Positions 1 through 64,000 of a DNA stretch of 64,000 nucleotides are shown one piece after another (position 1 is the first letter of the stretch; every line of letters starts with the position of its first letter). The DNA is from Alcaligenes faecalis (GTDB lineage: Bacteria; Pseudomonadota; Gammaproteobacteria; Burkholderiales; Burkholderiaceae_B): the NCBI RefSeq assembly GCF_002443155.1, contig NZ_CP023667.1, positions 3,720,001 to 3,784,000 on the forward strand, in the 5' to 3' direction. The translations under genes were made by a program, and so were the position numbers. Under the pieces are notes generated by a model that was not told where the DNA came from, searched no databases, and saw nothing but the letters and a program-made list of their open reading frames with translations.

Positions 1-113
1 TTGGACAGAACCGTGCAGATTGCAGCGGTCAGAGTGGTTTTACCGTGGTCAACGTGACCGATAGTACCGACGTTGACGTGCGGTTTAGTCCGTTCAAACT
101 TACCTTTTGCCAT
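1..113 (-). CDS. tuf: Elongation factor Tu, first copy (N-terminal fragment)
   Basis: EF-Tu carries aminoacyl-tRNA to the ribosome as a GTP complex. Only the first 37 codons are in the window; the gene continues past the left edge. The visible part reads [27 protein letters not shown], which contains the GTP-binding P-loop (GHVDHGKT). It lies downstream of fusA on the same strand, as the last gene of the str operon. The sequence is almost identical to the start of the second tuf gene at 21973-23163; differences are confined to a few synonymous bases near the start codon and to the upstream region. The ATG is at 111-113. Confidence 0.97.
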
Positions 114-144
114 GATTTATCCCAATTATGTTTTACAGGAAAAC

Positions 145-182
145 AAAAAAAATTGTTGAGCAGCCCGCCATAGGGCGGGCTG
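145..182 (-). terminator. Hairpin plus U-tract between fusA and tuf
   Basis: A perfect 9-bp GC-rich stem (161-169 with 174-182) with a 4-base loop follows the fusA stop on the minus strand. A run of eight T (template 145-152) comes eight bases after the stem. The gap between stem and T-run is longer than in a classic intrinsic terminator, so this may be an attenuator or processing site that adjusts tuf expression relative to fusA. Confidence 0.55.
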
Positions 183-191
183 ATATTGCTA

Positions 192-2294
192 TTACTTACC
201 GCGAGCGCTGATCACTTCGTCAGCCACGTTCTTTGGAGCTTCAGCATATTGCTTGAATTCCATGGTGTACGTAGCGCGACCTTGTGTTTGCGAACGCAGG
301 CTGGTCGAGTAACCGAACATCTCGGCCAGAGGAACCTCGGCCTTGATGACCTTGCCACCACCAACCATATCGTCCATACCCTGAACCATACCGCGACGGG
401 AGGACAAGTCACCCATCACTGTACCGGCGTATTCCTCAGGGGTTTCAACTTCTACAGCCATGGTCGGCTCCAGCAGAACTGGGGCAGCCTTGCGCATACC
501 ATCCTTGAAGGCCATCGAAGCGGCCATACGGAAGGCGTTTTCGTTCGAGTCCACATCGTGGTACGAACCGAAGAACAGCGTAGCCTTGACGTCAACCACT
601 GGGTAGCCAGCGACCACACCTGCGGACAGAGTTTCGCGGATACCTTTCTCAACGGCAGGAATGAATTCGCGAGGAACCACACCGCCCTTGATGGCGTCAA
701 CGAACTCAAAGCCGCCGCCTGCTTCCAGGGGCTCCAGCTTGAGGACAACGTGACCGTACTGACCACGACCACCGGACTGCTTGACGAATTTACCTTCGAT
801 TTCGTCGCAAGTCTTGCGGATGGTTTCGCGGTAAGCCACTTGTGGTTTACCCACGTTGGCTTCCACGCCGAATTCACGGCGCATGCGGTCTACCAGAACT
901 TCCAGGTGCAGCTCGCCCATACCGGAAATAATGGTTTGGCCGGACTCTTCGTCGCTGCTGACGCGGAAAGAAGGATCTTCCTGAGCCAGACGGGACAAGG
1001 CCACGCCCATTTTTTCCTGGTCGGACTTGGTCTTTGGTTCCACAGCCTGCGAAATCACGGGCTCGGGGAACTCCATGCGTTCCAGAATGATGTGCTGACC
1101 AGCGTCACACAGGGTTTCACCTGTGGTCACGTCTTTCAGCCCCACCACGGAAGCGATGTCACCAGCAACCAGTTCTTTCAGTTCGGCACGGTTGTTTGCG
1201 TGCATCTGCAAGATACGGCCGATACGCTCTTTCTTGCCCTTGATAGGGTTGTAGACCGTGTCGCCCGAACGCAGAACGCCCGAGTAAACGCGCACGAAAG
1301 TCAATTGACCAACAAAGGGGTCAGTCATCAGCTTGAACGCCAGAGCGGACATAGGCTCTTCGTCGTTGGCTTTACGATGAATGACTTCACCGTCATCGTC
1401 CGTACCTTCGACAGGTGGAATATCCACTGGCGATGGCAGGTAGTCGATCACGGCGTCCAGCATGCGCTGTACACCCTTGTTCTTGAACGCGGTACCGCAC
1501 AGCATTGGCTGAATTTCGCAGGCAATGGTACGTGTACGCAGACCCAGGTTGATGTCCTCTTCGGAGAGATCACCGTTTTCCAGGTACTTGTTCATCAGGT
1601 CTTCGCTGGCTTCAGCAGCCGACTCGACCATTTTTTCGCGCCATTCTTCGGCCGAAGCTTGCAGCTCGGCAGGAATGTCGGTGTATTCAAATTTCACGCC
1701 GTTGCTGGCTTGATCCCAGATGATTGCTTTCATCTTGATCAGGTCAACCACGCCTTGGAACTCTTCTTCAGCGCCGATCGGGATAACGACAGGCACGGGG
1801 TGGGCTTTCAGACGCAGCTTGAGCTGGTCGTAAACCTTGAAGAAGTTAGCGCCAGTACGGTCCATCTTGTTGATGAAGGCCAGACGAGGCACGCCATACT
1901 TGTTGGCTTGACGCCATACGGTTTCCGACTGAGGCTGAACACCACCCACCGCGCAGTAAACCATGCAAGCGCCGTCCAGCACGCGCATGGAACGCTCAAC
2001 TTCAATAGTGAAGTCAACGTGACCGGGGGTATCAATGATGTTGATACGGTGTTCTGGGTAATTGCCCGCCATACCACGCCAGAAAGCAGTGGTAGCAGCC
2101 GAGGTAATGGTGATCCCGCGCTCTTGCTCTTGCTCCATCCAGTCCATGGTGGCCGAACCTTCGTGGGTTTCGCCCAGCTTGTGGTTCACACCGGTGTAGA
2201 ACAGGATGCGCTCGGTAGTGGTCGTTTTCCCGGCGTCGATGTGAGCCGAGATACCGATATTGCGGTAGCGCTGAATGGGGGTTTTGCGGGCCAT
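192..2294 (-). CDS. fusA: Elongation factor G
   Basis: EF-G is the GTPase that drives translocation of tRNA and mRNA through the ribosome. The 700-residue protein has the usual length. It opens [32 protein letters not shown], with the P-loop AHIDAGKT near residue 18, followed by the G3 DTPGHVDF and G4 NKMD motifs typical of translational GTPases. Domains II to V follow to the C-terminus, including a [11 protein letters not shown] segment characteristic of domain IV. It sits 17 bases after rpsG in the str operon and ahead of tuf. Start ATG at 2292-2294, preceded by a GAGGAC-type ribosome-binding site. Confidence 0.99.
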
Positions 2295-2311
2295 GGTTAT
2301 ATGTCCTCAGA

Positions 2312-2782
2312 TTACCAACGGAAATGGCTGAATGCTTTGTTAGCATCGGCCATCTTGTGCGTGTCTTCACGCTTTTTCATTGCACCGCCACGGCCTTCGG
2401 CCGCATCGGACAATTCGCCGGCCAGGCGCAAGTCCATCGATTTTTCACCGCGCTTTTTAGCGGCTTCGCGCATCCAGCGCATGGCCAGAGCCAGACGACG
2501 GACAGGGCGCACTTCGACAGGAACCTGGTAGTTAGCACCACCAACACGGCGGCTCTTGACTTCAACAACAGGTTTTACATTATTGATGGCAGCATTAAAC
2601 ACTTCGAGCGGATCTTTGCCGGTTTTCTGCGCAATTTGTTCCAGCGCGCCATAAACAATACGTTCGGCAACAGCTTTCTTGCCGGACAGCATGACCACGT
2701 TCATGAATTTGGCCAGCTCAACGCTGCCAAATTTTGGGTCAGGTAGGATTTCACGTTTGGGTACTTCGCGACGGCGAGGCAT
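2312..2782 (-). CDS. rpsG: 30S ribosomal protein S7
   Basis: S7 is a primary 16S rRNA-binding protein that nucleates the head of the small subunit and contacts the E-site tRNA. The 156-residue protein begins [20 protein letters not shown] and ends FSHFRW, with length and both ends matching bacterial S7. It lies between rpsL and fusA in the str operon. In E. coli S7 represses its own operon by binding the rpsL-rpsG spacer; the 139-base spacer here (2783-2921) is long enough for such a site, though I could not fold it. An AAGGAAAT ribosome-binding site precedes the ATG. Confidence 0.99.
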
Positions 2783-2921
2783 TTTAATTTCCTTGTGACT
2801 ATTCAGTTGAACCGCTTTTCGCGGTCTCGGTCATTCATGACAAATGACCACTTACCTACCATGGCACTCAGGCCACGGTTGCACGGATCCAGATCAGTGA
2901 ACTGATCGATGGATACATGGA

Positions 2922-3293
2922 TTACTTGGGACGCTTGGCGCCGTACTTGGAGCGGGACTGTTTACGGTCCTTGACGCCTTGCAGGTCAAGAGCACCGCGA
3001 ACGATGTGGTAACGCACACCTGGCAAATCTTTAACACGACCACCACGGACGAGAACGACCGAGTGCTCTTGCAGGTTGTGGCCTTCACCACCGATGTAAG
3101 AAATAACTTCGAAGCCGTTGGTCAGACGCACTTTGGCGACTTTACGCAGAGCGGAGTTAGGCTTTTTGGGGGTCGTGGTGTATACACGGGTGCAAACACC
3201 GCGGCGCTGTGGGCAGTTCTCGAGCGCTGGGCTCTTGCTGCTAACGCGGCTGACTTCGCGCGGTTTACGCACGAGCTGGCTAATGGTTGGCAT
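2922..3293 (-). CDS. rpsL: 30S ribosomal protein S12
   Basis: S12 sits at the decoding centre and controls translational accuracy. The open frame extends further upstream, but the family start is [12 protein letters not shown] at 3291-3293, preceded by AAAGG; the upstream extension has no similarity to S12. The protein is 123 residues. The [10 protein letters not shown] loop carries Lys43 and the GGRVKDLPG loop carries the second conserved lysine, so the residues commonly changed in streptomycin-resistant mutants are wild type. It is the first gene of the str operon. Confidence 0.98.
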
Positions 3294-3713
3294 GACCTTT
3301 ACGTATCCTATAACGTACTTTACGTACTGGTTGACGTATGTGTTTTGAAAAACGCCGTCCAGTTGGCGGGTTTTGAAACCCTGTACCGGAAGCGGCATTG
3401 CGCAATACCACTCCCCATAAAACACGAAAAAGAGCGGTCTTGCACATGGCTTGGGCTTGATTTCAAGCACTAAAAAAGTGCCCGCAGCCCCTAAATTCAG
3501 GGCTGCCATCAAATTACTGCAAGGTGTACCGGCAAAGGATCCTTAAAGTAAGCTCTAAAATTTACCACAGTAAACCCTTATAGGTCAACGATTTGGACAC
3601 CGATCCAGCACTTTCCCGTTGTCACCGCACACGCATGGAAGCACTTGGTCACTCGCTATCTACATATCGTTATACTGCAGGGCTATTGCACTTCTGCGAC
3701 AAGGACAATACCC
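3294..3713. promoter_or_regulatory. Divergent intergenic region between rpsL and the response regulator
   Basis: This 420-base stretch must hold the str operon promoter (minus strand) and the promoter of the signalling block (plus strand). Just upstream of rpsL, four copies of ACGTA occur at 3301, 3313, 3322 and 3334, spaced 12, 9 and 12 bases apart; on the minus strand two of them are TACGTAAAG. I see no other gene and cannot assign -35/-10 boxes with confidence. Confidence 0.5.
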
Positions 3714-4418
3714 ATGATCATCGCTTCCCTGGAAGACGACCTCGTCCAGGCTGAACTGATTGCCCGGATCTTGACCGAGGCTGGCTATGAGTGTCGCTCC
3801 TTTCATCAAGGAAAGGACCTGCTGGCCGCACTGGCCAAGCCACATAATTTCGGTTTATTGCTACTGGACTGGGAACTGCCGGATGTCAGCGGCCTGGATG
3901 TGTTGCGTTGGGTTCGCACCACACTGGGCCATGCCCTGCCCGTCATATTCCTGACCAGCCGTACCCAGGAAGAGGATCTGGTCACGGGTTTGCAGGCCGG
4001 AGCCGACGACTATATTAATAAGCCCGTACGCAAGGGAGAGCTGGTTGCGCGCGTCAATGCTGCTGTCCGGCGTATGGATCTGAGCACCTCGGCCACTCAG
4101 GACAGCCGCTTTTCGTTTGCGGGCTACGATATCTTTCCTGAACAAGGCCATATTGTGCTGGACGGGGAACCCGTCACCCTGGCGCCCAAAGAATTTGAAC
4201 TGGCCCTTTTGCTGTTTCGCAACCCCGGCCGCCTGTTCTCGCGTGATGTTTTAAGCTCCGCGGTCTGGAACCGGGAAATTCCGGCCACCTCCCGTACGCT
4301 GGACACTCACCTGTCCAACATACGCCGTAAACTCCAGTTGCGACCCGAAAACGGGGTGCGCCTGACGGCATCTTACGCCCTGGGCTATCGCCTTGAACTT
4401 TTGACCGACCCTAGCTAG
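3714..4418 (+). CDS. OmpR-family response regulator
   Basis: A two-component output protein of 234 residues: receiver domain (about 1-120) followed by a winged-helix DNA-binding domain (about 135-230). The receiver shows the acidic pair E7-D8-D9, phosphoacceptor Asp52 (LLLDWELPD), Thr81 and Lys103 (NKP). The C-terminal half has the PKEFELALLLFRNPGRLFSRD and RTLDTHLSNIRRKL segments of Trans_reg_C. The start is placed at ATG 3714 behind AAGGA; an upstream in-frame extension lacks a ribosome-binding site. It lies 9 bases before a LysM-FecR protein and in the same run as a CHASE2 kinase, its likely partner. Its targets are unknown. Confidence 0.93.
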   Translation: MIIASLEDDLVQAELIARILTEAGYECRSFHQGKDLLAALAKPHNFGLLLLDWELPDVSGLDVLRWVRTTLGHALPVIFLTSRTQEEDLVTGLQAGADDYINKPVRKGELVARVNAAVRRMDLSTSATQDSRFSFAGYDIFPEQGHIVLDGEPVTLAPKEFELALLLFRNPGRLFSRDVLSSAVWNREIPATSRTLDTHLSNIRRKLQLRPENGVRLTASYALGYRLELLTDPS

Positions 4419-4427
4419 CCGACTTCT

Positions 4428-5522
4428 ATGATTACTTTGCGTATCGCCGCCCCCCTTGTTTGCGGCCTGATTTGGGGTGGCGTCGTGTCAGCCCAACCTT
4501 CCGGCGCCCGTGGCGAGAACTTCATCTACAAAGTGCTGGCCGGTGACACCTTGCTGGATATTTCCCAGACTTACACACGCCAGAGCCGTAACTGGTCCGA
4601 AATCCAGCGCTTGAATGCGGTGGCTGACCCTTATCGCCTGCCCATTGGCAAAGAGCTGCACATTCCGTTTCGCATGATCCCGGAAGTGGCCGCCCCCGCC
4701 CGCATCACGCACCAAACCGGCCAGATTCTGGTAAACGGACAAGCGCTGGGCGCAGGCACCACGCATTTGCAGGAAGGCGACCTGATACGCACGGGCAGCA
4801 ACGGCTATCTGACACTGGAACTGCAGGACGGCAGCCAACTGAGCGTGCCCGCCCAGGCTTCCTTGAGCGTGACCCGCATGCGTGCCTTTGAAGGCACGGG
4901 CCTGACCGACTCGATCATCGCTCTGGATGATGGCGACGTGGAATCGCGTGTGTCCCCGGAGAAAACCGGCGTGGGCCGCTTTGAAGTCCGTACCCCTGTC
5001 AGCATTACCGGCGTGCGGGGCACCGAATTGCGTGTGCGCACCCAGCAAGGCATGGCTCACAGCGAAGTGCTGGAAGGCCGCGCAGAACTGGGCACCCAGC
5101 AACGCAGCACCCCCACTGCCCTGAAGCAGAATCAAGGGGCTGCGGTGGGCACAGACGGCAACATCATGGCACTGGCGCCCTTGTTGCCCGCCCCGCAAAT
5201 CTCCACCCCCGAGCGTCGCGGCGGTCAATGGAACAGCACGATTCAGGCTGTACCCGGTGCCCAGGCCTATCTGGTTCAGACCTCCACCGATCCGCAAGGC
5301 GCCAAGCTGCTGTCGCGCGACATCACGACCGATACGGACATTCAGTTCGGTGCCTCGCGCCCCGGCACCTACTACGTCACCGTACGTGCCATTGACCGCC
5401 ACGGTCTGATGGGTCCGGACACGATCGAAAGCTTTGAAGGCGCAGCCAGCCTGACCAGCTCGGATGGCCAGGCCGTGGTCAGCAATTTTGGCGACCCAAT
5501 CCTGCTCTCTCAATTCGAGTAG
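4428..5522 (+). CDS. Secreted LysM and FecR domain protein
   Basis: A 364-residue exported protein. A signal peptide (about 1-22, ending VVSA) is followed by a LysM peptidoglycan-binding domain (about 33-80, YKVLAGDTLLDISQTY...NAVADPYRLPIGKELHIP). A FecR-type beta domain follows (about 115-215, with VRTPVSITGVRGTELRV), then a C-terminal fibronectin-like segment. It has no transmembrane helix beyond the signal. It lies between the response regulator and the CHASE2 kinase with spacings of 9 and 16 bases, so the three are probably co-transcribed. Inference: a cell-wall-anchored periplasmic partner that informs the kinase; this role is not established. Confidence 0.85.
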   Translation: MITLRIAAPLVCGLIWGGVVSAQPSGARGENFIYKVLAGDTLLDISQTYTRQSRNWSEIQRLNAVADPYRLPIGKELHIPFRMIPEVAAPARITHQTGQILVNGQALGAGTTHLQEGDLIRTGSNGYLTLELQDGSQLSVPAQASLSVTRMRAFEGTGLTDSIIALDDGDVESRVSPEKTGVGRFEVRTPVSITGVRGTELRVRTQQGMAHSEVLEGRAELGTQQRSTPTALKQNQGAAVGTDGNIMALAPLLPAPQISTPERRGGQWNSTIQAVPGAQAYLVQTSTDPQGAKLLSRDITTDTDIQFGASRPGTYYVTVRAIDRHGLMGPDTIESFEGAASLTSSDGQAVVSNFGDPILLSQFE

Positions 5523-5538
5523 CTAAACGGCGTACGGC

Positions 5539-7506
5539 ATGAGCAGCCCAGCCCCCAGAAACAGCAAGCTACTCTCCGACCGGATTCGGAAAGAGTGGCA
5601 TCTGGTCTCGGGCTTGCTGATGCTGCTGACCTTGTTGTTCAGTTCCCTGCGTGACGATTTCGCTCTGGGCAAGCTGAACAACCTGATTTACGACTTCACC
5701 ATGGCGGCGGCAATTCCACAGGCCGCCCCCCCGGACATTGTCATCGTCGCGATTGACGACTACAGCATTGCCAATCTGGGTTTCTGGCCCTGGCGGCGTA
5801 TCAACCACGCGCAGCTGTTGGGCCGTCTTGAACAGGCCCGTGCGGTTGGCATAGACCTGGTCTTTCAGGAACCCAATCCCGCCTATCCCGATGATGATCT
5901 CGCTCTAACGCAAGCCATTCAGCAACATGGGCGTGTAGTCCTGCCGCTGGTATATGACCCGCAGCGCTACATCGTCCATACCGCCATTCCCATGCTCAGC
6001 CAGGCGGCCAAAGCATCGGGATATATCAATATCGAACCCGACCCGGATGGTGTGGTTCGCCGTGTCGCGCTGCAACGTGTCACTCCCTTGGAACGCGTGC
6101 TGCCGCACTTTACGATTGCAATGTTAATGACGGGCGGGGATATGGATCTGGCCTTGCAGGCCCTGGACTCCAGCAAGACTGACATTCCGCACATTCCTTT
6201 TCTGGGGCGCAGTGGACACTTTCAGACCGTTCCTTACTTCAATGTACTGAATGGGGACATCCCGGCCTCTTTCTTCAAGGACAAATACGTCCTGGTCGGC
6301 GCCTGGGGCAGTGGGCTGGGAGATACCTTTCCAACCCCATTATCCAAAGCTGGCATGAGCAGCATGTCGGGTGTGGAGATTCTGGCCAACACCCTACAGG
6401 CCGTACGCAGCAATCAATGGGTGCGCACACCGCCAGCCTGGTTTATTGCGCTGGCCAGTTGCTTGCCAGTCCTGCTGGCGTGTCAGGTTCTGATCTATCT
6501 GTCGCCACGCGCCACCTTGCTGAGCCTGATCGGGCTGGTCTTTGCGATCTTGCTGGTGAACTGGATCGCCATGCATGGCTTCAACCTGTGGATTCCGCCC
6601 CTGGCCAGCCTGATTACCGTCCTGCTAGCCTACCCGCTCTGGCATTGGCGCAGTCAAGAAGCCGCCCTGAATCAGGTCACGGAAGAACTGAACAAGCTGC
6701 AGCTGGAATACCCCGATGTCAGAACGGCGCTGAACGAGCGGCTGTCTGGTTTGAGTGCACGTAACCTGCCTCATCGTCTGACCCAACTGCACAAATCCAT
6801 CAATCTGCTGCGCCAGGCCCAAACCAAGCGTGAAGAAACACTGCGCTTTATCTCGCACGATATGCGGGCCCCCCAGAACTCCATCCTGGCTCTGGCCAGC
6901 CTGCAACGTCAGGATGACAGCAAGCTGCCGCCCGACCAGTTCCTGCACAAGATGGAAAACTATGCCGAACAAACGCTGGAGCTGGTCGATAACTTCATCA
7001 GCCTGGCACGAGCCGAAGCGATGGAGATGGTGCTAAGCCCGCTGGCTCTGCCCGATCTGCTGGCAGACTGTATGGACGATGCCTGGGCCAGTGCCAGAAA
7101 ACGCTCCATCAGCCTGAACCTGCATGACTCGGAACTGGTCTGGGTAAACGGCAACGCTCCCATGCTGCGCCGTGCCTTTACCAACCTGATTCAGAACGCT
7201 ATCAAATATGGGCCGGATGGCAACCAGATTGATATAGAGCTGGTTCTGGATAAAAAAACAGTGCGGATATTCGTCAAGGATCAGGGCTGGGGTATTCCAA
7301 TCGAAAATCAGGCAACTATTTTCGAACCCTATCACCGTGCCCATGAGAACACCGCCGGTGCACCTTCAGGTAGCGGGCTGGGTCTGGCTTTTGTGAAAAC
7401 CGTCATCAACAAGCATGGTGGCGACATTGCCCTGGACAGCACCAACGAACAGGGCTGTACCTTTATCGTTTCCCTGAGCACCATTGATGTTTCCGATGAA
7501 GGCTGA
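5539..7506 (+). CDS. CHASE2-domain sensor histidine kinase
   Basis: A 655-residue membrane kinase. An N-terminal helix (about 22-38) leads to a periplasmic CHASE2 sensor (about 45-290; PDIVIVAIDDYSIANLGFWPWRR is typical). Three transmembrane helices follow near residues 300-375, then a coiled linker. The HisKA domain has phosphoacceptor His440 (RFISHDMRAPQNS), and the HATPase has DQGWGIP and GSGLGLAF glycine boxes. The upstream OmpR-type regulator is the likely phosphoacceptor. The stimulus is unknown. The stop overlaps the start of the following AraC gene. The HATPase and CHASE2 assignments are secure from the motifs; the pairing is inferred from the operon. Confidence 0.93.
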   Translation: MSSPAPRNSKLLSDRIRKEWHLVSGLLMLLTLLFSSLRDDFALGKLNNLIYDFTMAAAIPQAAPPDIVIVAIDDYSIANLGFWPWRRINHAQLLGRLEQARAVGIDLVFQEPNPAYPDDDLALTQAIQQHGRVVLPLVYDPQRYIVHTAIPMLSQAAKASGYINIEPDPDGVVRRVALQRVTPLERVLPHFTIAMLMTGGDMDLALQALDSSKTDIPHIPFLGRSGHFQTVPYFNVLNGDIPASFFKDKYVLVGAWGSGLGDTFPTPLSKAGMSSMSGVEILANTLQAVRSNQWVRTPPAWFIALASCLPVLLACQVLIYLSPRATLLSLIGLVFAILLVNWIAMHGFNLWIPPLASLITVLLAYPLWHWRSQEAALNQVTEELNKLQLEYPDVRTALNERLSGLSARNLPHRLTQLHKSINLLRQAQTKREETLRFISHDMRAPQNSILALASLQRQDDSKLPPDQFLHKMENYAEQTLELVDNFISLARAEAMEMVLSPLALPDLLADCMDDAWASARKRSISLNLHDSELVWVNGNAPMLRRAFTNLIQNAIKYGPDGNQIDIELVLDKKTVRIFVKDQGWGIPIENQATIFEPYHRAHENTAGAPSGSGLGLAFVKTVINKHGGDIALDSTNEQGCTFIVSLSTIDVSDEG

Positions 7507-8290
7507 GTTCTGGCGGGACAAGGCCCTGCCCTATGTCGAGAGCCGCCGCGCTTGCGACAGTCGTATCTGCTACCAGAAGCACAGTCACCCGACCTTCTCC
7601 ATCGGTGCCGTTGATAGCGGTGGCAGCGTCTTTACGGGCGCGCCCGGCGGCCCGGTCCAGCTTGCACCTGGCTCGCTGGTCTTTGTTCCCGCGCACCGTA
7701 GCCACGCCTGCAACCCTCTGCCGGATCAATCCTGGAGCTATCAGATGCTGCATCTGGATGCATCATGGCTGGAGCAGCTTTGGCAGGAAAGCACGGGATT
7801 CAGGCTTGGGGCCCAGGAGCCTATCCGTGTTAGTCACGAACCGGAGCTTTATGCAGCCTACTGTGAGTTGAACACCCTCTTGTTTTCAGCCGCTCCAGTA
7901 CTGAGCAAAGAAGCAGCGCTGATCGACTTTTTGCTTCACCATGGCTCAGCCCAATCCCAGCCCTTGGCACCCGCTCCCCCGCCTAGCCCCGTTTTGCAGA
8001 AAACCCTGGATCGCTGGGTTAAAGGCCAGTTAGCCACTATCCCACTGCACGAACTGGCTCAGGAAACCGGTTTTAGCCGCTACCAGCTGATTCGTGCCTT
8101 TCGCCGCCATACTGGTCTGACGCCACAGCGCTGGCAATTGAATCAGCGCGTCAACCTGGCCCGTGATGCCTTGCTCCAAGGTGATGAGCTGGCTGATATT
8201 GCCTATCGTCTGGGCTTTGCGGATCAAAGCCATTTTCAACGCGTATTCAAGCACTACACCGGCGTCACGCCAGGGCGATACCGAGGCTAG
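7496..8290 (+). CDS. AraC-family transcriptional regulator with cupin sensor
   Basis: About 264 residues: an N-terminal cupin-like AraC_binding domain (about 10-140; HSHPTFSIGAVDSGG, PGSLVFVPAHRSHACNP) and a C-terminal double helix-turn-helix (about 165-260; LAQETGFSRYQLIRAFRRHTGLTPQRW, IAYRLGFADQSHFQRVFKHYTGVTPGRYR). Start candidates are ATG 7496 or ATG 7487; both overlap the kinase stop by 11-20 bases, implying translational coupling. It lies 90 bases before a LysE-type exporter. AraC regulators of this shape often control a neighbouring LysE exporter, so that gene is the likeliest target. The ligand is unknown. Confidence 0.92.
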   Translation: MKAEFWRDKALPYVESRRACDSRICYQKHSHPTFSIGAVDSGGSVFTGAPGGPVQLAPGSLVFVPAHRSHACNPLPDQSWSYQMLHLDASWLEQLWQESTGFRLGAQEPIRVSHEPELYAAYCELNTLLFSAAPVLSKEAALIDFLLHHGSAQSQPLAPAPPPSPVLQKTLDRWVKGQLATIPLHELAQETGFSRYQLIRAFRRHTGLTPQRWQLNQRVNLARDALLQGDELADIAYRLGFADQSHFQRVFKHYTGVTPGRYRG

Positions 8291-8380
8291 ACACCATCCA
8301 GCGCCCAGCCCCTCCTTGGGCGTGCACTTTCATTCAATACGGGCCCTATCCTTCTCGTCACACTGCGGTTTTCTCCAGGA

Positions 8381-9028
8381 TTGACCGCCGTGACCCTGTT
8401 CTTGCTGATCGCCAGCACCCATTTCCTGGCCCTGCTTTCCCCCGGCCCCGATTTCTTCCTGATTGCACGCAGCACCTTGGCCCATGGCCGCTGGGTAGCA
8501 AGCGGAGCTTGCGCAGGCGTCGCCATGGCCAACGGCCTATATATCAGCCTGGCGCTGACGGGTTTTACACGGATGAGTACCGGCAGCCCTCTCTTTTTGC
8601 TGCTTCAGGGTGCTGGAGGCCTGTATCTGCTGTACCTGGGCGTGAAATTTCTGCAAGCGGCCCGTCACGACGCCCAGCAACGAATCAGTGCCTCTGGCGC
8701 TTCTACAGGCGGCTGGTGGCATCATGTTCTGATGGGTTTGCTCTCCGGCCTGCTGAACCCTAAAAACGCCCTGTTTTACGCCAGCCTGGCCTCGGTACTG
8801 GCAAGCAGCCGTGCAGGTCCGGTTCTGCACATACTGCTGGGTCTGTGGATGTTTTTTATTGTATTGCTCTGGGATTTGTTCATTACCGTTCTGATCGGGC
8901 ATCCTCGCTGGCAACAGAGGATACAAAAGCACTTGCCGCGAATAGAACAGCTCTGTGGGCTGCTGCTCTGCCTGATTGCCACCGCCGCGCTATTCAATGT
9001 GGCCCAACATCTGACTGAGGCGCCCTGA
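8381..9028 (+). CDS. LysE/RhtB-family amino acid exporter
   Basis: A 215-residue inner-membrane protein with about six hydrophobic helices. It shows the family signature near the start, LLSPGPDFFLIARSTLAHGRWVASGACAGVA, and LLNPKNALFYASLAS in the middle. LysE/RhtB proteins export amino acids or their analogues; the substrate cannot be told from sequence. No ATG is available: the frame opens with TTG at 8381, and a GTG at 8390 behind CCAGGA is better spaced, giving 212 residues. It follows the AraC gene and probably depends on it. Confidence 0.88.
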   Translation: MTAVTLFLLIASTHFLALLSPGPDFFLIARSTLAHGRWVASGACAGVAMANGLYISLALTGFTRMSTGSPLFLLLQGAGGLYLLYLGVKFLQAARHDAQQRISASGASTGGWWHHVLMGLLSGLLNPKNALFYASLASVLASSRAGPVLHILLGLWMFFIVLLWDLFITVLIGHPRWQQRIQKHLPRIEQLCGLLLCLIATAALFNVAQHLTEAP

Positions 9029-9274
9029 AAAGCGACACCTGCTCTGCGCTGGCGTCAAGCTCCCTAGAGGCGATAGAGTGAGGCTGTTAGAGCCATATCA
9101 AACGATGAGAAAACAAATCATTTGCGGGGTCGGACGGGGCAACATAAGCCGGTAAAATAGTCCGGGTCTACGTTTTGTTAAGCACCTTTAGTGCGCTACA
9201 GTCTATGCTGTAAGACCGGAACAACACCCCCGTGTCCCGTTCCTTTTTTTGTCAGTTTTCGAGGAGTTACTAGA
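9029..9274 (+). promoter_or_regulatory. Azurin upstream region
   Basis: No gene is seen between the exporter and azurin. The azurin ribosome-binding site GAGGAG lies at 9261-9266, eight bases before the ATG. I could not identify a convincing FNR/Anr box or a sigma-70 promoter by eye. Confidence 0.4.
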
Positions 9275-9721
9275 ATGTTTGCCAAACTTGCTTTCACAGC
9301 CGTTCTTGGATTGGCCAGCGTGCCTGCTTTTGCTGCTTGCGACATTACCATCGAAGGCAATGACTCCATGCAGTTCAACACCAAGAGCATCGTTGTTGAC
9401 AAGACATGCAAGGAATTCACGATCAACCTGAAACACACCGGCAAGCTGCCTAAAGCAGCCATGGGCCACAACGTCGTTATCTCGAAGAAATCCGATGAAA
9501 GCGCTGTTGCTACCGATGGAATGAAAGCCGGCCTGGACAACAACTACGTTAAAGCCGGTGACGAGCGCGTGATCGCCCACACTGACGTGGTCGGCGGCGG
9601 TGAAAGCACCTCCGTAACGTTTGACGTCTCCAAGCTGAAAGAAGGCGAAGACTACGCTTTCTTTTGCTCCTTCCCTGGTCACTGGAGCATTATGACTGGC
9701 GAAATCAAGCTGGGTAGCTAA
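9275..9721 (+). CDS. azu: Azurin, periplasmic blue copper protein
   Basis: Azurin shuttles electrons in the periplasm, classically to copper nitrite reductase or cytochrome oxidases. The precursor is 148 residues with a signal peptide cleaved after AFA (residue 20). In mature numbering from ACDITIEG, the copper ligands are His45, Cys111 and His116, with axial Met120 ([12 protein letters not shown]). Cys2-Cys25 can form the usual disulfide. The mature protein is very close to A. faecalis azurin as I recall it, and this is the strongest taxonomic clue in the window. It is monocistronic, with a strong terminator after the stop. The ATG is fixed by GAGGAG eight bases upstream. Confidence 0.98.
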
Positions 9722-9752
9722 GCACATCCGCTTGTAGCCGCCAGACGGCCAT

Positions 9753-9792
9753 AAAAAATCCCCACGTGGCATAGCCATGTGGGGATTTTTTT
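9753..9792. terminator. Bidirectional terminator between azurin and rpoC
   Basis: An imperfect stem of AAAAAATCCCCAC and GTGGGGATTTTTT with a short loop. T-runs lie on both strands, so it can end the azurin transcript rightward and the rpoBC transcript leftward. Confidence 0.93.
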
Positions 9793-9878
9793 AAGCCTGG
9801 AATATCTGGTTTTGTCCGCCTACCTGAAGGTGGGGACCCACCCTGGATAACCAGGATGGGGAAACCAGACTATCTTGC

Positions 9879-14140
<4,262 letters not shown>

Positions 14141-14141
<1 letters not shown>

Positions 14142-17100
14142 TATTTACGCTCCAAATCCATGTCCAGGGACAAGGAACGGATTTCCTTGACCAGAACGTT
14201 AAAGGACTCCGGCATACCGGCGTCGATCACGTGGTCACCCTTGACAATGTTCTCGTAGACCTTGGTACGGCCAGCGATGTCGTCGGATTTAACCGTGAGC
14301 ATTTCCTGCAGGGTGTAGGCGGCGCCATACGCTTCCAGCGCCCAGACTTCCATCTCCCCGAAACGCTGACCACCGAACTGCGCCTTACCACCCAGCGGCT
14401 GCTGAGTAACCAGCGAGTATGGGCCGGTGGAACGAGCGTGCATCTTGTCATCGACCAGGTGATGCAGCTTCAGGTAGTGCATGTAGCCTACGGTGACCAT
14501 ACGCTCAAAGGCTTCGCCGGTACGACCGTCAAACAGGCGAACCTGGGTGCGGTGTGGTGCCAGCTGCAGGTTCTCGGCGATGTCGTCAGGATAGGCCAGA
14601 CGCAACATCTGGTCGATTTCCTGCTCGGTTGCACCGTCGAACACTGGCGTTGCCAATGGCAGACCTTTCTGCAAGTTGGTGGCCATGTTCATCACTTCGT
14701 CGTCAGTCAACTCGTTGATGCGAGTCTTCTTGCCGGCAGTGTTATAGACCTTGTCCAGGAACGCGCGCAGTTCGGAAACCTGCACGTTCTTTTCTTCTTG
14801 CATCATGTCGTTGATGCGGTGGCCAATACCCTTGGCAGCCCAACCCAGGTGAACTTCCAGAACCTGACCCACGTTCATACGCGAAGGCACGCCCAGCGGG
14901 TTCAGAACGATGTCCACAGGGGTACCGTCAGCCATGTGCGGCATGTCTTCCACGGGAACGATGCGGGAAACCACACCCTTGTTACCGTGACGGCCGGCCA
15001 TCTTGTCACCAGGCTGCAGACGACGCTTAACAGCCAGGTAAACCTTGACCATCTTCAGCACGCCAGGAGGCAGCTCGTCGCCTTGGGTGAGCTTCTTGCG
15101 CTTTTCTTCAAAAGCCAGATCGAACTGGTGACGCTTTTGCTCCAAGGATTCCTTGGTGTGCTCCAGCACCAGTGCGTGTTGCTCATCAGCCAGACGGATG
15201 TCGAACCACTGCCAGCGATCCAGATCGTTCAGGTAGTCAGCGGTCAGCTCGGTGCCCTTGGGCAGCTTGCGTGGACCACCGTTGACGGTTTTGCCGACCA
15301 GGAACTTCAAGGCACGGTCAAAGGCGTCGTCTTCAACGATTTGCAGCTGGTCGTTCAGGTCCTGGCGGTAGCGACGCAGTTCATCATCAATGATGGACTG
15401 GGCACGCTTGTCACGCTCGATACCTTCACGGGTAAAGACTTGAACGTCAATCACCGTACCGACCATGCCCGAAGGCACGCGCAAGGAGGTGTCTTTAACG
15501 TCAGAGGCTTTTTCACCAAAAATGGCGCGCAGCAGCTTTTCTTCCGGAGTCAGCTGAGTTTCACCCTTGGGTGTCACTTTACCGACCAGCACGTCGTCGG
15601 CACGTACTTCGGCGCCGATGTACACAATGCCGGAATCGTCCAGACGGTTCAGCTGAATTTCGGACAGGTTGCTGATATCGCGGGTGATATCCTCAGGTCC
15701 CAGCTTCGTGTCACGGGCAACAACCGTCAGCTCTTCGATGTGAACCGAAGTGTAGCGATCATCAGCCACGACCTTCTCGGAGATCAGAATCGAGTCCTCG
15801 AAGTTGTAGCCGTTCCAAGGCATAAAGGCGATCAGCATGTTCTGACCCAGAGCCAATTCGCCCAGGTCAGTCGATGCGCCGTCAGCCAGCACGTCACCAC
15901 GAGCCACGATATCGCCACGCTTGACGATAGGACGCTGGTTGATGTTGGTGTTCTGGTTGGAACGGGTGTACTTGGTCATGTTGTAGATATCTACACCGAC
16001 CTCGCCAGCCACGTTCTCGTCATCGTGCACGCGAATAACCACGCGCTGTGCGTCAACGTCTACCACCACACCGCCACGACGGGCTTGTACGGTTGTACCC
16101 GAGTCAACAGCAACAGTACGTTCGATACCGGTACCGACCAAAGGCTTCTCAGGGCGCAGGCAAGGAACTGCCTGACGCTGCATGTTGGCGCCCATCAGTG
16201 CTCGGTTGGCGTCATCGTGTTCCAGGAACGGAATCAGCGAAGCAGCCACAGACACGATCTGCGAAGGAGCCACGTCCATGTAATGGATGTTCTCTGGCGC
16301 AGTCATCATGGTTTCGCCCGCTTCACGGCAGGCAACCAGATCGTCAGCAAAGGCACCGTCTTCAGTCAGCTCGGCGTTAGCCTGAGCGATGACGTAATTG
16401 CTTTCTTCAATCGCCGACAGGTAATCGATCTGTTCACTGACCTTGCCGTCAACAATCTTGCGGTAAGGCGTTTCCAGGAAACCGTACTCGTTCAGACGAG
16501 CGTACAGCGCCATGGAGTTGATCAGACCAATGTTTGGACCTTCAGGCGTTTCAATCGGGCACACGCGACCGTAGTGGGTTGGGTGCACGTCGCGCACCTC
16601 AAAGCCCGCACGTTCACGAGTCAGACCACCAGGGCCCAGAGCCGAAACACGACGCTTGTGCGTGATCTCGGACAGCGGGTTGGTTTGGTCCATAAACTGC
16701 GACAGCTGGCTGGAACCGAAGAACTCCTTGACAGCCGCAGAGATGGGCTTGGAGTTGATCAGATCGTGCGGCATCAGGTTTTCGGTCTCGGCTTGGCCCA
16801 GACGTTCCTTGACGGCACGTTCCACACGCACCAGTCCGGCGCGGAACTGGTTTTCGGCCAATTCGCCCACGCAACGAACACGACGGTTACCCAGGTGATC
16901 GATATCGTCGATCTGACCGCGGCCGTTACGCAGACTCACCAGCACCTGAATGGTGTCCAGAATGTCTTCGTCGGTCAGGGTCATGGGGCCTTCGATGCTG
17001 TCACCACGGCCCAGACGGCTGTTGACCTTCATGCGCCCCACACGCGACAGGTCGTAGGACTCTTCGCTGTAGAACAGACGGTTGAACAGGGCCTCAACCG

Positions 17101-18253
17101 CTTCTTCGGTTGGTGGCTCGCCGGGACGCATCATGCGATAGATCGCGATACGGGCAGCATTGGAATCCGCTGTTTCATCGGTGCGCAGGGTCAGGGAGAT
17201 AAAACCGCCCTGGTCCAGTTCATTGATGTACAGGGTCTCGAAATCACGCACATTGGCTGCGCGCATTTCGGCCAGAATGGATTCGGTGATTTCGTCGTTG
17301 GCGTTGGCAATCACTTCGCCGGTTTCGGCGTTGATGATGTTCTTGGCCAGCACACGACCCAGAAGGAAATCTTCCGGGATGGAAATGTATTCGATCTTGG
17401 CTGCTTGCAGGTCGCGCAAATGCTTGGCATTGATACGCTTGTCCTTTTCAACCAGTACGCGACCGTCGCGGTCGGTAATGTCGAAACGGGCAACCTCGCC
17501 CTTCCAGTGTTCTGGAACGAATTGCAGCTTGCCACCTTCCTGGTGCAGTTCGATGTGGTCGAACTCGAAGAAGTGGGCCAGGATCTGCTCTGGCGTCAGG
17601 CCGATGGCCTTCAGCAAGATAGTGACGGGCATCTTGCGACGACGGTCGATACGGAAGAACAGAATGTCCTTGGGATCGAACTCGAAGTCCAGCCAGGAAC
17701 CACGGTAAGGAATCACGCGCGCCGAGAACAGCAACTTGCCCGAGCTGTGCGTTTTACCGCGGTCGTGTTCGAAGAACACGCCGGGGGAACGGTGCAGCTG
17801 GGACACGATGACTCGTTCGGTACCGTTGATCACAAAAGAGCCGTTATCAGTCATCAGGGGCATTTCGCCCATGTAGACTTCTTGCTCTTTTACTTCCTTG
17901 ACGGTAGGCTTGCTCACCTCGCGGTCCATGAGGACCAGACGAACCTTCGCCCGCAAGGGGGAGGCATAGGTCAAACCACGAAGTTGACACTCTTTGACGT
18001 CGAACACCGGCTCGCCGAGCGTATAGCTCACGAACTCTAGCCGCGCCATTTGGTTATGGCTTACTATTGGAAATATGGAACTGAAAGCTTCCTGCAAGCC
18101 TTCAACCTTACGCTGAGAAGGCAGCGTGTCCTTCTGCAAGAAGGTTCTGAAAGAATGCAGCTGGGTAGCCAACAGGTAAGGAACCTGCTGTACGTCTTCA
18201 CGTTTGGCGAAGCTCTTGCGTATGCGCTTTTTTTCGGTGTACGAATAAGGCAT
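14141..18253 (-). CDS. rpoB: RNA polymerase beta subunit
   Basis: Second largest RNA polymerase subunit, 1370 residues from [21 protein letters not shown]. The frame opens two codons earlier at a GTG, but the ATG at 18251-18253 is the family start. The rifampicin pocket ([32 protein letters not shown]) shows the wild-type residues, including the Asp-Gln and His positions where resistance mutations usually fall. The C-terminal [25 protein letters not shown] segment contacts beta-prime. It is separated from rplL by 162 bases that contain a GC-rich hairpin, and is coupled to rpoC. Confidence 0.99.
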
Positions 18254-18370
18254 GAGCACTCCGACTCAAGGGTTACACGGACCGTCAACCACGGCCCTGG
18301 TTTACGACTCTAAAAAACCCGACTTTCTACAATACTAATTAAAAATCATGGGTTTTCTGGAAACGCAAAA

Positions 18371-18401
18371 GCCCGGGAAGGCTTGAAACGCATTCCCGGG
18401 C
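18371..18401 (-). terminator. Putative attenuator between rplL and rpoB
   Basis: GCCCGGGAA (18371-18379) pairs with TTCCCGGGC (18393-18401) as a 9-bp stem, followed on the minus strand by TTTTGCGTTT. The weak T-run suggests partial read-through. The same location holds an attenuator in E. coli, where it sets the ratio of L7/L12 to RNA polymerase subunits. Confidence 0.65.
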
Positions 18402-18415
18402 ATCTATCGATACTC

Positions 18416-18793
18416 TTACTTGAGCTCGATCTTGGCGCCAGCTTCTTCCAGCTTCTTCTGAGCGTCTTCAGCATCAGCTTTGGACAAGCCTTCTTTAACA
18501 GCCTTAGGAGCACCGTCAACCAGGTCTTTGGCTTCTTTCAGGCCCAGACCGGTGATTTCGCGCACGACTTTAATGACGCTAACTTTGTTTGCGCCAACGT
18601 CAGCCAGGAACACGGTGAATTCGGTTTGCTCTTCAGCGGCAGCAGCAGCGCCACCGGCAGCAGGAGCTGCAACAGCAACAGCGGCGGCAGCAGCCGACAC
18701 ACCGAATTTTTCTTCCATTTCTTTGATCAGCTCGGACAGTTCGAGCACGGACATTGCGCCGATGGCGTCAAGGATTTCAGCTTTAGTAGCCAT
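18416..18793 (-). CDS. rplL: 50S ribosomal protein L7/L12
   Basis: Stalk protein present in several copies per ribosome; it recruits translation GTPases. The 125 residues comprise an N-terminal dimerisation domain (1-32), an Ala-rich flexible hinge (about 36-55) and the C-terminal factor-binding domain with [27 protein letters not shown]. It lies 79 bases after rplJ in the same operon. Ends and length match the family. Confidence 0.99.
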
Positions 18794-18872
18794 TTTTAAG
18801 AACTCCAGATATTAGGTAAATGCCAGGTTTGGTAGTCGTTCGCAACGACGAAGTTTCCTGAAGGAAAACTGC

Positions 18873-19397
18873 TTACGCAGCTTCTTTCTGATCGCGCACA
18901 GCCGCCAGGCCGCGAACAAACTTGGTGGGAACTTCGTTAAGCGTACGCACAAAAGTAGCGATAGGTGCTTGCATGGTGCCCAGCAGTTTCGCCAGCAGTT
19001 CGTCGCGCGAGGGCATTGTGGCCAGAGCCTTAACACCATCAGCATTCAGAACGCTATTGGGCAGCGCACCGCCCATGATGACCAATTTGTCATTGGTCTT
19101 GGCAAAATCTGCAACGACTTTCGCCGCAGCCACGGGATCTTCACTGATGGCGTACATCAGAGGACCCACGAGCTGGCTGGAGATACCGTCAAACGAGGTA
19201 CCTGCCAACGAACGACGAACCAGCGTGTTTTTCATAACACGCAGGTAGACGCCAGACTCACGCGCTTTTTTGCGCAATACGGTAGCAGAAGCGACGTCCA
19301 GACCACGGTACTCGGCGATAATGATCGATTGGGCCTTTGCCAGTTCGGCAGTGACTTCTTCGATGACTACCGCTTTCTCTTCACGATTGAGACTCAC
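18873..19397 (-). CDS. rplJ: 50S ribosomal protein L10
   Basis: L10 anchors L7/L12 dimers to the ribosome and, with L12, represses its own translation by binding the mRNA leader. The family start is (M)[14 protein letters not shown], which makes GTG at 19395-19397 the initiator. An AAGGAG ribosome-binding site lies at 19407-19412 with ideal spacing. An ATG six codons further upstream would place that Shine-Dalgarno inside the gene and is rejected. The protein has 174 residues with the helical L12-binding C-terminus. A 234-base leader separates it from rplA. Confidence 0.96.
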
Positions 19398-19631
19398 GGT
19401 TGAACACTCCTTCAAACGATGTCGGGAAGGCTTCCCAACATCAACCGAATGCGGCGCACCTGGACGAGTTCTATAACGAATTCTTCCACGGGCGCCGTCT
19501 ACGTTGGATGGGGCATTCTGCCCCGATTAAGCACCTGGATGACAAGTCAGCCCAACTGCTCCAACGGTCTTTGACAGCAGTGATCCTGTAAACAGGATCG
19601 CAGCCCAAAGTTCTTTTTTTCTAACTGTTGA
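19398..19631 (-). promoter_or_regulatory. rplJ leader (probable L10-L12 autoregulatory region)
   Basis: No gene lies in this 234-base spacer between rplA and rplJ. It contains a tight inverted repeat GATCCTGT/ACAGGATC (19582-19599) with no T-run after it. By analogy with other bacteria, the L10(L12) complex binds the rplJ leader to repress translation. That role is inferred from position and was not shown by folding. Confidence 0.5.
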
Positions 19632-20327
19632 TTAAACAGTCAGAGATGCAATTTCAACACGTGCACCGCCACCCATGGTGGAGGACACGGCAACCTTGCG
19701 CAGGTAAACACCCTTGGCAGCAGCTGGACGAGCCTTGTTCAAGGCGTCAACCAGGGCGACCAGGTTGGTTTGCAGCTGTTCAACGTTGAACGAAGCGCGG
19801 CCAATGGTGCTGTGAATGATACCGGCCTTGTCGGTACGGTATTGAACTTGACCAGCCTTGGCGTTTTTAACAGCCGTGGCAACGTCAGGAGTCACAGTGC
19901 CGACCTTGGGGTTTGGCATCAGGCCACGAGGACCCAGAACCTGACCCAGGGTACCAACAACACGCATGGTGTCGGGCGAAGCGATCACAACGTCAAAGTC
20001 CATTTGACCGGCTTTGATTTGCTCAGCCAGATCGTCCAGACCAACGATGTCAGCACCAGCTTCACGAGCGGCGTCGGCTTTTTCGCCTTGGGCGAAAACG
20101 GCAACACGCACGGATTTACCGGTACCAGCAGGCAGAACCACCGAGCCACGGACCAGTTGGTCGGACTTACGGGGATCGATGCCCAGCTGAACAGCGATAT
20201 CGATGGATTCGTCGAACTTGGCAGTGGCAGTGTCTTTCACCAGGGCCAGAGCTTCGGCCACAGGGTAGAACTTGTTGCGGTCGATCTTGGCAGCAATAGC
20301 GGCTGCGCGTTTGCTTACTTTAGCCAT
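19632..20327 (-). CDS. rplA: 50S ribosomal protein L1
   Basis: L1 binds 23S rRNA at the mobile L1 stalk and helps move deacylated tRNA out of the E site; it also represses the rplK-rplA mRNA. The 231 residues begin [23 protein letters not shown] and contain the conserved [18 protein letters not shown] loop. It starts three bases after the rplK stop, so translation is probably coupled. Confidence 0.99.
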
Positions 20328-20330
20328 GAC

Positions 20331-20765
20331 TTACACCACCCCTTCAACGTTGATGCCCATGCTGCGAGCGCTACCAGCGATGGTACGCACAGCGGCGTCC
20401 AGATCGGCGGCGGTCAGGTCGGGTTGTTTGGTCTTGGCGATTTCTTCAGCCTGAGCGCGGGTCAGCGTACCGACTTTATCCACGTTAGGACGTGCAGAAC
20501 CGGATTTGATACCAGCAGCCTTTTTGATCAGGATGGTTGCTGGAGGAGTCTTCATGATGAACGTGAAGCTCTTGTCAGCAAAAGCGGTGATCACCACAGG
20601 AATTGGCAGACCGGGTTCCAGACCCTGTGTCTGGGCGTTGAACGCCTTGCAGAATTCCATGATGTTCAGACCGCGCTGACCCAGCGCTGGACCGATTGGA
20701 GGGGATGGGTTTGCCTTACCAGCTGGGACTTGCAGCTTGATAAAGCCGACGATTTTCTTCGCCAT
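20331..20765 (-). CDS. rplK: 50S ribosomal protein L11
   Basis: L11 forms the GTPase-associated centre with 23S rRNA and is needed for RelA activation. The 144 residues start [44 protein letters not shown] and show the Pro-rich N-domain and the rRNA-binding C-domain. It is located 67 bases after nusG. It lies first in the rplK-rplA pair, whose expression L1 is expected to control. Confidence 0.99.
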
Positions 20766-20832
20766 GCTTAGCTCCTTGCGGGTGATGACGCCTGACGCAG
20801 AGTGCGACAGGCTTCCCGGGGGTTGTAATTAA

Positions 20833-21366
20833 TCAGGTCTTTTCGACTTGATCGAAATCGAGTTCAACGGGGGTGGCGCGACCGAAAATAGTAACGGTGA
20901 CACGAACCTTGTTTTTCTCGTAGTTAACTTCTTCGACGTTACCGTTAAAGTCTGCAAACGGACCGTCCTTGACGCGTACCAGTTCGCCAACCTCGAACAG
21001 CACTTTGTGCCGTGGCTTCTCAACACCCTCTTCCATTTGCGACAGGATTTTTTCCACTTCGCGCTCGGAGATGGGAGCGGGACGGTTACCGGAACCGCCC
21101 AAAAAGCCGGTGACTCGCGGCGTACTTTTTACCAAGTGCCAGGTTTCGTCGGTCAAGGCCATCTCGACCAGGACGTAACCGGGGTAAATACGTCGCTCTG
21201 TAATTGATTTCTTGCCGTTCTTTACTTCAACGACTTCTTCCGATGGAACCAGAATGCGACCAAACGCTTCTTGGAGATCAGCGCGTTCAATGCGCTCCAC
21301 CAGAGCTTTGTGCACGCTTTTTTCCATGCCGGAATAAACGTGAACCACATACCAGCGTTTGCTCAT
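20833..21366 (-). CDS. nusG: Transcription termination/antitermination factor NusG
   Basis: NusG binds RNA polymerase, increases elongation rate and links to Rho or ribosomal S10. The 177 residues have the NGN domain ([20 protein letters not shown], about 3-120) and a C-terminal KOW domain ([31 protein letters not shown], about 125-175). It lies 9 bases after secE, in the usual secE-nusG pair. Confidence 0.99.
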
Positions 21367-21375
21367 GTGTGCCCT

Positions 21376-21756
21376 TTATTTCCAGCCCAGCAACAGGCCA
21401 TAAATGATCCAGCCGAGCCCTTTGTCAATCAGCCACAACAAGATGGCCATAACGGCAACAAACACAAAGACGATACCCGTCATTTGCGTTGCCTCTTTAC
21501 GGGATGGCCAGTGGACGCGACGTACTTCCGTGTAGGCATCACGAGAAAAAGCGACCAGGCGGCGGCCTGTATCGCTAAACCAGATGATCAATACGGCGAC
21601 GATTAAGCTGGCAACAAATACCCCAGCGCGAACCAGTGAATTTTGGCCATCCAGAACGGAATAGCCAACAATACCGGCGGCGACGACTAGGACCGCTAGG
21701 CCCAGCTTGATGCGCTCGGAACCTCGGTTAACGGTTTCTACGTTGGTATTCGACAT
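21376..21756 (-). CDS. secE: Preprotein translocase subunit SecE
   Basis: Small essential subunit of the SecYEG channel. The 126-residue protein starting at MSNTNVETVNR (ATG 21754-21756) has three hydrophobic helices and the conserved amphipathic EVRRVHWPSRKEATQMT segment before the last helix. A longer in-frame extension runs through the spacer toward tRNA-Trp and has no family similarity, so it was dropped. The gene follows tRNA-Trp by 45 bases and precedes nusG by 9. Confidence 0.97.
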   Translation of the reverse strand: MSNTNVETVNRGSERIKLGLAVLVVAAGIVGYSVLDGQNSLVRAGVFVASLIVAVLIIWFSDTGRRLVAFSRDAYTEVRRVHWPSRKEATQMTGIVFVFVAVMAILLWLIDKGLGWIIYGLLLGWK

Positions 21757-21801
21757 ATTCCGACGAGTGACGCCACGCGAGGTGGTGGCGAGTGACTGTG
21801 G

Positions 21802-21877
21802 TGGCAGGGGCAGAAGGAATCGAACCCTCAACCTTCGGTTTTGGAGACCGACGCTCTGCCAATTGAGCTATACCCCT
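21802..21877 (-). tRNA. trnW: tRNA-Trp (anticodon CCA)
   Basis: A 76-base cloverleaf on the minus strand: acceptor AGGGGTA pairs with TGCCCCT, the D-arm is GCTCAATTGGCAGAGC, the anticodon loop is CTCCAAA (CCA), the T-arm contains GGTTCGATTCC, and CCA is encoded at the 3' end (21802-21804). It lies between tuf and secE, a common position in proteobacteria. Confidence 0.97.
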
Positions 21878-21972
21878 ATACCTTGACAAACCGTAGCGCG
21901 CTACTTAGCTACGTTTGGCTTTTAGGCAAAAGAGGATATTAACCTCTTTCGCCCAAAATTACTACTCTTTTT

Positions 21973-23163
21973 TTACTTGATGATTTTTGCAACCACGCCA
22001 GCGCCAACGGTACGGCCGCCTTCGCGAATAGCGAAGCGCAGACCTTCTTCCATGGCGATAGGAGCGATCAGGGACACTTTCATCGAAATGTTGTCGCCTG
22101 GCAGAACCATTTCCTTGTCTTCTGGCAGCTCGATGGTGCCGGTCACGTCAGTTGTACGGAAGTAGAACTGAGGACGGTAGCCCTTGAAGAAAGGAGTGTG
22201 ACGACCACCTTCTTCTTTGGACAGAATGTACACCTCGGCGTCGAAGTCAGTGTGTGGCTTGATCGAGCCTGGCTTGGCCAGAACTTGACCACGTTCCACG
22301 TCTTCACGCTTGGTACCACGCAGCAGCAGACCGACGTTATCGCCAGCTTCGCCCTGGTCCAGCAGTTTGCGGAACATTTCAACGCCGGTACAAATGGTCT
22401 TGACCGTGTCTTTGATACCCACGATTTCGATTTCTTCGCCGACCTTGATGATGCCGCGCTCAATACGACCGGTCACAACCGTACCACGGCCGGAGATCGA
22501 GAACACGTCTTCAACAGGCATCAGGAACGTACCGTCAACGGCACGCTCAGGCGTAGGAATGTAGTTGTCCAGCGCTTCGGCCAGAGCCAGAACGGCTTGG
22601 CTGCCCAGTGGGCCTTCGTCGCCTTCCAGAGCCAGTTTGGCCGAACCCTTGATGATCGGGGTGTCGTCGCCAGGGAAGTCGTACTTGGACAACAGCTCGC
22701 GAACTTCCATTTCAACCAGTTCGATCAGCTCTTCGTCATCAACCATGTCGGCCTTGTTCAGGAACACGATGATGTAAGGAACGCCAACCTGACGGCTCAG
22801 CAGGATGTGCTCGCGAGTCTGAGGCATTGGGCCGTCAGCGGCCGAGCAAACCAAGATAGCGCCGTCCATCTGGGCAGCACCGGTAATCATGTTCTTGACG
22901 TAGTCAGCGTGGCCGGGGCAGTCAACGTGTGCGTAGTGACGGTTAGGCGTCTCGTACTCAACGTGCGAGGTGCTGATGGTGATACCACGTGCTTTTTCTT
23001 CAGGGGCGTTGTCGATCTGCGAGTAATCGCGTGCTTCGCCGCCGTATGCCTTGGACAGAACCGTGCAGATTGCAGCGGTCAGAGTGGTTTTACCGTGGTC
23101 AACGTGACCGATAGTACCGACGTTGACGTGCGGTTTAGTCCGTTCAAACTTGCCTTTAGCCAT
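21973..23163 (-). CDS. tuf: Elongation factor Tu, second copy
   Basis: Full-length 396-residue EF-Tu. GTP-binding motifs GHVDHGKTT (about 19-27), DCPGHADY (about 81-88), NKAD and SAKLA (in GSAKLA) are present, and domains II and III follow to GVVAKIIK. It is the tRNA-linked tufB-type copy: three tRNA genes lie upstream on the same strand and tRNA-Trp-secE-nusG downstream. Its first 37 codons are nearly identical to the copy at the left window edge, as expected from gene conversion between duplicate tuf genes. A GGAG ribosome-binding site precedes the ATG. Confidence 0.99.
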
Positions 23164-23206
23164 GGCAGACTCCTGAAGGGATAGAACGATATAGAGAAGA
23201 GAGATG

Positions 23207-23282
<76 letters not shown>

Positions 23283-23319
23283 TTCAACTTCAGCCCAGAG
23301 TGGCCAAAGATTTTTAACC

Positions 23320-23394
23320 TGGAGCGGGTGAAGGGGATCGAACCCTCGTCTTAAGCTTGGAAGGCTTCTGCTCTACCATTGAGCTACACCCGCA
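23320..23394 (-). tRNA. trnG: tRNA-Gly (anticodon TCC)
   Basis: A 75-base cloverleaf on the minus strand: acceptor TGCGGGT pairs with ACCCGCT, the anticodon loop is CTTCCAA (TCC), the T-loop is GTTCGATCC, and CCA is encoded (23320-23322). It is located between tRNA-Tyr and tRNA-Thr. Confidence 0.97.
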
Positions 23395-23449
23395 GACTTT
23401 TCTTCACCCTCTCCTAAAGTCGCCTTGCTGGCTGACTCTAGAAAAGTGC

Positions 23450-23536
23450 TGGTGGTGGGAGTTGGATTCGAACCAACGTAGGCGCAGGGCCAACAGATTT
23501 ACAGTCTGCCTCCTTTAACCACTCGGACATCCCACC
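23450..23536 (-). tRNA. trnY: tRNA-Tyr (anticodon GTA)
   Basis: An 87-base class II tRNA with a long variable arm: acceptor GGTGGGA pairs with TCCCACC, the anticodon loop is CTGTAAA (GTA), and CCA is encoded (23450-23452). It is the first gene of the tRNA-tuf transcript. Confidence 0.97.
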
Positions 23537-23551
23537 CGAAGCGAAAATCGA

Positions 23552-23580
23552 ATTATGGACATGTTTTATGAAGTCGTCAA
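23552..23580 (-). promoter_or_regulatory. Sigma-70 promoter of the tRNA-Tyr/Gly/Thr-tuf operon
   Basis: On the minus strand, TTGACG (23580-23575) and CATAAT (23557-23552) are separated by exactly 17 bases, close to the consensus. The predicted start falls about nine bases before the 5' end of tRNA-Tyr. Confidence 0.8.
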
Positions 23581-24065
23581 GCCTTTTGGGAAGAAAACTG
23601 AATAATTCGATGAATTTTTTAAAAAAACCTGATTTTGGGCGCTTTTCTTACTGGATTTGTCACTGTTTTTGGGCCCCCCGGGTACCGTTTATGAATACAT
23701 TCAAAACCAGGGAAACAGGATGAAATGCGGGTAAACACATAGATTTTTTCCTGTTTTCGGTGCTTATTTTTGTAAGCAAAAGATACATAATCAGGTTTTC
23801 CGTTTTAATCCGGCTTTCAGGCTTCTTCCCTACTCTCTCCCTCGCCTCCTTAAGGCTCTCATCCTGCTGTTTTCTACCGGCTTGAGCACAAGCACTCAAT
23901 CTAAAAATCATGTCGTCATGAACTGCCCCCAAAAAAGGAGGATTGCCGAGCAGCTTTAGTAAAGGGGGTTCATCATTCCAGAAGTTTTTCTAGTTCTCCT
24001 CCTTCCTGCTGCTTCTTTTTTGCAAGAAGATGCAGACCATTAGCAAAACACGGCTCATAGCAAAG
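23581..24065. other. Intergenic stretch between the tRNA-tuf operon and parB
   Basis: About 485 bases without a recognisable gene. Parts are AT-rich, with T- and A-runs near 23610-23660 and 23740-23780. A short frame at 23660-23932 on the minus strand has no family features and was not called. It may hold upstream activating sequence for the tRNA promoter. Confidence 0.5.
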
Positions 24066-24092
24066 AAAAAGCCGACCTCTGGTCGGCTTTTT
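24066..24092. terminator. Terminator downstream of parB
   Basis: A perfect 12-bp stem, AAAAAGCCGACC with GGTCGGCTTTTT, and a TCT loop. T-runs on both strands allow termination of the leftward parB transcript. Confidence 0.93.
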
Positions 24093-24133
24093 CTACTGCA
24101 ATCGCATTGCTTTCTGCGTGGCGCGGACCTGGC

Positions 24134-25072
24134 TCAATCGTCCGTTTGTTCCAGCAAGGACGACAAGCCCTGCTTTTCCAGCAAGGCATTCAGATGTTCC
24201 CAGCCATGGAAAGCGATCTGCAGCTGCCCCTTGTCCTTGGCACCAACCTTCAAAGTCACTTTGGTACCCAGATGGTCAGACAGCACTTTTTCAAAGCGCT
24301 GTACATCACCATTGCGGCTGGCCTTGCTCTGGGCTTGCTTGCTGGCAGGCTCGTCATCCTCGTGCAGGGCACGGGCAACCAGCTTCTCGGTTTCACGTAC
24401 CGACAGACGGCGGGCAATCACCTCGTTGGCCAGCATGATCTGACGGGCAGCATCCACGGCGAGCAAGGCACGAGCGTGACCCATATCGATGTCGCCGGCC
24501 AGCAGCATGATCTGCACAGGCTCTGCCAGGTTAATCAGACGCAGCAGGTTGCTGGTGGTCGAGCGCGAGCGGCCAATCGCCTGAGCAGCCTGCTCGTGGG
24601 TCAGGCCGAACTCGTCCAGCAGACGTTTCACACCTTGCGCCTCTTCCAGCGGATTCAGATCTTCGCGCTGAATGTTCTCGATCAACGCCATGATGGCAGC
24701 GTTCTCGTCGCCAACTTCGCGTACCAGGACGGGTACTTCTTCCAGACCGGCAATTTGCGACGCACGGAAACGGCGTTCACCCGCGATGATCTCGTACTTG
24801 CCCTTATCTTTGCCCGACAGAGGACGCACCAAAATAGGTTGCATCACACCTTGTGCGCGTATGGATTCGGCCAGCTCGTTCAAGGCGCCCTCGTCCATGC
24901 GAGTACGCGGCTGATACACCCCGGCCTTCAGCAGTTTGACGGGCAGGTTGGAAGGTGGGCCATCGCTCACCGCCGCTTCGCCCTTTTTCCCTATGGTTGC
25001 GATAGCGCTTGCGTCTGCGCCGAGCAAGGCATCCAAGCCTCGACCTAGACCTTTTGGTTTTCGTGTAGCCAT
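24134..25072 (-). CDS. parB: Chromosome-partitioning protein ParB
   Basis: CTP-dependent clamp that loads at parS sites and spreads to form the partition complex. The 312 residues include a basic N-terminus (MATRKPKGLGRGLDALLG), the ParB/Srx nuclease-like domain with the CTP-binding GERRFRAS motif (near 95-105), a helix-turn-helix (LTHEQAAQAIGRSRSTTSNLLRLI, near 155-180) and a C-terminal dimerisation domain. It follows parA by 29 bases. Four parS-like palindromes lie in the same window (26270, 28555, 28586, 37827), one of them inside rsmG. Confidence 0.98.
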   Translation of the reverse strand: MATRKPKGLGRGLDALLGADASAIATIGKKGEAAVSDGPPSNLPVKLLKAGVYQPRTRMDEGALNELAESIRAQGVMQPILVRPLSGKDKGKYEIIAGERRFRASQIAGLEEVPVLVREVGDENAAIMALIENIQREDLNPLEEAQGVKRLLDEFGLTHEQAAQAIGRSRSTTSNLLRLINLAEPVQIMLLAGDIDMGHARALLAVDAARQIMLANEVIARRLSVRETEKLVARALHEDDEPASKQAQSKASRNGDVQRFEKVLSDHLGTKVTLKVGAKDKGQLQIAFHGWEHLNALLEKQGLSSLLEQTDD

Positions 25073-25101
25073 GCTTACATTCCTATTGATTCTTGTGTGC
25101 C

Positions 25102-25917
25102 TTACGCCTTATCGCTGCGGGATTCTTTCTTCAAGCGCTTGATCAGCTCTTTGCCAAAGTCCATATAGGCCCTGGCCCCCCGGGAGTTCTTATCGTAGAC
25201 AATACCTGGCATACCGTGGCTTGGCGCTTCAGCCAAACGCACATTACGTGGCACTACCGTCTTGAACACCTTATCGCCAAAGTGTGTCTCGATCTGATTG
25301 GAGACTTGCTGCTGCAAGGTAACACGACCATCAAACATCACTCGCAGCAAACCAATCAACTGCAAATCCGGGTTGATATTGCGATAGACCCGCTTAACCG
25401 TATTGACCAGATCTGACAGCCCTTCCAGTGCAAAGTACTCGCACTGCATGGGGATGATGACCCCGTGCGCGCTGGCCAGGCCATTGAGCGTTAGCAGCGA
25501 CAAGGTAGGTGGGCAGTCGATCAGCACGAAATCATAATCATCCAGTACCTGTGCCAGTGCCTGTTTAAGTTGTTGCTCGCGCTCTTGCATCTGGATCAGG
25601 TCTATCTCGGCGCCCGACAGCTCCCTATTGGAAGGCAAGACGTCATAGCCACCTGTTTCTGAATGTATCTTTACGTTAGAAATACTTTCATCACCAATCA
25701 GCACTTGGTACAAATTACCAGACAGACTGTTTTTATCGATGCCGCTACCCATGGTGGCATTGCCTTGGGGATCCAGGTCAATCAACAAAACTTTTTTCTT
25801 CAGTACCGCAAGCGCAGCGGCCAAATTGATTGCAGTGGTCGTCTTGCCTACCCCGCCCTTTTGGTTCGCGATACAAAACACATAGGCACGGGGAGATTTT
25901 TCGTCGTTTTTACTCAT
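25102..25917 (-). CDS. parA: Chromosome-partitioning ATPase ParA
   Basis: Walker-type ATPase that moves ParB-bound origins over the nucleoid. The deviant Walker A motif is KGGVGKTTT (near 18-26) and Walker B is FVLIDCPPTLSLLTLN. The start ATG at 25915-25917 (MSKNDEKSPRAYVFCIANQKGG) follows AAGGATAATC and gives 271 residues; an upstream extension overlapping rsmG lacks family similarity. It sits two bases after rsmG and upstream of parB in the usual mnmG-rsmG-parA-parB order. Confidence 0.97.
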   Translation of the reverse strand: MSKNDEKSPRAYVFCIANQKGGVGKTTTAINLAAALAVLKKKVLLIDLDPQGNATMGSGIDKNSLSGNLYQVLIGDESISNVKIHSETGGYDVLPSNRELSGAEIDLIQMQEREQQLKQALAQVLDDYDFVLIDCPPTLSLLTLNGLASAHGVIIPMQCEYFALEGLSDLVNTVKRVYRNINPDLQLIGLLRVMFDGRVTLQQQVSNQIETHFGDKVFKTVVPRNVRLAEAPSHGMPGIVYDKNSRGARAYMDFGKELIKRLKKESRSDKA

Positions 25918-25919
25918 GA

Positions 25920-26591
25920 TTATCCTTGCTGCACCAACCACACTAGACAACGCTGTGCCTCTAGCTCCGGTACGGTTAATGATTCTATTCGTTCGACCTG
26001 CCAGTTACTTTCAGATTGCAATGCGGCTATTTCCAAATCAGGTTCTTTACCCTTCATAGCTGCAATGCGCCCACCTGGGCGAACATGCCTGCCTGCCAAA
26101 TTTACGAAATCAAGCAGCGAAGAAAAAGCTCGGGAAACCACAATATCTGCCTGCATGGGTTCCTGCTGCTCTACACGCACATGCATTGCCGACAAATTGG
26201 GCAAGGCCAAAGCCCCAACCATTTGTTGAACAAATGCCATTTTTTTCTCAACAGCATCAATGCAAGTAATGTTCCACGTGGAACATGATGCTGCCAAAAC
26301 AACACCCGGCAAACCAGCCCCTGACCCTACATCCACAATCCGAACCGATTCTTGCGCCGAGTGATTGCTGCTGGCCAGATAGTTCTGGAACGGGCGGACA
26401 ATCGACAGGCTATCAAAAATATGTTGCACCAGCATTTGATCTGGGTCACGCAGGGCGGTCAGATTATAGGTACGGTTCCAGCGCTGCAACTGATTAATGT
26501 AGTCCAGTAGCTTGCGCACCAAGGCGGGGTCCTGATCCAGGCCCAAATCCAGCAGGGCCTGATTCAGGCGTTTTGAAAAAATATCGCTCAT
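25920..26591 (-). CDS. rsmG: 16S rRNA (guanine527-N7)-methyltransferase
   Basis: RsmG (GidB) methylates G527 of 16S rRNA using SAM; loss gives low-level streptomycin resistance. The 223 residues show the SAM-binding [15 protein letters not shown] motif (near 85-100) and [12 protein letters not shown] further on. The ATG overlaps the mnmG stop (ATGA). A perfect 16-bp parS palindrome is embedded in the coding sequence at 26270-26285, where it encodes part of the segment after the SAM motif. Confidence 0.97.
26270..26285. promoter_or_regulatory. parS site 1 (inside rsmG)
   Basis: TGTTCCACGTGGAACA, a perfect 16-bp palindrome matching the ParB target consensus TGTTNCACGTGNAACA. Confidence 0.95.
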
Positions 26592-28504
26592 GCCGTTTGT
26601 TTGTTTTTTTGCTTGCGCTTCAGGTGTACCAACAATAAAGAAACCGCCGCAGGTGTCACACCCTGAACACGTCCGGCCTGGCCAATGGTTAAAGGCTTGG
26701 CAGCCTTCAAACGTTGACGCACTTCAATCGACAATCCTTTGATATCGTCGTAGTCCAGATCCTCTGGAATGGCCTGCTCTTCCAGCGCTGCCTGACGAGT
26801 CACCTCGTCCTGCTGACGCGCCACATAGCCGGCATACTTCACCTGAATTTCCACCTGCTCAATATGCACCGGATCTTCCAGACCGGGACCTGCTACCGGC
26901 GTGCCTTGATCATTCAGCACGGCCATCAGCTTTGCATAATCCACTTCGGGGCGCTTGAGCAAATCGAAGAAGGAATACTCCCGTTCGATATTTTTACCTA
27001 ACAGTGCGTTTGCCTGTTCAGCAGGCAAGTTACGGGGGTTCACCCAGGTACCCTTCAAACGCTCGATTTCACGTGCGACCGCATCGCGTTTGCGATTGAA
27101 ATGATCCCAACGGGCATCGTCCACCAGGCCCAGCTCACGACCGATTTCAGTTAGTCGCTGGTCTGCATTGTCTTCCCGCAGGCTCAAACGATACTCAGCG
27201 CGAGAGGTAAACATGCGATAAGGCTCAGTCACCCCACGGGTAATCAAATCGTCTACCAGCACACCCAGGTAAGCCTCGTTACGGCGTGGATACCACTGCT
27301 CTTTCTCTTGGGCCAAACGGGCAGCATTCACCCCTGCTAACAGGCCCTGAGCAGCAGCCTCTTCGTAACCCGTCGTGCCATTAATCTGGCCGGCAAAGAA
27401 CAAGCCACGAATCTGTTTAGTTTCCAGCGTGGGATACAGGGATCGAGGATCGAAATAATCGTACTCAATCGCGTAGCCCGGACGCATGATACGAGCATTC
27501 TCCAAACCTGGCAGGCTGCGCACCATAGCCAATTGGATATCGAAAGGCAAGCTGGTCGAGACACCGTTCGGGTAGATCTCGGTCGTGCTCAAGCCTTCTG
27601 GCTCCAAAAACACCTGGTGACTGCTCTTGTCTGCAAAGCGATGAATCTTGTCTTCAATAGACGGGCAGTAACGCGGGCCGATACCCTCGATGGTGCCCTG
27701 GTCGCTATACATGGGCGAGCGATCCAGACCGGAGCGAATAATATCGTGAGTACGCTCATTGGTATGCGTAATCCAGCACGGCATCTGTTGGGGATGCATG
27801 GAAACATCGCCCATATAAGAGAACACCGGAATGGGATCACTATCGCCGGGCTGAACCTCCAGACGGGAAAAATCGATAGTATTGGCATCAATACGCGGAG
27901 GGGTTCCTGTCTTCAATCGCCCTTGGGGCAATTGCAGTTCCCGCAAGCGATGCGCCAGGCTTATGGAGGGTGGATCCCCTGCCCGACCTGCCGAATAATT
28001 ATTCAGGCCTACATGAACCAAACCATTCAAAAAAGTACCAGCAGTCAAAACCACAGATTTGGCTTTGAACTCCAAACCAATCTTGGTGACCGCACCCACT
28101 ACCCGATCACCTTCCACAATCAAGTCTTCGACTGATTGCTGGAACACCATCAAGTTGGGTTGATTCTGCAGAACCTCACGAATAGCCTTGCGGTACAAAG
28201 AACGGTCAGCCTGAGCACGAGTGGCGCGCACGGCTGGCCCTTTGGAGCTATTCAGGGTACGGAATTGAATACCAGCGTGGTCGGTAGCCAAAGCCATTGC
28301 CCCGCCCAGCGCATCCACTTCCTTGACCAAATGCCCCTTGCCAATCCCCCCAATAGAAGGGTTGCAGGACATCTGCCCCAAGGTATCCATATTATGGGTT
28401 AGCAATAAGGTAGACACGCCGGTTCGAGCTGCCGCTAAAGCCGCTTCGGTACCAGCATGTCCGCCGCCTATGACAATAACGTCAAACTCTTCGGGATAAA
28501 TCAT
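26588..28504 (-). CDS. mnmG: tRNA uridine 5-carboxymethylaminomethyl modification enzyme MnmG
   Basis: MnmG (GidA) is the FAD enzyme that works with MnmE to modify the wobble uridine of several tRNAs. The 638 residues start with the dinucleotide-binding [21 protein letters not shown] and include [24 protein letters not shown] and [15 protein letters not shown], all hallmarks of the family. MnmE is encoded at 50040-51413. The gene is followed by rsmG with a four-base overlap. The 875 bases upstream carry two parS sites and DnaA boxes, the usual position of mnmG next to a bacterial origin. Confidence 0.98.
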
Positions 28505-28554
28505 GACAGAACAGCTAAAAAGTAAAAACCAATTATACGATTACCAGCGATGGT

Positions 28555-28570
28555 TGTTCCACGTGAAACA
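28555..28570. promoter_or_regulatory. parS site 2
   Basis: TGTTCCACGTGAAACA, matching the parS consensus with one asymmetric position. It lies 51 bases upstream of mnmG. Confidence 0.93.
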
Positions 28571-28585
28571 CATGGAACCAATATC

Positions 28586-28601
28586 TGTTCCACGTGGAAC
28601 A
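28586..28601. promoter_or_regulatory. parS site 3
   Basis: TGTTCCACGTGGAACA, a perfect palindrome beginning 31 bases after the start of parS site 2 (three helical turns apart). Confidence 0.95.
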
Positions 28602-28623
28602 CAGTTTTTTGCGTAAATACCAC

Positions 28624-28632
28624 TGTGGATAA
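28624..28632 (-). promoter_or_regulatory. DnaA box (exact)
   Basis: TGTGGATAA, the complement of the 9-mer TTATCCACA. Confidence 0.75.
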
Positions 28633-28836
28633 CTTTGTGGAGAAACAGGCCGTTTTTTATCCCCAGGCAACTATCCAGGGAGCAGACCACGCCTTCGAAG
28701 ATTTTTCCTGCCCATGATACGCCAGGGAGGGAAGCCATAAAAGGCGCGCTTATCAACCTTAAATCTCTTAAAAGCAGCTATCTAAGCGGGTACCCTGCCC
28801 CAGGTGGATAAAATCGACTTAAGCAGGAAACAAAAT

Positions 28837-28845
28837 TGTGGATAA
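28837..28845 (-). promoter_or_regulatory. DnaA box (exact)
   Basis: TGTGGATAA, the complement of TTATCCACA, in the same gene-free region as the box at 28624. Confidence 0.75.
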
Positions 28846-29379
28846 CAGAGCAATAAAAAGAAATACAGCCTGATGAACAGGAATACCGCTCAACAGTCTG
28901 GCGATAAGGAAATTTCCGCTGACCTGAAGAAAATATAAGGCTTCGATTTTTCAATCTGGCTACTTTGACTGCAGGTAAAAATATCCTATGCGCAAAAAGA
29001 GAGCGCGCTCAGACAGGGCAGAACTTGCCTGTGACGACAGATACTTTGAAAAATCAGCAGCAACTTGAAACCTGGAGTCTTATCAAGAGCCCGAGTTTAG
29101 GACACAGGTTCGGTTGAAAAATTCCCGCAGCTCCAACAGGCATCCGTAGCGAAGTAGCTGGAGAAGAAAAACGGACAGCAGGAAAAGCGGCGCTCTAATC
29201 CTATATAGGCAGCAGCTATATCAATGTAAGAAACCGTCCTGAGCGATCGGTTCCACGATCAACAGATCCGTGTGGAATCTATGGTATTTTCGACAAGAAT
29301 TTGTCTGATACTTCGCCACCCAACCGTTTGCTCAACTTTGAAGCGCGGGTGCATTTTTATTATTCATATCAGTAGACCC

Positions 29380-30552
29380 ATGCAGATCACATCCAAGCTC
29401 CCTTCTGTGGGCACCACCATCTTTACCACCATGAGCCAGCTGGCCCTGGAGCACAAAGCCATTAACCTGGGCCAGGGCTTTCCAGACTTCAATCCGGATC
29501 CGGCTTTGATTGAGGCAGTACACCAGGCCATGCTGGATGGCATCAACCAGTATCCTGCCATGGCGGGATACCCTGCCCTGCGAGCCGCTATTGCCAGCAA
29601 AACGCAGGCTCGTTATGGCCGCCTTTACAAGGTTGATACGGAAATTACCGTTACCAGTGGCGCCACTGAGGCCTTGATGGCCAGTTTCCAAGCCTTTGTG
29701 CATGCAGGTGATGAAGTCGTCGTGATCGAGCCCTTCTACGACCTGTATATCCCCGCCATCGAGCTGGCCGGAGGTATACCTGTTGCCGTCCCCATGACAG
29801 CGCCTAGCGAAGCTGTGCCCTACTACCGCGTCGACTGGGACCGTGTAGAGCAAGCCATCACCAGCAAGACCCGTATGCTGGTAATCAACTTCCCTCACAA
29901 TCCGACTTGTACCATCTTGCAGCCCCAGGATCTGGATGCTTTGGAGCAGATTGTAGAAAAGCATCCTTCCTTGATCATCTTGTCCGATGAGGTCTATGAA
30001 CACCTGACCTTTGATCAGAAAGAGCATCTCAGTCTGGCTACCCGGCCTAGCCTGGCAGAACGAGCAGTCATCGTTTCTTCCTTTGGCAAGACCTTCCACG
30101 CTACAGGTTGGAAAGTAGGCTATTGCTGCGCTCCTGCCAGTCTCAGCACGGAAATCCGCAAGGTCCACCAATACACCGTCTTTACCGTTCCCAGCCCCTT
30201 ACAGGCCGGTCTAGCCACCTATATGCAAGACCCTGCTACCTGGGAGAGCCTACCCGCTTTCTATCAGGAAAAGCGCGATCATTTGCACCAAGGTCTACAA
30301 AACACACGTTTTACACCTATGCCCAGTGAAGGGACTTTCTTCCTGCTGGCCAGCTATGAAAACATTTCAGAGCTATCCGAACTGGATTTCGCCAAGCACT
30401 TGAACCAGAACTACGGCGTAGGCGCGATCCCCGTCTCTGCCTTCTACCTGAATCCCAATTCTGAGCAGGCTAACCATCGTTTGCTGCGTTTTTGCTTTGC
30501 CAAGCAGCCCAACACCCTGGATCAGGCCATTGAACGCTTGAAAAAAGTCTAA
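29380..30552 (+). CDS. ybdL: Methionine/aromatic aminotransferase, YbdL type
   Basis: PLP-dependent fold-type I aminotransferase, 390 residues. It resembles E. coli YbdL, which transaminates methionine and aromatic amino acids: KLPSVGTTIFTTMSQLALEHKAINLGQGFPDF at the start, NFPHNPTCT (substrate/PLP region), DEVYEHLTF and SSFGKTFHATGWKVGYC with the PLP lysine at residue 237. The ATG at 29380 was chosen because the upstream in-frame codons lack similarity. It is monocistronic, ending at a strong terminator, and is oriented rightward, away from the candidate origin. Confidence 0.9.
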   Translation: MQITSKLPSVGTTIFTTMSQLALEHKAINLGQGFPDFNPDPALIEAVHQAMLDGINQYPAMAGYPALRAAIASKTQARYGRLYKVDTEITVTSGATEALMASFQAFVHAGDEVVVIEPFYDLYIPAIELAGGIPVAVPMTAPSEAVPYYRVDWDRVEQAITSKTRMLVINFPHNPTCTILQPQDLDALEQIVEKHPSLIILSDEVYEHLTFDQKEHLSLATRPSLAERAVIVSSFGKTFHATGWKVGYCCAPASLSTEIRKVHQYTVFTVPSPLQAGLATYMQDPATWESLPAFYQEKRDHLHQGLQNTRFTPMPSEGTFFLLASYENISELSELDFAKHLNQNYGVGAIPVSAFYLNPNSEQANHRLLRFCFAKQPNTLDQAIERLKKV

Positions 30553-30575
30553 ACACCTTGCTTTCTGCCTTCATC

Positions 30576-30599
30576 AAACCGCCGTCAGGCGGTTTTTTT
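30576..30599 (+). terminator. Terminator of the aminotransferase gene
   Basis: AAACCGCC (30576-30583) pairs with GGCGGTTT (30588-30595) around a GTCA tetraloop and runs into a seven-base T-tract. Confidence 0.93.
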
Positions 30600-31082
30600 A
30601 TACCCTGATTTTTGTGGACAAGTACAGTCGTCGTAATCTTGCCTATATCTGCTACAGAAACCCTATAACAGCCATGCGAAACAACGCGCATTACCTGGGC
30701 CTCAAAACGCCAACCGCGAACCACAAAACCCACGCCTTGTAACCCGCAAGACGCCAAACGTAAAACAGGCGATTTGTCGTCCCCATACTGTCCTGTTGAT
30801 AACTTTGGGGGTAAACCTGATTTTTTGCCCAGTTATCGCTTCTTTTCCTTTGATAAAAGAAAGAACCAGCCAGCGTTACAGCTTCTCTGTTTCAGTACCG
30901 GCAGCCAGCAAAAAAATCAGCCTCAAAGTTAAAACCACAAAAAATATAGATATAAAACAAGGACTTATTTCAAAATTACACGTTCTTCAAACCTAGCTAA
31001 GCTGTGAAAATACACAGTTCACCCAGCTGCTCCAGGCTGAACAAGCCCTGTGCGAGCACAAGTACACGCTTTACCCACAAAA

Positions 31083-31091
31083 TGTGGATAA
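31083..31091 (-). promoter_or_regulatory. DnaA box (exact)
   Basis: TGTGGATAA; a near match TTACCCACA lies just upstream at 31071. Confidence 0.7.
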
Positions 31092-31675
31092 GTCAAAAAT
31101 TCAAACAAGATTGACCTAGTACAAGTTTCAGGCTCAGCAATCCCTGCAGCCATAGCAAATTCTTGGCCAAACACGTCGTCCAGATAGAACTCCCCTCTTT
31201 TGCCAATCAAAGCCTTTGCTTGAGTTTTTCTCATGTTGAAAGAAAACTCAGAGGCGTGACAGCAAAGTTGATCGTGCACGGTTCTGAAAATTTATTTTCA
31301 GCCTTTGCGGCTCAAATTTCTGTATGCAAAAGTCGCATAAGCCAGCGTTGAGCGAGATCGTGATTTTTGTTCATGGACTGCATCTTAGTCGAGAACTTTT
31401 GGCTTGCAAAGAGCAGGTCCCTGGTCTTCAGGGAGTTGAACTTATCTTATATAACAAGCACTTAAATCTTTTATTAGAATTATTGGATGGAGGCCTGTTG
31501 ATAAGTCGAACAAGTGTCTTTAGCAATGATAAAACAAGAGCTTAGCGGTTTTTTTTCCGGGGATAGATCTAACGCTTACCGGTGGATGGTTTAGGTACAA
31601 CTTTTAGACTCCACAAAGAAGTACCTACTTATGCCTTATGTATCCACACCCTGTTCACAATGCCCTTCCTAGAGC

Positions 31676-31684
31676 TTATCCACA
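31676..31684 (+). promoter_or_regulatory. DnaA box (exact)
   Basis: TTATCCACA, 37 bases beyond the stop of the phosphatase gene. Confidence 0.7.
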
Positions 31685-31720
31685 GAAAAGAAAATTGTAA
31701 CAGCAGGAAGAAAAGCGGAT

Positions 31721-32779
31721 TTAGCGGGTTGGCTGCGTAAAACCGGTGTCCGTCATGATGATTTTCTCTGGCCAACGCAAAGCAGCCAGGTGAAAAGCCG
31801 AGTCTTCAGGCGCCTGGTCCTTGCGACGATCGCGCCAACGAGCCCCAACAGAAAAGTCCACGCAAAACGTGTTTTTCTTTGCGCCGTGCCAGGAAAATGG
31901 ATCTATATCCTTGAATAATAAGGAGTATTTAGACATTTTCGCTGTTGGTTGAGGAAAGAGCTGACGCCAGTAGTGGCCAAAAACGACCGGAATATCGTCC
32001 TGGTAGCTGTTCCACCAAGGGGTACGGTCGGAAAAACGCCAACGGTTGCCAGCAAAAAATGGGCGATCCGCGGGGCCTTCGGTTCCGGAAGTCAGCAAAC
32101 GGATGGGGTTGAAGTCATTTTTGACCAAATCGTAGTCAATGTAGGCCTGCAATAACGGCATCAAGGCCTTTGGATCTTCAATTTTTTCTTTCCATTCCTG
32201 TTTTGCAGCCAGATATTTATTCAGAATTCCTTTTTCTTCTGCATAATTATCAGCTTTACGCTCGCATTCAAAGAAAAAATCAAGAAAATCTTCGCTTTTT
32301 ACCGATCGAATTGCATCAATAGCTGGATTATTCCAGGCGGCATGCACAATTCTGAGGTCACTTCTTTCCAATGCAATGGGTAGTGAGCTTAAAAACTTTC
32401 GGATTTCGTCTCTATTTTGAGGTTTTGCGCACTTAAATGGCGAGTAATTCTTTAAATCTGACTGATATCGCTGATCAAAATACCAGCCTGAACCATCTTT
32501 TGCATCGTCTATCAGTAGATTGATTTCATGATTACCTAATATTCCTTTTGCTTTATTATTATTTATCAAGGACTTAAGGTACTCAATTACAGCAGGGCTG
32601 TTTGGACCGCGATCACAATAATCTCCAACGAATATCAGGCTACGTTGCTCCGGGTGAGAGCCATCTTCCTGATAACCCAAGTTTTGGATCAGTTGTTGCA
32701 AGGCCTGAAGCTCTCCATGTACATCACCGATGATGTCTAAAGAACCAGCAGGTAAAGGCTGTACAAGAAAGTTGGGCAT
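31721..32779 (-). CDS. Calcineurin-like metallophosphatase (PPP/Ser-Thr phosphatase type)
   Basis: A 352-residue enzyme with the full set of metal-binding motifs of the family: GDVHG at 18-22, GDYCDRG at 52-58, GNHE at 82-85, and later HAAW and GHYW histidines. These bind two metal ions for phosphoester hydrolysis. The substrate (phosphoprotein or dinucleoside polyphosphate) cannot be told. The middle of the gene (about 32160-32600) is clearly more AT-rich than surrounding core genes. It stands alone among DnaA boxes in the candidate origin region. Both points suggest a later insertion, though this is only an inference. Confidence 0.85.
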   Translation of the reverse strand: MPNFLVQPLPAGSLDIIGDVHGELQALQQLIQNLGYQEDGSHPEQRSLIFVGDYCDRGPNSPAVIEYLKSLINNNKAKGILGNHEINLLIDDAKDGSGWYFDQRYQSDLKNYSPFKCAKPQNRDEIRKFLSSLPIALERSDLRIVHAAWNNPAIDAIRSVKSEDFLDFFFECERKADNYAEEKGILNKYLAAKQEWKEKIEDPKALMPLLQAYIDYDLVKNDFNPIRLLTSGTEGPADRPFFAGNRWRFSDRTPWWNSYQDDIPVVFGHYWRQLFPQPTAKMSKYSLLFKDIDPFSWHGAKKNTFCVDFSVGARWRDRRKDQAPEDSAFHLAALRWPEKIIMTDTGFTQPTR

Positions 32780-32841
32780 GGGTGAAGAGATCTTTATTTA
32801 ATAATAACTATATATATAACTGGTAATGGATAATGGGTGTC

Positions 32842-32850
32842 TGTGGATAA
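32842..32850 (-). promoter_or_regulatory. DnaA box (exact)
   Basis: TGTGGATAA, 63 bases upstream of the phosphatase start. Confidence 0.75.
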
Positions 32851-33022
32851 GTGGCATAGCTGAGAATTTTTCTTTAATTTCAACATCTTATAGACCACTT
32901 TTGCCTGTGTATCACCCCGAGGGAGTCGGTGGACCGAAACTGGACAAAATTTGAGGTCTTGAAAGACAGGCAACTTATCCCCCTTTCATCCACAACACGT
33001 CCACAACAGGCCCTCTTGGAGC

Positions 33023-33031
33023 TTATCCACA
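33023..33031 (+). promoter_or_regulatory. DnaA box (exact)
   Basis: TTATCCACA, in opposite orientation to the boxes at 32842 and 33300. Confidence 0.78.
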
Positions 33032-33299
33032 GGGGGCCAAAGCCAGTAGCTGCCTTAAATATAGCTTTTTTGCCCAGTCCTTGACCGATTTTCTGGCCGA
33101 ATTCTGCCTGCCTGGTGCGTCTGGATGAGCTGATGTCGATGTTTGCACCAACGCCATGTTGGAGTGCGAATTAAGCCTTTATAATATCCACAAATTATTC
33201 ACTTTCTTATTAACCGCATATTTTCCTGGGTTTCATATTTCCATTTTTGGTTTAATCTATTTTGTTAATAAAATTGTGGATTTCTTTTTTATTCAGACC

Positions 33300-33308
33300 T
33301 GTGGATAA
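33300..33308 (-). promoter_or_regulatory. DnaA box (exact), inside the AT-rich segment
   Basis: TGTGGATAA, located within the AT-rich 33180-33630 segment. Confidence 0.78.
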
Positions 33309-33710
33309 GTCGGGCTATCACGACTGTTATTAGTCTTCTTTGGTTCAAACAAAAATCTGTTTTTGTAATTCAGTGTTTTTTTTTTGGTTGCAATCTTTAT
33401 TGTTATCTTCGAAAAATAAAAAAAATAGCAACCCTGTTTATTATTTTTAAAATCTGGCTGGATTGCTTTCTTTTTTATTTATCTTACTTTTATATAGACA
33501 GGTTTTTTTGATTAATGTTTTTCTAAAAAAAGCAGCAATTAATCAATAGGTTGAATTTTTTCATCTCTGTCCTCCAGTTTTTTCTTTGATTATCAATTGA
33601 TTCCTTTCCGGGCTTTGTAGATAAAGTTCGCTCTTCTTTAATAAAAGAATGGCTTGGGGCAGAGCAATAAACATTGAATGATCAGGTTTAACGGTGGAAC
33701 CTATCTGCCG

Positions 33711-33750
33711 ACCCGACCCGACCCGACCCGACCCGACCCGACCCGACCTG
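33711..33750. repeat. Pentanucleotide tandem repeat (ACCCG)
   Basis: Seven perfect copies of ACCCG (33711-33745) and an eighth imperfect copy ACCTG. It is GC-rich and sits next to the AT-rich segment, in non-coding DNA. Copy number is likely to vary by slippage. Confidence 0.95.
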
Positions 33751-34264
33751 GCGTGATGTGATGCGGCCAGCTACGGGCATATGGATCTGGATGTTTTCTC
33801 AGTATTGGATATAAACCCAGCTTCTTTCCTGGCCTGCTTCAGCTTCTTCAGCCTGGGCATGCTTGATCGGGCTGTACTCAGTCCGGATGCCGAGCGTGGC
33901 TTTTTGGCGATAACGGGTAGTTTGTTTGGTCAGCTATCTGCTTTGACAGGACAATTTGCTCACCGTGGAACTTTCAGGGCGTTTGGGCCGACAAAGCCTT
34001 GGGTTTGAATTGCAGATCGCCGTCAAAGTAAGGCGGAACGGGCGTTTGCTTGCGTGCAAGGACAGCGTGCTGCTGCGCTGGTCGGTGGAATCATCCATTT
34101 ATCTTTAAGGGGTATGTTTTTTCCTTGTGAGCAGCAGGGGTATTCTCCTGCTAGCCCGCGGCCTGTATCGCTATAAGAAATAGCGCGAAATCTCCCCTCA
34201 TGTAACAATTGCCGCCAAGGCCGTTTAATCCTTAAGCATCGTCTCGCTACTCACCCCGTACTTC

Positions 34265-35632
34265 ATGTCTCAACCGAATATCGAAGAAGCCGCTCAGGAC
34301 TGGCACGGCTTGCTCCAGAAAGTGCCCCTGGCGGTCCGTGCTCATGTGCTGACTATCACTCAAGATAACCAGGACGAGCTTGCAACCCATTTTTATACGC
34401 ATATGCTCAAGCACCCTGCCGCGCAGGTGTATCTGTCGCATGAACAGGTACACAAGCGTTTGCATCGTTCCTTGCGCAGTTGGTTGGTTCAGCTGTTTTC
34501 GGTGGATGAACACAGTGATATGCAGGATCAGGTCAAGCTGCAAAATCAGGTTGGCGAGGTCCACGCTCGGGTCGGGGTGCCAGTTCATCTGGTGCTGCGT
34601 GGTGCACGCTTGCTCAAGGGGCGTTATGCCCGTTTTTTATTTGAGTCTTCGACTATCAGCTCCGAGCAGGCCTGGGAGTGCTATCGCTATATTCAGAACT
34701 TTATTGATCTGGCGATGGAGCTGATGAGCCATGCCTACGCCAATTCGCGCGAGCGTAAATCCCGTGCTGAAGAGTCTTATCGCCTGTTTGCCATTGTGCA
34801 GAACGTGGCGGCCGAACGTGGCCGGCAGCGTGCCGCGCTGCTGGATTGGGAAAACCTCTTCATGTTTGCAATGGCCGTTAACAATGGTGTGACGCCAGCC
34901 CCGCGGATTGGGGACTCGGACTTCGGTATCTGGTTCAAGCATAAGGGCGCCCATGCCTTCCAGGGCACGGTAGAGAGCCGTGAGATCCTGGATCTGATGA
35001 ACGTGATTGATACCGAGCTGATGCCAGCTTTTGAGCAAGGGGACGCGAAAGGGCAGATTCTGCGCTTGCACGAGCTGCGGGATCGAACCCGCGCGATTGG
35101 CTTGCATCTGGATCGCTTGTTTGAGCAGCAAAACGAGCTGGAGTCTGGCCGGGACGTGTTGACCCGTCTGCTAAGCCGCAAATACCTGCCTGTCGTGCTT
35201 AGCCGGGAAGTGGGCTATGCCCAGCAGCGCGGGTCGCGTTTTGCCCTGCTGGCCGTGGATATAGACTTTTTCAAACGTGTCAATGACACCTATGGGCATG
35301 ACGCGGGCGATCGTATCCTGCGCCAGTTTGCCGAGCTGCTTAGCAATAGCGCTCGTGCCGGTGATTATGTCTTCCGCCTTGGGGGGGAGGAGTTCCTGCT
35401 GGTACTGGTTGATGTGGATGCGGATGGAGCGATGCGTGCCGCCCGTAACTTGCGTCTTCGCATTCATGCAGAAACCTTCAGGGTTGTGGATGGAGAAAGC
35501 ATGAACATCACGGCCAGTATTGGCGTGGCCTTGTATGATGGCCACCCCGATTACGAACGTACACTGCGCCGGGTTGACCGCGCCTTGTATCAGGCGAAAG
35601 AAGAAGGCCGTGACCGGGTCGTGTACGTTTGA
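34265..35632 (+). CDS. Globin-coupled diguanylate cyclase
   Basis: Makes cyclic di-GMP under control of a haem sensor. The 455 residues comprise a sensor globin domain (about 1-160), a middle helical domain (about 165-295) and a GGDEF domain (about 300-455). The proximal haem ligand is predicted at His100 (QVGEVHARVGVPVHLVLRG). The active-site motif GGEEF is at 373-377 and a product-inhibition I-site RAGD at 364-367, so the cyclase should be active and feedback-regulated. The architecture matches E. coli DosC and Bordetella BpeGReg, which respond to oxygen. It has no obvious operon partner. Confidence 0.93.
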   Translation: MSQPNIEEAAQDWHGLLQKVPLAVRAHVLTITQDNQDELATHFYTHMLKHPAAQVYLSHEQVHKRLHRSLRSWLVQLFSVDEHSDMQDQVKLQNQVGEVHARVGVPVHLVLRGARLLKGRYARFLFESSTISSEQAWECYRYIQNFIDLAMELMSHAYANSRERKSRAEESYRLFAIVQNVAAERGRQRAALLDWENLFMFAMAVNNGVTPAPRIGDSDFGIWFKHKGAHAFQGTVESREILDLMNVIDTELMPAFEQGDAKGQILRLHELRDRTRAIGLHLDRLFEQQNELESGRDVLTRLLSRKYLPVVLSREVGYAQQRGSRFALLAVDIDFFKRVNDTYGHDAGDRILRQFAELLSNSARAGDYVFRLGGEEFLLVLVDVDADGAMRAARNLRLRIHAETFRVVDGESMNITASIGVALYDGHPDYERTLRRVDRALYQAKEEGRDRVVYV

Positions 35633-35851
35633 CCGGACAGGCTGATCCGCCCTTTTATGTCGTATGGCGGCAACCTGTGCTACAAGTGCGTATTGTTTTG
35701 TTCCTGCCAGTGTTTGGCGTCTGATTCTGGACTGTGCGTGGCCTTTGAAATGATGGCCCCGGCCTGATGTGGTGCGCCAGACACAATTACATTGAATGGC
35801 ATAGACGCTTTGGCCTCAGGCTGAAGCAGGATTTGTTTGCGAGCTGATTTT

Positions 35852-36700
35852 ATGCATCCCCGTTTGGCTGTTCTTCCCCAGTACCTGCTCCCTAAACAGG
35901 CTCTGACCGAGTTTCTAGGCGGCTTGGCCTCCAAGCCCATGGGTGGGCGTACGACCTGGGCTATCAAACGCTTTATCGACCGCTACCAGGTCGACATGAG
36001 CGAGGCGGAAAACTCCGATCCAGCCAGCTACACCACCTTTAACGAGTTCTTTGGCCGTGCCTTGCGTCCGGGCGCCCGCCCTATCGCGGATACGGCACTG
36101 GTCAGCCCTGTTGATGGTGCGATCAGTCAGCTGGGTTTGATTCAGGGCGCGGAGGTGTTCCAGGCAAAAGGCCACAGCTACTCCACGACGGCTTTGGTGG
36201 GAGGCGATGCCCAGGAGGCTGCCCGCTATCAGGATGGGCTGTTTGCGACCCTGTACTTAAGTCCTAGCGACTATCACCGGGTGCACATGCCCTGCGCGGG
36301 TGTGCTCAAGCGCATGATTCATGTGCCGGGCGATTTATTCTCGGTCAATCCCACGACAGCGCGTGGTGTTCCCGGCCTGTTTGCCCGTAACGAACGTGTG
36401 GTCTGCTTTTTTGATTCCGAGCAAGGCCCTTTCGTCCTGGTGTTGGTGGGGGCGACGGTAGTGGGCAGTATGGTCACCGTCTGGCATGGTGTGGTGAATG
36501 CCGCGCGCGATGGCAAGATTCGCGAATGGAATTACGAAGGTCAGAATATCGTCCTGGAAAAGGGACAGGAAATGGGCCGATTCCTGCTGGGGTCTACCGT
36601 GGTGATGCTGTTTCCCAAAGAAAGCGCGTATCGCTTCGATCCAAGCTGGCAGCCGCAAGGCGTGATCCGCCAAGGTCAGGCGATGGGCTATCAGGGCTAA
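35852..36700 (+). CDS. psd: Phosphatidylserine decarboxylase proenzyme
   Basis: Converts phosphatidylserine to phosphatidylethanolamine at the inner membrane. The 282-residue proenzyme contains SPVDGAISQLG (catalytic Asp), SDYHRVHMP (His) and the self-cleavage motif LGST. Cleavage at Gly247-Ser248 would generate the pyruvoyl group on a short alpha chain. The start is ATG 35852 (MHPRLAVLPQYLLP); a TTG five codons upstream is less likely. A strong terminator follows the stop by about 20 bases. The length matches the gamma/betaproteobacterial family. Confidence 0.96.
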   Translation: MHPRLAVLPQYLLPKQALTEFLGGLASKPMGGRTTWAIKRFIDRYQVDMSEAENSDPASYTTFNEFFGRALRPGARPIADTALVSPVDGAISQLGLIQGAEVFQAKGHSYSTTALVGGDAQEAARYQDGLFATLYLSPSDYHRVHMPCAGVLKRMIHVPGDLFSVNPTTARGVPGLFARNERVVCFFDSEQGPFVLVLVGATVVGSMVTVWHGVVNAARDGKIREWNYEGQNIVLEKGQEMGRFLLGSTVVMLFPKESAYRFDPSWQPQGVIRQGQAMGYQG

Positions 36701-36720
36701 ACCCTGTTTCCCTGTGAATA

Positions 36721-36754
36721 AAACCTGTGTTCAAGTGGACACAGGTTTTTTTTT
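36721..36754 (+). terminator. Terminator of psd
   Basis: AAACCTGTGT pairs with ACACAGGTTT (10 bp) around an 8-base loop, followed by a T-run. Confidence 0.94.
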
Positions 36755-36806
36755 GGCCGTTCAGCGGTTAAAAGCAATCTGTATTCAAGATGTTTGTGGA
36801 GTGAGT

Positions 36807-37808
36807 ATGAAAAGGTGGGGGACGATGGTGATCAAGATTTTGGTCCTGTTATTGGTCTTGGCAGTAGCGGCCTGGGGGACGCTGGCACTGCAATTTCAGC
36901 TGTCGGCAGGTCTGGGACGCTGGCTGGCACTGGCCGGCTGGATAGCGGTGGCGATATTGAGCCTGTATGCCCTGAGCAAGGGCAAGAACTGGCTCTTTGT
37001 ACCTCAGGCGCTGGGCTTTCTGGTGCTGGTGGGCTGGTGGAGCAGTATTGCGCCCAGCAATGACCGGGAATGGGCGCCTGATGTGGCCAGAATGAGCTAT
37101 GGCGAGGTAAATGGCTCGATTGTGACCCTGCACAATGTGCGCGACTTTAATTGGCGCAGTGAAACCGATTTTGACGAGCGCTGGATAAAGCAGGACTACG
37201 ATTTGCAGACGATCAAATCGGTAGATATGTTCCTGTCGTACTGGATGGGCCCGGTCATCGCGCATACCTTGGTGTCCTTTGGCTTTGAGGACGGTCGCCA
37301 TGTGGTGTTCTCAGTAGAGATCCGCAAGGAAAAGCATGAGGCTTTTTCTGCCATCGGTGGCTTCTTCAAGGACTTTGAATTAAGCCTGATTGCGGCGACC
37401 GAACAGGACATTGTGCGCACCCGCAGCAATGCTCGTGGTGAGGACGTGTACATGTACAGCGTGGATTTAGACAAACCCGCCATGCAGGCCCTGTTCTTGT
37501 CTTATGTGGAGCAAGGCCAGCAGTTGCAGACCACTCCCCGCTTCTACAACACTTTGACGGCTAACTGCACCACTATTGTTTACGACATGGTCTCCAGGAT
37601 TGTGGATGGTGTGCCTTGGGACTGGCGCGTGCTGGCCTCGGGCTATTTGGCTGAGTATGTGTATGGTCTGAATGCTTTGGCCCCAGGCCATAGCTTCCAG
37701 GAACTGAAGCGGCTGGGCTATATCAATCCCAGGGCCTTGTCGCAGCAGGAAGGGCAGGATTTTTCAGCCCTGATTCGACAGAATTTGCCTCTGGTAAAGC
37801 CTTTTTAA
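36807..37808 (+). CDS. DUF4105 membrane protein (Lnb-type periplasmic domain)
   Basis: A 333-residue protein with two or three N-terminal hydrophobic helices (about 6-25, 33-52 and 58-78), followed by a periplasmic domain of the DUF4105 type. That domain includes NDREWAPDVARMSYGEVNGSIVTLHNVRDFNWRS, MGPVIAHTLVSFGFEDGRHVVFSVEIRKE and NTLTANCTTIVYDM. The paired His and Cys positions resemble a papain-like hydrolase, but no activity is established for this family in my knowledge. The ATG at 36807 follows GGAGTG. It is monocistronic, with a parS site just after the stop. Confidence 0.82.
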   Translation: MKRWGTMVIKILVLLLVLAVAAWGTLALQFQLSAGLGRWLALAGWIAVAILSLYALSKGKNWLFVPQALGFLVLVGWWSSIAPSNDREWAPDVARMSYGEVNGSIVTLHNVRDFNWRSETDFDERWIKQDYDLQTIKSVDMFLSYWMGPVIAHTLVSFGFEDGRHVVFSVEIRKEKHEAFSAIGGFFKDFELSLIAATEQDIVRTRSNARGEDVYMYSVDLDKPAMQALFLSYVEQGQQLQTTPRFYNTLTANCTTIVYDMVSRIVDGVPWDWRVLASGYLAEYVYGLNALAPGHSFQELKRLGYINPRALSQQEGQDFSALIRQNLPLVKPF

Positions 37809-37826
37809 GGCTGTTTTAGGTGCTTT

Positions 37827-37842
37827 TGTTCCACGTGAAACA
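37827..37842. promoter_or_regulatory. parS site 4
   Basis: TGTTCCACGTGAAACA, identical to parS site 2, in the spacer after the DUF4105 gene. Confidence 0.93.
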
Positions 37843-37899
37843 TATGTTTTGCTTTTTATGTTCTGATAATTAGATCGTTTTCAGAATGAGAAATAAACA

Positions 37900-37941
37900 A
37901 AAAAACCCATCATGTGAAAATAATATGATGGGTTTTTTTTT
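37900..37941. terminator. Bidirectional terminator between convergent genes
   Basis: AAAAAACCCATCAT pairs with ATGATGGGTTTTTT around an 11-base loop. T-runs on both strands serve the DUF4105 gene (rightward) and the dehydratase (leftward). Confidence 0.93.
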
Positions 37942-38023
37942 AGACTATTTTTCGTGCTTACAAGAATGGAGTTTGTATAAAAACAGTCCTTTTTTTTAAT
38001 GTCCGAGTTCTGCCAAGGCAGGC

Positions 38024-38941
38024 TCAAGGTGTGGCCCGCCACTGCACCAACTGTTCCAGTGTCATGGTGTTACCACCACACACAACAACCAGAATGTTTT
38101 TATAAGGTGCCAGTGCCTCGTGGTCCAGGTACAAGGTCGACAAAGCCGCGCCGCATGCGGGTTCGACCAGAACGCGGTGGTCGGTCAGAAAACGCAAGCA
38201 CGCGCTGACGGCCTGGGCATCACTGACCTGAATGCAGGTGGTGGGATGGGATTGGCTGATGGCATAGGCCTGGTCACAAACCCGTGGTGCCCCCAGCGAG
38301 GTGGCGACCCCGCTTACTTCGTCTAGTGTGATGTGCTGACGTTGTCGCACCGACTCGCCCAGGCTGGCCGTGCCCTCGGTTTCCACAGCAATAATGGTGG
38401 TCTTGTCCCAACCCTGTTCTCGCAGGCCTTGCGCGACACCGCTTAGCAAGCCACCTCCCCCTACCGCCAGCAAGACGGCATCGGGTTGCACGCCCATTTG
38501 GGCGACTTCAGCAATCAGGCTGGCGTGGCCTTCCCACAGCAAAGGATCGTCAAAGGGATGAATCAGGGCATCGTCTTCTTGCACCAGGGTCAGTGCATAT
38601 TCATGCGCTTCCTGCCAGTTCTTGCCCACCACGTGAAGCTCGGCTTTCTCCCGTTGAATCAAGCGTCTGGCGTGTTCGCTGGTGCTTTCGGGAACGACAA
38701 CAACAGTAGGTATGGTCAGGCGGCGTCCCGCATAGGCAACGGCAATTCCCGCATTGCCGCCTGAAGAAATGATGAAGCGCTTCTTTCCTTGCTGGGCATG
38801 GTGCTGGCACAAGTGGCCAATTCCGCGAATTTTGAATGAACCGCTAGGCTGAAGCGCATCCATTTTCAACCAAACTTGTTTACCAAGTGGATCGCTCAAG
38901 GCGTGTGAATAAATAAGTGGTGTCTCAAGGTGAAGAATCAT
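38024..38941 (-). CDS. PLP-dependent serine/threonine dehydratase
   Basis: Fold-type II PLP enzyme of 305 residues, expected to deaminate serine or threonine to the 2-oxoacid. PLP lysine 37 is in QPSGSFKIRG; SSGGNAGIAVAYAG binds the substrate carboxylate and AVGGGGLLSG the PLP phosphate. It resembles the eukaryote-type serine dehydratase more than biosynthetic IlvA, having no ACT regulatory domain. It stands alone and ends at the shared terminator. A second enzyme of the same fold lies at 53653-54627 in an operon. Confidence 0.88.
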   Translation of the reverse strand: MILHLETPLIYSHALSDPLGKQVWLKMDALQPSGSFKIRGIGHLCQHHAQQGKKRFIISSGGNAGIAVAYAGRRLTIPTVVVVPESTSEHARRLIQREKAELHVVGKNWQEAHEYALTLVQEDDALIHPFDDPLLWEGHASLIAEVAQMGVQPDAVLLAVGGGGLLSGVAQGLREQGWDKTTIIAVETEGTASLGESVRQRQHITLDEVSGVATSLGAPRVCDQAYAISQSHPTTCIQVSDAQAVSACLRFLTDHRVLVEPACGAALSTLYLDHEALAPYKNILVVVCGGNTMTLEQLVQWRATP

Positions 38942-39347
38942 TTCTTATCGTTCCAGATTTTATAGTGATCTGAGGGGGCGCATGGGACGCTCAGAGCCCT
39001 GTTCCCCACATTTTATCGGTCTGAAACTCGTGTGGCTAAAGTTCTTGGGCGGTGTTTTGTGTCTGTCAGAGCATGCAGACAGAAAATTGTTTGTAAAGGA
39101 TGTGTATATCAAAGCCCCCGGTTTTGTAACTGCGCTGGTTCCTGGCGCCAAGTTTCTTAATTAGCGTTTAATGTGAGGCAACTTACTATCTACCTGTTTG
39201 TCTGCACCTACTTACAATTTCGCTTCTTCCGGAGCGTAGTGTTCAAGCTAAATCAAGGGCTTATCTGATAAAATTCCAGACAAATCGCCCGACTCAAGAC
39301 CCCTTTCCGCAGGGAATTCAGGCCCGGTCTTAAGCGTTTAATTTTAG
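38942..39347. other. Non-coding stretch left of the insertion sequence
   Basis: About 400 bases with no supportable gene. Short frames on both strands have no family features. It holds the dehydratase promoter and ends in the left copy of the IS target duplication (TTAG, 39344-39347). Confidence 0.5.
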
Positions 39348-40528
39348 GGACGGTCTGATCAATCAGCCAGCCGACCCAAATTCCCCACTGGTTGTCGCCT
39401 GATTTCAGAAAATCAGAAAAAAACGTCCAAAATCCCGATTTTCCGTTGTGTTTTCGCTCAGAATAGCCCTTTTCCGGGCCTTTTGATGTCCTATGGGCGC
39501 ACCTCTGCCATCAAATGTCGTCGCGCCATCCACAGATTGCTCAACGTGAACAGCGTCAGCAACTGCGCGGTGTTTTTCGCCAGCCCCCTATACCTCACCT
39601 TCGTGTAGCCGAACTGCCGTTTGATCACCCGAAACGGATGCTCCACCTTGGCCCGCAGGCTGGCCTTGGTGTATTCATAGGCGTCTTGCAACGATTGCAC
39701 CGTCTTGCTCAATCTCTTGCGCAGGCTCGGGCGCAACGCAATATGCCACTGCACATCGCGCCCCTGGTGCTCTTCGCGCTTGCCCACACCTTGATAGCCC
39801 GCATCACCCAAGACCAGTTCTTCCTCACCGTGCAGCAGCCCATCGACCTGCGTCACATCCGCCACGTTGGCCGCGGTACCTACCATCGAATGCACCAGGC
39901 CCGTATGCAGATCGACCCCAATGTGCGCCTTCATGCCGAAGAAATAGTTATTGCCTTTCTTGGTCTGGTGCATCTCGGGGTCCCGCGCGCCCTGGGCGTT
40001 CTTCGTCGAGCTGGGCGCATCGATGATCGTCGCGTCCACAATCGTTCCCCGGCGCACCATCAGCCCATAGTCTTGCAGCAGCAGGTTCACGCCTTCGAAC
40101 ATTTCTTCGGCAATGTTGTGCTTCTCAAGCAGGTGACGAAAGTTCAGAATCGTCGTCTCGTCCGGCGCACGACCACCGGGCAGCTTGGCGAACTGGCGCA
40201 TCGAAAAACTGTCGTACAACGCCTCTTCCATCGCCGGGTCGCTCAGGTTGAACCATTGCTGCATGAAGTGAATCCGCAGCATCGCCTCAATGGGATACGG
40301 CTGGCGACCCACCTTGCCTTCTTGCGGGTAGTGCTTGGCAATCTCACCGGCCAGGTAATCCCACGGCACCGTGCGATCCATCTCGTTCAAGAACTTCTCA
40401 CGGCGTGTCTGCTTGCGCTTACCGGCAAATTCCGCTTCAGAAAAACTCAGTTGGCTCATGATGAACAGACTCGTGAGGGTGTGACAGACGAAGTTTACCG
40501 TTGCGCGGGGGAATTGTTCAGAGATTCC
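39348..40528 (-). mobile_element. Complete IS5-family insertion sequence
   Basis: A 1181-bp element with one transposase. The terminal inverted repeats are GGACGGTCTGATCAA on the left and, read inward from the right, GGAATCTCTGAACAA (11 of 15 matching). A four-base target duplication TTAG flanks it at 39344-39347 and 40529-40532, as expected for the IS5 group. The intact ends, duplication and open frame suggest a recent insertion. It lies in intergenic DNA and no flanking gene appears to be broken. Confidence 0.93.
39491..40459 (-). CDS. IS5-family DDE transposase
   Basis: A 322-residue transposase. The N-terminus has the DUF772-type DNA-binding region (YPIEAMLRIHFMQQWFNLSDPAMEEALYDSFSMRQFAKL, about 55-100). 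The DDE core follows, with first Asp in GTIVDATIIDAP, second Asp in VLGDAGYQG and Glu in RAKVEHPFRVIKRQFG (the last being the IS5 signature Y-(2)-R-(3)-E-(6)-R region). The frame is intact, so the element could still be active. It begins 69 bases inside the right end of the element. Confidence 0.96.
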   Translation of the reverse strand: MSQLSFSEAEFAGKRKQTRREKFLNEMDRTVPWDYLAGEIAKHYPQEGKVGRQPYPIEAMLRIHFMQQWFNLSDPAMEEALYDSFSMRQFAKLPGGRAPDETTILNFRHLLEKHNIAEEMFEGVNLLLQDYGLMVRRGTIVDATIIDAPSSTKNAQGARDPEMHQTKKGNNYFFGMKAHIGVDLHTGLVHSMVGTAANVADVTQVDGLLHGEEELVLGDAGYQGVGKREEHQGRDVQWHIALRPSLRKRLSKTVQSLQDAYEYTKASLRAKVEHPFRVIKRQFGYTKVRYRGLAKNTAQLLTLFTLSNLWMARRHLMAEVRP

Positions 40529-40687
40529 TTAGGTGCATGATAAGCGCCAAAACTCATTCCAATCACTCGGGCCATAAAGCAGGGTTGTTTTTTGCTTTGC
40601 CTGATCGGAATAAAAACAATAATAACCAGAACTTATTTCTAGAAAAGACGCTGTTGTAGCGGCTCTTAAAGGAATAAAGATTTTGTT

Positions 40688-41041
40688 ATGAAAACTGCCA
40701 CCAGACCTGCTGATATTTATATGCGTTTTTTGCAGCTCGCCGATTCGCTGCATACCCTGCCTTGCCTGCCCTGCCTGGACCCGCTTGAAGAGCGCATCCT
40801 GGTGCTGGTTGCCAAGGCATCGAAAGACTGTTTGCGTTTGTCGGTACGCGATGTCATGGCCGTAGAGCGGCTGGGATCGCCCGCGACCATACACACCCGA
40901 CTCAAGTCCATGCGTGAGAAAGGCTGGATCGTCCTCAGTGACACGGAGGACACACGCCGCAAGCAAGTCGACTTGAGCCAAGCTGCCCTGCTGCATTTTG
41001 ATCGACTTTCTGCCTGTCTTTTAGAAGCGGCCAATGTCTGA
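40688..41041 (+). CDS. MarR-like winged-helix regulator
   Basis: A 117-residue DNA-binding protein. The core (LDPLEERILVLVAKASKDCLRLSVRDVMAVERLGSPATIHTRLKSMREKGWIVLSDTEDTRRKQVDLSQAAL) forms a winged helix-turn-helix with the DxRxxx wing of the MarR family. It is shorter than typical MarR proteins and lacks much of the dimerisation helices at the ends. It lies just right of the insertion sequence and 270 bases before a PhzF isomerase. Its targets are unknown. Confidence 0.8.
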   Translation: MKTATRPADIYMRFLQLADSLHTLPCLPCLDPLEERILVLVAKASKDCLRLSVRDVMAVERLGSPATIHTRLKSMREKGWIVLSDTEDTRRKQVDLSQAALLHFDRLSACLLEAANV

Positions 41042-41310
41042 CTGCACAAATGACGCGCTGCGTCGTTGTGTGTAATGGCAGGACTGGAAAAATAAGCTTT
41101 GGCGCTTGCGCTAATAAGCTGGACGCGCTCGGGTCCCGATAATGGAATGCAAACAAGCGTTTGTCGAAAGCGTGCGCGTGCTCGGCGCTTAAAAAAACGA
41201 AATGGGCTGGCTGTATTAAAACAGGCCCCTATTCCATAGATTTACCTGCCTTCAAAGAGTCTATTTTTCTATACTGAGGACTCACCTTGAATTCCATGCC
41301 TGGAGGCAGA

Positions 41311-42099
41311 ATGCGCTTACCTATCTATCAGGTTGATGCCTTTACCGACACCTTGTTTGCGGGCAATCCTGCCGCTGTCGTGTTGTTGTCCGAGTTTCCT
41401 GACGATGCCCTGATGCAGTCGATCGCGCGGGAGAACAATCTGGCTGAAACTGCCTTTCTGGTGCCGCAAGGCCCGGACTTTCGCTTGCGTTGGTTCACCC
41501 CCACGGTAGAGGTGCCCTTGTGTGGTCACGCTACCTTGGCCAGCGCTGCTGTCGTGCTGCAGCATATGCGGCCACAAGATAGCCAGGTGGTGTTTCACAC
41601 GTTGAGTGGTGCCTTGACGGTGCGCCGTGACGAGGCAGGCTATGTCATGGATTTTCCTGCACGCCCGCTTACTCGTGTGGATGATGATCCCAGGTTGGAA
41701 AAAGCCTTGGGGACCAAGATTACGCAACTGTGGCGTAATGACTTTACCCATTTGGCTGTGGTGGAAACAGAGGAGCAGGTGCGACAGCTGCAGATAGATA
41801 CGGCAGCCATGATGGCGGTCGGTTATGAAGGATGTATTGTGACTGCGGCGGGCTCGGGCCAGTTTGATATTGTCAGTCGCTTTTTTGCGCCCGGTCATGG
41901 CATTGAAGAAGATCCCGTGACGGGTTCGGCTCACTGTGCCTTGTTGCCTTATTGGGCGCCTCTTTTGGGAAAAAACCAGTTGCTGGCCTATCAGGCTTCC
42001 GAGCGTGGGGGCGTGCTGGACTGCACCTTGGATGGCGATCGCGTCTTTCTGAAGGGTCAGGCCGTCATGTATATGGAAGGCTTTATACAGGTCGCTTAA
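41311..42099 (+). CDS. PhzF-family isomerase
   Basis: A 262-residue protein of the PhzF/YddE diaminopimelate-epimerase-like fold. It shows MRLPIYQVDAFTDTLFAGNPAAVVLL at the start, the catalytic glutamate in ENNLAETAFL, PLCGHATLASAAVV in the middle and EDPVTGSAHCALLPYW near the end. Members isomerise small acidic metabolites, but most have no known substrate. The start ATG 41311 is set by GGAGG six bases upstream; earlier in-frame TTG (41287) and ATG (41296) codons lack a proper site. No linked biosynthetic genes are seen. Confidence 0.9.
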   Translation: MRLPIYQVDAFTDTLFAGNPAAVVLLSEFPDDALMQSIARENNLAETAFLVPQGPDFRLRWFTPTVEVPLCGHATLASAAVVLQHMRPQDSQVVFHTLSGALTVRRDEAGYVMDFPARPLTRVDDDPRLEKALGTKITQLWRNDFTHLAVVETEEQVRQLQIDTAAMMAVGYEGCIVTAAGSGQFDIVSRFFAPGHGIEEDPVTGSAHCALLPYWAPLLGKNQLLAYQASERGGVLDCTLDGDRVFLKGQAVMYMEGFIQVA

Positions 42100-42262
42100 G
42101 GCAGTACTGAATGGTTTAAACAGGCACAGCGGCGCGGTGCCTGTATTGGTAACACATCTTCGCTTTTTTATCGTTCTGCCCTGTCAGCACGGTAGTCAGC
42201 AAGACTAGCCATGTATTTTTCGGCTTTCTTTATTGCGACTTTTTATGATTTTTTGATCTCTT

Positions 42263-43288
42263 ATGATTCCTGTCGCTCCATTTTCTTTGATTTTCTTGCT
42301 GATCATTACGCTTGGGCCACTTGCACTGTTTATTGTGCTGGTCTGGGCTGTTTTGCTTTTAGTGCAACCACAGCGCCGGGCAAACTTCAAGAAAAAACCC
42401 TGGCCAAGAATACTGTTTTTGCTTCCCTTGTTGGTATTGGCAGCTTATTACAGCGTTTTTCAATGGGAGAGCTACCAGTTTGAAAAAAAACAGCGACGGG
42501 AGCTGGCTAGCCGACAGCATGTTTTAAAAGAACCAGGCCGCTTTGCCGGTGTTGATATGCCCACTGGAACAGAGTTGGAGCTGAACGTCTGGGGTGACCC
42601 GGACAGCGTGTCATGGGCCCGTTTTCCAGAGGCGGTGATGGTGGGCAATGCTCCTGTGCTGTCCTTCGAGCGCCCCCGGCCCGATCTGCAAAACTCCAGC
42701 TGGAAACTGCATCTGGCAGGCGATACAACGCTGGAGGGTTGGCAGTGTGATGGCAGTCAAGTGCTTGAAATGGAACAGGATTCTACGGTGGATACCGGCT
42801 TTCGCTTTGTCAGCTGCTTTTTGAGTAAAGGGAACCGGATTACAGGCTGGAGTCCCTATGCGGCGGCTTCCAATATGAGTTCTGCTCCGGACTTCATTCT
42901 GGATTTGCCTGCTGGAACCTTGGTTCAGTCCCGACCCGACGGGACCTTGTACACCAATGGAGAGCGGGATCAGGATCGCTGGATGCTGCGCGTTGAGGCA
43001 GAGGGTTTACAGGTTCATGCCTGGAATTTGCCTTTGGAGCGTGCCTATTTCTCAGTCGATAAAAATAAAGATCTTCTTTATCTCTCTCAAGCGCGGTTGG
43101 CCCAGGAAATTCAATTCGGTGGATTTACCTATCCAGCTGGTACTTGGGTATCCACACCCAACTATCGTTTCTACCCGCAGTGGCCTCTTTTATTGAAAAT
43201 GGTATTACCGGCCGGTGAGGGTTCGGATCAAGGTAAAGAACAATTTCACGAGTTGCCTGGTGGCCAGATTTTGGACAGATTTCACTAG
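42263..43288 (+). CDS. Unknown membrane-anchored protein
   Basis: I do not recognise a family. The 341-residue protein has two N-terminal transmembrane helices (about 8-33 and 48-64) and a large C-terminal domain. That domain contains repeated PTGTELELN, PAGTLVQS and PAGTWVSTPN motifs, suggesting a beta-rich repeat fold outside or inside the membrane. No catalytic pattern is evident. A GTG/ATG choice is not needed: ATG 42263 is the first good start. It stands between the PhzF gene and an orphan FecR with no tight spacing to either. Confidence 0.7.
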   Translation: MIPVAPFSLIFLLIITLGPLALFIVLVWAVLLLVQPQRRANFKKKPWPRILFLLPLLVLAAYYSVFQWESYQFEKKQRRELASRQHVLKEPGRFAGVDMPTGTELELNVWGDPDSVSWARFPEAVMVGNAPVLSFERPRPDLQNSSWKLHLAGDTTLEGWQCDGSQVLEMEQDSTVDTGFRFVSCFLSKGNRITGWSPYAAASNMSSAPDFILDLPAGTLVQSRPDGTLYTNGERDQDRWMLRVEAEGLQVHAWNLPLERAYFSVDKNKDLLYLSQARLAQEIQFGGFTYPAGTWVSTPNYRFYPQWPLLLKMVLPAGEGSDQGKEQFHELPGGQILDRFH

Positions 43289-43568
43289 TTAACGGCCCGC
43301 CCCAGGCTTTTTTTACCTGTAATCTGCATTTTTTTTGTAGTGAGTGTAATTAAATAAGGCGAATTTGTTTTGATTGGCTCAATTTGAGTTAATGTAAGCA
43401 TTTGAAGCGATTGTATAAAATAAAAACGCATCGTTTTCAAAAGCAGGCAGCTAGAGAGTGGGTGGCTACTGGTTTCCTTTCCTGAGGTTTTGGTGCTGAG
43501 CGGCAGAAACATGCCGCCATTCGAGACCTCCCTATTGCTGGCGTGACTGAACAAGGTTAGATGCCGCT

Positions 43569-44321
43569 ATGACGACATATCAAGGGGAGCTGCTGGAGCA
43601 TACGCAGGCTCACGCACAGGCTGCGTATTGGTTTACTCGCTTGAATTCCGGCGAGGCGACTGCGGCCGAATTACGGGAATTTGAGGATTGGCGTCGTGAC
43701 AATCCTGAAAATGAACGTTCATATCGATACATTTGTTATTTTTGTGACGCCAGCCTGGATGCGCCCGAGCATGAAATTCGCCGTTTATTGGCCAGCTCGG
43801 GGGAAAAGGCCGCCTTGCTCAAGCCTTATCACCGGGGTTTGCTGGCTGGCTTGTTTGTTTTGGCTCTGGCCCTGACCGTGTTTTTCTCCTGGCCGGAGCG
43901 GGTGCTGCGGCAAGAGCATCTGGTATCTGGTGCACAAATGCTGGAGCAGCGCTTTGTGGATGGCGCTGTGGTGCGACTGGGCCCCGATTCGGCTCTTGAA
44001 ATCCGCGAGTACGAGGACAGGCTGAATTTGCAGCTGTTACGCGGCCAGGTCACTTTACTGCTGGCTGACCCCACACAAAAGAGCGTGACGGTCTTTACCA
44101 GCTTTGCACAGGCACGTAGCAACAAAGGGCAGTTCTCGGCCTTTCTGGACAGCGATCATATGAAGTTTGCCGTGGATACTGGTTCGGTCGAAGTCTCCAG
44201 TGGAACATGGTGGCGCCGACAGATTCGGGTTTTGATTCCCGGTCAGTATATTGATGTGGATCGATGGTCTGGCATGAAACGGGTTCAACCCGCTCCTGCA
44301 TCTCCCAATGAGGCCGACTAA
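43569..44321 (+). CDS. FecR-family anti-sigma/transmembrane regulator without a sigma partner
   Basis: A 250-residue protein with the FecR layout. A cytoplasmic DUF4880 segment (AAYWFTRLNSGEATAAELREFEDWRRDNPENERSYRYI, about 18-57) is followed by one transmembrane helix (about 93-112) and a periplasmic FecR domain (about 120-220) with VRLGPDSALEIREYEDRLNLQLLRGQV and a C-terminal DVDRWSGMKRVQPAP. FecR proteins relay signals from outer-membrane receptors to ECF sigma factors. No fecI-like sigma gene or TonB receptor is adjacent, which is unusual. It converges on the autotransporter gene. Confidence 0.85.
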   Translation: MTTYQGELLEHTQAHAQAAYWFTRLNSGEATAAELREFEDWRRDNPENERSYRYICYFCDASLDAPEHEIRRLLASSGEKAALLKPYHRGLLAGLFVLALALTVFFSWPERVLRQEHLVSGAQMLEQRFVDGAVVRLGPDSALEIREYEDRLNLQLLRGQVTLLLADPTQKSVTVFTSFAQARSNKGQFSAFLDSDHMKFAVDTGSVEVSSGTWWRRQIRVLIPGQYIDVDRWSGMKRVQPAPASPNEAD

Positions 44322-44332
44322 CAGTCGGCCTC
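44310..44332. terminator. Hairpin over the FecR stop codon
   Basis: GAGGCCGACT (44310-44319) pairs perfectly with AGTCGGCCTC (44323-44332); the stop codon spans the last stem base and the loop. The following T-tract is weak (TTGCATTT). It probably separates the two convergent transcripts. Confidence 0.65.
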
Positions 44333-44348
44333 TTGCATTTCAGGATGG

Positions 44349-47300
44349 TTAGAACATCCAGTTCAGGAACAATGTACCGTTTATATCGGCACGGCTATCC
44401 CCCAATAAACGGGTACTGGCCGACAGCCCTAAACGCAGACGCTCGGATTGCTGCAAGCTGATGCTGGTTCCCAGCGACAAGGCATGGCGATCCACTCGCG
44501 CATAACGTCCCTCAAAACCTACCGATTGGGCACTGGCAAAAGCCGCTTTCTGAGTCTGATTGCGGCTTAGCAAAGCCTGCTCCCAAGCCACTGAGAAGGA
44601 TGTTTGCAGTTGGCGATTCTGGCTTAAATCCCAGTTCTGACGCAGGGCCAGGCCCACAGAGGCCTGCAAGGCGTTTTGACGGCTGGAGTCCAGGCGCAGA
44701 CGGCTGGCGGCATCGCCACTTTCTTCCAGCCCTGGGCGACGGTAATGGAGGTAATCCAGAGCCAGGACCGGTCCGATGCTGCCGTTTTCACCCAGTGCCC
44801 AGTTGTAGCCAGTCTGTACCCCCAGCGAGACGGTATGGCCAGTCCAATCCGACGCAGGGCGCGCCTGATAGTCCGCGAAGCTGATATTGCGGTTCATCTT
44901 CCCCTGCTCAATACCTACACGTATTTGAGCCAGACCGGTCCAGCCTTCCTGGCTGTAAGCACGATAGCGGGCATGAACACCCAGGCCCAAACCAGTCAGC
45001 TTGCTCTTGGCCTGGAACGGAGCGTCGACATTGACGCGCTGCTCGTTGGCATTGCCGTGCACGCCCAGGCTCCAGTCACTGCCTTCAGCACGGTGTTCCG
45101 CTCCCAGCATCACTCCATAGGTTTCGCTGCGGTGATCAACATCGTTGCTGCCCAGCTGCCAGTGATAGCGGCCGCCATAGGTCTGGATGAAGCTTTGCCA
45201 GCCGCTCTTGTTGATACCGTCGATTTGGCGCAGTTGTTCGGATACCAGTTGCTCGCGACGCAAGGAGGCGGCGGTTTGGGCGGCGTAGGAACCAGCACTT
45301 AGCTGATCCAGGGCCAGACCGATATCGCTGCCATCTGCACGCGAGAAGTCCATGGCTTGATACACGGCCGCCAGGGACTGATTACCTGCGGAAGCCTGTG
45401 CCAGGCTGGTACCAACAGCGGCGGCATTGGGCGATGCTGCGTACTGGGCATACGCATTCTGATTACGGCTGACAGTCCAGCCATTGCCTGTACTTTCTAC
45501 ATTCAGGGTGGGGGATGTCAGCGTGGCATTGAGCGCAGCAAACTGCCCTTGTGTCTGGCTGGCGGTGAACACCTTGTCCTGATTCAATATCCAGCCGTTT
45601 TGATACCAGTCTGGCTGCAGATCCACGGTCAACTCGCCATCGAGCTGAGCCAGGCCCTGCACATCAACATGATCATTCTGGGTGGTCGAGGCCTCCACTA
45701 GAATGCGGCCATCGGCACCTTGGACAAAATTGCCCTTGATCGTCATGTTCCCGTAGGAGTTCCCGGGGCTGAGTGTGCCGTTATTGGTGAAATTGTATTC
45801 AGGGTTGAGGGTGAATTCGCTATTGCCATACAGGGTCGCGCCCTGATCCACGCGCAAGCCGTACAGCTCATGCTGGCCATTCAAGGAAGTGGCGCCCCCG
45901 GCAATGACGACAGCCAGATTGTTTTGGCCTTTGATATTGCCGTCATAACGCATCTGGAAGTCGGGGTCAGCCGCATTGGTAGCACGGCCATTTTCATCGG
46001 CTTTTTGACCAAAGCTGATGCGGGTCAGCAGCAGTTGCTGGTCAGCGTCGCGACGGTTGTAATCCGAGGTAATGTCACCTGTGATTTGTGCGCCCTGCAG
46101 AATATTGATGTTCTGTACCCAGGCATTGTCCGCGATATGGATGGCCGCCTTCTGACCCGACAAGATGCCGGACAAATCGTAATTGCTGACCAAGGCACCT
46201 TGCAATATTTCCGGTACAGCGCGTAGCTGGCCTTTAGCCATGAGCATCCAGGAGCCGTGATATTCATCGTCGCTGCCCATGGCGTTCTGGCCGAAATCAA
46301 ACAAGGCCCCGACGCCATCCTGGCCATCTGCGCGGACTTCGCCTTGCTGGACAATATTGTGATGGCGGCCATAGCTGAACTGCAGGCCACGACCATACCA
46401 GCCGTGGGCATGAATACGCGTCGCCTCGGGAATGATGAGCGTGTTTTCGCTACCGTCCACACGTACACCTGCCCCCCCTGGCCCGGCTGTCAGCAGATCC
46501 GCCGCCTGGCGAATGAGGTTGCGTTCGCCATAAATGTGCAGGCCCAAGCCTTGTGTGGCCATGTTGTATTGACCAGGCAGGTAGGCCGTGCCGTCTTCAT
46601 TGCGTGCAAAGTAGCCATTGGTATTGTTCAGGGTGACGTTGTCCCCATAGACCGAATAGCCAAAGAAGTTGCGGCGATCAATGCTCAGCCCGATATCCTG
46701 CAAGGCGGCAATTTCGGCCTCCATCAGATTCACGTAATTGCGATAGGTCTGATGGCTCATCAAGCTGTTGCGCAGCTCGGTGTGGCTCATGTAGTTGCGG
46801 TCCACTCCATCCTGGGGCTGGTCGTGGAAGTTCAGGATGCTGACGGGAATGCCCGGCATAGCGCCATTCAGAACTTCCTGTACGTGATCGCCGGTGAAAT
46901 AGCCCTTGTCCTGGCGCAGGTCAAAAGCGGCAGGATCATATGGATTGGTGCAGACCGAGCACAGGATTTTCTGCCCGGGGCTGGGGGCTCGACCCTGGTC
47001 ATCGCGCAAGCCCAAGGCCCAGGGGCTAAGGTCATCCAGGAAGAAGGGATCGGGTGGATCAAAGCTGTTTTCAGGCAGGTTGTCTGTGACGGTATTGCTG
47101 ATGCCCAAAGCATGGGCCAGCTCGTGGAAAATCACTGCGTTGTAGTCAGCCTTGCCCGTCAAGGGCAGTTGGCTTGGGTTGACCGGAGCCGTATCCAGAT
47201 CAAGCTTGCCGACGCTGATGACGGCATCGGGATTAGTCGGATTGCCCTTGAAGATTCCCTGCAAGCGTGCTTGCAAGGCCGAGATGGTGAAGTTGGGGTG

Positions 47301-47651
47301 ATCAGGGCTCTGGAGTGATGCACCGTAGGCATTGGCGTTCTCGTCATTCATGGTGCCCAGGTTGATCACAGCCGGTGTGTAGCCCGCCGGCAGATTCAGG
47401 ATTTCGGCCCAACGCTCCAGTGCGGCACGAATTTTCAGCCGACCATTCTCGTCAATATTCCAGGGGGAAACGCGTGGAGTGGATTGATCCGACGTATCGT
47501 AACCGCCATCATCAGGCCCATAGATTCTCAACTCAAAGGCTTGTTGACCGTGTTGGTTCAGAATGAATTCTGTCTCGTAGGCATAAGCGCTGCTGGCCCA
47601 GCTCAGGGCCAACAGGGTGTGGCCTAGTAGTGCTTTGATTTTGAAGTCCAT
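44349..47651 (-). CDS. Metalloprotease-passenger autotransporter
   Basis: An 1100-residue type V secreted protein. A signal peptide (1-24, AYA) leads into a zinc-protease-like domain (about 25-340) with HELAH at 176-180 (FHELAHALGIS). The third zinc histidine of the metzincin pattern is absent at residue 186 (Asn). A passenger of beta-helix repeats follows (about 340-790; YNFTNNGTLSPGNSYGNMTIKGNFVQ is typical). The last about 280 residues form the outer-membrane barrel, ending in Phe (FLNWMF). Likely role: cell-surface or released protease/adhesin. It is monocistronic and converges on the FecR gene. Confidence 0.9.
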   Translation of the reverse strand: MDFKIKALLGHTLLALSWASSAYAYETEFILNQHGQQAFELRIYGPDDGGYDTSDQSTPRVSPWNIDENGRLKIRAALERWAEILNLPAGYTPAVINLGTMNDENANAYGASLQSPDHPNFTISALQARLQGIFKGNPTNPDAVISVGKLDLDTAPVNPSQLPLTGKADYNAVIFHELAHALGISNTVTDNLPENSFDPPDPFFLDDLSPWALGLRDDQGRAPSPGQKILCSVCTNPYDPAAFDLRQDKGYFTGDHVQEVLNGAMPGIPVSILNFHDQPQDGVDRNYMSHTELRNSLMSHQTYRNYVNLMEAEIAALQDIGLSIDRRNFFGYSVYGDNVTLNNTNGYFARNEDGTAYLPGQYNMATQGLGLHIYGERNLIRQAADLLTAGPGGAGVRVDGSENTLIIPEATRIHAHGWYGRGLQFSYGRHHNIVQQGEVRADGQDGVGALFDFGQNAMGSDDEYHGSWMLMAKGQLRAVPEILQGALVSNYDLSGILSGQKAAIHIADNAWVQNINILQGAQITGDITSDYNRRDADQQLLLTRISFGQKADENGRATNAADPDFQMRYDGNIKGQNNLAVVIAGGATSLNGQHELYGLRVDQGATLYGNSEFTLNPEYNFTNNGTLSPGNSYGNMTIKGNFVQGADGRILVEASTTQNDHVDVQGLAQLDGELTVDLQPDWYQNGWILNQDKVFTASQTQGQFAALNATLTSPTLNVESTGNGWTVSRNQNAYAQYAASPNAAAVGTSLAQASAGNQSLAAVYQAMDFSRADGSDIGLALDQLSAGSYAAQTAASLRREQLVSEQLRQIDGINKSGWQSFIQTYGGRYHWQLGSNDVDHRSETYGVMLGAEHRAEGSDWSLGVHGNANEQRVNVDAPFQAKSKLTGLGLGVHARYRAYSQEGWTGLAQIRVGIEQGKMNRNISFADYQARPASDWTGHTVSLGVQTGYNWALGENGSIGPVLALDYLHYRRPGLEESGDAASRLRLDSSRQNALQASVGLALRQNWDLSQNRQLQTSFSVAWEQALLSRNQTQKAAFASAQSVGFEGRYARVDRHALSLGTSISLQQSERLRLGLSASTRLLGDSRADINGTLFLNWMF

Positions 47652-47856
47652 GGGATTCAGATAAAGAGAAGACGATGGTTAGGGGGGGGCACTTTTCGTA
47701 TAAAAGTAAATAAAAGTGTCTTTTCTTGCTACTTATTTCTGAGCTGTGCCGAACAGCTGAGTAAAAGGCGCAACACTTGGTGCACACATCACGGTAAAGA
47801 ACTACCGGGTTTCAGCCGTAACCCTCTAGGGGATGATGTGTACAAGAGAGGAAAGT

Positions 47857-48357
47857 ATGACCATAGAGATCAGTGGACAGGGTTTAATACATAGACAAAC
47901 TATGCCTGTGACCGAAGCGTTAAACGCGTCGGCCATGACGCCCCCTGTGGTGCCCGAGCAGGAAGAGTCTGGTTCCATAGACGCATCGGGACGTATCAAG
48001 GTGCACCTGTCTCCCATGGGAAAAGATCTTTCCTTGACCAGTCAGCAAGCTCAAAAAAAAGGTCGCGACAAGGACATCGATGACAGCTCCTTGCCTGACG
48101 GCGTCAAGGACATACTTAAACGTATCCGCGACCTGAAAGAGCAAATTCAGCAAAAATTGATGGAGTTGCAGCGTATCCAGGCCAGCGATAAAGGTAGTGA
48201 AGCGGAAAAGAAACAGGAGCTGGAGCGCGTGCAAGGCGAGCTGACCAGTTTGAACGGTGCTCTGTCCAGTGCCCACGCCATGTTGAACAAGGTCATGGAC
48301 GACATTGAGCTGGATGGAGATAGCCGTATGGAAGTGGCAGATTTGTTGATGAAGTAA
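47857..48357 (+). CDS. Unknown soluble coiled-coil protein
   Basis: No family recognised. The 166-residue protein (MTIEISGQGLIHRQTMPVTEAL) has a Thr/Pro-rich N-terminal third, a short polar linker, and a long predicted coiled coil from about 80 to 150 (ILKRIRDLKEQIQQKLMELQRIQASDKGSEAEKKQELERVQGELTSLNGALSSAHAMLNKVM). No signal peptide or membrane helix is seen. The start ATG 47857 has an AGAGGAAAG ribosome-binding site; ATGs eight and nine codons upstream do not. It is divergent from the autotransporter gene, sharing a 205-base promoter region. A cytoplasmic structural or secretion-accessory role is possible but unsupported. Confidence 0.72.
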   Translation: MTIEISGQGLIHRQTMPVTEALNASAMTPPVVPEQEESGSIDASGRIKVHLSPMGKDLSLTSQQAQKKGRDKDIDDSSLPDGVKDILKRIRDLKEQIQQKLMELQRIQASDKGSEAEKKQELERVQGELTSLNGALSSAHAMLNKVMDDIELDGDSRMEVADLLMK

Positions 48358-48482
48358 GAAGCCGTTCGACTGGCTTCGGGAGCCCTTGGGGCGCGGGTGG
48401 TTTGTTCGGGCGTCAGCCTGTGTGAACCATTGACTGCGCCCTTTTTTGACTCTGGGCAGCCAGGGGCTGCCTTCACTGATGC

Positions 48483-48872
48483 TCAGGGCTGGTTGGCTAC
48501 CGTCAAAGCCTGCGTAATTTTGTAGTTGAGCTGATGTGGAGACATCAAATCGGCTGTGACGGGTGCCTTGGTGTGAATGATGTAGGCAGTCGAGGGGTTC
48601 AAATCAAGGCAATACACCACCAGCGAGCCGGCTCCCATGGGGGCTGTGCCAATATAAACCCCTAACTGATCGTTGGCCCTTGAGTCATTGCGCTGTTGAT
48701 AGCCCTCCCCCGCGGCTGTTTGCTGGACCGTATCCAGGCACTGGGCCACGCTGAGGCGGGAGATGGAACGCTGTTCTGCCTCCAGTTCCAGAGGCCGCAG
48801 TTCCTGAGCCTGTGCTGCCCACGCGCCATGAAGCAAAGCTGCCATCAGAACCCACTTGTTGAGTGTGTGCAT
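48483..48872 (-). CDS. Small exported protein of unknown function
   Basis: A 129-residue protein with a signal peptide (MHTLNKWVLMAALLHGAWAAQA, cleaved near residue 22). Its mature part contains two cysteines (AQCLDTV and VVYCLDLN) likely to form a disulfide. I recognise no family. The ATG at 48870-48872 is preceded by GGGAGGG at a good distance; an earlier TTG five codons upstream is not needed. It is transcribed toward the coiled-coil gene, which converges on it. The role is probably periplasmic. Confidence 0.7.
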   Translation of the reverse strand: MHTLNKWVLMAALLHGAWAAQAQELRPLELEAEQRSISRLSVAQCLDTVQQTAAGEGYQQRNDSRANDQLGVYIGTAPMGAGSLVVYCLDLNPSTAYIIHTKAPVTADLMSPHQLNYKITQALTVANQP

Positions 48873-49062
48873 GATGCCCTCCCGCAAGAGACGATGGAAT
48901 GTCCAGCATAGTCCTGAACGCTAAGGGCGGGCTTTGATAGGGTTTAATTCAGGGATGAATTTCGGGTTTTTACTGAGGTGGGGGCCTGTTAGCAATAGCC
49001 GGGATAGGGCATGTATCCGGACGTCGGCCTGAAGAAGGTTTCAGGCTTTTTTCCTTTAGCTG

Positions 49063-49938
49063 CTAGTGTGGCTCCTGGCTTTTCTGCTTGTGGGTTGGAA
49101 GTTTCCCTGTTTGTTTCAGCAGTTTCTTTTCTTCTGTTTTGACGCGACGTTCCAGCTTTTTAATATCTTCCTCGGCAGGGAGCTGCTCAGGCCGGATACC
49201 GCGCTGACCCAGCATATCGCGCACGCTGCGGTTGTTTTGTTCATGCTCACGGGTGATCAACATTTCACCATGCAGTTGCTCTTGCGTGACGTTGTGGTTT
49301 GTCATCTCCGTGGCAAGGTTCTTGGCGGCAATGGTTAGTGTAGGCAGAAAGTAAGCCAAGGGGCGGGTTTGAGTAATACCGTAGCGGTCTTTCATCATCT
49401 GGGTGGTGTGCCCACCAAATAGTGCCGCATCCCCTTTGGATCGGATGCGGCCAAAGCCTTTGTCGTCTACCCCATGTTCATAGAGGTTTTGCGATAGCGT
49501 CCTTTCGGACTCGCGAAGGCGTTCGCGGGCATCCAACCTGGCCTGCAGACGCATGCGGTCTTCAATCAACTCCTGCTTGCGGGTTTGAATGGCGAAGTAG
49601 CTTTGAGCAAAGGCAATGGCCCGCTTGCGTGGGTCGCCGTTCTGGGCGATGAGGTAGCAGGCATAGCGGGTGAGCATGATGTCTTCAACTGAGCGCTGTC
49701 CGCCTTTGCCGATTTCGATCATTTTCGTGACGCCACGAAAATGATCAGCCTCGTCGTAACCTGTTGTTTTACAAGACTCTACCGCCCTATCTATCGCTGT
49801 CTTGAAGTTCTCCCAGCGCACATAGCCCAAGGGCTCCATCAAGTCGCGAGCGAACCAGAACTCCACGCCTTCCTCTGGGATGGTGTGGCTCAAGTCGTCG
49901 AACTGGCTTGTCAGCTGTTTGATGTCTTGGGATTGCAT
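49063..49938 (-). CDS. dinD: DNA-damage-inducible protein D homologue
   Basis: A 291-residue protein of the DinD/BRO-N type. The BRO-N-like domain (about 20-130) has VEFWFARDLMEPLGYVRWENFKTAIDRAVESC and DIMLTRYACYLIAQNGDPRKRAIAFAQSYFAIQTRKQE. A charged C-terminal half follows, with GRIRSKGDAALFGGHTT, which is conserved in DinD. In E. coli DinD is SOS-induced and interferes with RecA filaments. I found no LexA box here, but an 11-bp inverted repeat spans the start codon. It is located immediately downstream of mnmE, 101 bases away on the same strand. Confidence 0.88.
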   Translation of the reverse strand: MQSQDIKQLTSQFDDLSHTIPEEGVEFWFARDLMEPLGYVRWENFKTAIDRAVESCKTTGYDEADHFRGVTKMIEIGKGGQRSVEDIMLTRYACYLIAQNGDPRKRAIAFAQSYFAIQTRKQELIEDRMRLQARLDARERLRESERTLSQNLYEHGVDDKGFGRIRSKGDAALFGGHTTQMMKDRYGITQTRPLAYFLPTLTIAAKNLATEMTNHNVTQEQLHGEMLITREHEQNNRSVRDMLGQRGIRPEQLPAEEDIKKLERRVKTEEKKLLKQTGKLPTHKQKSQEPH

Positions 49939-50023
49939 TCGGTGTCTCCGGGTTGTGTGGCACTTGCCATTACGTCGCTAAAAGCCTTGCCAGGTTTTTG
50001 GGCGAGTGCGATGAGACACCGAA
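49938..50023. promoter_or_regulatory. Inverted repeat flanking the dinD leader
   Basis: TTCGGTGTCTC (49938-49948) and its exact reverse complement GAGACACCGAA (50013-50023) enclose the 64-base spacer between mnmE and dinD. The left arm touches the dinD start codon. It could form an mRNA stem that hides the ribosome-binding site, or two operator half sites. Function is inferred. Confidence 0.6.
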
Positions 50024-50039
50024 GATGTTCAGGCCTGCA

Positions 50040-51413
50040 TCACTTCCCAATACAAAAACTGGAGAAAATCTCCCCCAGCAAATCATCGCTGCTGAACTCG
50101 CCGGTAATCGAGCACAGATCCAGATGCGCCAGGCGCAGTTCTTCTGCAAACAGATCCAGCACCTGATCGCTGTGTGTGGCGTGTTCCGCAGCCAGGCCCA
50201 GGTGGTACTCCGCGCGCTCCAGGGCCCGCAGGTGTCGTTCTCGTGCCAGCCAGGGGGATTCGCTGCCGGGGTTCCAGCCTGCGATATCCAGCAAGGTGCG
50301 GCGCAGCGTGTCCAGACCGATATCCTTACGTGCAGAAATTGGCAGCACGGTGGCGCCACTCTCTTGTGCGGGCAAGGCGGCCTGTTGCTCTGCTGTCAGC
50401 AAGTCTATCTTGTTATAGACGCGCAGCACGGGTACGTGTGATGGCAGGCGAGTGGTAATGGCACTGTCCAACTCGTCTTGTGGGTTGCGTGCATCGAGCA
50501 GGTGCACGATCACGTTCGCCTTGGCGATTTCGTCCCAGGTACGGGCGATACCGATGCGCTCTACGGTGTCCTCGGTTTCACGCAAGCCGGCGGTATCCAC
50601 GATATGCAGCGGAATGCCATCAATGTGGATCAGCTGCATGACGCGGTCGCGGGTGGTGCCGGCAATATCGGTCACGATGGCCACATCTTCACCAGCCAGG
50701 GCGTTGAGCAGGCTGGATTTACCCACATTGGGCTGGCCTGCCAGTACAACGTGCAGGCCCTCGCGCAGGATCGCCCCCTGACGCGAATGCTGCAGGATGC
50801 GTTCCAGCTCGTCCTGTATGCCTTGCAGGGTGGCCGCTGCCTGGTATTTTTCCAGGAAGTCGATTTCTTCTTCGGGGAAATCCAGCGTAGCTTCTACCAG
50901 CATGCGCAGGTGAATGATGCGGTCGGCCAGGGCGTTGACGTTGTTGGAAAACACGCCGGACAGGGAGGCGACGGCACTGCGGGCCGCGGCTTCCGAGGAA
51001 GCGTCAATCAAGTCGGCCACGGCCTCGGCCTGGGCCAGGTCCAGTCTGTCGTTCAGGAAAGCGCGCTGGGTGAATTCTCCCGGCTCGGCCAGGCGCAGGC
51101 CCTGATCTTTACCTGCTTCCAGGCAGCGATCCAGCAGGCGGCGCAGAACAGCCGGGCCGCCGTGGCCTTGCAGCTCCAGCACGTCTTCGCCGGTATAGGA
51201 GTGCGGGCCTTTAAAGAACAGTGCAATGCCCTCGTCGATTGCCTCACCTTGTGCATCCTTGAAGGGCAAAAAGTGCGCATGACGCGCTTGCAGCGTACGG
51301 CCAAACAGGGTCTGGATCAGAGTATCAAGCTCTTTGCCAGACACGCGGATGACACCAATACCACCCCGGCCGGGGGCGGTGGCAATAGCCACAATAGGGG
51401 AAGAACTGGACAT
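50040..51413 (-). CDS. mnmE: tRNA modification GTPase MnmE
   Basis: Partner of MnmG in wobble-uridine modification. The 457 residues comprise an N-terminal tetrahydrofolate-binding domain ([22 protein letters not shown]), a helical domain, and an inserted G domain with [14 protein letters not shown] (P-loop), [19 protein letters not shown] and NKIDLL. The C-terminus is CIGK, holding the functional cysteine. The start ATG at 51411-51413 was chosen over a frame extending 50 codons upstream through non-family sequence. The N-terminal motif and length match the family. Confidence 0.97.
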
Positions 51414-51544
51414 GGGCAGATCGATCAAAGAGGCGGAACAGAGCCGTATTGTAATGGAGCTGGTGGATGGTTCGGGCTTGGCACACTCGCCCTTGTTGGT
51501 ATCTGAAACGCTTGTGTTTATATACCTGTGGCCTAGGCTCTTGA

Positions 51545-51616
51545 GAATCAGGCAATCAGGCAATCAGGCAATCAGGCAATCAGGCAATCAGGCAATCAGG
51601 CAATCAGGCAATCAGG
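51545..51616. repeat. Octanucleotide tandem repeat (CAATCAGG)
   Basis: Eight perfect copies of CAATCAGG (51553-51616) preceded by a variant copy GAATCAGG (51545-51552). The array lies in the 300-base spacer between mnmE and the XRE-cupin gene, about 130 bases upstream of mnmE. Its length makes slippage and copy-number variation likely. Confidence 0.97.
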
Positions 51617-51713
51617 CAGACATGTGGGCTATCTAAGCGGGGCGAAAGCAAATAAACAAGCGCTTTGGTATGTCACCAAAGCGACAAAAGCCAGCTGTCT
51701 ACGCCTCTTGAGC

Positions 51714-52316
51714 CTAGTGGTTGTTCACACAAACCACCAGAATCTCCACGCTCTCCCCGTGTTCGCACAGGTACAGGTGGCCCAGATTGCTTTTGAAGTA
51801 GATGCTGTCGCGCGCTTGCAGCACATGGCGGCGGCCGTCCTGGAACTGCATGGTCAACTGCCCTTCAATCACAAAAATGAACTCTTCGCCTTCGTGCTGG
51901 CTGAAGTCGCTGGCATCGCGCGGTCTACCGGCCAATACACGGCCGTGCATGGGCGTCATTTTCTTGTTGATCCATTCCGATGCCAGCATGCCGTACTCAT
52001 AACGATGAGCATGGTAAGTCACGGTGCGCGAGGCCCGTCCCACCAGAATATCCATGCCGGACTCGTTCTGATCGCGTGGCGTCTTGAACAGGTCGGACAA
52101 ATCCATTTTCAAGGCCCGGCTGACGGCCAGGAATTTCTCATAGCTCAGGCCAATCAGGCCGCGCTCTGCTTTGGATAGAGTGGACAAAGACACATTGGAT
52201 AAGCGTGCCAACATGAGCAGGGTCAGGCCCTGTCGTTTGCGTTCATCACGTATGCGCGCCCCCATGGCTGTTTTGCTCAATAAGTTGGGGGCGGTGTTGG
52301 CTAAGTCTTTTGTCAT
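51714..52316 (-). CDS. XRE-cupin transcriptional regulator
   Basis: A 200-residue regulator with an N-terminal helix-turn-helix (about 18-72, IRDERKRQGLTLLMLARLSNVSLSTLSKAERG) and a C-terminal cupin ligand-binding domain (about 115-195, HEGEEFIFVIEGQLTMQFQDGRRHVLQARDSIYFKSNLGHLYL). Such proteins usually sense a small metabolite and control an adjacent catabolic operon. It is divergent from the deacetylase-dehydratase-reductase-Bug genes, with a 109-base intergenic region that contains a perfect 16-bp palindrome. It is therefore the likely local regulator. Confidence 0.92.
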   Translation of the reverse strand: MTKDLANTAPNLLSKTAMGARIRDERKRQGLTLLMLARLSNVSLSTLSKAERGLIGLSYEKFLAVSRALKMDLSDLFKTPRDQNESGMDILVGRASRTVTYHAHRYEYGMLASEWINKKMTPMHGRVLAGRPRDASDFSQHEGEEFIFVIEGQLTMQFQDGRRHVLQARDSIYFKSNLGHLYLCEHGESVEILVVCVNNH

Positions 52317-52359
52317 AACCTAAAGAAGTAATAAACCATCTTCTTATGAATAATATTAA

Positions 52360-52375
52360 TTTTCTTATAAGAAAA
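52360..52375. promoter_or_regulatory. Candidate operator palindrome between the XRE-cupin gene and the deacetylase
   Basis: TTTTCTTATAAGAAAA is a perfect 16-bp palindrome. A related half site TTCTTAT occurs 20 bases to the left (52341-52347). Position and symmetry fit binding by the dimeric XRE-cupin regulator, controlling both its own gene and the catabolic genes. Confidence 0.6.
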
Positions 52376-52425
52376 CTCTGTCCTATTGTATAGAACTACA
52401 CGCTTTACGCTGGGAGAAAGAAGGC

Positions 52426-53622
52426 ATGACTGCGTTGTTTGATCCTACTGCTTATCCCTCTACCTCGGTGGAATGGATACAAAAACTGATTGCTTATGAT
52501 ACGACAAGCCGGGAATCTAACCTGGAACTGATTCATGACGTGCAGGCCTATTTGCAGCAGCAAGGGCTGGAAACCGTGCTGACGCATGATGCCAGCGGCC
52601 GCAAGGCCAATCTGTTCGCCACGATTCCGGCAGCTGATGGCACACGTACTGGTGGCATTGTTCTGTCGGGCCATACCGATGTGGTGCCCGTCGACGGCCA
52701 GAACTGGAGCAGTGACCCCTTCAAGGCCGAAATCCGCGACGATCGTCTGTATGGCCGCGGCACTTGCGACATGAAAGGCTTTGTCGGTGTGACGCTGCAA
52801 TTGGTTCCTGAAATGCTGGCGACCAAGCTGGCCAAACCCATCCACCTGGCCTACTCCTACGACGAAGAAGTCGGTTGTGTCGGCGCGCCCGTCATGATTG
52901 ATGATCTGGTTCGCCGTGGCGTGAAACCCGAAGGCTGCGTGGTGGGTGAACCCACCAGTATGCGCACCATCGTGGCGCATAAAGGCATTAACGCTTATCG
53001 CTGCCGCGTACATGGTCATGCCGCTCACTCTTCGCTGACCCCCAAGGGTGTGAACGCGATTGAACATGCGGCACGCATCATTACCGCCATCCGTGATCTG
53101 GCCGACGACTACAAGAGCATGGGCCCCTACGACCACGATTTCGACGTGCCCTTCACCACCTTGCAGACCAGCATGATTCGGGGCGGTATCGCCTTGAATA
53201 CGGTGCCTGATCTGTGCGAATTCGAGTTTGAATACCGCAATCTGCCCGGTGTGGACCCCGAGCCGATCTTGCAGGAAATCCGTGAATTCATCGATCTGAA
53301 AGTCCTGCCTGCCATGCGTCGCGAGCATCCCGATGCTTTGGTGGAACTGGAAAAGCTGGCCAGCGCCCCCGGTCTGAATCCCGAAGAGCAAGCCGCCATC
53401 ACCAAGCTGGTGCGCGAATTGACGCGGGACGACACGGTACGCAAAGTGGCCTACGGCACCGAAGCAGGTCTGTTCCAGCAAGCCGGTATCCCTTCGATTA
53501 TTTGTGGCCCCGGCAATATCGAGCAGGCCCACCGCCCCGATGAATACGTGGAACTGGACCAGGTGGAACAGTGCGAGCAGTTCTTGCGCGCCCTGATTCG
53601 CAGCCAGGCCGTGGCCTCTTAA
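52426..53622 (+). CDS. argE: ArgE/M20-family N-acyl amino acid deacetylase
   Basis: A 398-residue zinc amidohydrolase closest to acetylornithine deacetylase. Metal-binding motifs are LSGHTDVVPVDGQ, GRGTCDMKGF, YSYDEEVGCVGAP and EAGLFQQAGIP, with the dimerisation domain around AHSSLTPKGVNAIEHA. In arginine synthesis ArgE removes the acetyl group from N-acetylornithine. Here it is the first gene of a catabolic cassette with a lyase and a cyclodeaminase-family enzyme, so it may act on another N-acyl amino acid. The start ATG 52426 follows GGGAGAAAG. The gene symbol reflects family only. Confidence 0.85.
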   Translation: MTALFDPTAYPSTSVEWIQKLIAYDTTSRESNLELIHDVQAYLQQQGLETVLTHDASGRKANLFATIPAADGTRTGGIVLSGHTDVVPVDGQNWSSDPFKAEIRDDRLYGRGTCDMKGFVGVTLQLVPEMLATKLAKPIHLAYSYDEEVGCVGAPVMIDDLVRRGVKPEGCVVGEPTSMRTIVAHKGINAYRCRVHGHAAHSSLTPKGVNAIEHAARIITAIRDLADDYKSMGPYDHDFDVPFTTLQTSMIRGGIALNTVPDLCEFEFEYRNLPGVDPEPILQEIREFIDLKVLPAMRREHPDALVELEKLASAPGLNPEEQAAITKLVRELTRDDTVRKVAYGTEAGLFQQAGIPSIICGPGNIEQAHRPDEYVELDQVEQCEQFLRALIRSQAVAS

Positions 53623-53652
53623 AAACAGACAAACAGGTTTCAACGCAAACCC

Positions 53653-54627
53653 ATGACAACAGAAAAAGTTACCAAGGAAAACGTGGTGCAGGCGCATGAG
53701 CGTCTGTGTCCCTATGTGCGCCAGACGCCCGTGTTCGATTATCAGACCGGGCGTCTGGACAGCGCCGTCAATTTCAAGTTCGAGCATTTGCAGGCCTCGG
53801 GTACCTTCAAGGCACGCGGTGCTTTTACTAACTTGCTGAGCTTGTCCGAAGAGGCTCGCCAGCAAGGGGTGACCTGCGTTTCCGCAGGTAATCACGCTGT
53901 CGCTGTGGCCTACGCCGCCCATCAAATGGGGGTGAAAGCCAAGACCGTGATGATCAAGACAGCCAGCCCGGCTCGCGTAGCCTTGTGCCGCGAATATGGG
54001 GCCGAGATCGTCTTTGCCGACAACGGCGAGCAGGCTTTTGAACTGGTGCGCCAGATTGAAAAGGACGAACAGAAAACCTTTATTCATCCGTTCAGTACCT
54101 ACCCCACCGTGCTGGGAACCGCCACGCTGGGCTACGAGTGGTTGCAGCAAGCGGGCAAGCTGGATGCGGTGCTGGTGCCGATCGGAGGCGGTGGCTTGGC
54201 CGCGGGTGTCTCGGCAGCCGTCAAGCTGTGGCAGCCTGATTGCGTGGTCTATGGCATCGAGCCCGTAGGCGCGAACGTCATGGCGCTAAGCCGCCAGGCT
54301 GGCGAGCCGCAAAAAATCGGCGCCATGCAGTCCATCGCAGACAGTCTGATGGCTCCGCATACCGATGAGTTCAGCTTCCGCGTGTGTCAGGACAATATCG
54401 ACACTCTGGTGACGGTCAACGACGACCAGATCCGCGCTGGCATGCACTTCCTGTTCAACGAATTCAAGATGGCCACTGAACCGGCTTGTGCGGTGGCGAC
54501 AGCCGCCTTGATGTTCCCCTTACGCAAACATCTGGCCGGGCAACGAGTGGGCGTGCTGTTCTGCGGCTCCAACACGGATACCGACACCTTTATCCGCCAT
54601 ATCACCACGCCACTGGCGCAAGGCTAA
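53653..54627 (+). CDS. Threonine-dehydratase-like ammonia-lyase (EutB/BhcB type)
   Basis: PLP fold-type II lyase, 324 residues. PLP lysine is K53 (HLQASGTFKARGAF); SAGNHAVAVAYAA and PIGGGGLAAG complete the cofactor site. There is no ACT domain, so it is catabolic and not IlvA. It is 30 bases after the deacetylase and two bases before an ornithine-cyclodeaminase-family gene. The lyase/cyclodeaminase pair is known from hydroxyectoine use (EutB-EutC) and from the beta-hydroxyaspartate cycle (BhcB-BhcD). A hydroxylated amino acid is the likely substrate, but which one is not determined. Confidence 0.85.
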   Translation: MTTEKVTKENVVQAHERLCPYVRQTPVFDYQTGRLDSAVNFKFEHLQASGTFKARGAFTNLLSLSEEARQQGVTCVSAGNHAVAVAYAAHQMGVKAKTVMIKTASPARVALCREYGAEIVFADNGEQAFELVRQIEKDEQKTFIHPFSTYPTVLGTATLGYEWLQQAGKLDAVLVPIGGGGLAAGVSAAVKLWQPDCVVYGIEPVGANVMALSRQAGEPQKIGAMQSIADSLMAPHTDEFSFRVCQDNIDTLVTVNDDQIRAGMHFLFNEFKMATEPACAVATAALMFPLRKHLAGQRVGVLFCGSNTDTDTFIRHITTPLAQG

Positions 54628-54629
54628 TC

Positions 54630-55634
54630 ATGCAGCTAAGCGTTTATGTAGCAAAAGCCCAGGAAGTGTATGAAGGGCTGGATATGGGGGCGGCGATTGA
54701 TCTGATGCGCCAGGGTTTTATCGCCATGCAGCAAGGGCGTATTGACCAGCCCTTGCGCACGATTGTGCGCAGCCATTTGTCCAGCGGCTTTCTGGGCATG
54801 ATGCCTGCCTGCATCGATATGCCGGAGATTTATCCCGAGCCTTTGTACGGTGCCAAGATGGGCACCCTGTTTCCAGACAATGTGCGCCTGGGTAAAGACC
54901 CCCATCAAGGCTGCGTGCTCTTGATGAGCGGCTTGACTGGCGAGACTCGTGCCATTCTGGACGCCAGCAGCGTGACGGCCTTGCGTACCGCAGCGGTCAG
55001 TGGCCTGGCCACCGACATGCTGGCGCGCCCGGATGCCAGCGTGCTGACCTTGTTTGGCGGCGGGCATCAGGCCTTGTGGCAGTTGCGTGCCGTGGCGCAA
55101 GTGCGTCGCTTGAGCAACGTATTTGTGATTACTCGCTCTGCACCGTCGGCTCAGCATTTTATTGAGGAAGCTCAGGCGTATCTGGATTGCCCCTTGATAG
55201 CCGGAGTCTCGGCCCAAGAAGCCGTGTCCCAGTCGGATATGGTACTGACGGCCACCAGCTCTGCCACACCTGTCTTGCAGCGCGAATGGCTGCGCCCTGG
55301 CACGCACATTACCTCCATGGGCTCCAGCACACCTGCCAGTAGCGAACTGGATGGACCCACCATGACGGCAGGCCGCTTGTTTGTGGACCGTGCGCAATCG
55401 ACTCGTAACGAGTCGGGCGAGTTCTTGAATGCGTGCAAGCAGGGTTACTTGTCGGCGGATACCGAGCTGAATGAGTTGGGTGCCGTCCTGGAGGGACAAG
55501 CCGCAGGCCGCATCAACAACGAAGAAATCACGATTTTTAAATCCTTGGGACTGGCATTCGAGGATGTACTGACGGCGGCCGCCTTGTTAAGCCGTCATGC
55601 CGCGCAAGGGAATGGACGAGTAGTAGAACTTTAA
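54630..55634 (+). CDS. Ornithine cyclodeaminase/mu-crystallin family protein (EutC/BhcD type)
   Basis: A 334-residue NAD(P)-binding enzyme. LTLFGGGHQALWQLRAV is the dinucleotide-binding loop; RTIVRSHLSSG and the TAAVSGLATDML segment are family features. Members include ornithine cyclodeaminase, EutC and the imine reductase BhcD. The ATG at 54630 follows the lyase stop by two bases, so the two proteins are made together; a longer open frame extending into the lyase gene is an artefact. It probably acts on the imine or amino acid delivered by the lyase. Confidence 0.85.
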   Translation: MQLSVYVAKAQEVYEGLDMGAAIDLMRQGFIAMQQGRIDQPLRTIVRSHLSSGFLGMMPACIDMPEIYPEPLYGAKMGTLFPDNVRLGKDPHQGCVLLMSGLTGETRAILDASSVTALRTAAVSGLATDMLARPDASVLTLFGGGHQALWQLRAVAQVRRLSNVFVITRSAPSAQHFIEEAQAYLDCPLIAGVSAQEAVSQSDMVLTATSSATPVLQREWLRPGTHITSMGSSTPASSELDGPTMTAGRLFVDRAQSTRNESGEFLNACKQGYLSADTELNELGAVLEGQAAGRINNEEITIFKSLGLAFEDVLTAAALLSRHAAQGNGRVVEL

Positions 55635-55664
55635 TAGCGTCATCAAGAGGTAGGGAGACAAGTA

Positions 55665-56636
55665 ATGAAAAAGAAATGGGCGCAGGTTTTGCTGGGAACG
55701 GCGTTGGCATTGGCAACGGGCATGTCTGTTGCCAGCAAATTGCCGGACACCATACGTTTGGTCGTGGGCTATCCGGCTGGTGGAACAGCAGATGCCGTCG
55801 CGCGGGTGTATGCCGAGCAATTGCGCGAAAAACTGGGTGTGAATGTGGTGGTGGATAACCGTGCAGGCGCGGGTGGGCAGGTTGCCGCTCAAGGTTTTTT
55901 GCGCTCGCCTACCGATGGCTCGGTGCTGCTGGTCGCCAATAATCACATGATGACCACCCTGCCCCTGACGGTGAAAACGGTCAGCTACGATCCCATGAAG
56001 GATTTTGCGCCGGTGGCGGTGATTGCCAAGTTCGAACATATCTTTGTGGTGGGTAAAACCACGCCTGCCAATACCTTGCAGGAGTACGTGGAACTGGTGC
56101 GCAAGGAACCGGAAAAGTACGGCCACTATGGCATTCCTGCTCCTGGCAGCGCTCCCCAGTTCATGGGCTACAGCATCGCCAAGAAGAACGATATCCAGAT
56201 GTCCCCCGTGCCTTACAAAGGGGGCGCACCCTTGATCAACGACCTGCTGGGAGACCATATCCCTGCCGGCGTGGATGCTGTGGGCATGATTACCGAACAC
56301 GTTGCTGCTGGCTCGGTGCGAGTTCTGGGAATTACGGGTGAAGAGCGTCTGCCTATCCTCAAGGACGTGCCTACCTTTGTAGAGATGGGTTACGGCGATC
56401 TGAAGGCTTCGGGCTGGATGGGGATTTTTGCCCCACTGGGCATGGAGCCGGAGATGGTCAAACAGTTCCAGGATGCCTTCAATGAAGTGGCCAAGCTGCC
56501 ACGCATTGAAAGCGCGATTGTGCCGATTGGCTTTCGACCCGAGTCAGGCGATGCTCAGGAACTGTCCCGCATTGTTCAGGATGATCTGGATACCTGGGGA
56601 CCCATCATCAAGGAATCGGGGTATTTGCAGCAGTGA
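55665..56636 (+). CDS. Bug/TctC-family extracytoplasmic binding protein
   Basis: A 323-residue periplasmic solute receptor. The signal peptide (about 1-24) is followed by DTIRLVVGYPAGGTADAVARVYAEQLREKLGVNVVVDNRAGAGGQVAAQ and the usual GIPAPGSAPQFMGYSIAKK, the ligand-loop region. Bug proteins bind small carboxylates or amino acids and are very numerous in Bordetella and Alcaligenes relatives; most lack an adjacent transporter, as here. It follows the cyclodeaminase gene by 30 bases and probably serves the same pathway. The next gene lies 625 bases away behind a terminator. Confidence 0.9.
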   Translation: MKKKWAQVLLGTALALATGMSVASKLPDTIRLVVGYPAGGTADAVARVYAEQLREKLGVNVVVDNRAGAGGQVAAQGFLRSPTDGSVLLVANNHMMTTLPLTVKTVSYDPMKDFAPVAVIAKFEHIFVVGKTTPANTLQEYVELVRKEPEKYGHYGIPAPGSAPQFMGYSIAKKNDIQMSPVPYKGGAPLINDLLGDHIPAGVDAVGMITEHVAAGSVRVLGITGEERLPILKDVPTFVEMGYGDLKASGWMGIFAPLGMEPEMVKQFQDAFNEVAKLPRIESAIVPIGFRPESGDAQELSRIVQDDLDTWGPIIKESGYLQQ

Positions 56637-56795
56637 AACCCAGGGCGTTGGTGCAGGCGCCTGCTTGTGATGGGCGATCTTCATCAAGCCCGATGAGTGC
56701 AGACTAGCGTTTCGACCCGGTTCTTATGGAACATGGAGAGCAACGGCCAGTCGCAGCTAACAGGGCAAAACTTGTTAGCGCAGAAAAGCTGGAAT

Positions 56796-56828
56796 GCGGG
56801 CCTGATGCCAAATCAGGTCCGCTTTTTT
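56796..56828 (+). terminator. Terminator of the argE-type operon
   Basis: GCGGGCCTGAT (56796-56806) pairs with ATCAGGTCCGC (56812-56822), with one G-T wobble, followed by six T. Confidence 0.92.
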
Positions 56829-57160
56829 ATGGCGATTTCAAAAAGGGAACCGGCACTTTCAGAGTCTGTTGGTTGTGTCTGGTGTGAGGCCAGCTTTTGG
56901 GTGGCATTTCCTTATCAGAAAGAGGCCTCGTAGCCCGAAAAGGGAGCTGGTTATCTATGTGCTGAGACATCGAATTTTCGGTTCGTAGGCAGCCTGTGGG
57001 TAGCTGAAATACCTCTGGTCTATACCTTCAAAGAGCACTTGAATGTTGCCACCAAGATTGGGCTGGCAAACAGGTTTCGACTGGGCCCAATCATCCGTGA
57101 AAACTACTGAAAATCAATTAAGTGACTGATAGATAACAATAAAAAATTATTTTAAGTCTG

Positions 57161-57174
57161 TAGGGAATTCCCTA
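57161..57174. promoter_or_regulatory. Candidate operator of the ABC/nic operon
   Basis: TAGGGAATTCCCTA is a perfect 14-bp palindrome about 90 bases upstream of the livK-type start. Direct repeats TCAGTTAAT follow at 57194-57202 and 57228-57236. They suit a repressor or activator of the pyridine genes, but no regulator is in the window to pair them with. Confidence 0.5.
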
Positions 57175-57261
57175 TATTTTATTTATTGGCTAGTCAGTTA
57201 ATAATATTTCAAATTAGAAATAATCAATCAGTTAATTAAAAACCAAGGAAGGAGATACAAG

Positions 57262-58392
57262 GTGCGCAAGACGATATTGACGATGGGGTTGCTCATGACG
57301 CTGGGTGCTGCGGGGGCCGTGCAAGCGCAAACCATCAAAATTGGTGTGATTCAGCCTTTGACCGGGTCGGTGGCCTACAACGGGGAGGCTGATGTGAATG
57401 GCTCCAAGTTGGCTGTCAAAGAGCGAAATGCTCGTGGCGGGGTCCTGGGCAAACAGGTTGAACTGGCTATTGAGGATGGAGAATGCCAGCCCTCCAAAAC
57501 CGTGAACGCGGCTGAAAAACTGATTCAGAAAGACAAGGTGCCAATTATTTCCGGCGCCTTTTGCAGCTCCGCCACCATTGCGGCTATGAGCGTGGCGCAA
57601 AAGTACAAAGTGCCCCTGCTCTCGGGCGTGTCGTCAAAAAGTGATTTGACCGAGCGTGGCAATGAGTGGTTTTTCCGAACCGCAGAAACCGATGGTTTGC
57701 TGGCCCATGCCTTCGCAACGATTCTGGTCGAGCAGCTCAAGCTGAAAAAAATCGCCTACATCGGGGTGAATGATGACTGGGGTCGGGGGGGCATGGAGGA
57801 GTTCTCCAGCCAGATCGAAGCCCTGGGCGGTGAAACCGTGCAAAAGCTGTATTTCGACCATGGCACCACGGATTTCTACACCTTGTTGACGCGGGTACGG
57901 GCCGCTAAACCGGATGGTGTCTTTGTGGCAGCCGAAACTCAGGACGGCTCGATTCTGGTCAAACAGATGAAGGAAGTGGGTCTGGAGAGTCTGATTTTCG
58001 GCGTGGGCAGTTGGGCGACGGCGGACTTCGTGAATCTGGCCGGCTCTGCATCAGAAGGCATTCATGCTGCCGTTCCTTATGCCCACACTTTGCAGCGTCC
58101 CGAAAATCTGGAGTTCGTGCAGTCCTATCAGAAAGAGTATGGCGAGCTGCCCGGCAAGTATTCGGTGGCTGGCTATAACGCGATGAACATCATCATGGAC
58201 GCGATCGAACGCGCAGGGGAAGCCGATCCGGACAAGATTCGTCTGGCGCTGCCGGCCACTGATTACAACGGCCCCAATGGCAACTTCAAATTCAACGAAA
58301 AACGCCAGGGCTACGGCTTTGATGCCGTGCTGGTGAAGCTTCAAGGCGGGCAGCCGGAAATTGTTGCTCAGGCAAAGGTAACGGCGGACTAA
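57262..58392 (+). CDS. ABC transporter periplasmic binding protein, branched-chain amino acid type
   Basis: A 376-residue LivJ/LivK-type receptor (Peripla_BP_6). The signal peptide ends QAQ (about residue 23), followed by TIKIGVIQPLTGSVAYNGEADVNGSKLAVKERNARGGVLG, the family opening. The start codon is GTG 57262 behind AAGGAAGGAG. It heads an operon of two permeases, two ATPases and three pyridine-catabolism enzymes. The ligand is therefore more likely an N-heteroaromatic acid (nicotinate, picolinate, or a hydroxylated or ring-cleaved derivative) than leucine; this is inference from context. Confidence 0.9.
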   Translation: MRKTILTMGLLMTLGAAGAVQAQTIKIGVIQPLTGSVAYNGEADVNGSKLAVKERNARGGVLGKQVELAIEDGECQPSKTVNAAEKLIQKDKVPIISGAFCSSATIAAMSVAQKYKVPLLSGVSSKSDLTERGNEWFFRTAETDGLLAHAFATILVEQLKLKKIAYIGVNDDWGRGGMEEFSSQIEALGGETVQKLYFDHGTTDFYTLLTRVRAAKPDGVFVAAETQDGSILVKQMKEVGLESLIFGVGSWATADFVNLAGSASEGIHAAVPYAHTLQRPENLEFVQSYQKEYGELPGKYSVAGYNAMNIIMDAIERAGEADPDKIRLALPATDYNGPNGNFKFNEKRQGYGFDAVLVKLQGGQPEIVAQAKVTAD

Positions 58393-58436
58393 GAGCACGA
58401 TGAGCTGCGGATTTTATCGTTTGATGAGGGGGCATT

Positions 58437-59312
58437 GTGTTTGATTTATTGCTGCAGTTCATTGCCAATGGACTGGTGAACGGGACGTTCTACGCGTTGT
58501 CGGCCCTGGGTCTGACCCTGATTTTTGGCTTGATGCGATTGGTGAACTTTGCCCATGGCGAGTTCTACATGATCGGTGGCCTGCTGGGATGGTTGGTGAC
58601 CCAGCAACTGGAGCTGAACTTCTTTGTGGGCCTGGCGCTGGTCATGGTGATCGTCGCGGTGTTTGGTTGGCTGATGGATCGCTTCCTGATTGCCCGTATC
58701 CGGGACAAGGGCCCGGAGCCTGGCATTTTGCTGACTATCGGTTTGTCGATTTTCCTGACGAATACCGCTCTGATGATCGTGGGTACGGCACCTCTGAAAG
58801 TGGTGGCGCCGGTGCCTAATACTCCCCTGTTTTTGGGACCGATATTCATCACCGAGGTGCGCGTTTTTGCGATCGGGATGTCTATTGCGGCCATCGTCGG
58901 CGCACGCCTTCTGATCCAGAAAACCCGCTTGGGTAAAGCCATGCGGGCCACGTTCCAGGATTCGACGGCGGCCAGTCTGGTCGGTATCAATACCGCCACG
59001 ATTTACGCCTCCACTTTCGCCTTGGGTGTGGTTCTGGCGGCAACCTCGGGCATGTTGCTCAGCTCCATTTATGTCGCGCAGGCTTCGATCGGTGGCCTGA
59101 TCAGTTTGAAGGCCTTTGTGGTGGTCATTCTGGGCGGGATGGGCAATTTCGGTGGTGCCATTCTGGGTGGCTTGATCCTGGGCGTGGCAGAAGCGCTGTG
59201 GGGAGGTTATGTGCAAACGGGGACGGCGGACATGGTGGGCTTTGCCCTGGTTATCTTGATTCTGTTCTTCCGCCCCTATGGCTTGTTTTCGGTTCGAGCG
59301 GAGCGCGCGTAA
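58437..59312 (+). CDS. ABC transporter permease, LivH type
   Basis: A 291-residue integral membrane subunit with about eight helices. Typical LivH sequences are NGLVNGTFYALSALGLTLIFGLMRLVNFAHGEFYMIGG at the start and AFVVVILGGMGNFGGAILGGLILGVAEAL near the end. The start codon is GTG 58437 behind GAGGGGG, 45 bases after the binding-protein gene. It forms the translocation channel with the LivM-type protein. The family call is certain; the substrate is not. Confidence 0.92.
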   Translation: MFDLLLQFIANGLVNGTFYALSALGLTLIFGLMRLVNFAHGEFYMIGGLLGWLVTQQLELNFFVGLALVMVIVAVFGWLMDRFLIARIRDKGPEPGILLTIGLSIFLTNTALMIVGTAPLKVVAPVPNTPLFLGPIFITEVRVFAIGMSIAAIVGARLLIQKTRLGKAMRATFQDSTAASLVGINTATIYASTFALGVVLAATSGMLLSSIYVAQASIGGLISLKAFVVVILGGMGNFGGAILGGLILGVAEALWGGYVQTGTADMVGFALVILILFFRPYGLFSVRAERA

Positions 59313-60272
59313 ATGAAAATAGAACGTCACTTTATGGTGGGCTTCCTGGTCTTGTCGGCGTTGCTCGCTTGTTTTGTGCAGAACGATTATTTGCTGCATA
59401 TCCTGGTGTTGGTGCTGATGTATAGCGTGCTGGCCAGCAGCCTCAATTTGATTATTGGCTATGTGGGGGAGTTCCCGCTGGGGCACGTGGCATTTTTCGG
59501 CCTGGGGGCGTACTCGGTCGCGATTTTGAGTTCACCTGCAGTGGGTTGGCCCGTCACGATCACGATTGCAGCGGCGGCCTTGATTGCTGCGGCAGCCGGC
59601 TACGTGATTGGGCGTGTGACTTTGCGTTTGAATGGGCCCTTCTTTGTCATCGTGACGCTGGCCTTTGCCGAGGTCTTGCGTCTGCTGGCCAATAACTGGG
59701 TGGAGCTGACCAATGGTCCGATGGGTATCTCGGGTGTGGCTCATCCCGCCCTGCTGGATATCTCACCTTGGCTGGCCGGCAAGCGGGGTTTTGTGGTGAT
59801 GGGCATTGTGCTGGCCGCCATCACTTTCTACATCTGCTACCGCCTGGTGCATTCCAGTGCGGGCCGTGCTGCCGTCACTCTGCGAGAGAACAACTACGTG
59901 GCGCAATCGGTCGGTATTGATCCTTTTCGCTACTCGCAGTTTGTCTTTGTGGTGGCGGCCTTTCTGGCCGGGATTGCCGGGGCTTACTACGCCAGCTACA
60001 TCAGTTTTGTAGGGCCGGAAGTTTTCGGTTTTCCGTTTACCGCGACCATGATCATTATCGTTTTGCTGGGCGGTAAAGGCACCTTGCTGGGGCCTATTGC
60101 AGGGGCCATTGTGGTGGCCTTGCTGGAAGAGTATTTGCGCGAATTCAAGGAGTTGCGTCTGTCCTTATTTGGACTGATCGTCATGGCTTCGGTGCTGTTT
60201 GCACCGGATGGAATCATGGGATTTGTGCAGCAGCGTTTTCATCATTTATTTGGGAGGACGCGTCATGCTTGA
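59313..60272 (+). CDS. ABC transporter permease, LivM type
   Basis: A 319-residue integral membrane subunit. Family features are LNLIIGYVGEFPLGHVAFFGLGAYSVAIL and RENNYVAQSVGIDPFRYSQFVFVVAAFLAGIAGAYYASYISFVGPEVF (EAA-like loop contacting the ATPases). It starts directly at the livH-type stop with no spacer (TAAATG) and its own stop overlaps the next gene by eight bases, so translation is coupled throughout. Confidence 0.92.
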   Translation: MKIERHFMVGFLVLSALLACFVQNDYLLHILVLVLMYSVLASSLNLIIGYVGEFPLGHVAFFGLGAYSVAILSSPAVGWPVTITIAAAALIAAAAGYVIGRVTLRLNGPFFVIVTLAFAEVLRLLANNWVELTNGPMGISGVAHPALLDISPWLAGKRGFVVMGIVLAAITFYICYRLVHSSAGRAAVTLRENNYVAQSVGIDPFRYSQFVFVVAAFLAGIAGAYYASYISFVGPEVFGFPFTATMIIIVLLGGKGTLLGPIAGAIVVALLEEYLREFKELRLSLFGLIVMASVLFAPDGIMGFVQQRFHHLFGRTRHA

Positions 60273-61023
60273 AGTGTGCGGTCTCAGCAAATCCTTTGGC
60301 GGTATTCATGCGGTTCAGGATATTGATTTCACCGTTCCTGCCGGGCAAATCGTCAGCTTGATCGGGCCCAATGGGGCTGGCAAAACAACGTGCTTCAACC
60401 TTATCACCGGCTTTTATCAGCCTACTCGTGGGCGGGTGTTATGGGATGGCAAAGAGGTCACGGCCAGCAAGCCGTATCGCATGGCACAGCAGGGCGTCAT
60501 TCGCACTTTTCAAAAGACTAATGTGCTGCGGGCTCTGAGTGTTTTCGACAATTTGGTCCATGCCCATTATTTGGCTGATCGGGCACCCTTGTGGCGCACT
60601 TTCTGGCCTAGCAAAGAGCAGGCAAAAACCGAACAGGAAATCATCGTCTCGGCCCGTCGTATTCTCGATCAGATTGGCTTGGCCAAGCGTGCTGATGTCC
60701 TGGCCAGCTCCTTGTCTTGTGGCGAGTTGCGACTGCTGGAGGTGGGCGTTGCTCTTGGTGCTAAACCCAGATTGTTGATGCTGGATGAGCCAGCCGCCGG
60801 ACTTAATACACATGAAGCAGAAGGCTTGGCCGACCTGCTCAAACAGCTGCCTGGGCAGTGGGTGGAGTCCATTTTGCTGGTAGAGCACAACATGGGTCTG
60901 ATTATGCGTGTATCTGACCAGATCGTGGTCATGAACTTTGGCAAAAAACTGGCAACGGGAACACCGGCAGAAATTCAGGCCAATGAGCAAGTGTTGGAAG
61001 CCTATATGGGGAAAGCGGCATGA
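60265..61023 (+). CDS. ABC transporter ATP-binding protein, LivG type
   Basis: A 252-residue ATPase. It has Walker A GPNGAGKTT, the signature SLSCGELRLLEVG (SCGE in place of SGGQ), Walker B PRLLMLDEPAAG and the H-loop VEHNMG. The ATG at 60265 is set by TGGGAGG; a longer frame into the livM-type gene is not used. It overlaps the previous gene by eight bases and the next by four (ATGA). It pairs with the LivF-type ATPase to energise uptake. Confidence 0.93.
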   Translation: MLEVCGLSKSFGGIHAVQDIDFTVPAGQIVSLIGPNGAGKTTCFNLITGFYQPTRGRVLWDGKEVTASKPYRMAQQGVIRTFQKTNVLRALSVFDNLVHAHYLADRAPLWRTFWPSKEQAKTEQEIIVSARRILDQIGLAKRADVLASSLSCGELRLLEVGVALGAKPRLLMLDEPAAGLNTHEAEGLADLLKQLPGQWVESILLVEHNMGLIMRVSDQIVVMNFGKKLATGTPAEIQANEQVLEAYMGKAA

Positions 61024-61748
61024 GTAGACAGGACATTGAACCTCTATTGGCTTTGCAGGATGTGGTGGCGGGTTATGGCAATTTGACGGCCCTGCATGGC
61101 GTCAGCTTGCATGTACAGCCTGGTGAAGTTGTGGCCATTCTGGGAGCCAATGGCGCCGGAAAATCCACCACGCTCCGGGCAATCTCCGGCCTGATTCGCC
61201 CTACTTCCGGCCAGATCACCTGGAAAGGACAAGTGATCAGTGGTCGCAGCCCTGAGCATATTCTGAAGCTGGGCTTGGCTCACTGCCCTGAAGAACGGCA
61301 TGTGTGGCCTGAAATGACCGTTGAAGACAATCTGGATCTGGGCGCTTACCTGATCAAGTCCAAGACTGAAGTGGAGCGGCGTAAAGGCATTGCTTTTCAT
61401 CGCTTCCCGCGCCTGAAAGAGCGATACAGGCAACTGGCAGGCACGCTTAGCGGCGGGGAGCAGCAGATGCTGGCGATTGCTCGGGCATTGATGTCAGAAC
61501 CGGAGCTGTTGATTCTGGACGAGCCCTCCTTGGGGCTCAGCCCCAAGATGGCTTTGGAGGTCTTCCAGGTGGTGCGGGACATCAGTGAGCATGGCGTGTC
61601 CATTCTGGTAGTGGAACAGAACGTGCATAACGCGCTGAACGTAGCCAGTCGAGCCTATGTGTTGGAGACAGGGCGTGTTATTGCAGAGAAAGACAGCGCC
61701 AGCATGCTGAAAGATCCTGAACTATTGAGTGCTTACCTGGGAGGCTGA
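61020..61748 (+). CDS. ABC transporter ATP-binding protein, LivF type
   Basis: A 242-residue ATPase with Walker A GANGAGKSTT, the signature TLSGGEQQMLAIARAL and Walker B PELLILDEPSLGLSP, matching LivF throughout. Its ATG overlaps the LivG-type stop (ATGA). Its own stop overlaps the deformylase start (TGATG), so the transporter and the catabolic enzymes are in one translationally coupled unit. This ties the transporter to pyridine catabolism. Confidence 0.93.
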   Translation: MSRQDIEPLLALQDVVAGYGNLTALHGVSLHVQPGEVVAILGANGAGKSTTLRAISGLIRPTSGQITWKGQVISGRSPEHILKLGLAHCPEERHVWPEMTVEDNLDLGAYLIKSKTEVERRKGIAFHRFPRLKERYRQLAGTLSGGEQQMLAIARALMSEPELLILDEPSLGLSPKMALEVFQVVRDISEHGVSILVVEQNVHNALNVASRAYVLETGRVIAEKDSASMLKDPELLSAYLGG

Positions 61749-62584
61749 TGATGAGCATGAACAAGACGACTGAACTCCCATCGCGCCTTAGTTACGGCGC
61801 CCATGTTCACGCCAATGGCATACGGCAGCACTACTTGCGTTATGCCGGTCCCGGACCTGCCTTGGTGCTGGTGCCGGGTATCACCAGCCCTGCTCCCACC
61901 TGGGGCTTTGTGGCAGAGCGTCTGGCCCTGCATTTTGATGTGTATGTGCTTGATGTACGTGGTCGTGGTCTTTCTCAAGCAGGCACAGATCTGGATTACG
62001 GCGTGAATGCTTGCGCGGATGATCTGTGCGAGTTCGTTCGGGAGCTGGCACTGGAGTCGCCCATTTATGTGGGGCACTCCATGGGGGCGCGCATTCTGTT
62101 GCGTGCGGCCAGCCGAGGCTTGGCCAAGGGGGCCGCCATGGTGCTGGTGGATCCGCCAGTGTCCGGCCCAGGGCGACGCCCCTATCCGGCGAATATCGCC
62201 TGGTACACCGATTCCATTGCACAGGCTCAACAAGGTATGAGCGCCGAGCAGATGCGGCAGTTTTGCCCGACCTGGACTCCCGAGCAACTGGCGCTGCGCG
62301 CCCAGTGGCTGCACACCTGCGATGTGCGCGCGGTGACGGACAGCTACGAGTGGTTCCACACCGACGATGCGTTCCCGGACTTTAGCCAGCTCAATGACTG
62401 GAAGGTGGCCCTGATGGTGGCGGGCAAGGGGGATGTCATTCGCGATGAGGATAGTAAAGAGGCGCAGTCCTTGAAGCCTGACTTGCAGATCTTACGTGTA
62501 CCAGACGCTGGGCACATGATCCCCTGGGACGACGAGGAAGGCTTTTATCGCGCATTGGGCACCTTTCTGGGCCTTACCTTTTAA
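61748..62584 (+). CDS. nicD: N-formylmaleamate deformylase (NicD/PicE type alpha/beta hydrolase)
   Basis: Hydrolyses N-formylmaleamate to maleamate and formate, the step after ring cleavage of 2,5-dihydroxypyridine. The 278-residue alpha/beta hydrolase has nucleophile Ser111 (GHSMGAR), Asp135 (VLVDPP) and His256 (DAGHMIPWD). The spacing between these residues is nearly that of the P. putida NicD triad as I recall it (101, 125, 245). The oxyanion segment is LVPGITSPAPTWG. The ATG overlaps the LivF stop; an ATG three codons later is also possible. It sits directly before the dioxygenase gene, which supports the specific call. Confidence 0.87.
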   Translation: MMSMNKTTELPSRLSYGAHVHANGIRQHYLRYAGPGPALVLVPGITSPAPTWGFVAERLALHFDVYVLDVRGRGLSQAGTDLDYGVNACADDLCEFVRELALESPIYVGHSMGARILLRAASRGLAKGAAMVLVDPPVSGPGRRPYPANIAWYTDSIAQAQQGMSAEQMRQFCPTWTPEQLALRAQWLHTCDVRAVTDSYEWFHTDDAFPDFSQLNDWKVALMVAGKGDVIRDEDSKEAQSLKPDLQILRVPDAGHMIPWDDEEGFYRALGTFLGLTF

Positions 62585-62603
62585 CAAGAAACAGGAGTGG
62601 AAG

Positions 62604-63644
62604 ATGGCTGTATCTGATCATCAAATGGTTCAGGCCTGGAATGAGGTGCTGAGTCTTTCTGGAGTGAAGCCGGGGCAGATGGTCACCATTCTGACCAGTT
62701 TGCATACTCATCCTCAAACCTTGGCTACCGCCAAACTGGCCGTGGCATCTTTGGGGGCAACCCAGATGCAGGTGGACTTGCTGCCTGTAAACGCAGAAAA
62801 AGCATTGAGCCGCGACCTTCTGGCTTACTTGGGCACGACTCCGCTGACGGGTAATCCAGCAGCGATTGCCGCCCTCAAGGCGAGTGATTTGGTGCTGGAT
62901 CTGATGACCTTGCTGTTCTCTCCCGAACAGCATGAGATTTTGAAGTCGGGCACCAAAATTCTCTTGGCAGCCGAACCGCCCGAGGTGCTGGTGCGTATGG
63001 TGCCATCCTTGCAGGATAAGGAACGTGTGGAGCGTTCGGCACAGGTGCTACAGGGCGCTCGTGAAATGCGGGCCACGTCCAGGGCAGGTACGGATCTGGT
63101 CATGCCTTTGGGGCAGTACCCGGTAGTAAAGGAATACGGCTTTGTGGATGAGCCGGGGCGCTGGGATCACTGGCCCAGCGGTTTTATCCTGACTTGGCCA
63201 AACGAAGGTCAGGCTCATGGCCGCATCGTGATTGATCGTGGCGACATCTTGTTGCCCATGAAGTCCTATGCGGCTGACCCGATCACCATGACAGTCGAGA
63301 ACGGTGTAGTGACCTCGATTGAAGGTGGGTTGGATGCCGAGCTGCTGCGTGAATACATGGCCTCATTCAATGATCCTGAGGCTTACGCCATGTCCCACAT
63401 AGGCTGGGGTTTGCAGCCCCGTGCTCACTGGTCCACGCTTGGCCTTTACGACAAAGAGCAAACCTTGGGCATGGATGCCCGTGCCTATGCGGGCAATTTC
63501 TTGTTCTCTTTTGGCCCCAATAATGAGGTCGGGGGCGACCGCACGACGGCTTGCCACATCGATATTCCGCTGCGTGCTTGCACCGTGACCGTAGATGGTC
63601 GCGAGACCGTTCGGGAGGGCAAGCTTGTGGAGGAGTTGGCATGA
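62604..63644 (+). CDS. nicX: 2,5-dihydroxypyridine 5,6-dioxygenase (NicX/PicD type)
   Basis: Iron enzyme that opens the ring of 2,5-dihydroxypyridine to N-formylmaleamate. The 346-residue protein has the M29-aminopeptidase-like fold of this family. The predicted ferrous ligands His265 (MSHIGWG), His318 and Asp320 (TTACHIDIP) fall at the same residue numbers I recall for P. putida NicX. That makes a true aminopeptidase unlikely, as do the neighbours: deformylase upstream and maleamate amidase downstream. A GGAG site precedes the ATG; the stop overlaps the next start (ATGA). Confidence 0.9.
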   Translation: MAVSDHQMVQAWNEVLSLSGVKPGQMVTILTSLHTHPQTLATAKLAVASLGATQMQVDLLPVNAEKALSRDLLAYLGTTPLTGNPAAIAALKASDLVLDLMTLLFSPEQHEILKSGTKILLAAEPPEVLVRMVPSLQDKERVERSAQVLQGAREMRATSRAGTDLVMPLGQYPVVKEYGFVDEPGRWDHWPSGFILTWPNEGQAHGRIVIDRGDILLPMKSYAADPITMTVENGVVTSIEGGLDAELLREYMASFNDPEAYAMSHIGWGLQPRAHWSTLGLYDKEQTLGMDARAYAGNFLFSFGPNNEVGGDRTTACHIDIPLRACTVTVDGRETVREGKLVEELA

Positions 63645-64000
63645 GCAGCCAGAGTGTTTACGAGCGACAGGGATTTGGGCAAGGGCTGGAGCTTGAAGGC
63701 AATGTCGGGCTGTTAATTGTGGATTTCGTTAACGGTTTTGCCGACCCTCAAGCATTTGGTGGTGGAAATATTCTGGAAGCCATTGAGCAAACGCGCATGG
63801 TTCTGGCGGATGCGCGGGCACAGAACTGGCCGGTGGCGCACAGCCGCATCGTCTTTGCCGATGACAGTGCCGACCGTAATGTATTCGGCCTGAAAGTCCC
63901 CGGTTTGGTGCAGCTGCGAGAGCACAATCCAGCTAGTGCCATTGTCGATGCCTTGAAGCCAGCACCGGGTGAACTGGTCGTGCGTAAAACGGTTCCATCG
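63641..64000 (+). CDS. nicF: Maleamate amidohydrolase (NicF/PicF type), N-terminal part
   Basis: Converts maleamate to maleate and ammonia. Only 120 codons are visible before the window ends; there is no stop. The sequence MSSQSVYERQGFGQGLELEGNVGLLIVDFVNGFADPQAFGGGNI is of the cysteine-hydrolase (isochorismatase-like) family, with predicted catalytic Asp28 (LLIVDFVNGF) and a lysine near residue 116 (VVRKTVPS). The catalytic cysteine lies beyond the edge. Its ATG overlaps the nicX stop, so it is coupled to the dioxygenase. The order deformylase-dioxygenase-amidase is that of the A. faecalis pic cluster as I recall it. Confidence 0.88.
   Translation, partial: MSSQSVYERQGFGQGLELEGNVGLLIVDFVNGFADPQAFGGGNILEAIEQTRMVLADARAQNWPVAHSRIVFADDSADRNVFGLKVPGLVQLREHNPASAIVDALKPAPGELVVRKTVPS

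Follow-up and report, generated by a model that had tools for sequence, protein, structure and literature searches.

A Liv-type ABC importer that accompanies a flavin monooxygenase in an Alcaligenes faecalis operon, probably for the uptake and breakdown of a hydroxypyridine carboxylic acid

The hpa operon of Alcaligenes faecalis JQ135, reportedly described by Qiu et al. in 2018 for the degradation of 5-hydroxypicolinate, is said to combine a single FAD monooxygenase yielding 2,5-dihydroxypyridine with dioxygenase, deformylase and amidase genes, the maleate isomerase being encoded remotely. Strain JQ135 is termed a 5-hydroxypicolinic acid degrader in an excerpt of one paper (PMC6460240), and a 5-hydroxypicolinate monooxygenase, HpoO, is named without a sequence in a figure legend within an excerpt of another (PMC6692525). 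The nic and pic clusters of Alcaligenes and Bordetella, in the sections of the two sources that cover them (PMC6403243, PMC10142695), have the lower pathway from 2,5-dihydroxypyridine in common with the operon studied here but differ from it in their upper enzymes; this genome carries a set of each type apart from the operon.

The window analysed (64,000 nucleotides of A. faecalis contig NZ_CP023667.1, assembly GCF_002443155.1, positions 3,720,001 to 3,784,000) carries genes for a GTG-start receptor and for LivH, LivM, LivG and LivF that pass in an unbroken run of open reading frames into nicD, nicX and nicF (Table 1), as a preliminary description made from the letters of the window had read them. 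The junctions given there can be read in the sequence, with TGATG (61746-61750) holding the LivF stop and the nicD start and ATGA (63641-63644) the nicX stop and the nicF start; LivG and LivF also overlap by ATGA. The unit is not closed at the window edge and extends to a tetR gene, forming an operon from 57262 to about 67203 of which the first two thirds lie inside the window. The upper pathway was rightly placed outside the window by the preliminary description, but it is neither missing nor remote: a gap of 93 bp separates the end of nicF from the start of a gene for a single group A flavin monooxygenase, here called FMO-A, whose stop shares TAATG with the start of an MPAB-type gene, and the pathway can therefore do without a nicotinate or picolinate hydroxylase.

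Table 1. Genes and candidate regulatory features of the operon, numbered from the first letter of the window.
Feature	Position	Strand	Remarks
Terminator-like hairpin between upstream gene and operon	56796..56822	+	11 pairs, 7 G-C, T-rich tail
Candidate operator, weaker copy	57184..57203	.	score 18.2
Candidate operator, main copy before receptor gene	57218..57237	.	score 26.3, top within 50001-80000 of joined sequence
Periplasmic receptor, LivK/HAAT kind; proposed receptor for FMO-A substrate	57262..58392	+	GTG start, Peripla_BP_6
LivH-type permease	58437..59312	+	BPD_transp_2
LivM-type permease	59313..60272	+	BPD_transp_2
LivG-type ATPase	60265..61023	+	ABC_tran; ATG start picked within longer frame from 60199
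LivF-type ATPase	61020..61748	+	ABC_tran
N-formylmaleamate deformylase, nicD type	61748..62584	+	match to 4l0c
2,5-dihydroxypyridine 5,6-dioxygenase, nicX type	62604..63644	+	match to 7cn3
Maleamate amidase, nicF type	63641..64258	+	match to 3ot4/3uao; runs past window end at 64000
Candidate operator before FMO-A gene	64282-64301		motif match; outside window
Group A flavin monooxygenase, FMO-A	64352-65560		just beyond window, in sequence to its right
MPAB-type gene	65560-66459		beyond window, after FMO-A
tetR	66496-67203		beyond window; last gene of unit
Terminator-like hairpin after tetR	67286-67310		

Sequence searches against solved structures matched NicX to the 2,5-dihydroxypyridine 5,6-dioxygenase 7cn3 (E 4.5e-120), NicD to the deformylase 4l0c (3.7e-88) and NicF to 3ot4/3uao (1.8e-84), entries labelled putative isochorismatase, and one relative of maleate isomerase was found elsewhere in the genome. 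The step before NicX, here attributed to FMO-A, must yield 2,5-dihydroxypyridine. The operon probably serves to import and degrade the substrate of FMO-A, which would be a para-hydroxylated pyridine carboxylic acid, with 5-hydroxypicolinate the likeliest candidate. In the periplasm the acid would be captured by the LivK-type receptor; the LivHMGF complex would import it at the cost of ATP, after which FMO-A would exchange the carboxyl for a hydroxyl group to give 2,5-dihydroxypyridine. NicX would then open the ring to N-formylmaleamate, from which NicD would free formate and NicF ammonia, leaving maleate for conversion to fumarate by the isomerase encoded elsewhere.

The best solved relative of FMO-A is the decarboxylative vanillate 1-hydroxylase 8x38; others among the best are an unnamed FAD-binding protein (8r2t), a tropone monooxygenase and, within the first five, the 6-hydroxynicotinate 3-monooxygenases 8uiq and 5eow, and by these matches FMO-A belongs with the decarboxylating hydroxylases. 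Judged by its sequence FMO-A is not NicC, because it has only 35% identity to the genome's own NicC (which matches 5eow with E 2e-225), because three NicC positions are changed and because the two fall into separate clades, each at 100/100, in a tree made without one locus (L025) that has only 30% identity to NicC. NicC residues H47, C202 and H302 become Q, S/A and F in all 30 FMO-A loci among the nicX loci compared (the best 80 of 589 confirmed stretches, all from other genomes, to which draw the rates given here apply), and Q, S and F in this operon. It is unlikely that FMO-A is instead a second, divergent 6-hydroxynicotinate 3-monooxygenase, with the importer scavenging 6-hydroxynicotinate leaked by other microbes; such an enzyme would have the identical product from a substrate with the identical para relation of hydroxyl and carboxyl, and the closeness of 8uiq and 5eow and the retention of NicC H211 and Y215 in FMO-A agree with it, but the genome already has a true NicC, and the three substitutions and the separate clades argue against it. 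Close relatives of FMO-A in protein and plasmid searches carried nothing more specific than names like FAD-dependent monooxygenase or salicylate hydroxylase; one plasmid-borne relative at 40% was named 6-hydroxynicotinate 3-monooxygenase, and no match bore the name of HpaM, the monooxygenase of JQ135.

Nicotinate and picolinate, whose hydroxylases the preliminary description had named as the absent upper pathway, were dropped as unlikely substrates because two other sets in the genome, one nicotinate-type and one picolinate-type, come with a nicDXF copy apiece, and the true NicC is also encoded away from the operon. Nicotinate dehydrogenase parts (Fer2, molybdopterin and cytochrome c) lie about 0.87 Mb from the operon (locus L103), with none among the open reading frames listed at 57262-67203, and Amidohydro_2 and Rieske proteins, putatively PicC and PicB, lie outside the operon at L104. 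The operon itself has FMO-A in place of a NicC with H47, C202 and H302, and it lacks a PicC-type amidohydrolase decarboxylase and a ring-hydroxylating oxygenase.

The importer tracks FMO-A rather than the lower pathway to which the preliminary description had joined it. Presence of a gene was scored at an identity of no less than 50% (55% for FMO-A) across 40% or more of its length. By this measure the full five-gene importer recurred in 21 of the best 80 of 589 nicX loci, so the gene combination is not due to chance. Within this draw the importer was found in 21 of 30 loci with FMO-A versus none of the 50 others, most of which do have nicD and nicF. Among 268 genomes of the family the receptor was present in 28, all of them among the 35 with FMO-A, and in 26 both genes shared a contig at a distance of about 4.5-8 kb; across the order (399 genomes) both were found in the same 2 genomes, the E-value cut-offs for these counts having been chosen to split FMO-A and the receptor from remoter relatives. 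All 8 plasmids carrying the receptor also carry FMO-A. It is the difference between the two groups of nicX loci, together with the presence of FMO-A in 28 of 28 family genomes with the receptor, that ties the importer to FMO-A, and the pairing persists through changes of gene order; LivF is followed by FMO-A and not by nicD in most other importer-bearing genera. In Falsirhodobacter (L110) FMO-A is accompanied by a different ABC importer, and nicDXF is absent from the stretch.

Some FMO-A loci without the Liv-type importer have a PcaK-like aromatic-acid symporter, a BenE or an NMT1-type ABC transporter nearby. These replacements favour the proposed uptake of a hydroxypyridine acid, as does the p-hydroxybenzoate, the benzene counterpart of such an acid, that is bound in 4ey3, the solved structure nearest to the receptor by sequence. 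A different substrate would, however, suit several facts as well, since the symporters resemble the 4-hydroxybenzoate transporter PcaK (though at 506 and 514 bits they fall under its cut-off of 770), the ligand in 4ey3 is p-hydroxybenzoate, the best solved relative of FMO-A acts on vanillate, and a VanA-like Rieske gene precedes FMO-A in one locus (L073). It nevertheless seems rather unlikely that importer and FMO-A handle one or more other aromatic or pyridine acids, such as 4-hydroxybenzoate or an aminopyridine carboxylate, only some of which would give 2,5-dihydroxypyridine, as the lower pathway for this compound is present in the 30 FMO-A loci, a sample biased towards it because the loci were found by nicX among the best 80 of 589.

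The importer has the make-up of the HAAT/Liv type, with one LivK-type receptor, two BPD_transp_2 permeases and two ABC ATPases in a single unit. An ordinary branched-chain amino acid importer lying beside catabolic genes by chance would accord with the family names, with the database names of the receptor's relatives (branched-chain amino acid transport proteins) and with LivK and LivJ as its best structural matches; fold comparison was set aside as a guide to the ligand, as amino-acid and hydroxybenzoate receptors score alike. However, all five proteins are well under the NCBI curated cut-offs for the LivKHMGF branched-chain amino acid system (in bits, receptor 177 against 477, LivH 142 against 379, LivM 181 against 366, LivG 251 against 362 and LivF 235 against 441), and the genome has 11 further relatives of the receptor at 24-30% identity. 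Residues S79, T102 and E226 have roles in the leucine-binding protein, E226 being the acidic residue that faces the amino group of the ligand; in the alignment the first two correspond to Ser in the receptor, and the acidic residue is not kept but maps to G249, which is the same in all 43 receptors aligned. With these cut-offs missed, this glycine and a link to FMO-A that holds across genera, amino-acid import was set aside as very improbable. That the importer takes up a ring-opened or later intermediate such as maleamate or maleate, as the one-base overlap of LivF and nicD in this genus might hint, is least credible of all, given its absence from all 50 nicX loci without FMO-A, most of them with nicD and nicF, in the best 80 of 589, and the order LivF then FMO-A in most other genera. 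Import of an N-heteroaromatic acid through a binding protein, as first proposed, is still the best reading.

The genes seem to form a single co-regulated unit, as had also been suggested earlier, and the linked regulator is of the TetR type where a MarR/NicR-like one had been expected to the right of 64000. A plain listing of palindromes before the receptor gene was too noisy and a motif search was used instead, which found an AT-rich palindrome, present before the receptor and usually before FMO-A across loci, with a motif score of 240.5 compared to 111-119 in 6 shuffled sets. Of 22 upstream regions, 14 supplied the motif, and once two repeats among their 14 sites had been removed the remaining 12 gave the matrix; FMO-A upstream regions, which had not been used for the motif, were the top 150-base stretch tested in 19 of the 30 loci (best 80 of 589). 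A TetR repressor may sit on the palindromes before the receptor and FMO-A genes, so that both would be switched on together. Terminator-like hairpins stand before and after the operon, the one before it being weak evidence alone (12 such sites found versus 8.6 +/- 3.3 in shuffles), and no promoter was placed because a sigma-70 scan of 56600-64000 gave 0 sites versus 4.2 +/- 2.0 in shuffles.

We consider it about evenly balanced whether the receptor founds a class of the Liv family specific for a hydroxypyridine carboxylate (5-hydroxypicolinate), within a TetR-controlled module of FMO-A and a dedicated importer that is spread across alpha-, beta- and gammaproteobacteria, with related palindromic operators and an importer slot that unrelated families (Liv-type ABC, NMT1-type ABC, PcaK-like symporter and BenE-type) have filled on several occasions. 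Annotation treats nearly all Liv-type importers as carriers of amino acids; for this receptor, to which databases give labels such as "branched-chain amino acid" or even "penicillin-binding protein activator", the genomic partner suggests a specific and testable ligand. If the uptake proposed is correct, it would provide a high-affinity ABC route for a pyridine acid, would explain how the genome maintains a third pathway through 2,5-dihydroxypyridine next to those for nicotinate and picolinate, and would make the receptor and the TetR/operator pair possible sensors for hydroxypyridine acids. In the open-licence literature no paper was found that describes pyridine carboxylate uptake by a Liv-type importer, a weak sign of absence as most subscription journals fall outside that scope.

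By its reported gene content the hpa operon of JQ135, from the same genus, is probably the same as the enzyme part of this operon: a single-component FAD monooxygenase stands beside dioxygenase, deformylase and amidase genes, as is reported for hpa, and in both a maleate isomerase (here a relative) is encoded away from the operon. The Rhodopseudomonas receptors for benzoate derivatives (4ey3, 4eyg, 4evq, 4evs and 4f06) have the same fold as the operon's receptor, to which they are 24-29% identical, but their ligands, p-hydroxybenzoate and vanillate, are built on benzene and not on pyridine. CouPSTU of Rhodopseudomonas palustris is likewise an ABC importer whose receptor belongs to the LivK family and whose genes share a cluster and regulation with catabolic ones, and according to the portion of the source on this system it binds aromatic carboxylic acids, the phenylpropenoids, at nanomolar Kd and leaves 4-hydroxybenzoate unbound (PMC3610893); its receptor (4jb0) is remote from ours, at 21% over 343 aligned residues. 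Quinolinate, also a pyridine acid, is the ligand of the Bordetella pertussis periplasmic binding proteins Bug27 and Bug69, but these belong to another receptor family and, in the relevant extract, are proposed to serve NAD synthesis and not breakdown (PMC11452294). MFS porters had been given as the known setting of nicotinate clusters, yet ABC transporter genes next to a lower pathway from 2,5-dihydroxypyridine have been published before, for the nicotine cluster of Agrobacterium tumefaciens S33, where, in the passages concerned, they are strongly co-induced with it; that cluster differs from the present operon in having a putrescine/spermidine-type transporter and another upper pathway (PMC5500553).

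The importer of five Liv-type ABC genes (LivK-type receptor, LivH, LivM, LivG and LivF) and the lower-pathway genes nicD, nicX and nicF, eight genes in all, were found on the + strand where the preliminary description had placed them, and the LivF/nicD and nicX/nicF junctions overlap (in TGATG and ATGA) as it had read them. The three enzyme names were backed by matches to solved structures and the five importer parts by Pfam domains. The window is bases 3,720,001-3,784,000 of a complete chromosome of 4.08 Mb, and the closest nicX genes in named genomes among the best 80 of 589 were those of Alcaligenes faecalis AU14 (99%), A. pakistanensis (97%) and Alcaligenes sp. SORT26 (96%), which places the organism in this genus. 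The preliminary description had advised reading to the right of 64000 for hydroxylases and a MarR/NicR-like regulator; a group A flavin monooxygenase gene (FMO-A) is there, and the regulator gene proved to be a tetR.

Features flanking the operon and in its part beyond the window
Feature	Position	Relation	Basis
Bug/TctC-like periplasmic receptor gene	55665-56636	precedes operon, beyond the hairpin	named from sequence
Terminator-like hairpin	56796-56822	upstream of operon	hairpin scan
nicF end	64258	+ strand	sequence beyond window
FMO-A, group A flavin monooxygenase	64352-65560	starts after 93-base gap behind nicF	sequence beyond window
MPAB/rubber-oxygenase-type gene	65560-66459 (L002:5560-6459)	1-base overlap with FMO-A stop	PF09995, E 5.8e-52
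tetR gene	ends 67203	after MPAB-type gene	sequence beyond window
Terminator-like hairpin	67286-67310	downstream of tetR	hairpin scan

Terminator-like hits are frequent by chance (the upstream region gave 12 where 8.6 were expected, the downstream region 6 where 5.5 were expected), and the two hairpins tabulated have the most pairs in their respective hit lists. Upstream of the Bug/TctC-like gene lie genes that look deacetylase-like, threonine-dehydratase-related and ornithine-cyclodeaminase-related. The other three Alcaligenes loci, L004-L006, have the MPAB-type gene as well, and Paenalcaligenes L013 has it at 47%, upstream of the receptor gene; L007 and L008 gave no match.

FMO-A was present in 30 of 80 nicX loci (the best 80 of 589), and all five importer genes, counted at 50% identity or more, were found in 21 of these 30 compared to 0 of the 50 others (Fisher p 1.4e-12, with loci counted irrespective of kinship); the 50 include 18 loci with a NicC-type (6-hydroxynicotinate 3-monooxygenase) or other remote monooxygenase, from which the importer was also absent. 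Importer loci occurred in Alcaligenes, Paenalcaligenes, Eoetvoesiella, Pigmentiphaga, Pseudomonas, Variovorax, Comamonas and Azospirillum. In most, FMO-A directly follows LivF and nicD is preceded by a gene whose product belongs to the Amdase family and carries the annotation Asp/Glu racemase, and which we infer to be the maleate isomerase; in the Alcaligenes group it is nicD that comes next after LivF, with FMO-A located downstream of nicF. Among 268 genomes of the family the receptor was found in 28 and FMO-A in 35, and all 28 receptor genomes have FMO-A, on the same contig about 4.5-8 kb apart in 26 and on separate contigs in two (of the ten Alcaligenes in this draw, five have both and five neither). 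Across 399 genomes of the order, receptor and FMO-A occurred in the same two, and all eight plasmid records with the receptor, all Azospirillum, have FMO-A. The importer label requires four changes on the FMO-A tree, which implies repeated gain or loss of the importer. What the importer takes up is most likely the substrate of FMO-A. In public annotation the Azospirillum plasmid receptor is a "penicillin-binding protein activator".

Six of the nine FMO-A loci without the importer (L014, L015, L033, L048, L071 and L073) and three importer-less plasmid regions (L108-L110) were inspected for other transporters. The transporter in Caballeronia L033 and on plasmid L109 is a symporter nearest to the 4-hydroxybenzoate transporter PcaK (514 and 506 bits, below the cut-off of 770), scoring 416 bits against the aromatic-acid symporter family (cut-off 418.55), and by eye a near-identical gene is present in L048. 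In Paracoccus L108 and Falsirhodobacter L110 FMO-A is immediately preceded by a receptor-permease-ATPase-permease set, whose receptor is NMT1-type in L110 and matches no Pfam family at 1e-8 in L108; nicDXF is absent from the L110 stretch read, and therefore the transporter there goes with the monooxygenase alone. The link is weaker in Telmatospirillum L071, where an NMT1-type set lies on the opposite strand with Rieske genes. In Burkholderia L073 nicF is followed by BenE-type and receptor-like genes, and no recognised transporter was seen in L014 and L015. In L073 (Burkholderia sp. Ac-20365) genes for a VanA-like Rieske oxygenase and a reductase-like protein precede FMO-A, perhaps an extended upper pathway; the gene in the nicX position of L108 is publicly annotated as "leucyl aminopeptidase".

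A palindromic motif search of 14 upstream regions, mutual relatives among them, gave AATTAATT-like half sites in 14/14, with a total score of 240.5 where six shuffled sets gave 111-119. The resulting matrix also finds a site before FMO-A, a stretch outside the training set: in 19 of 30 loci this site outscored every other 150-base stretch tested within the locus, in 8 it was equalled or exceeded by one such stretch, and in L013, L026 and L073 it was absent. In this genome, within 50001-80000 as numbered from the window start, the top three candidate sites lie at 57218, 64282 and 57184, the second between nicF and FMO-A and the others before the receptor gene; L026, L068 and L072 have an additional candidate near tetR. 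Against specificity, sites above 16 occurred in 7 of the 50 other loci, mostly Cupriavidus picolinate-type (best 24.1), the weakest importer locus scoring 17.9. Because tetR is linked to FMO-A loci (24/30 at 50% or more, 0/50 elsewhere, in the best 80 of 589), we infer that the TetR protein binds this candidate operator.

Four nicX relatives are encoded in this genome: the operon's own, two at 69-70% and one at 39%. The first 69-70% copy adjoins a nicotinate-dehydrogenase-like set (Fer2, molybdopterin-binding and cytochrome c proteins), the second an amidohydrolase and Rieske oxygenase subunits, fitting a picolinate set, and a true NicC (matching 5eow, E 2e-225) is encoded far from the operon. 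As all of these lie elsewhere, the operon is a third pathway, distinct from the routes for nicotinate and picolinate. The 39% relative (L105; 2,583,436-2,584,440 and neighbours) has genes for a flavin reductase and an MFS transporter next to it and may belong to a further pyridine route that uses a two-component oxygenase. The presumed maleate isomerase has a single relative (62%) in this chromosome, at 3,284,424-3,285,176, remote from every nicX copy, which would need to serve all 2,5-dihydroxypyridine routes.

The closest solved relatives of FMO-A are decarboxylative vanillate 1-hydroxylase, an unnamed FAD-binding protein, tropone 2-monooxygenase and 6-hydroxynicotinate 3-monooxygenase, and it shares 35% identity with the NicC encoded in the same genome. 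NicC residues H47, C202 and H302, which we take to be in the active site, are replaced by Q, S or A, and F in all 30 FMO-A sequences from the retrieved loci, with H211 and Y215 retained, and a maximum-likelihood tree of 49 proteins split 31 FMO-A from 18 NicC-type by a 100/100 branch. The reaction preceding NicX must yield 2,5-dihydroxypyridine, which a decarboxylating para-hydroxylase can form from 6-hydroxynicotinate or 5-hydroxypicolinate; since FMO-A is not NicC, 5-hydroxypicolinate is preferred and is most likely its substrate.

Six Cupriavidus loci (L021, L027, L035, L042, L045 and L067) have a different Liv-type cassette about 5 kb away from nicDXF, with a receptor of 25% identity; in L021 a PicC-like gene stands between the two. 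Here a picolinate-type cluster may have recruited a Liv importer independently. The hpa (5-hydroxypicolinate) operon of Alcaligenes strain JQ135 reportedly has the same enzyme set as the operon described here, so that the enzymes of the latter have probably been described before under the name hpa. JQ135 is described as a degrader of 5-hydroxypicolinic acid (PMC6460240). No publication on the importer role, the FMO-A link or the operator was found in the part of the literature covered by our search, and this analysis adds the proposed role of the importer, its link across genera to the monooxygenase and the shared candidate operator.
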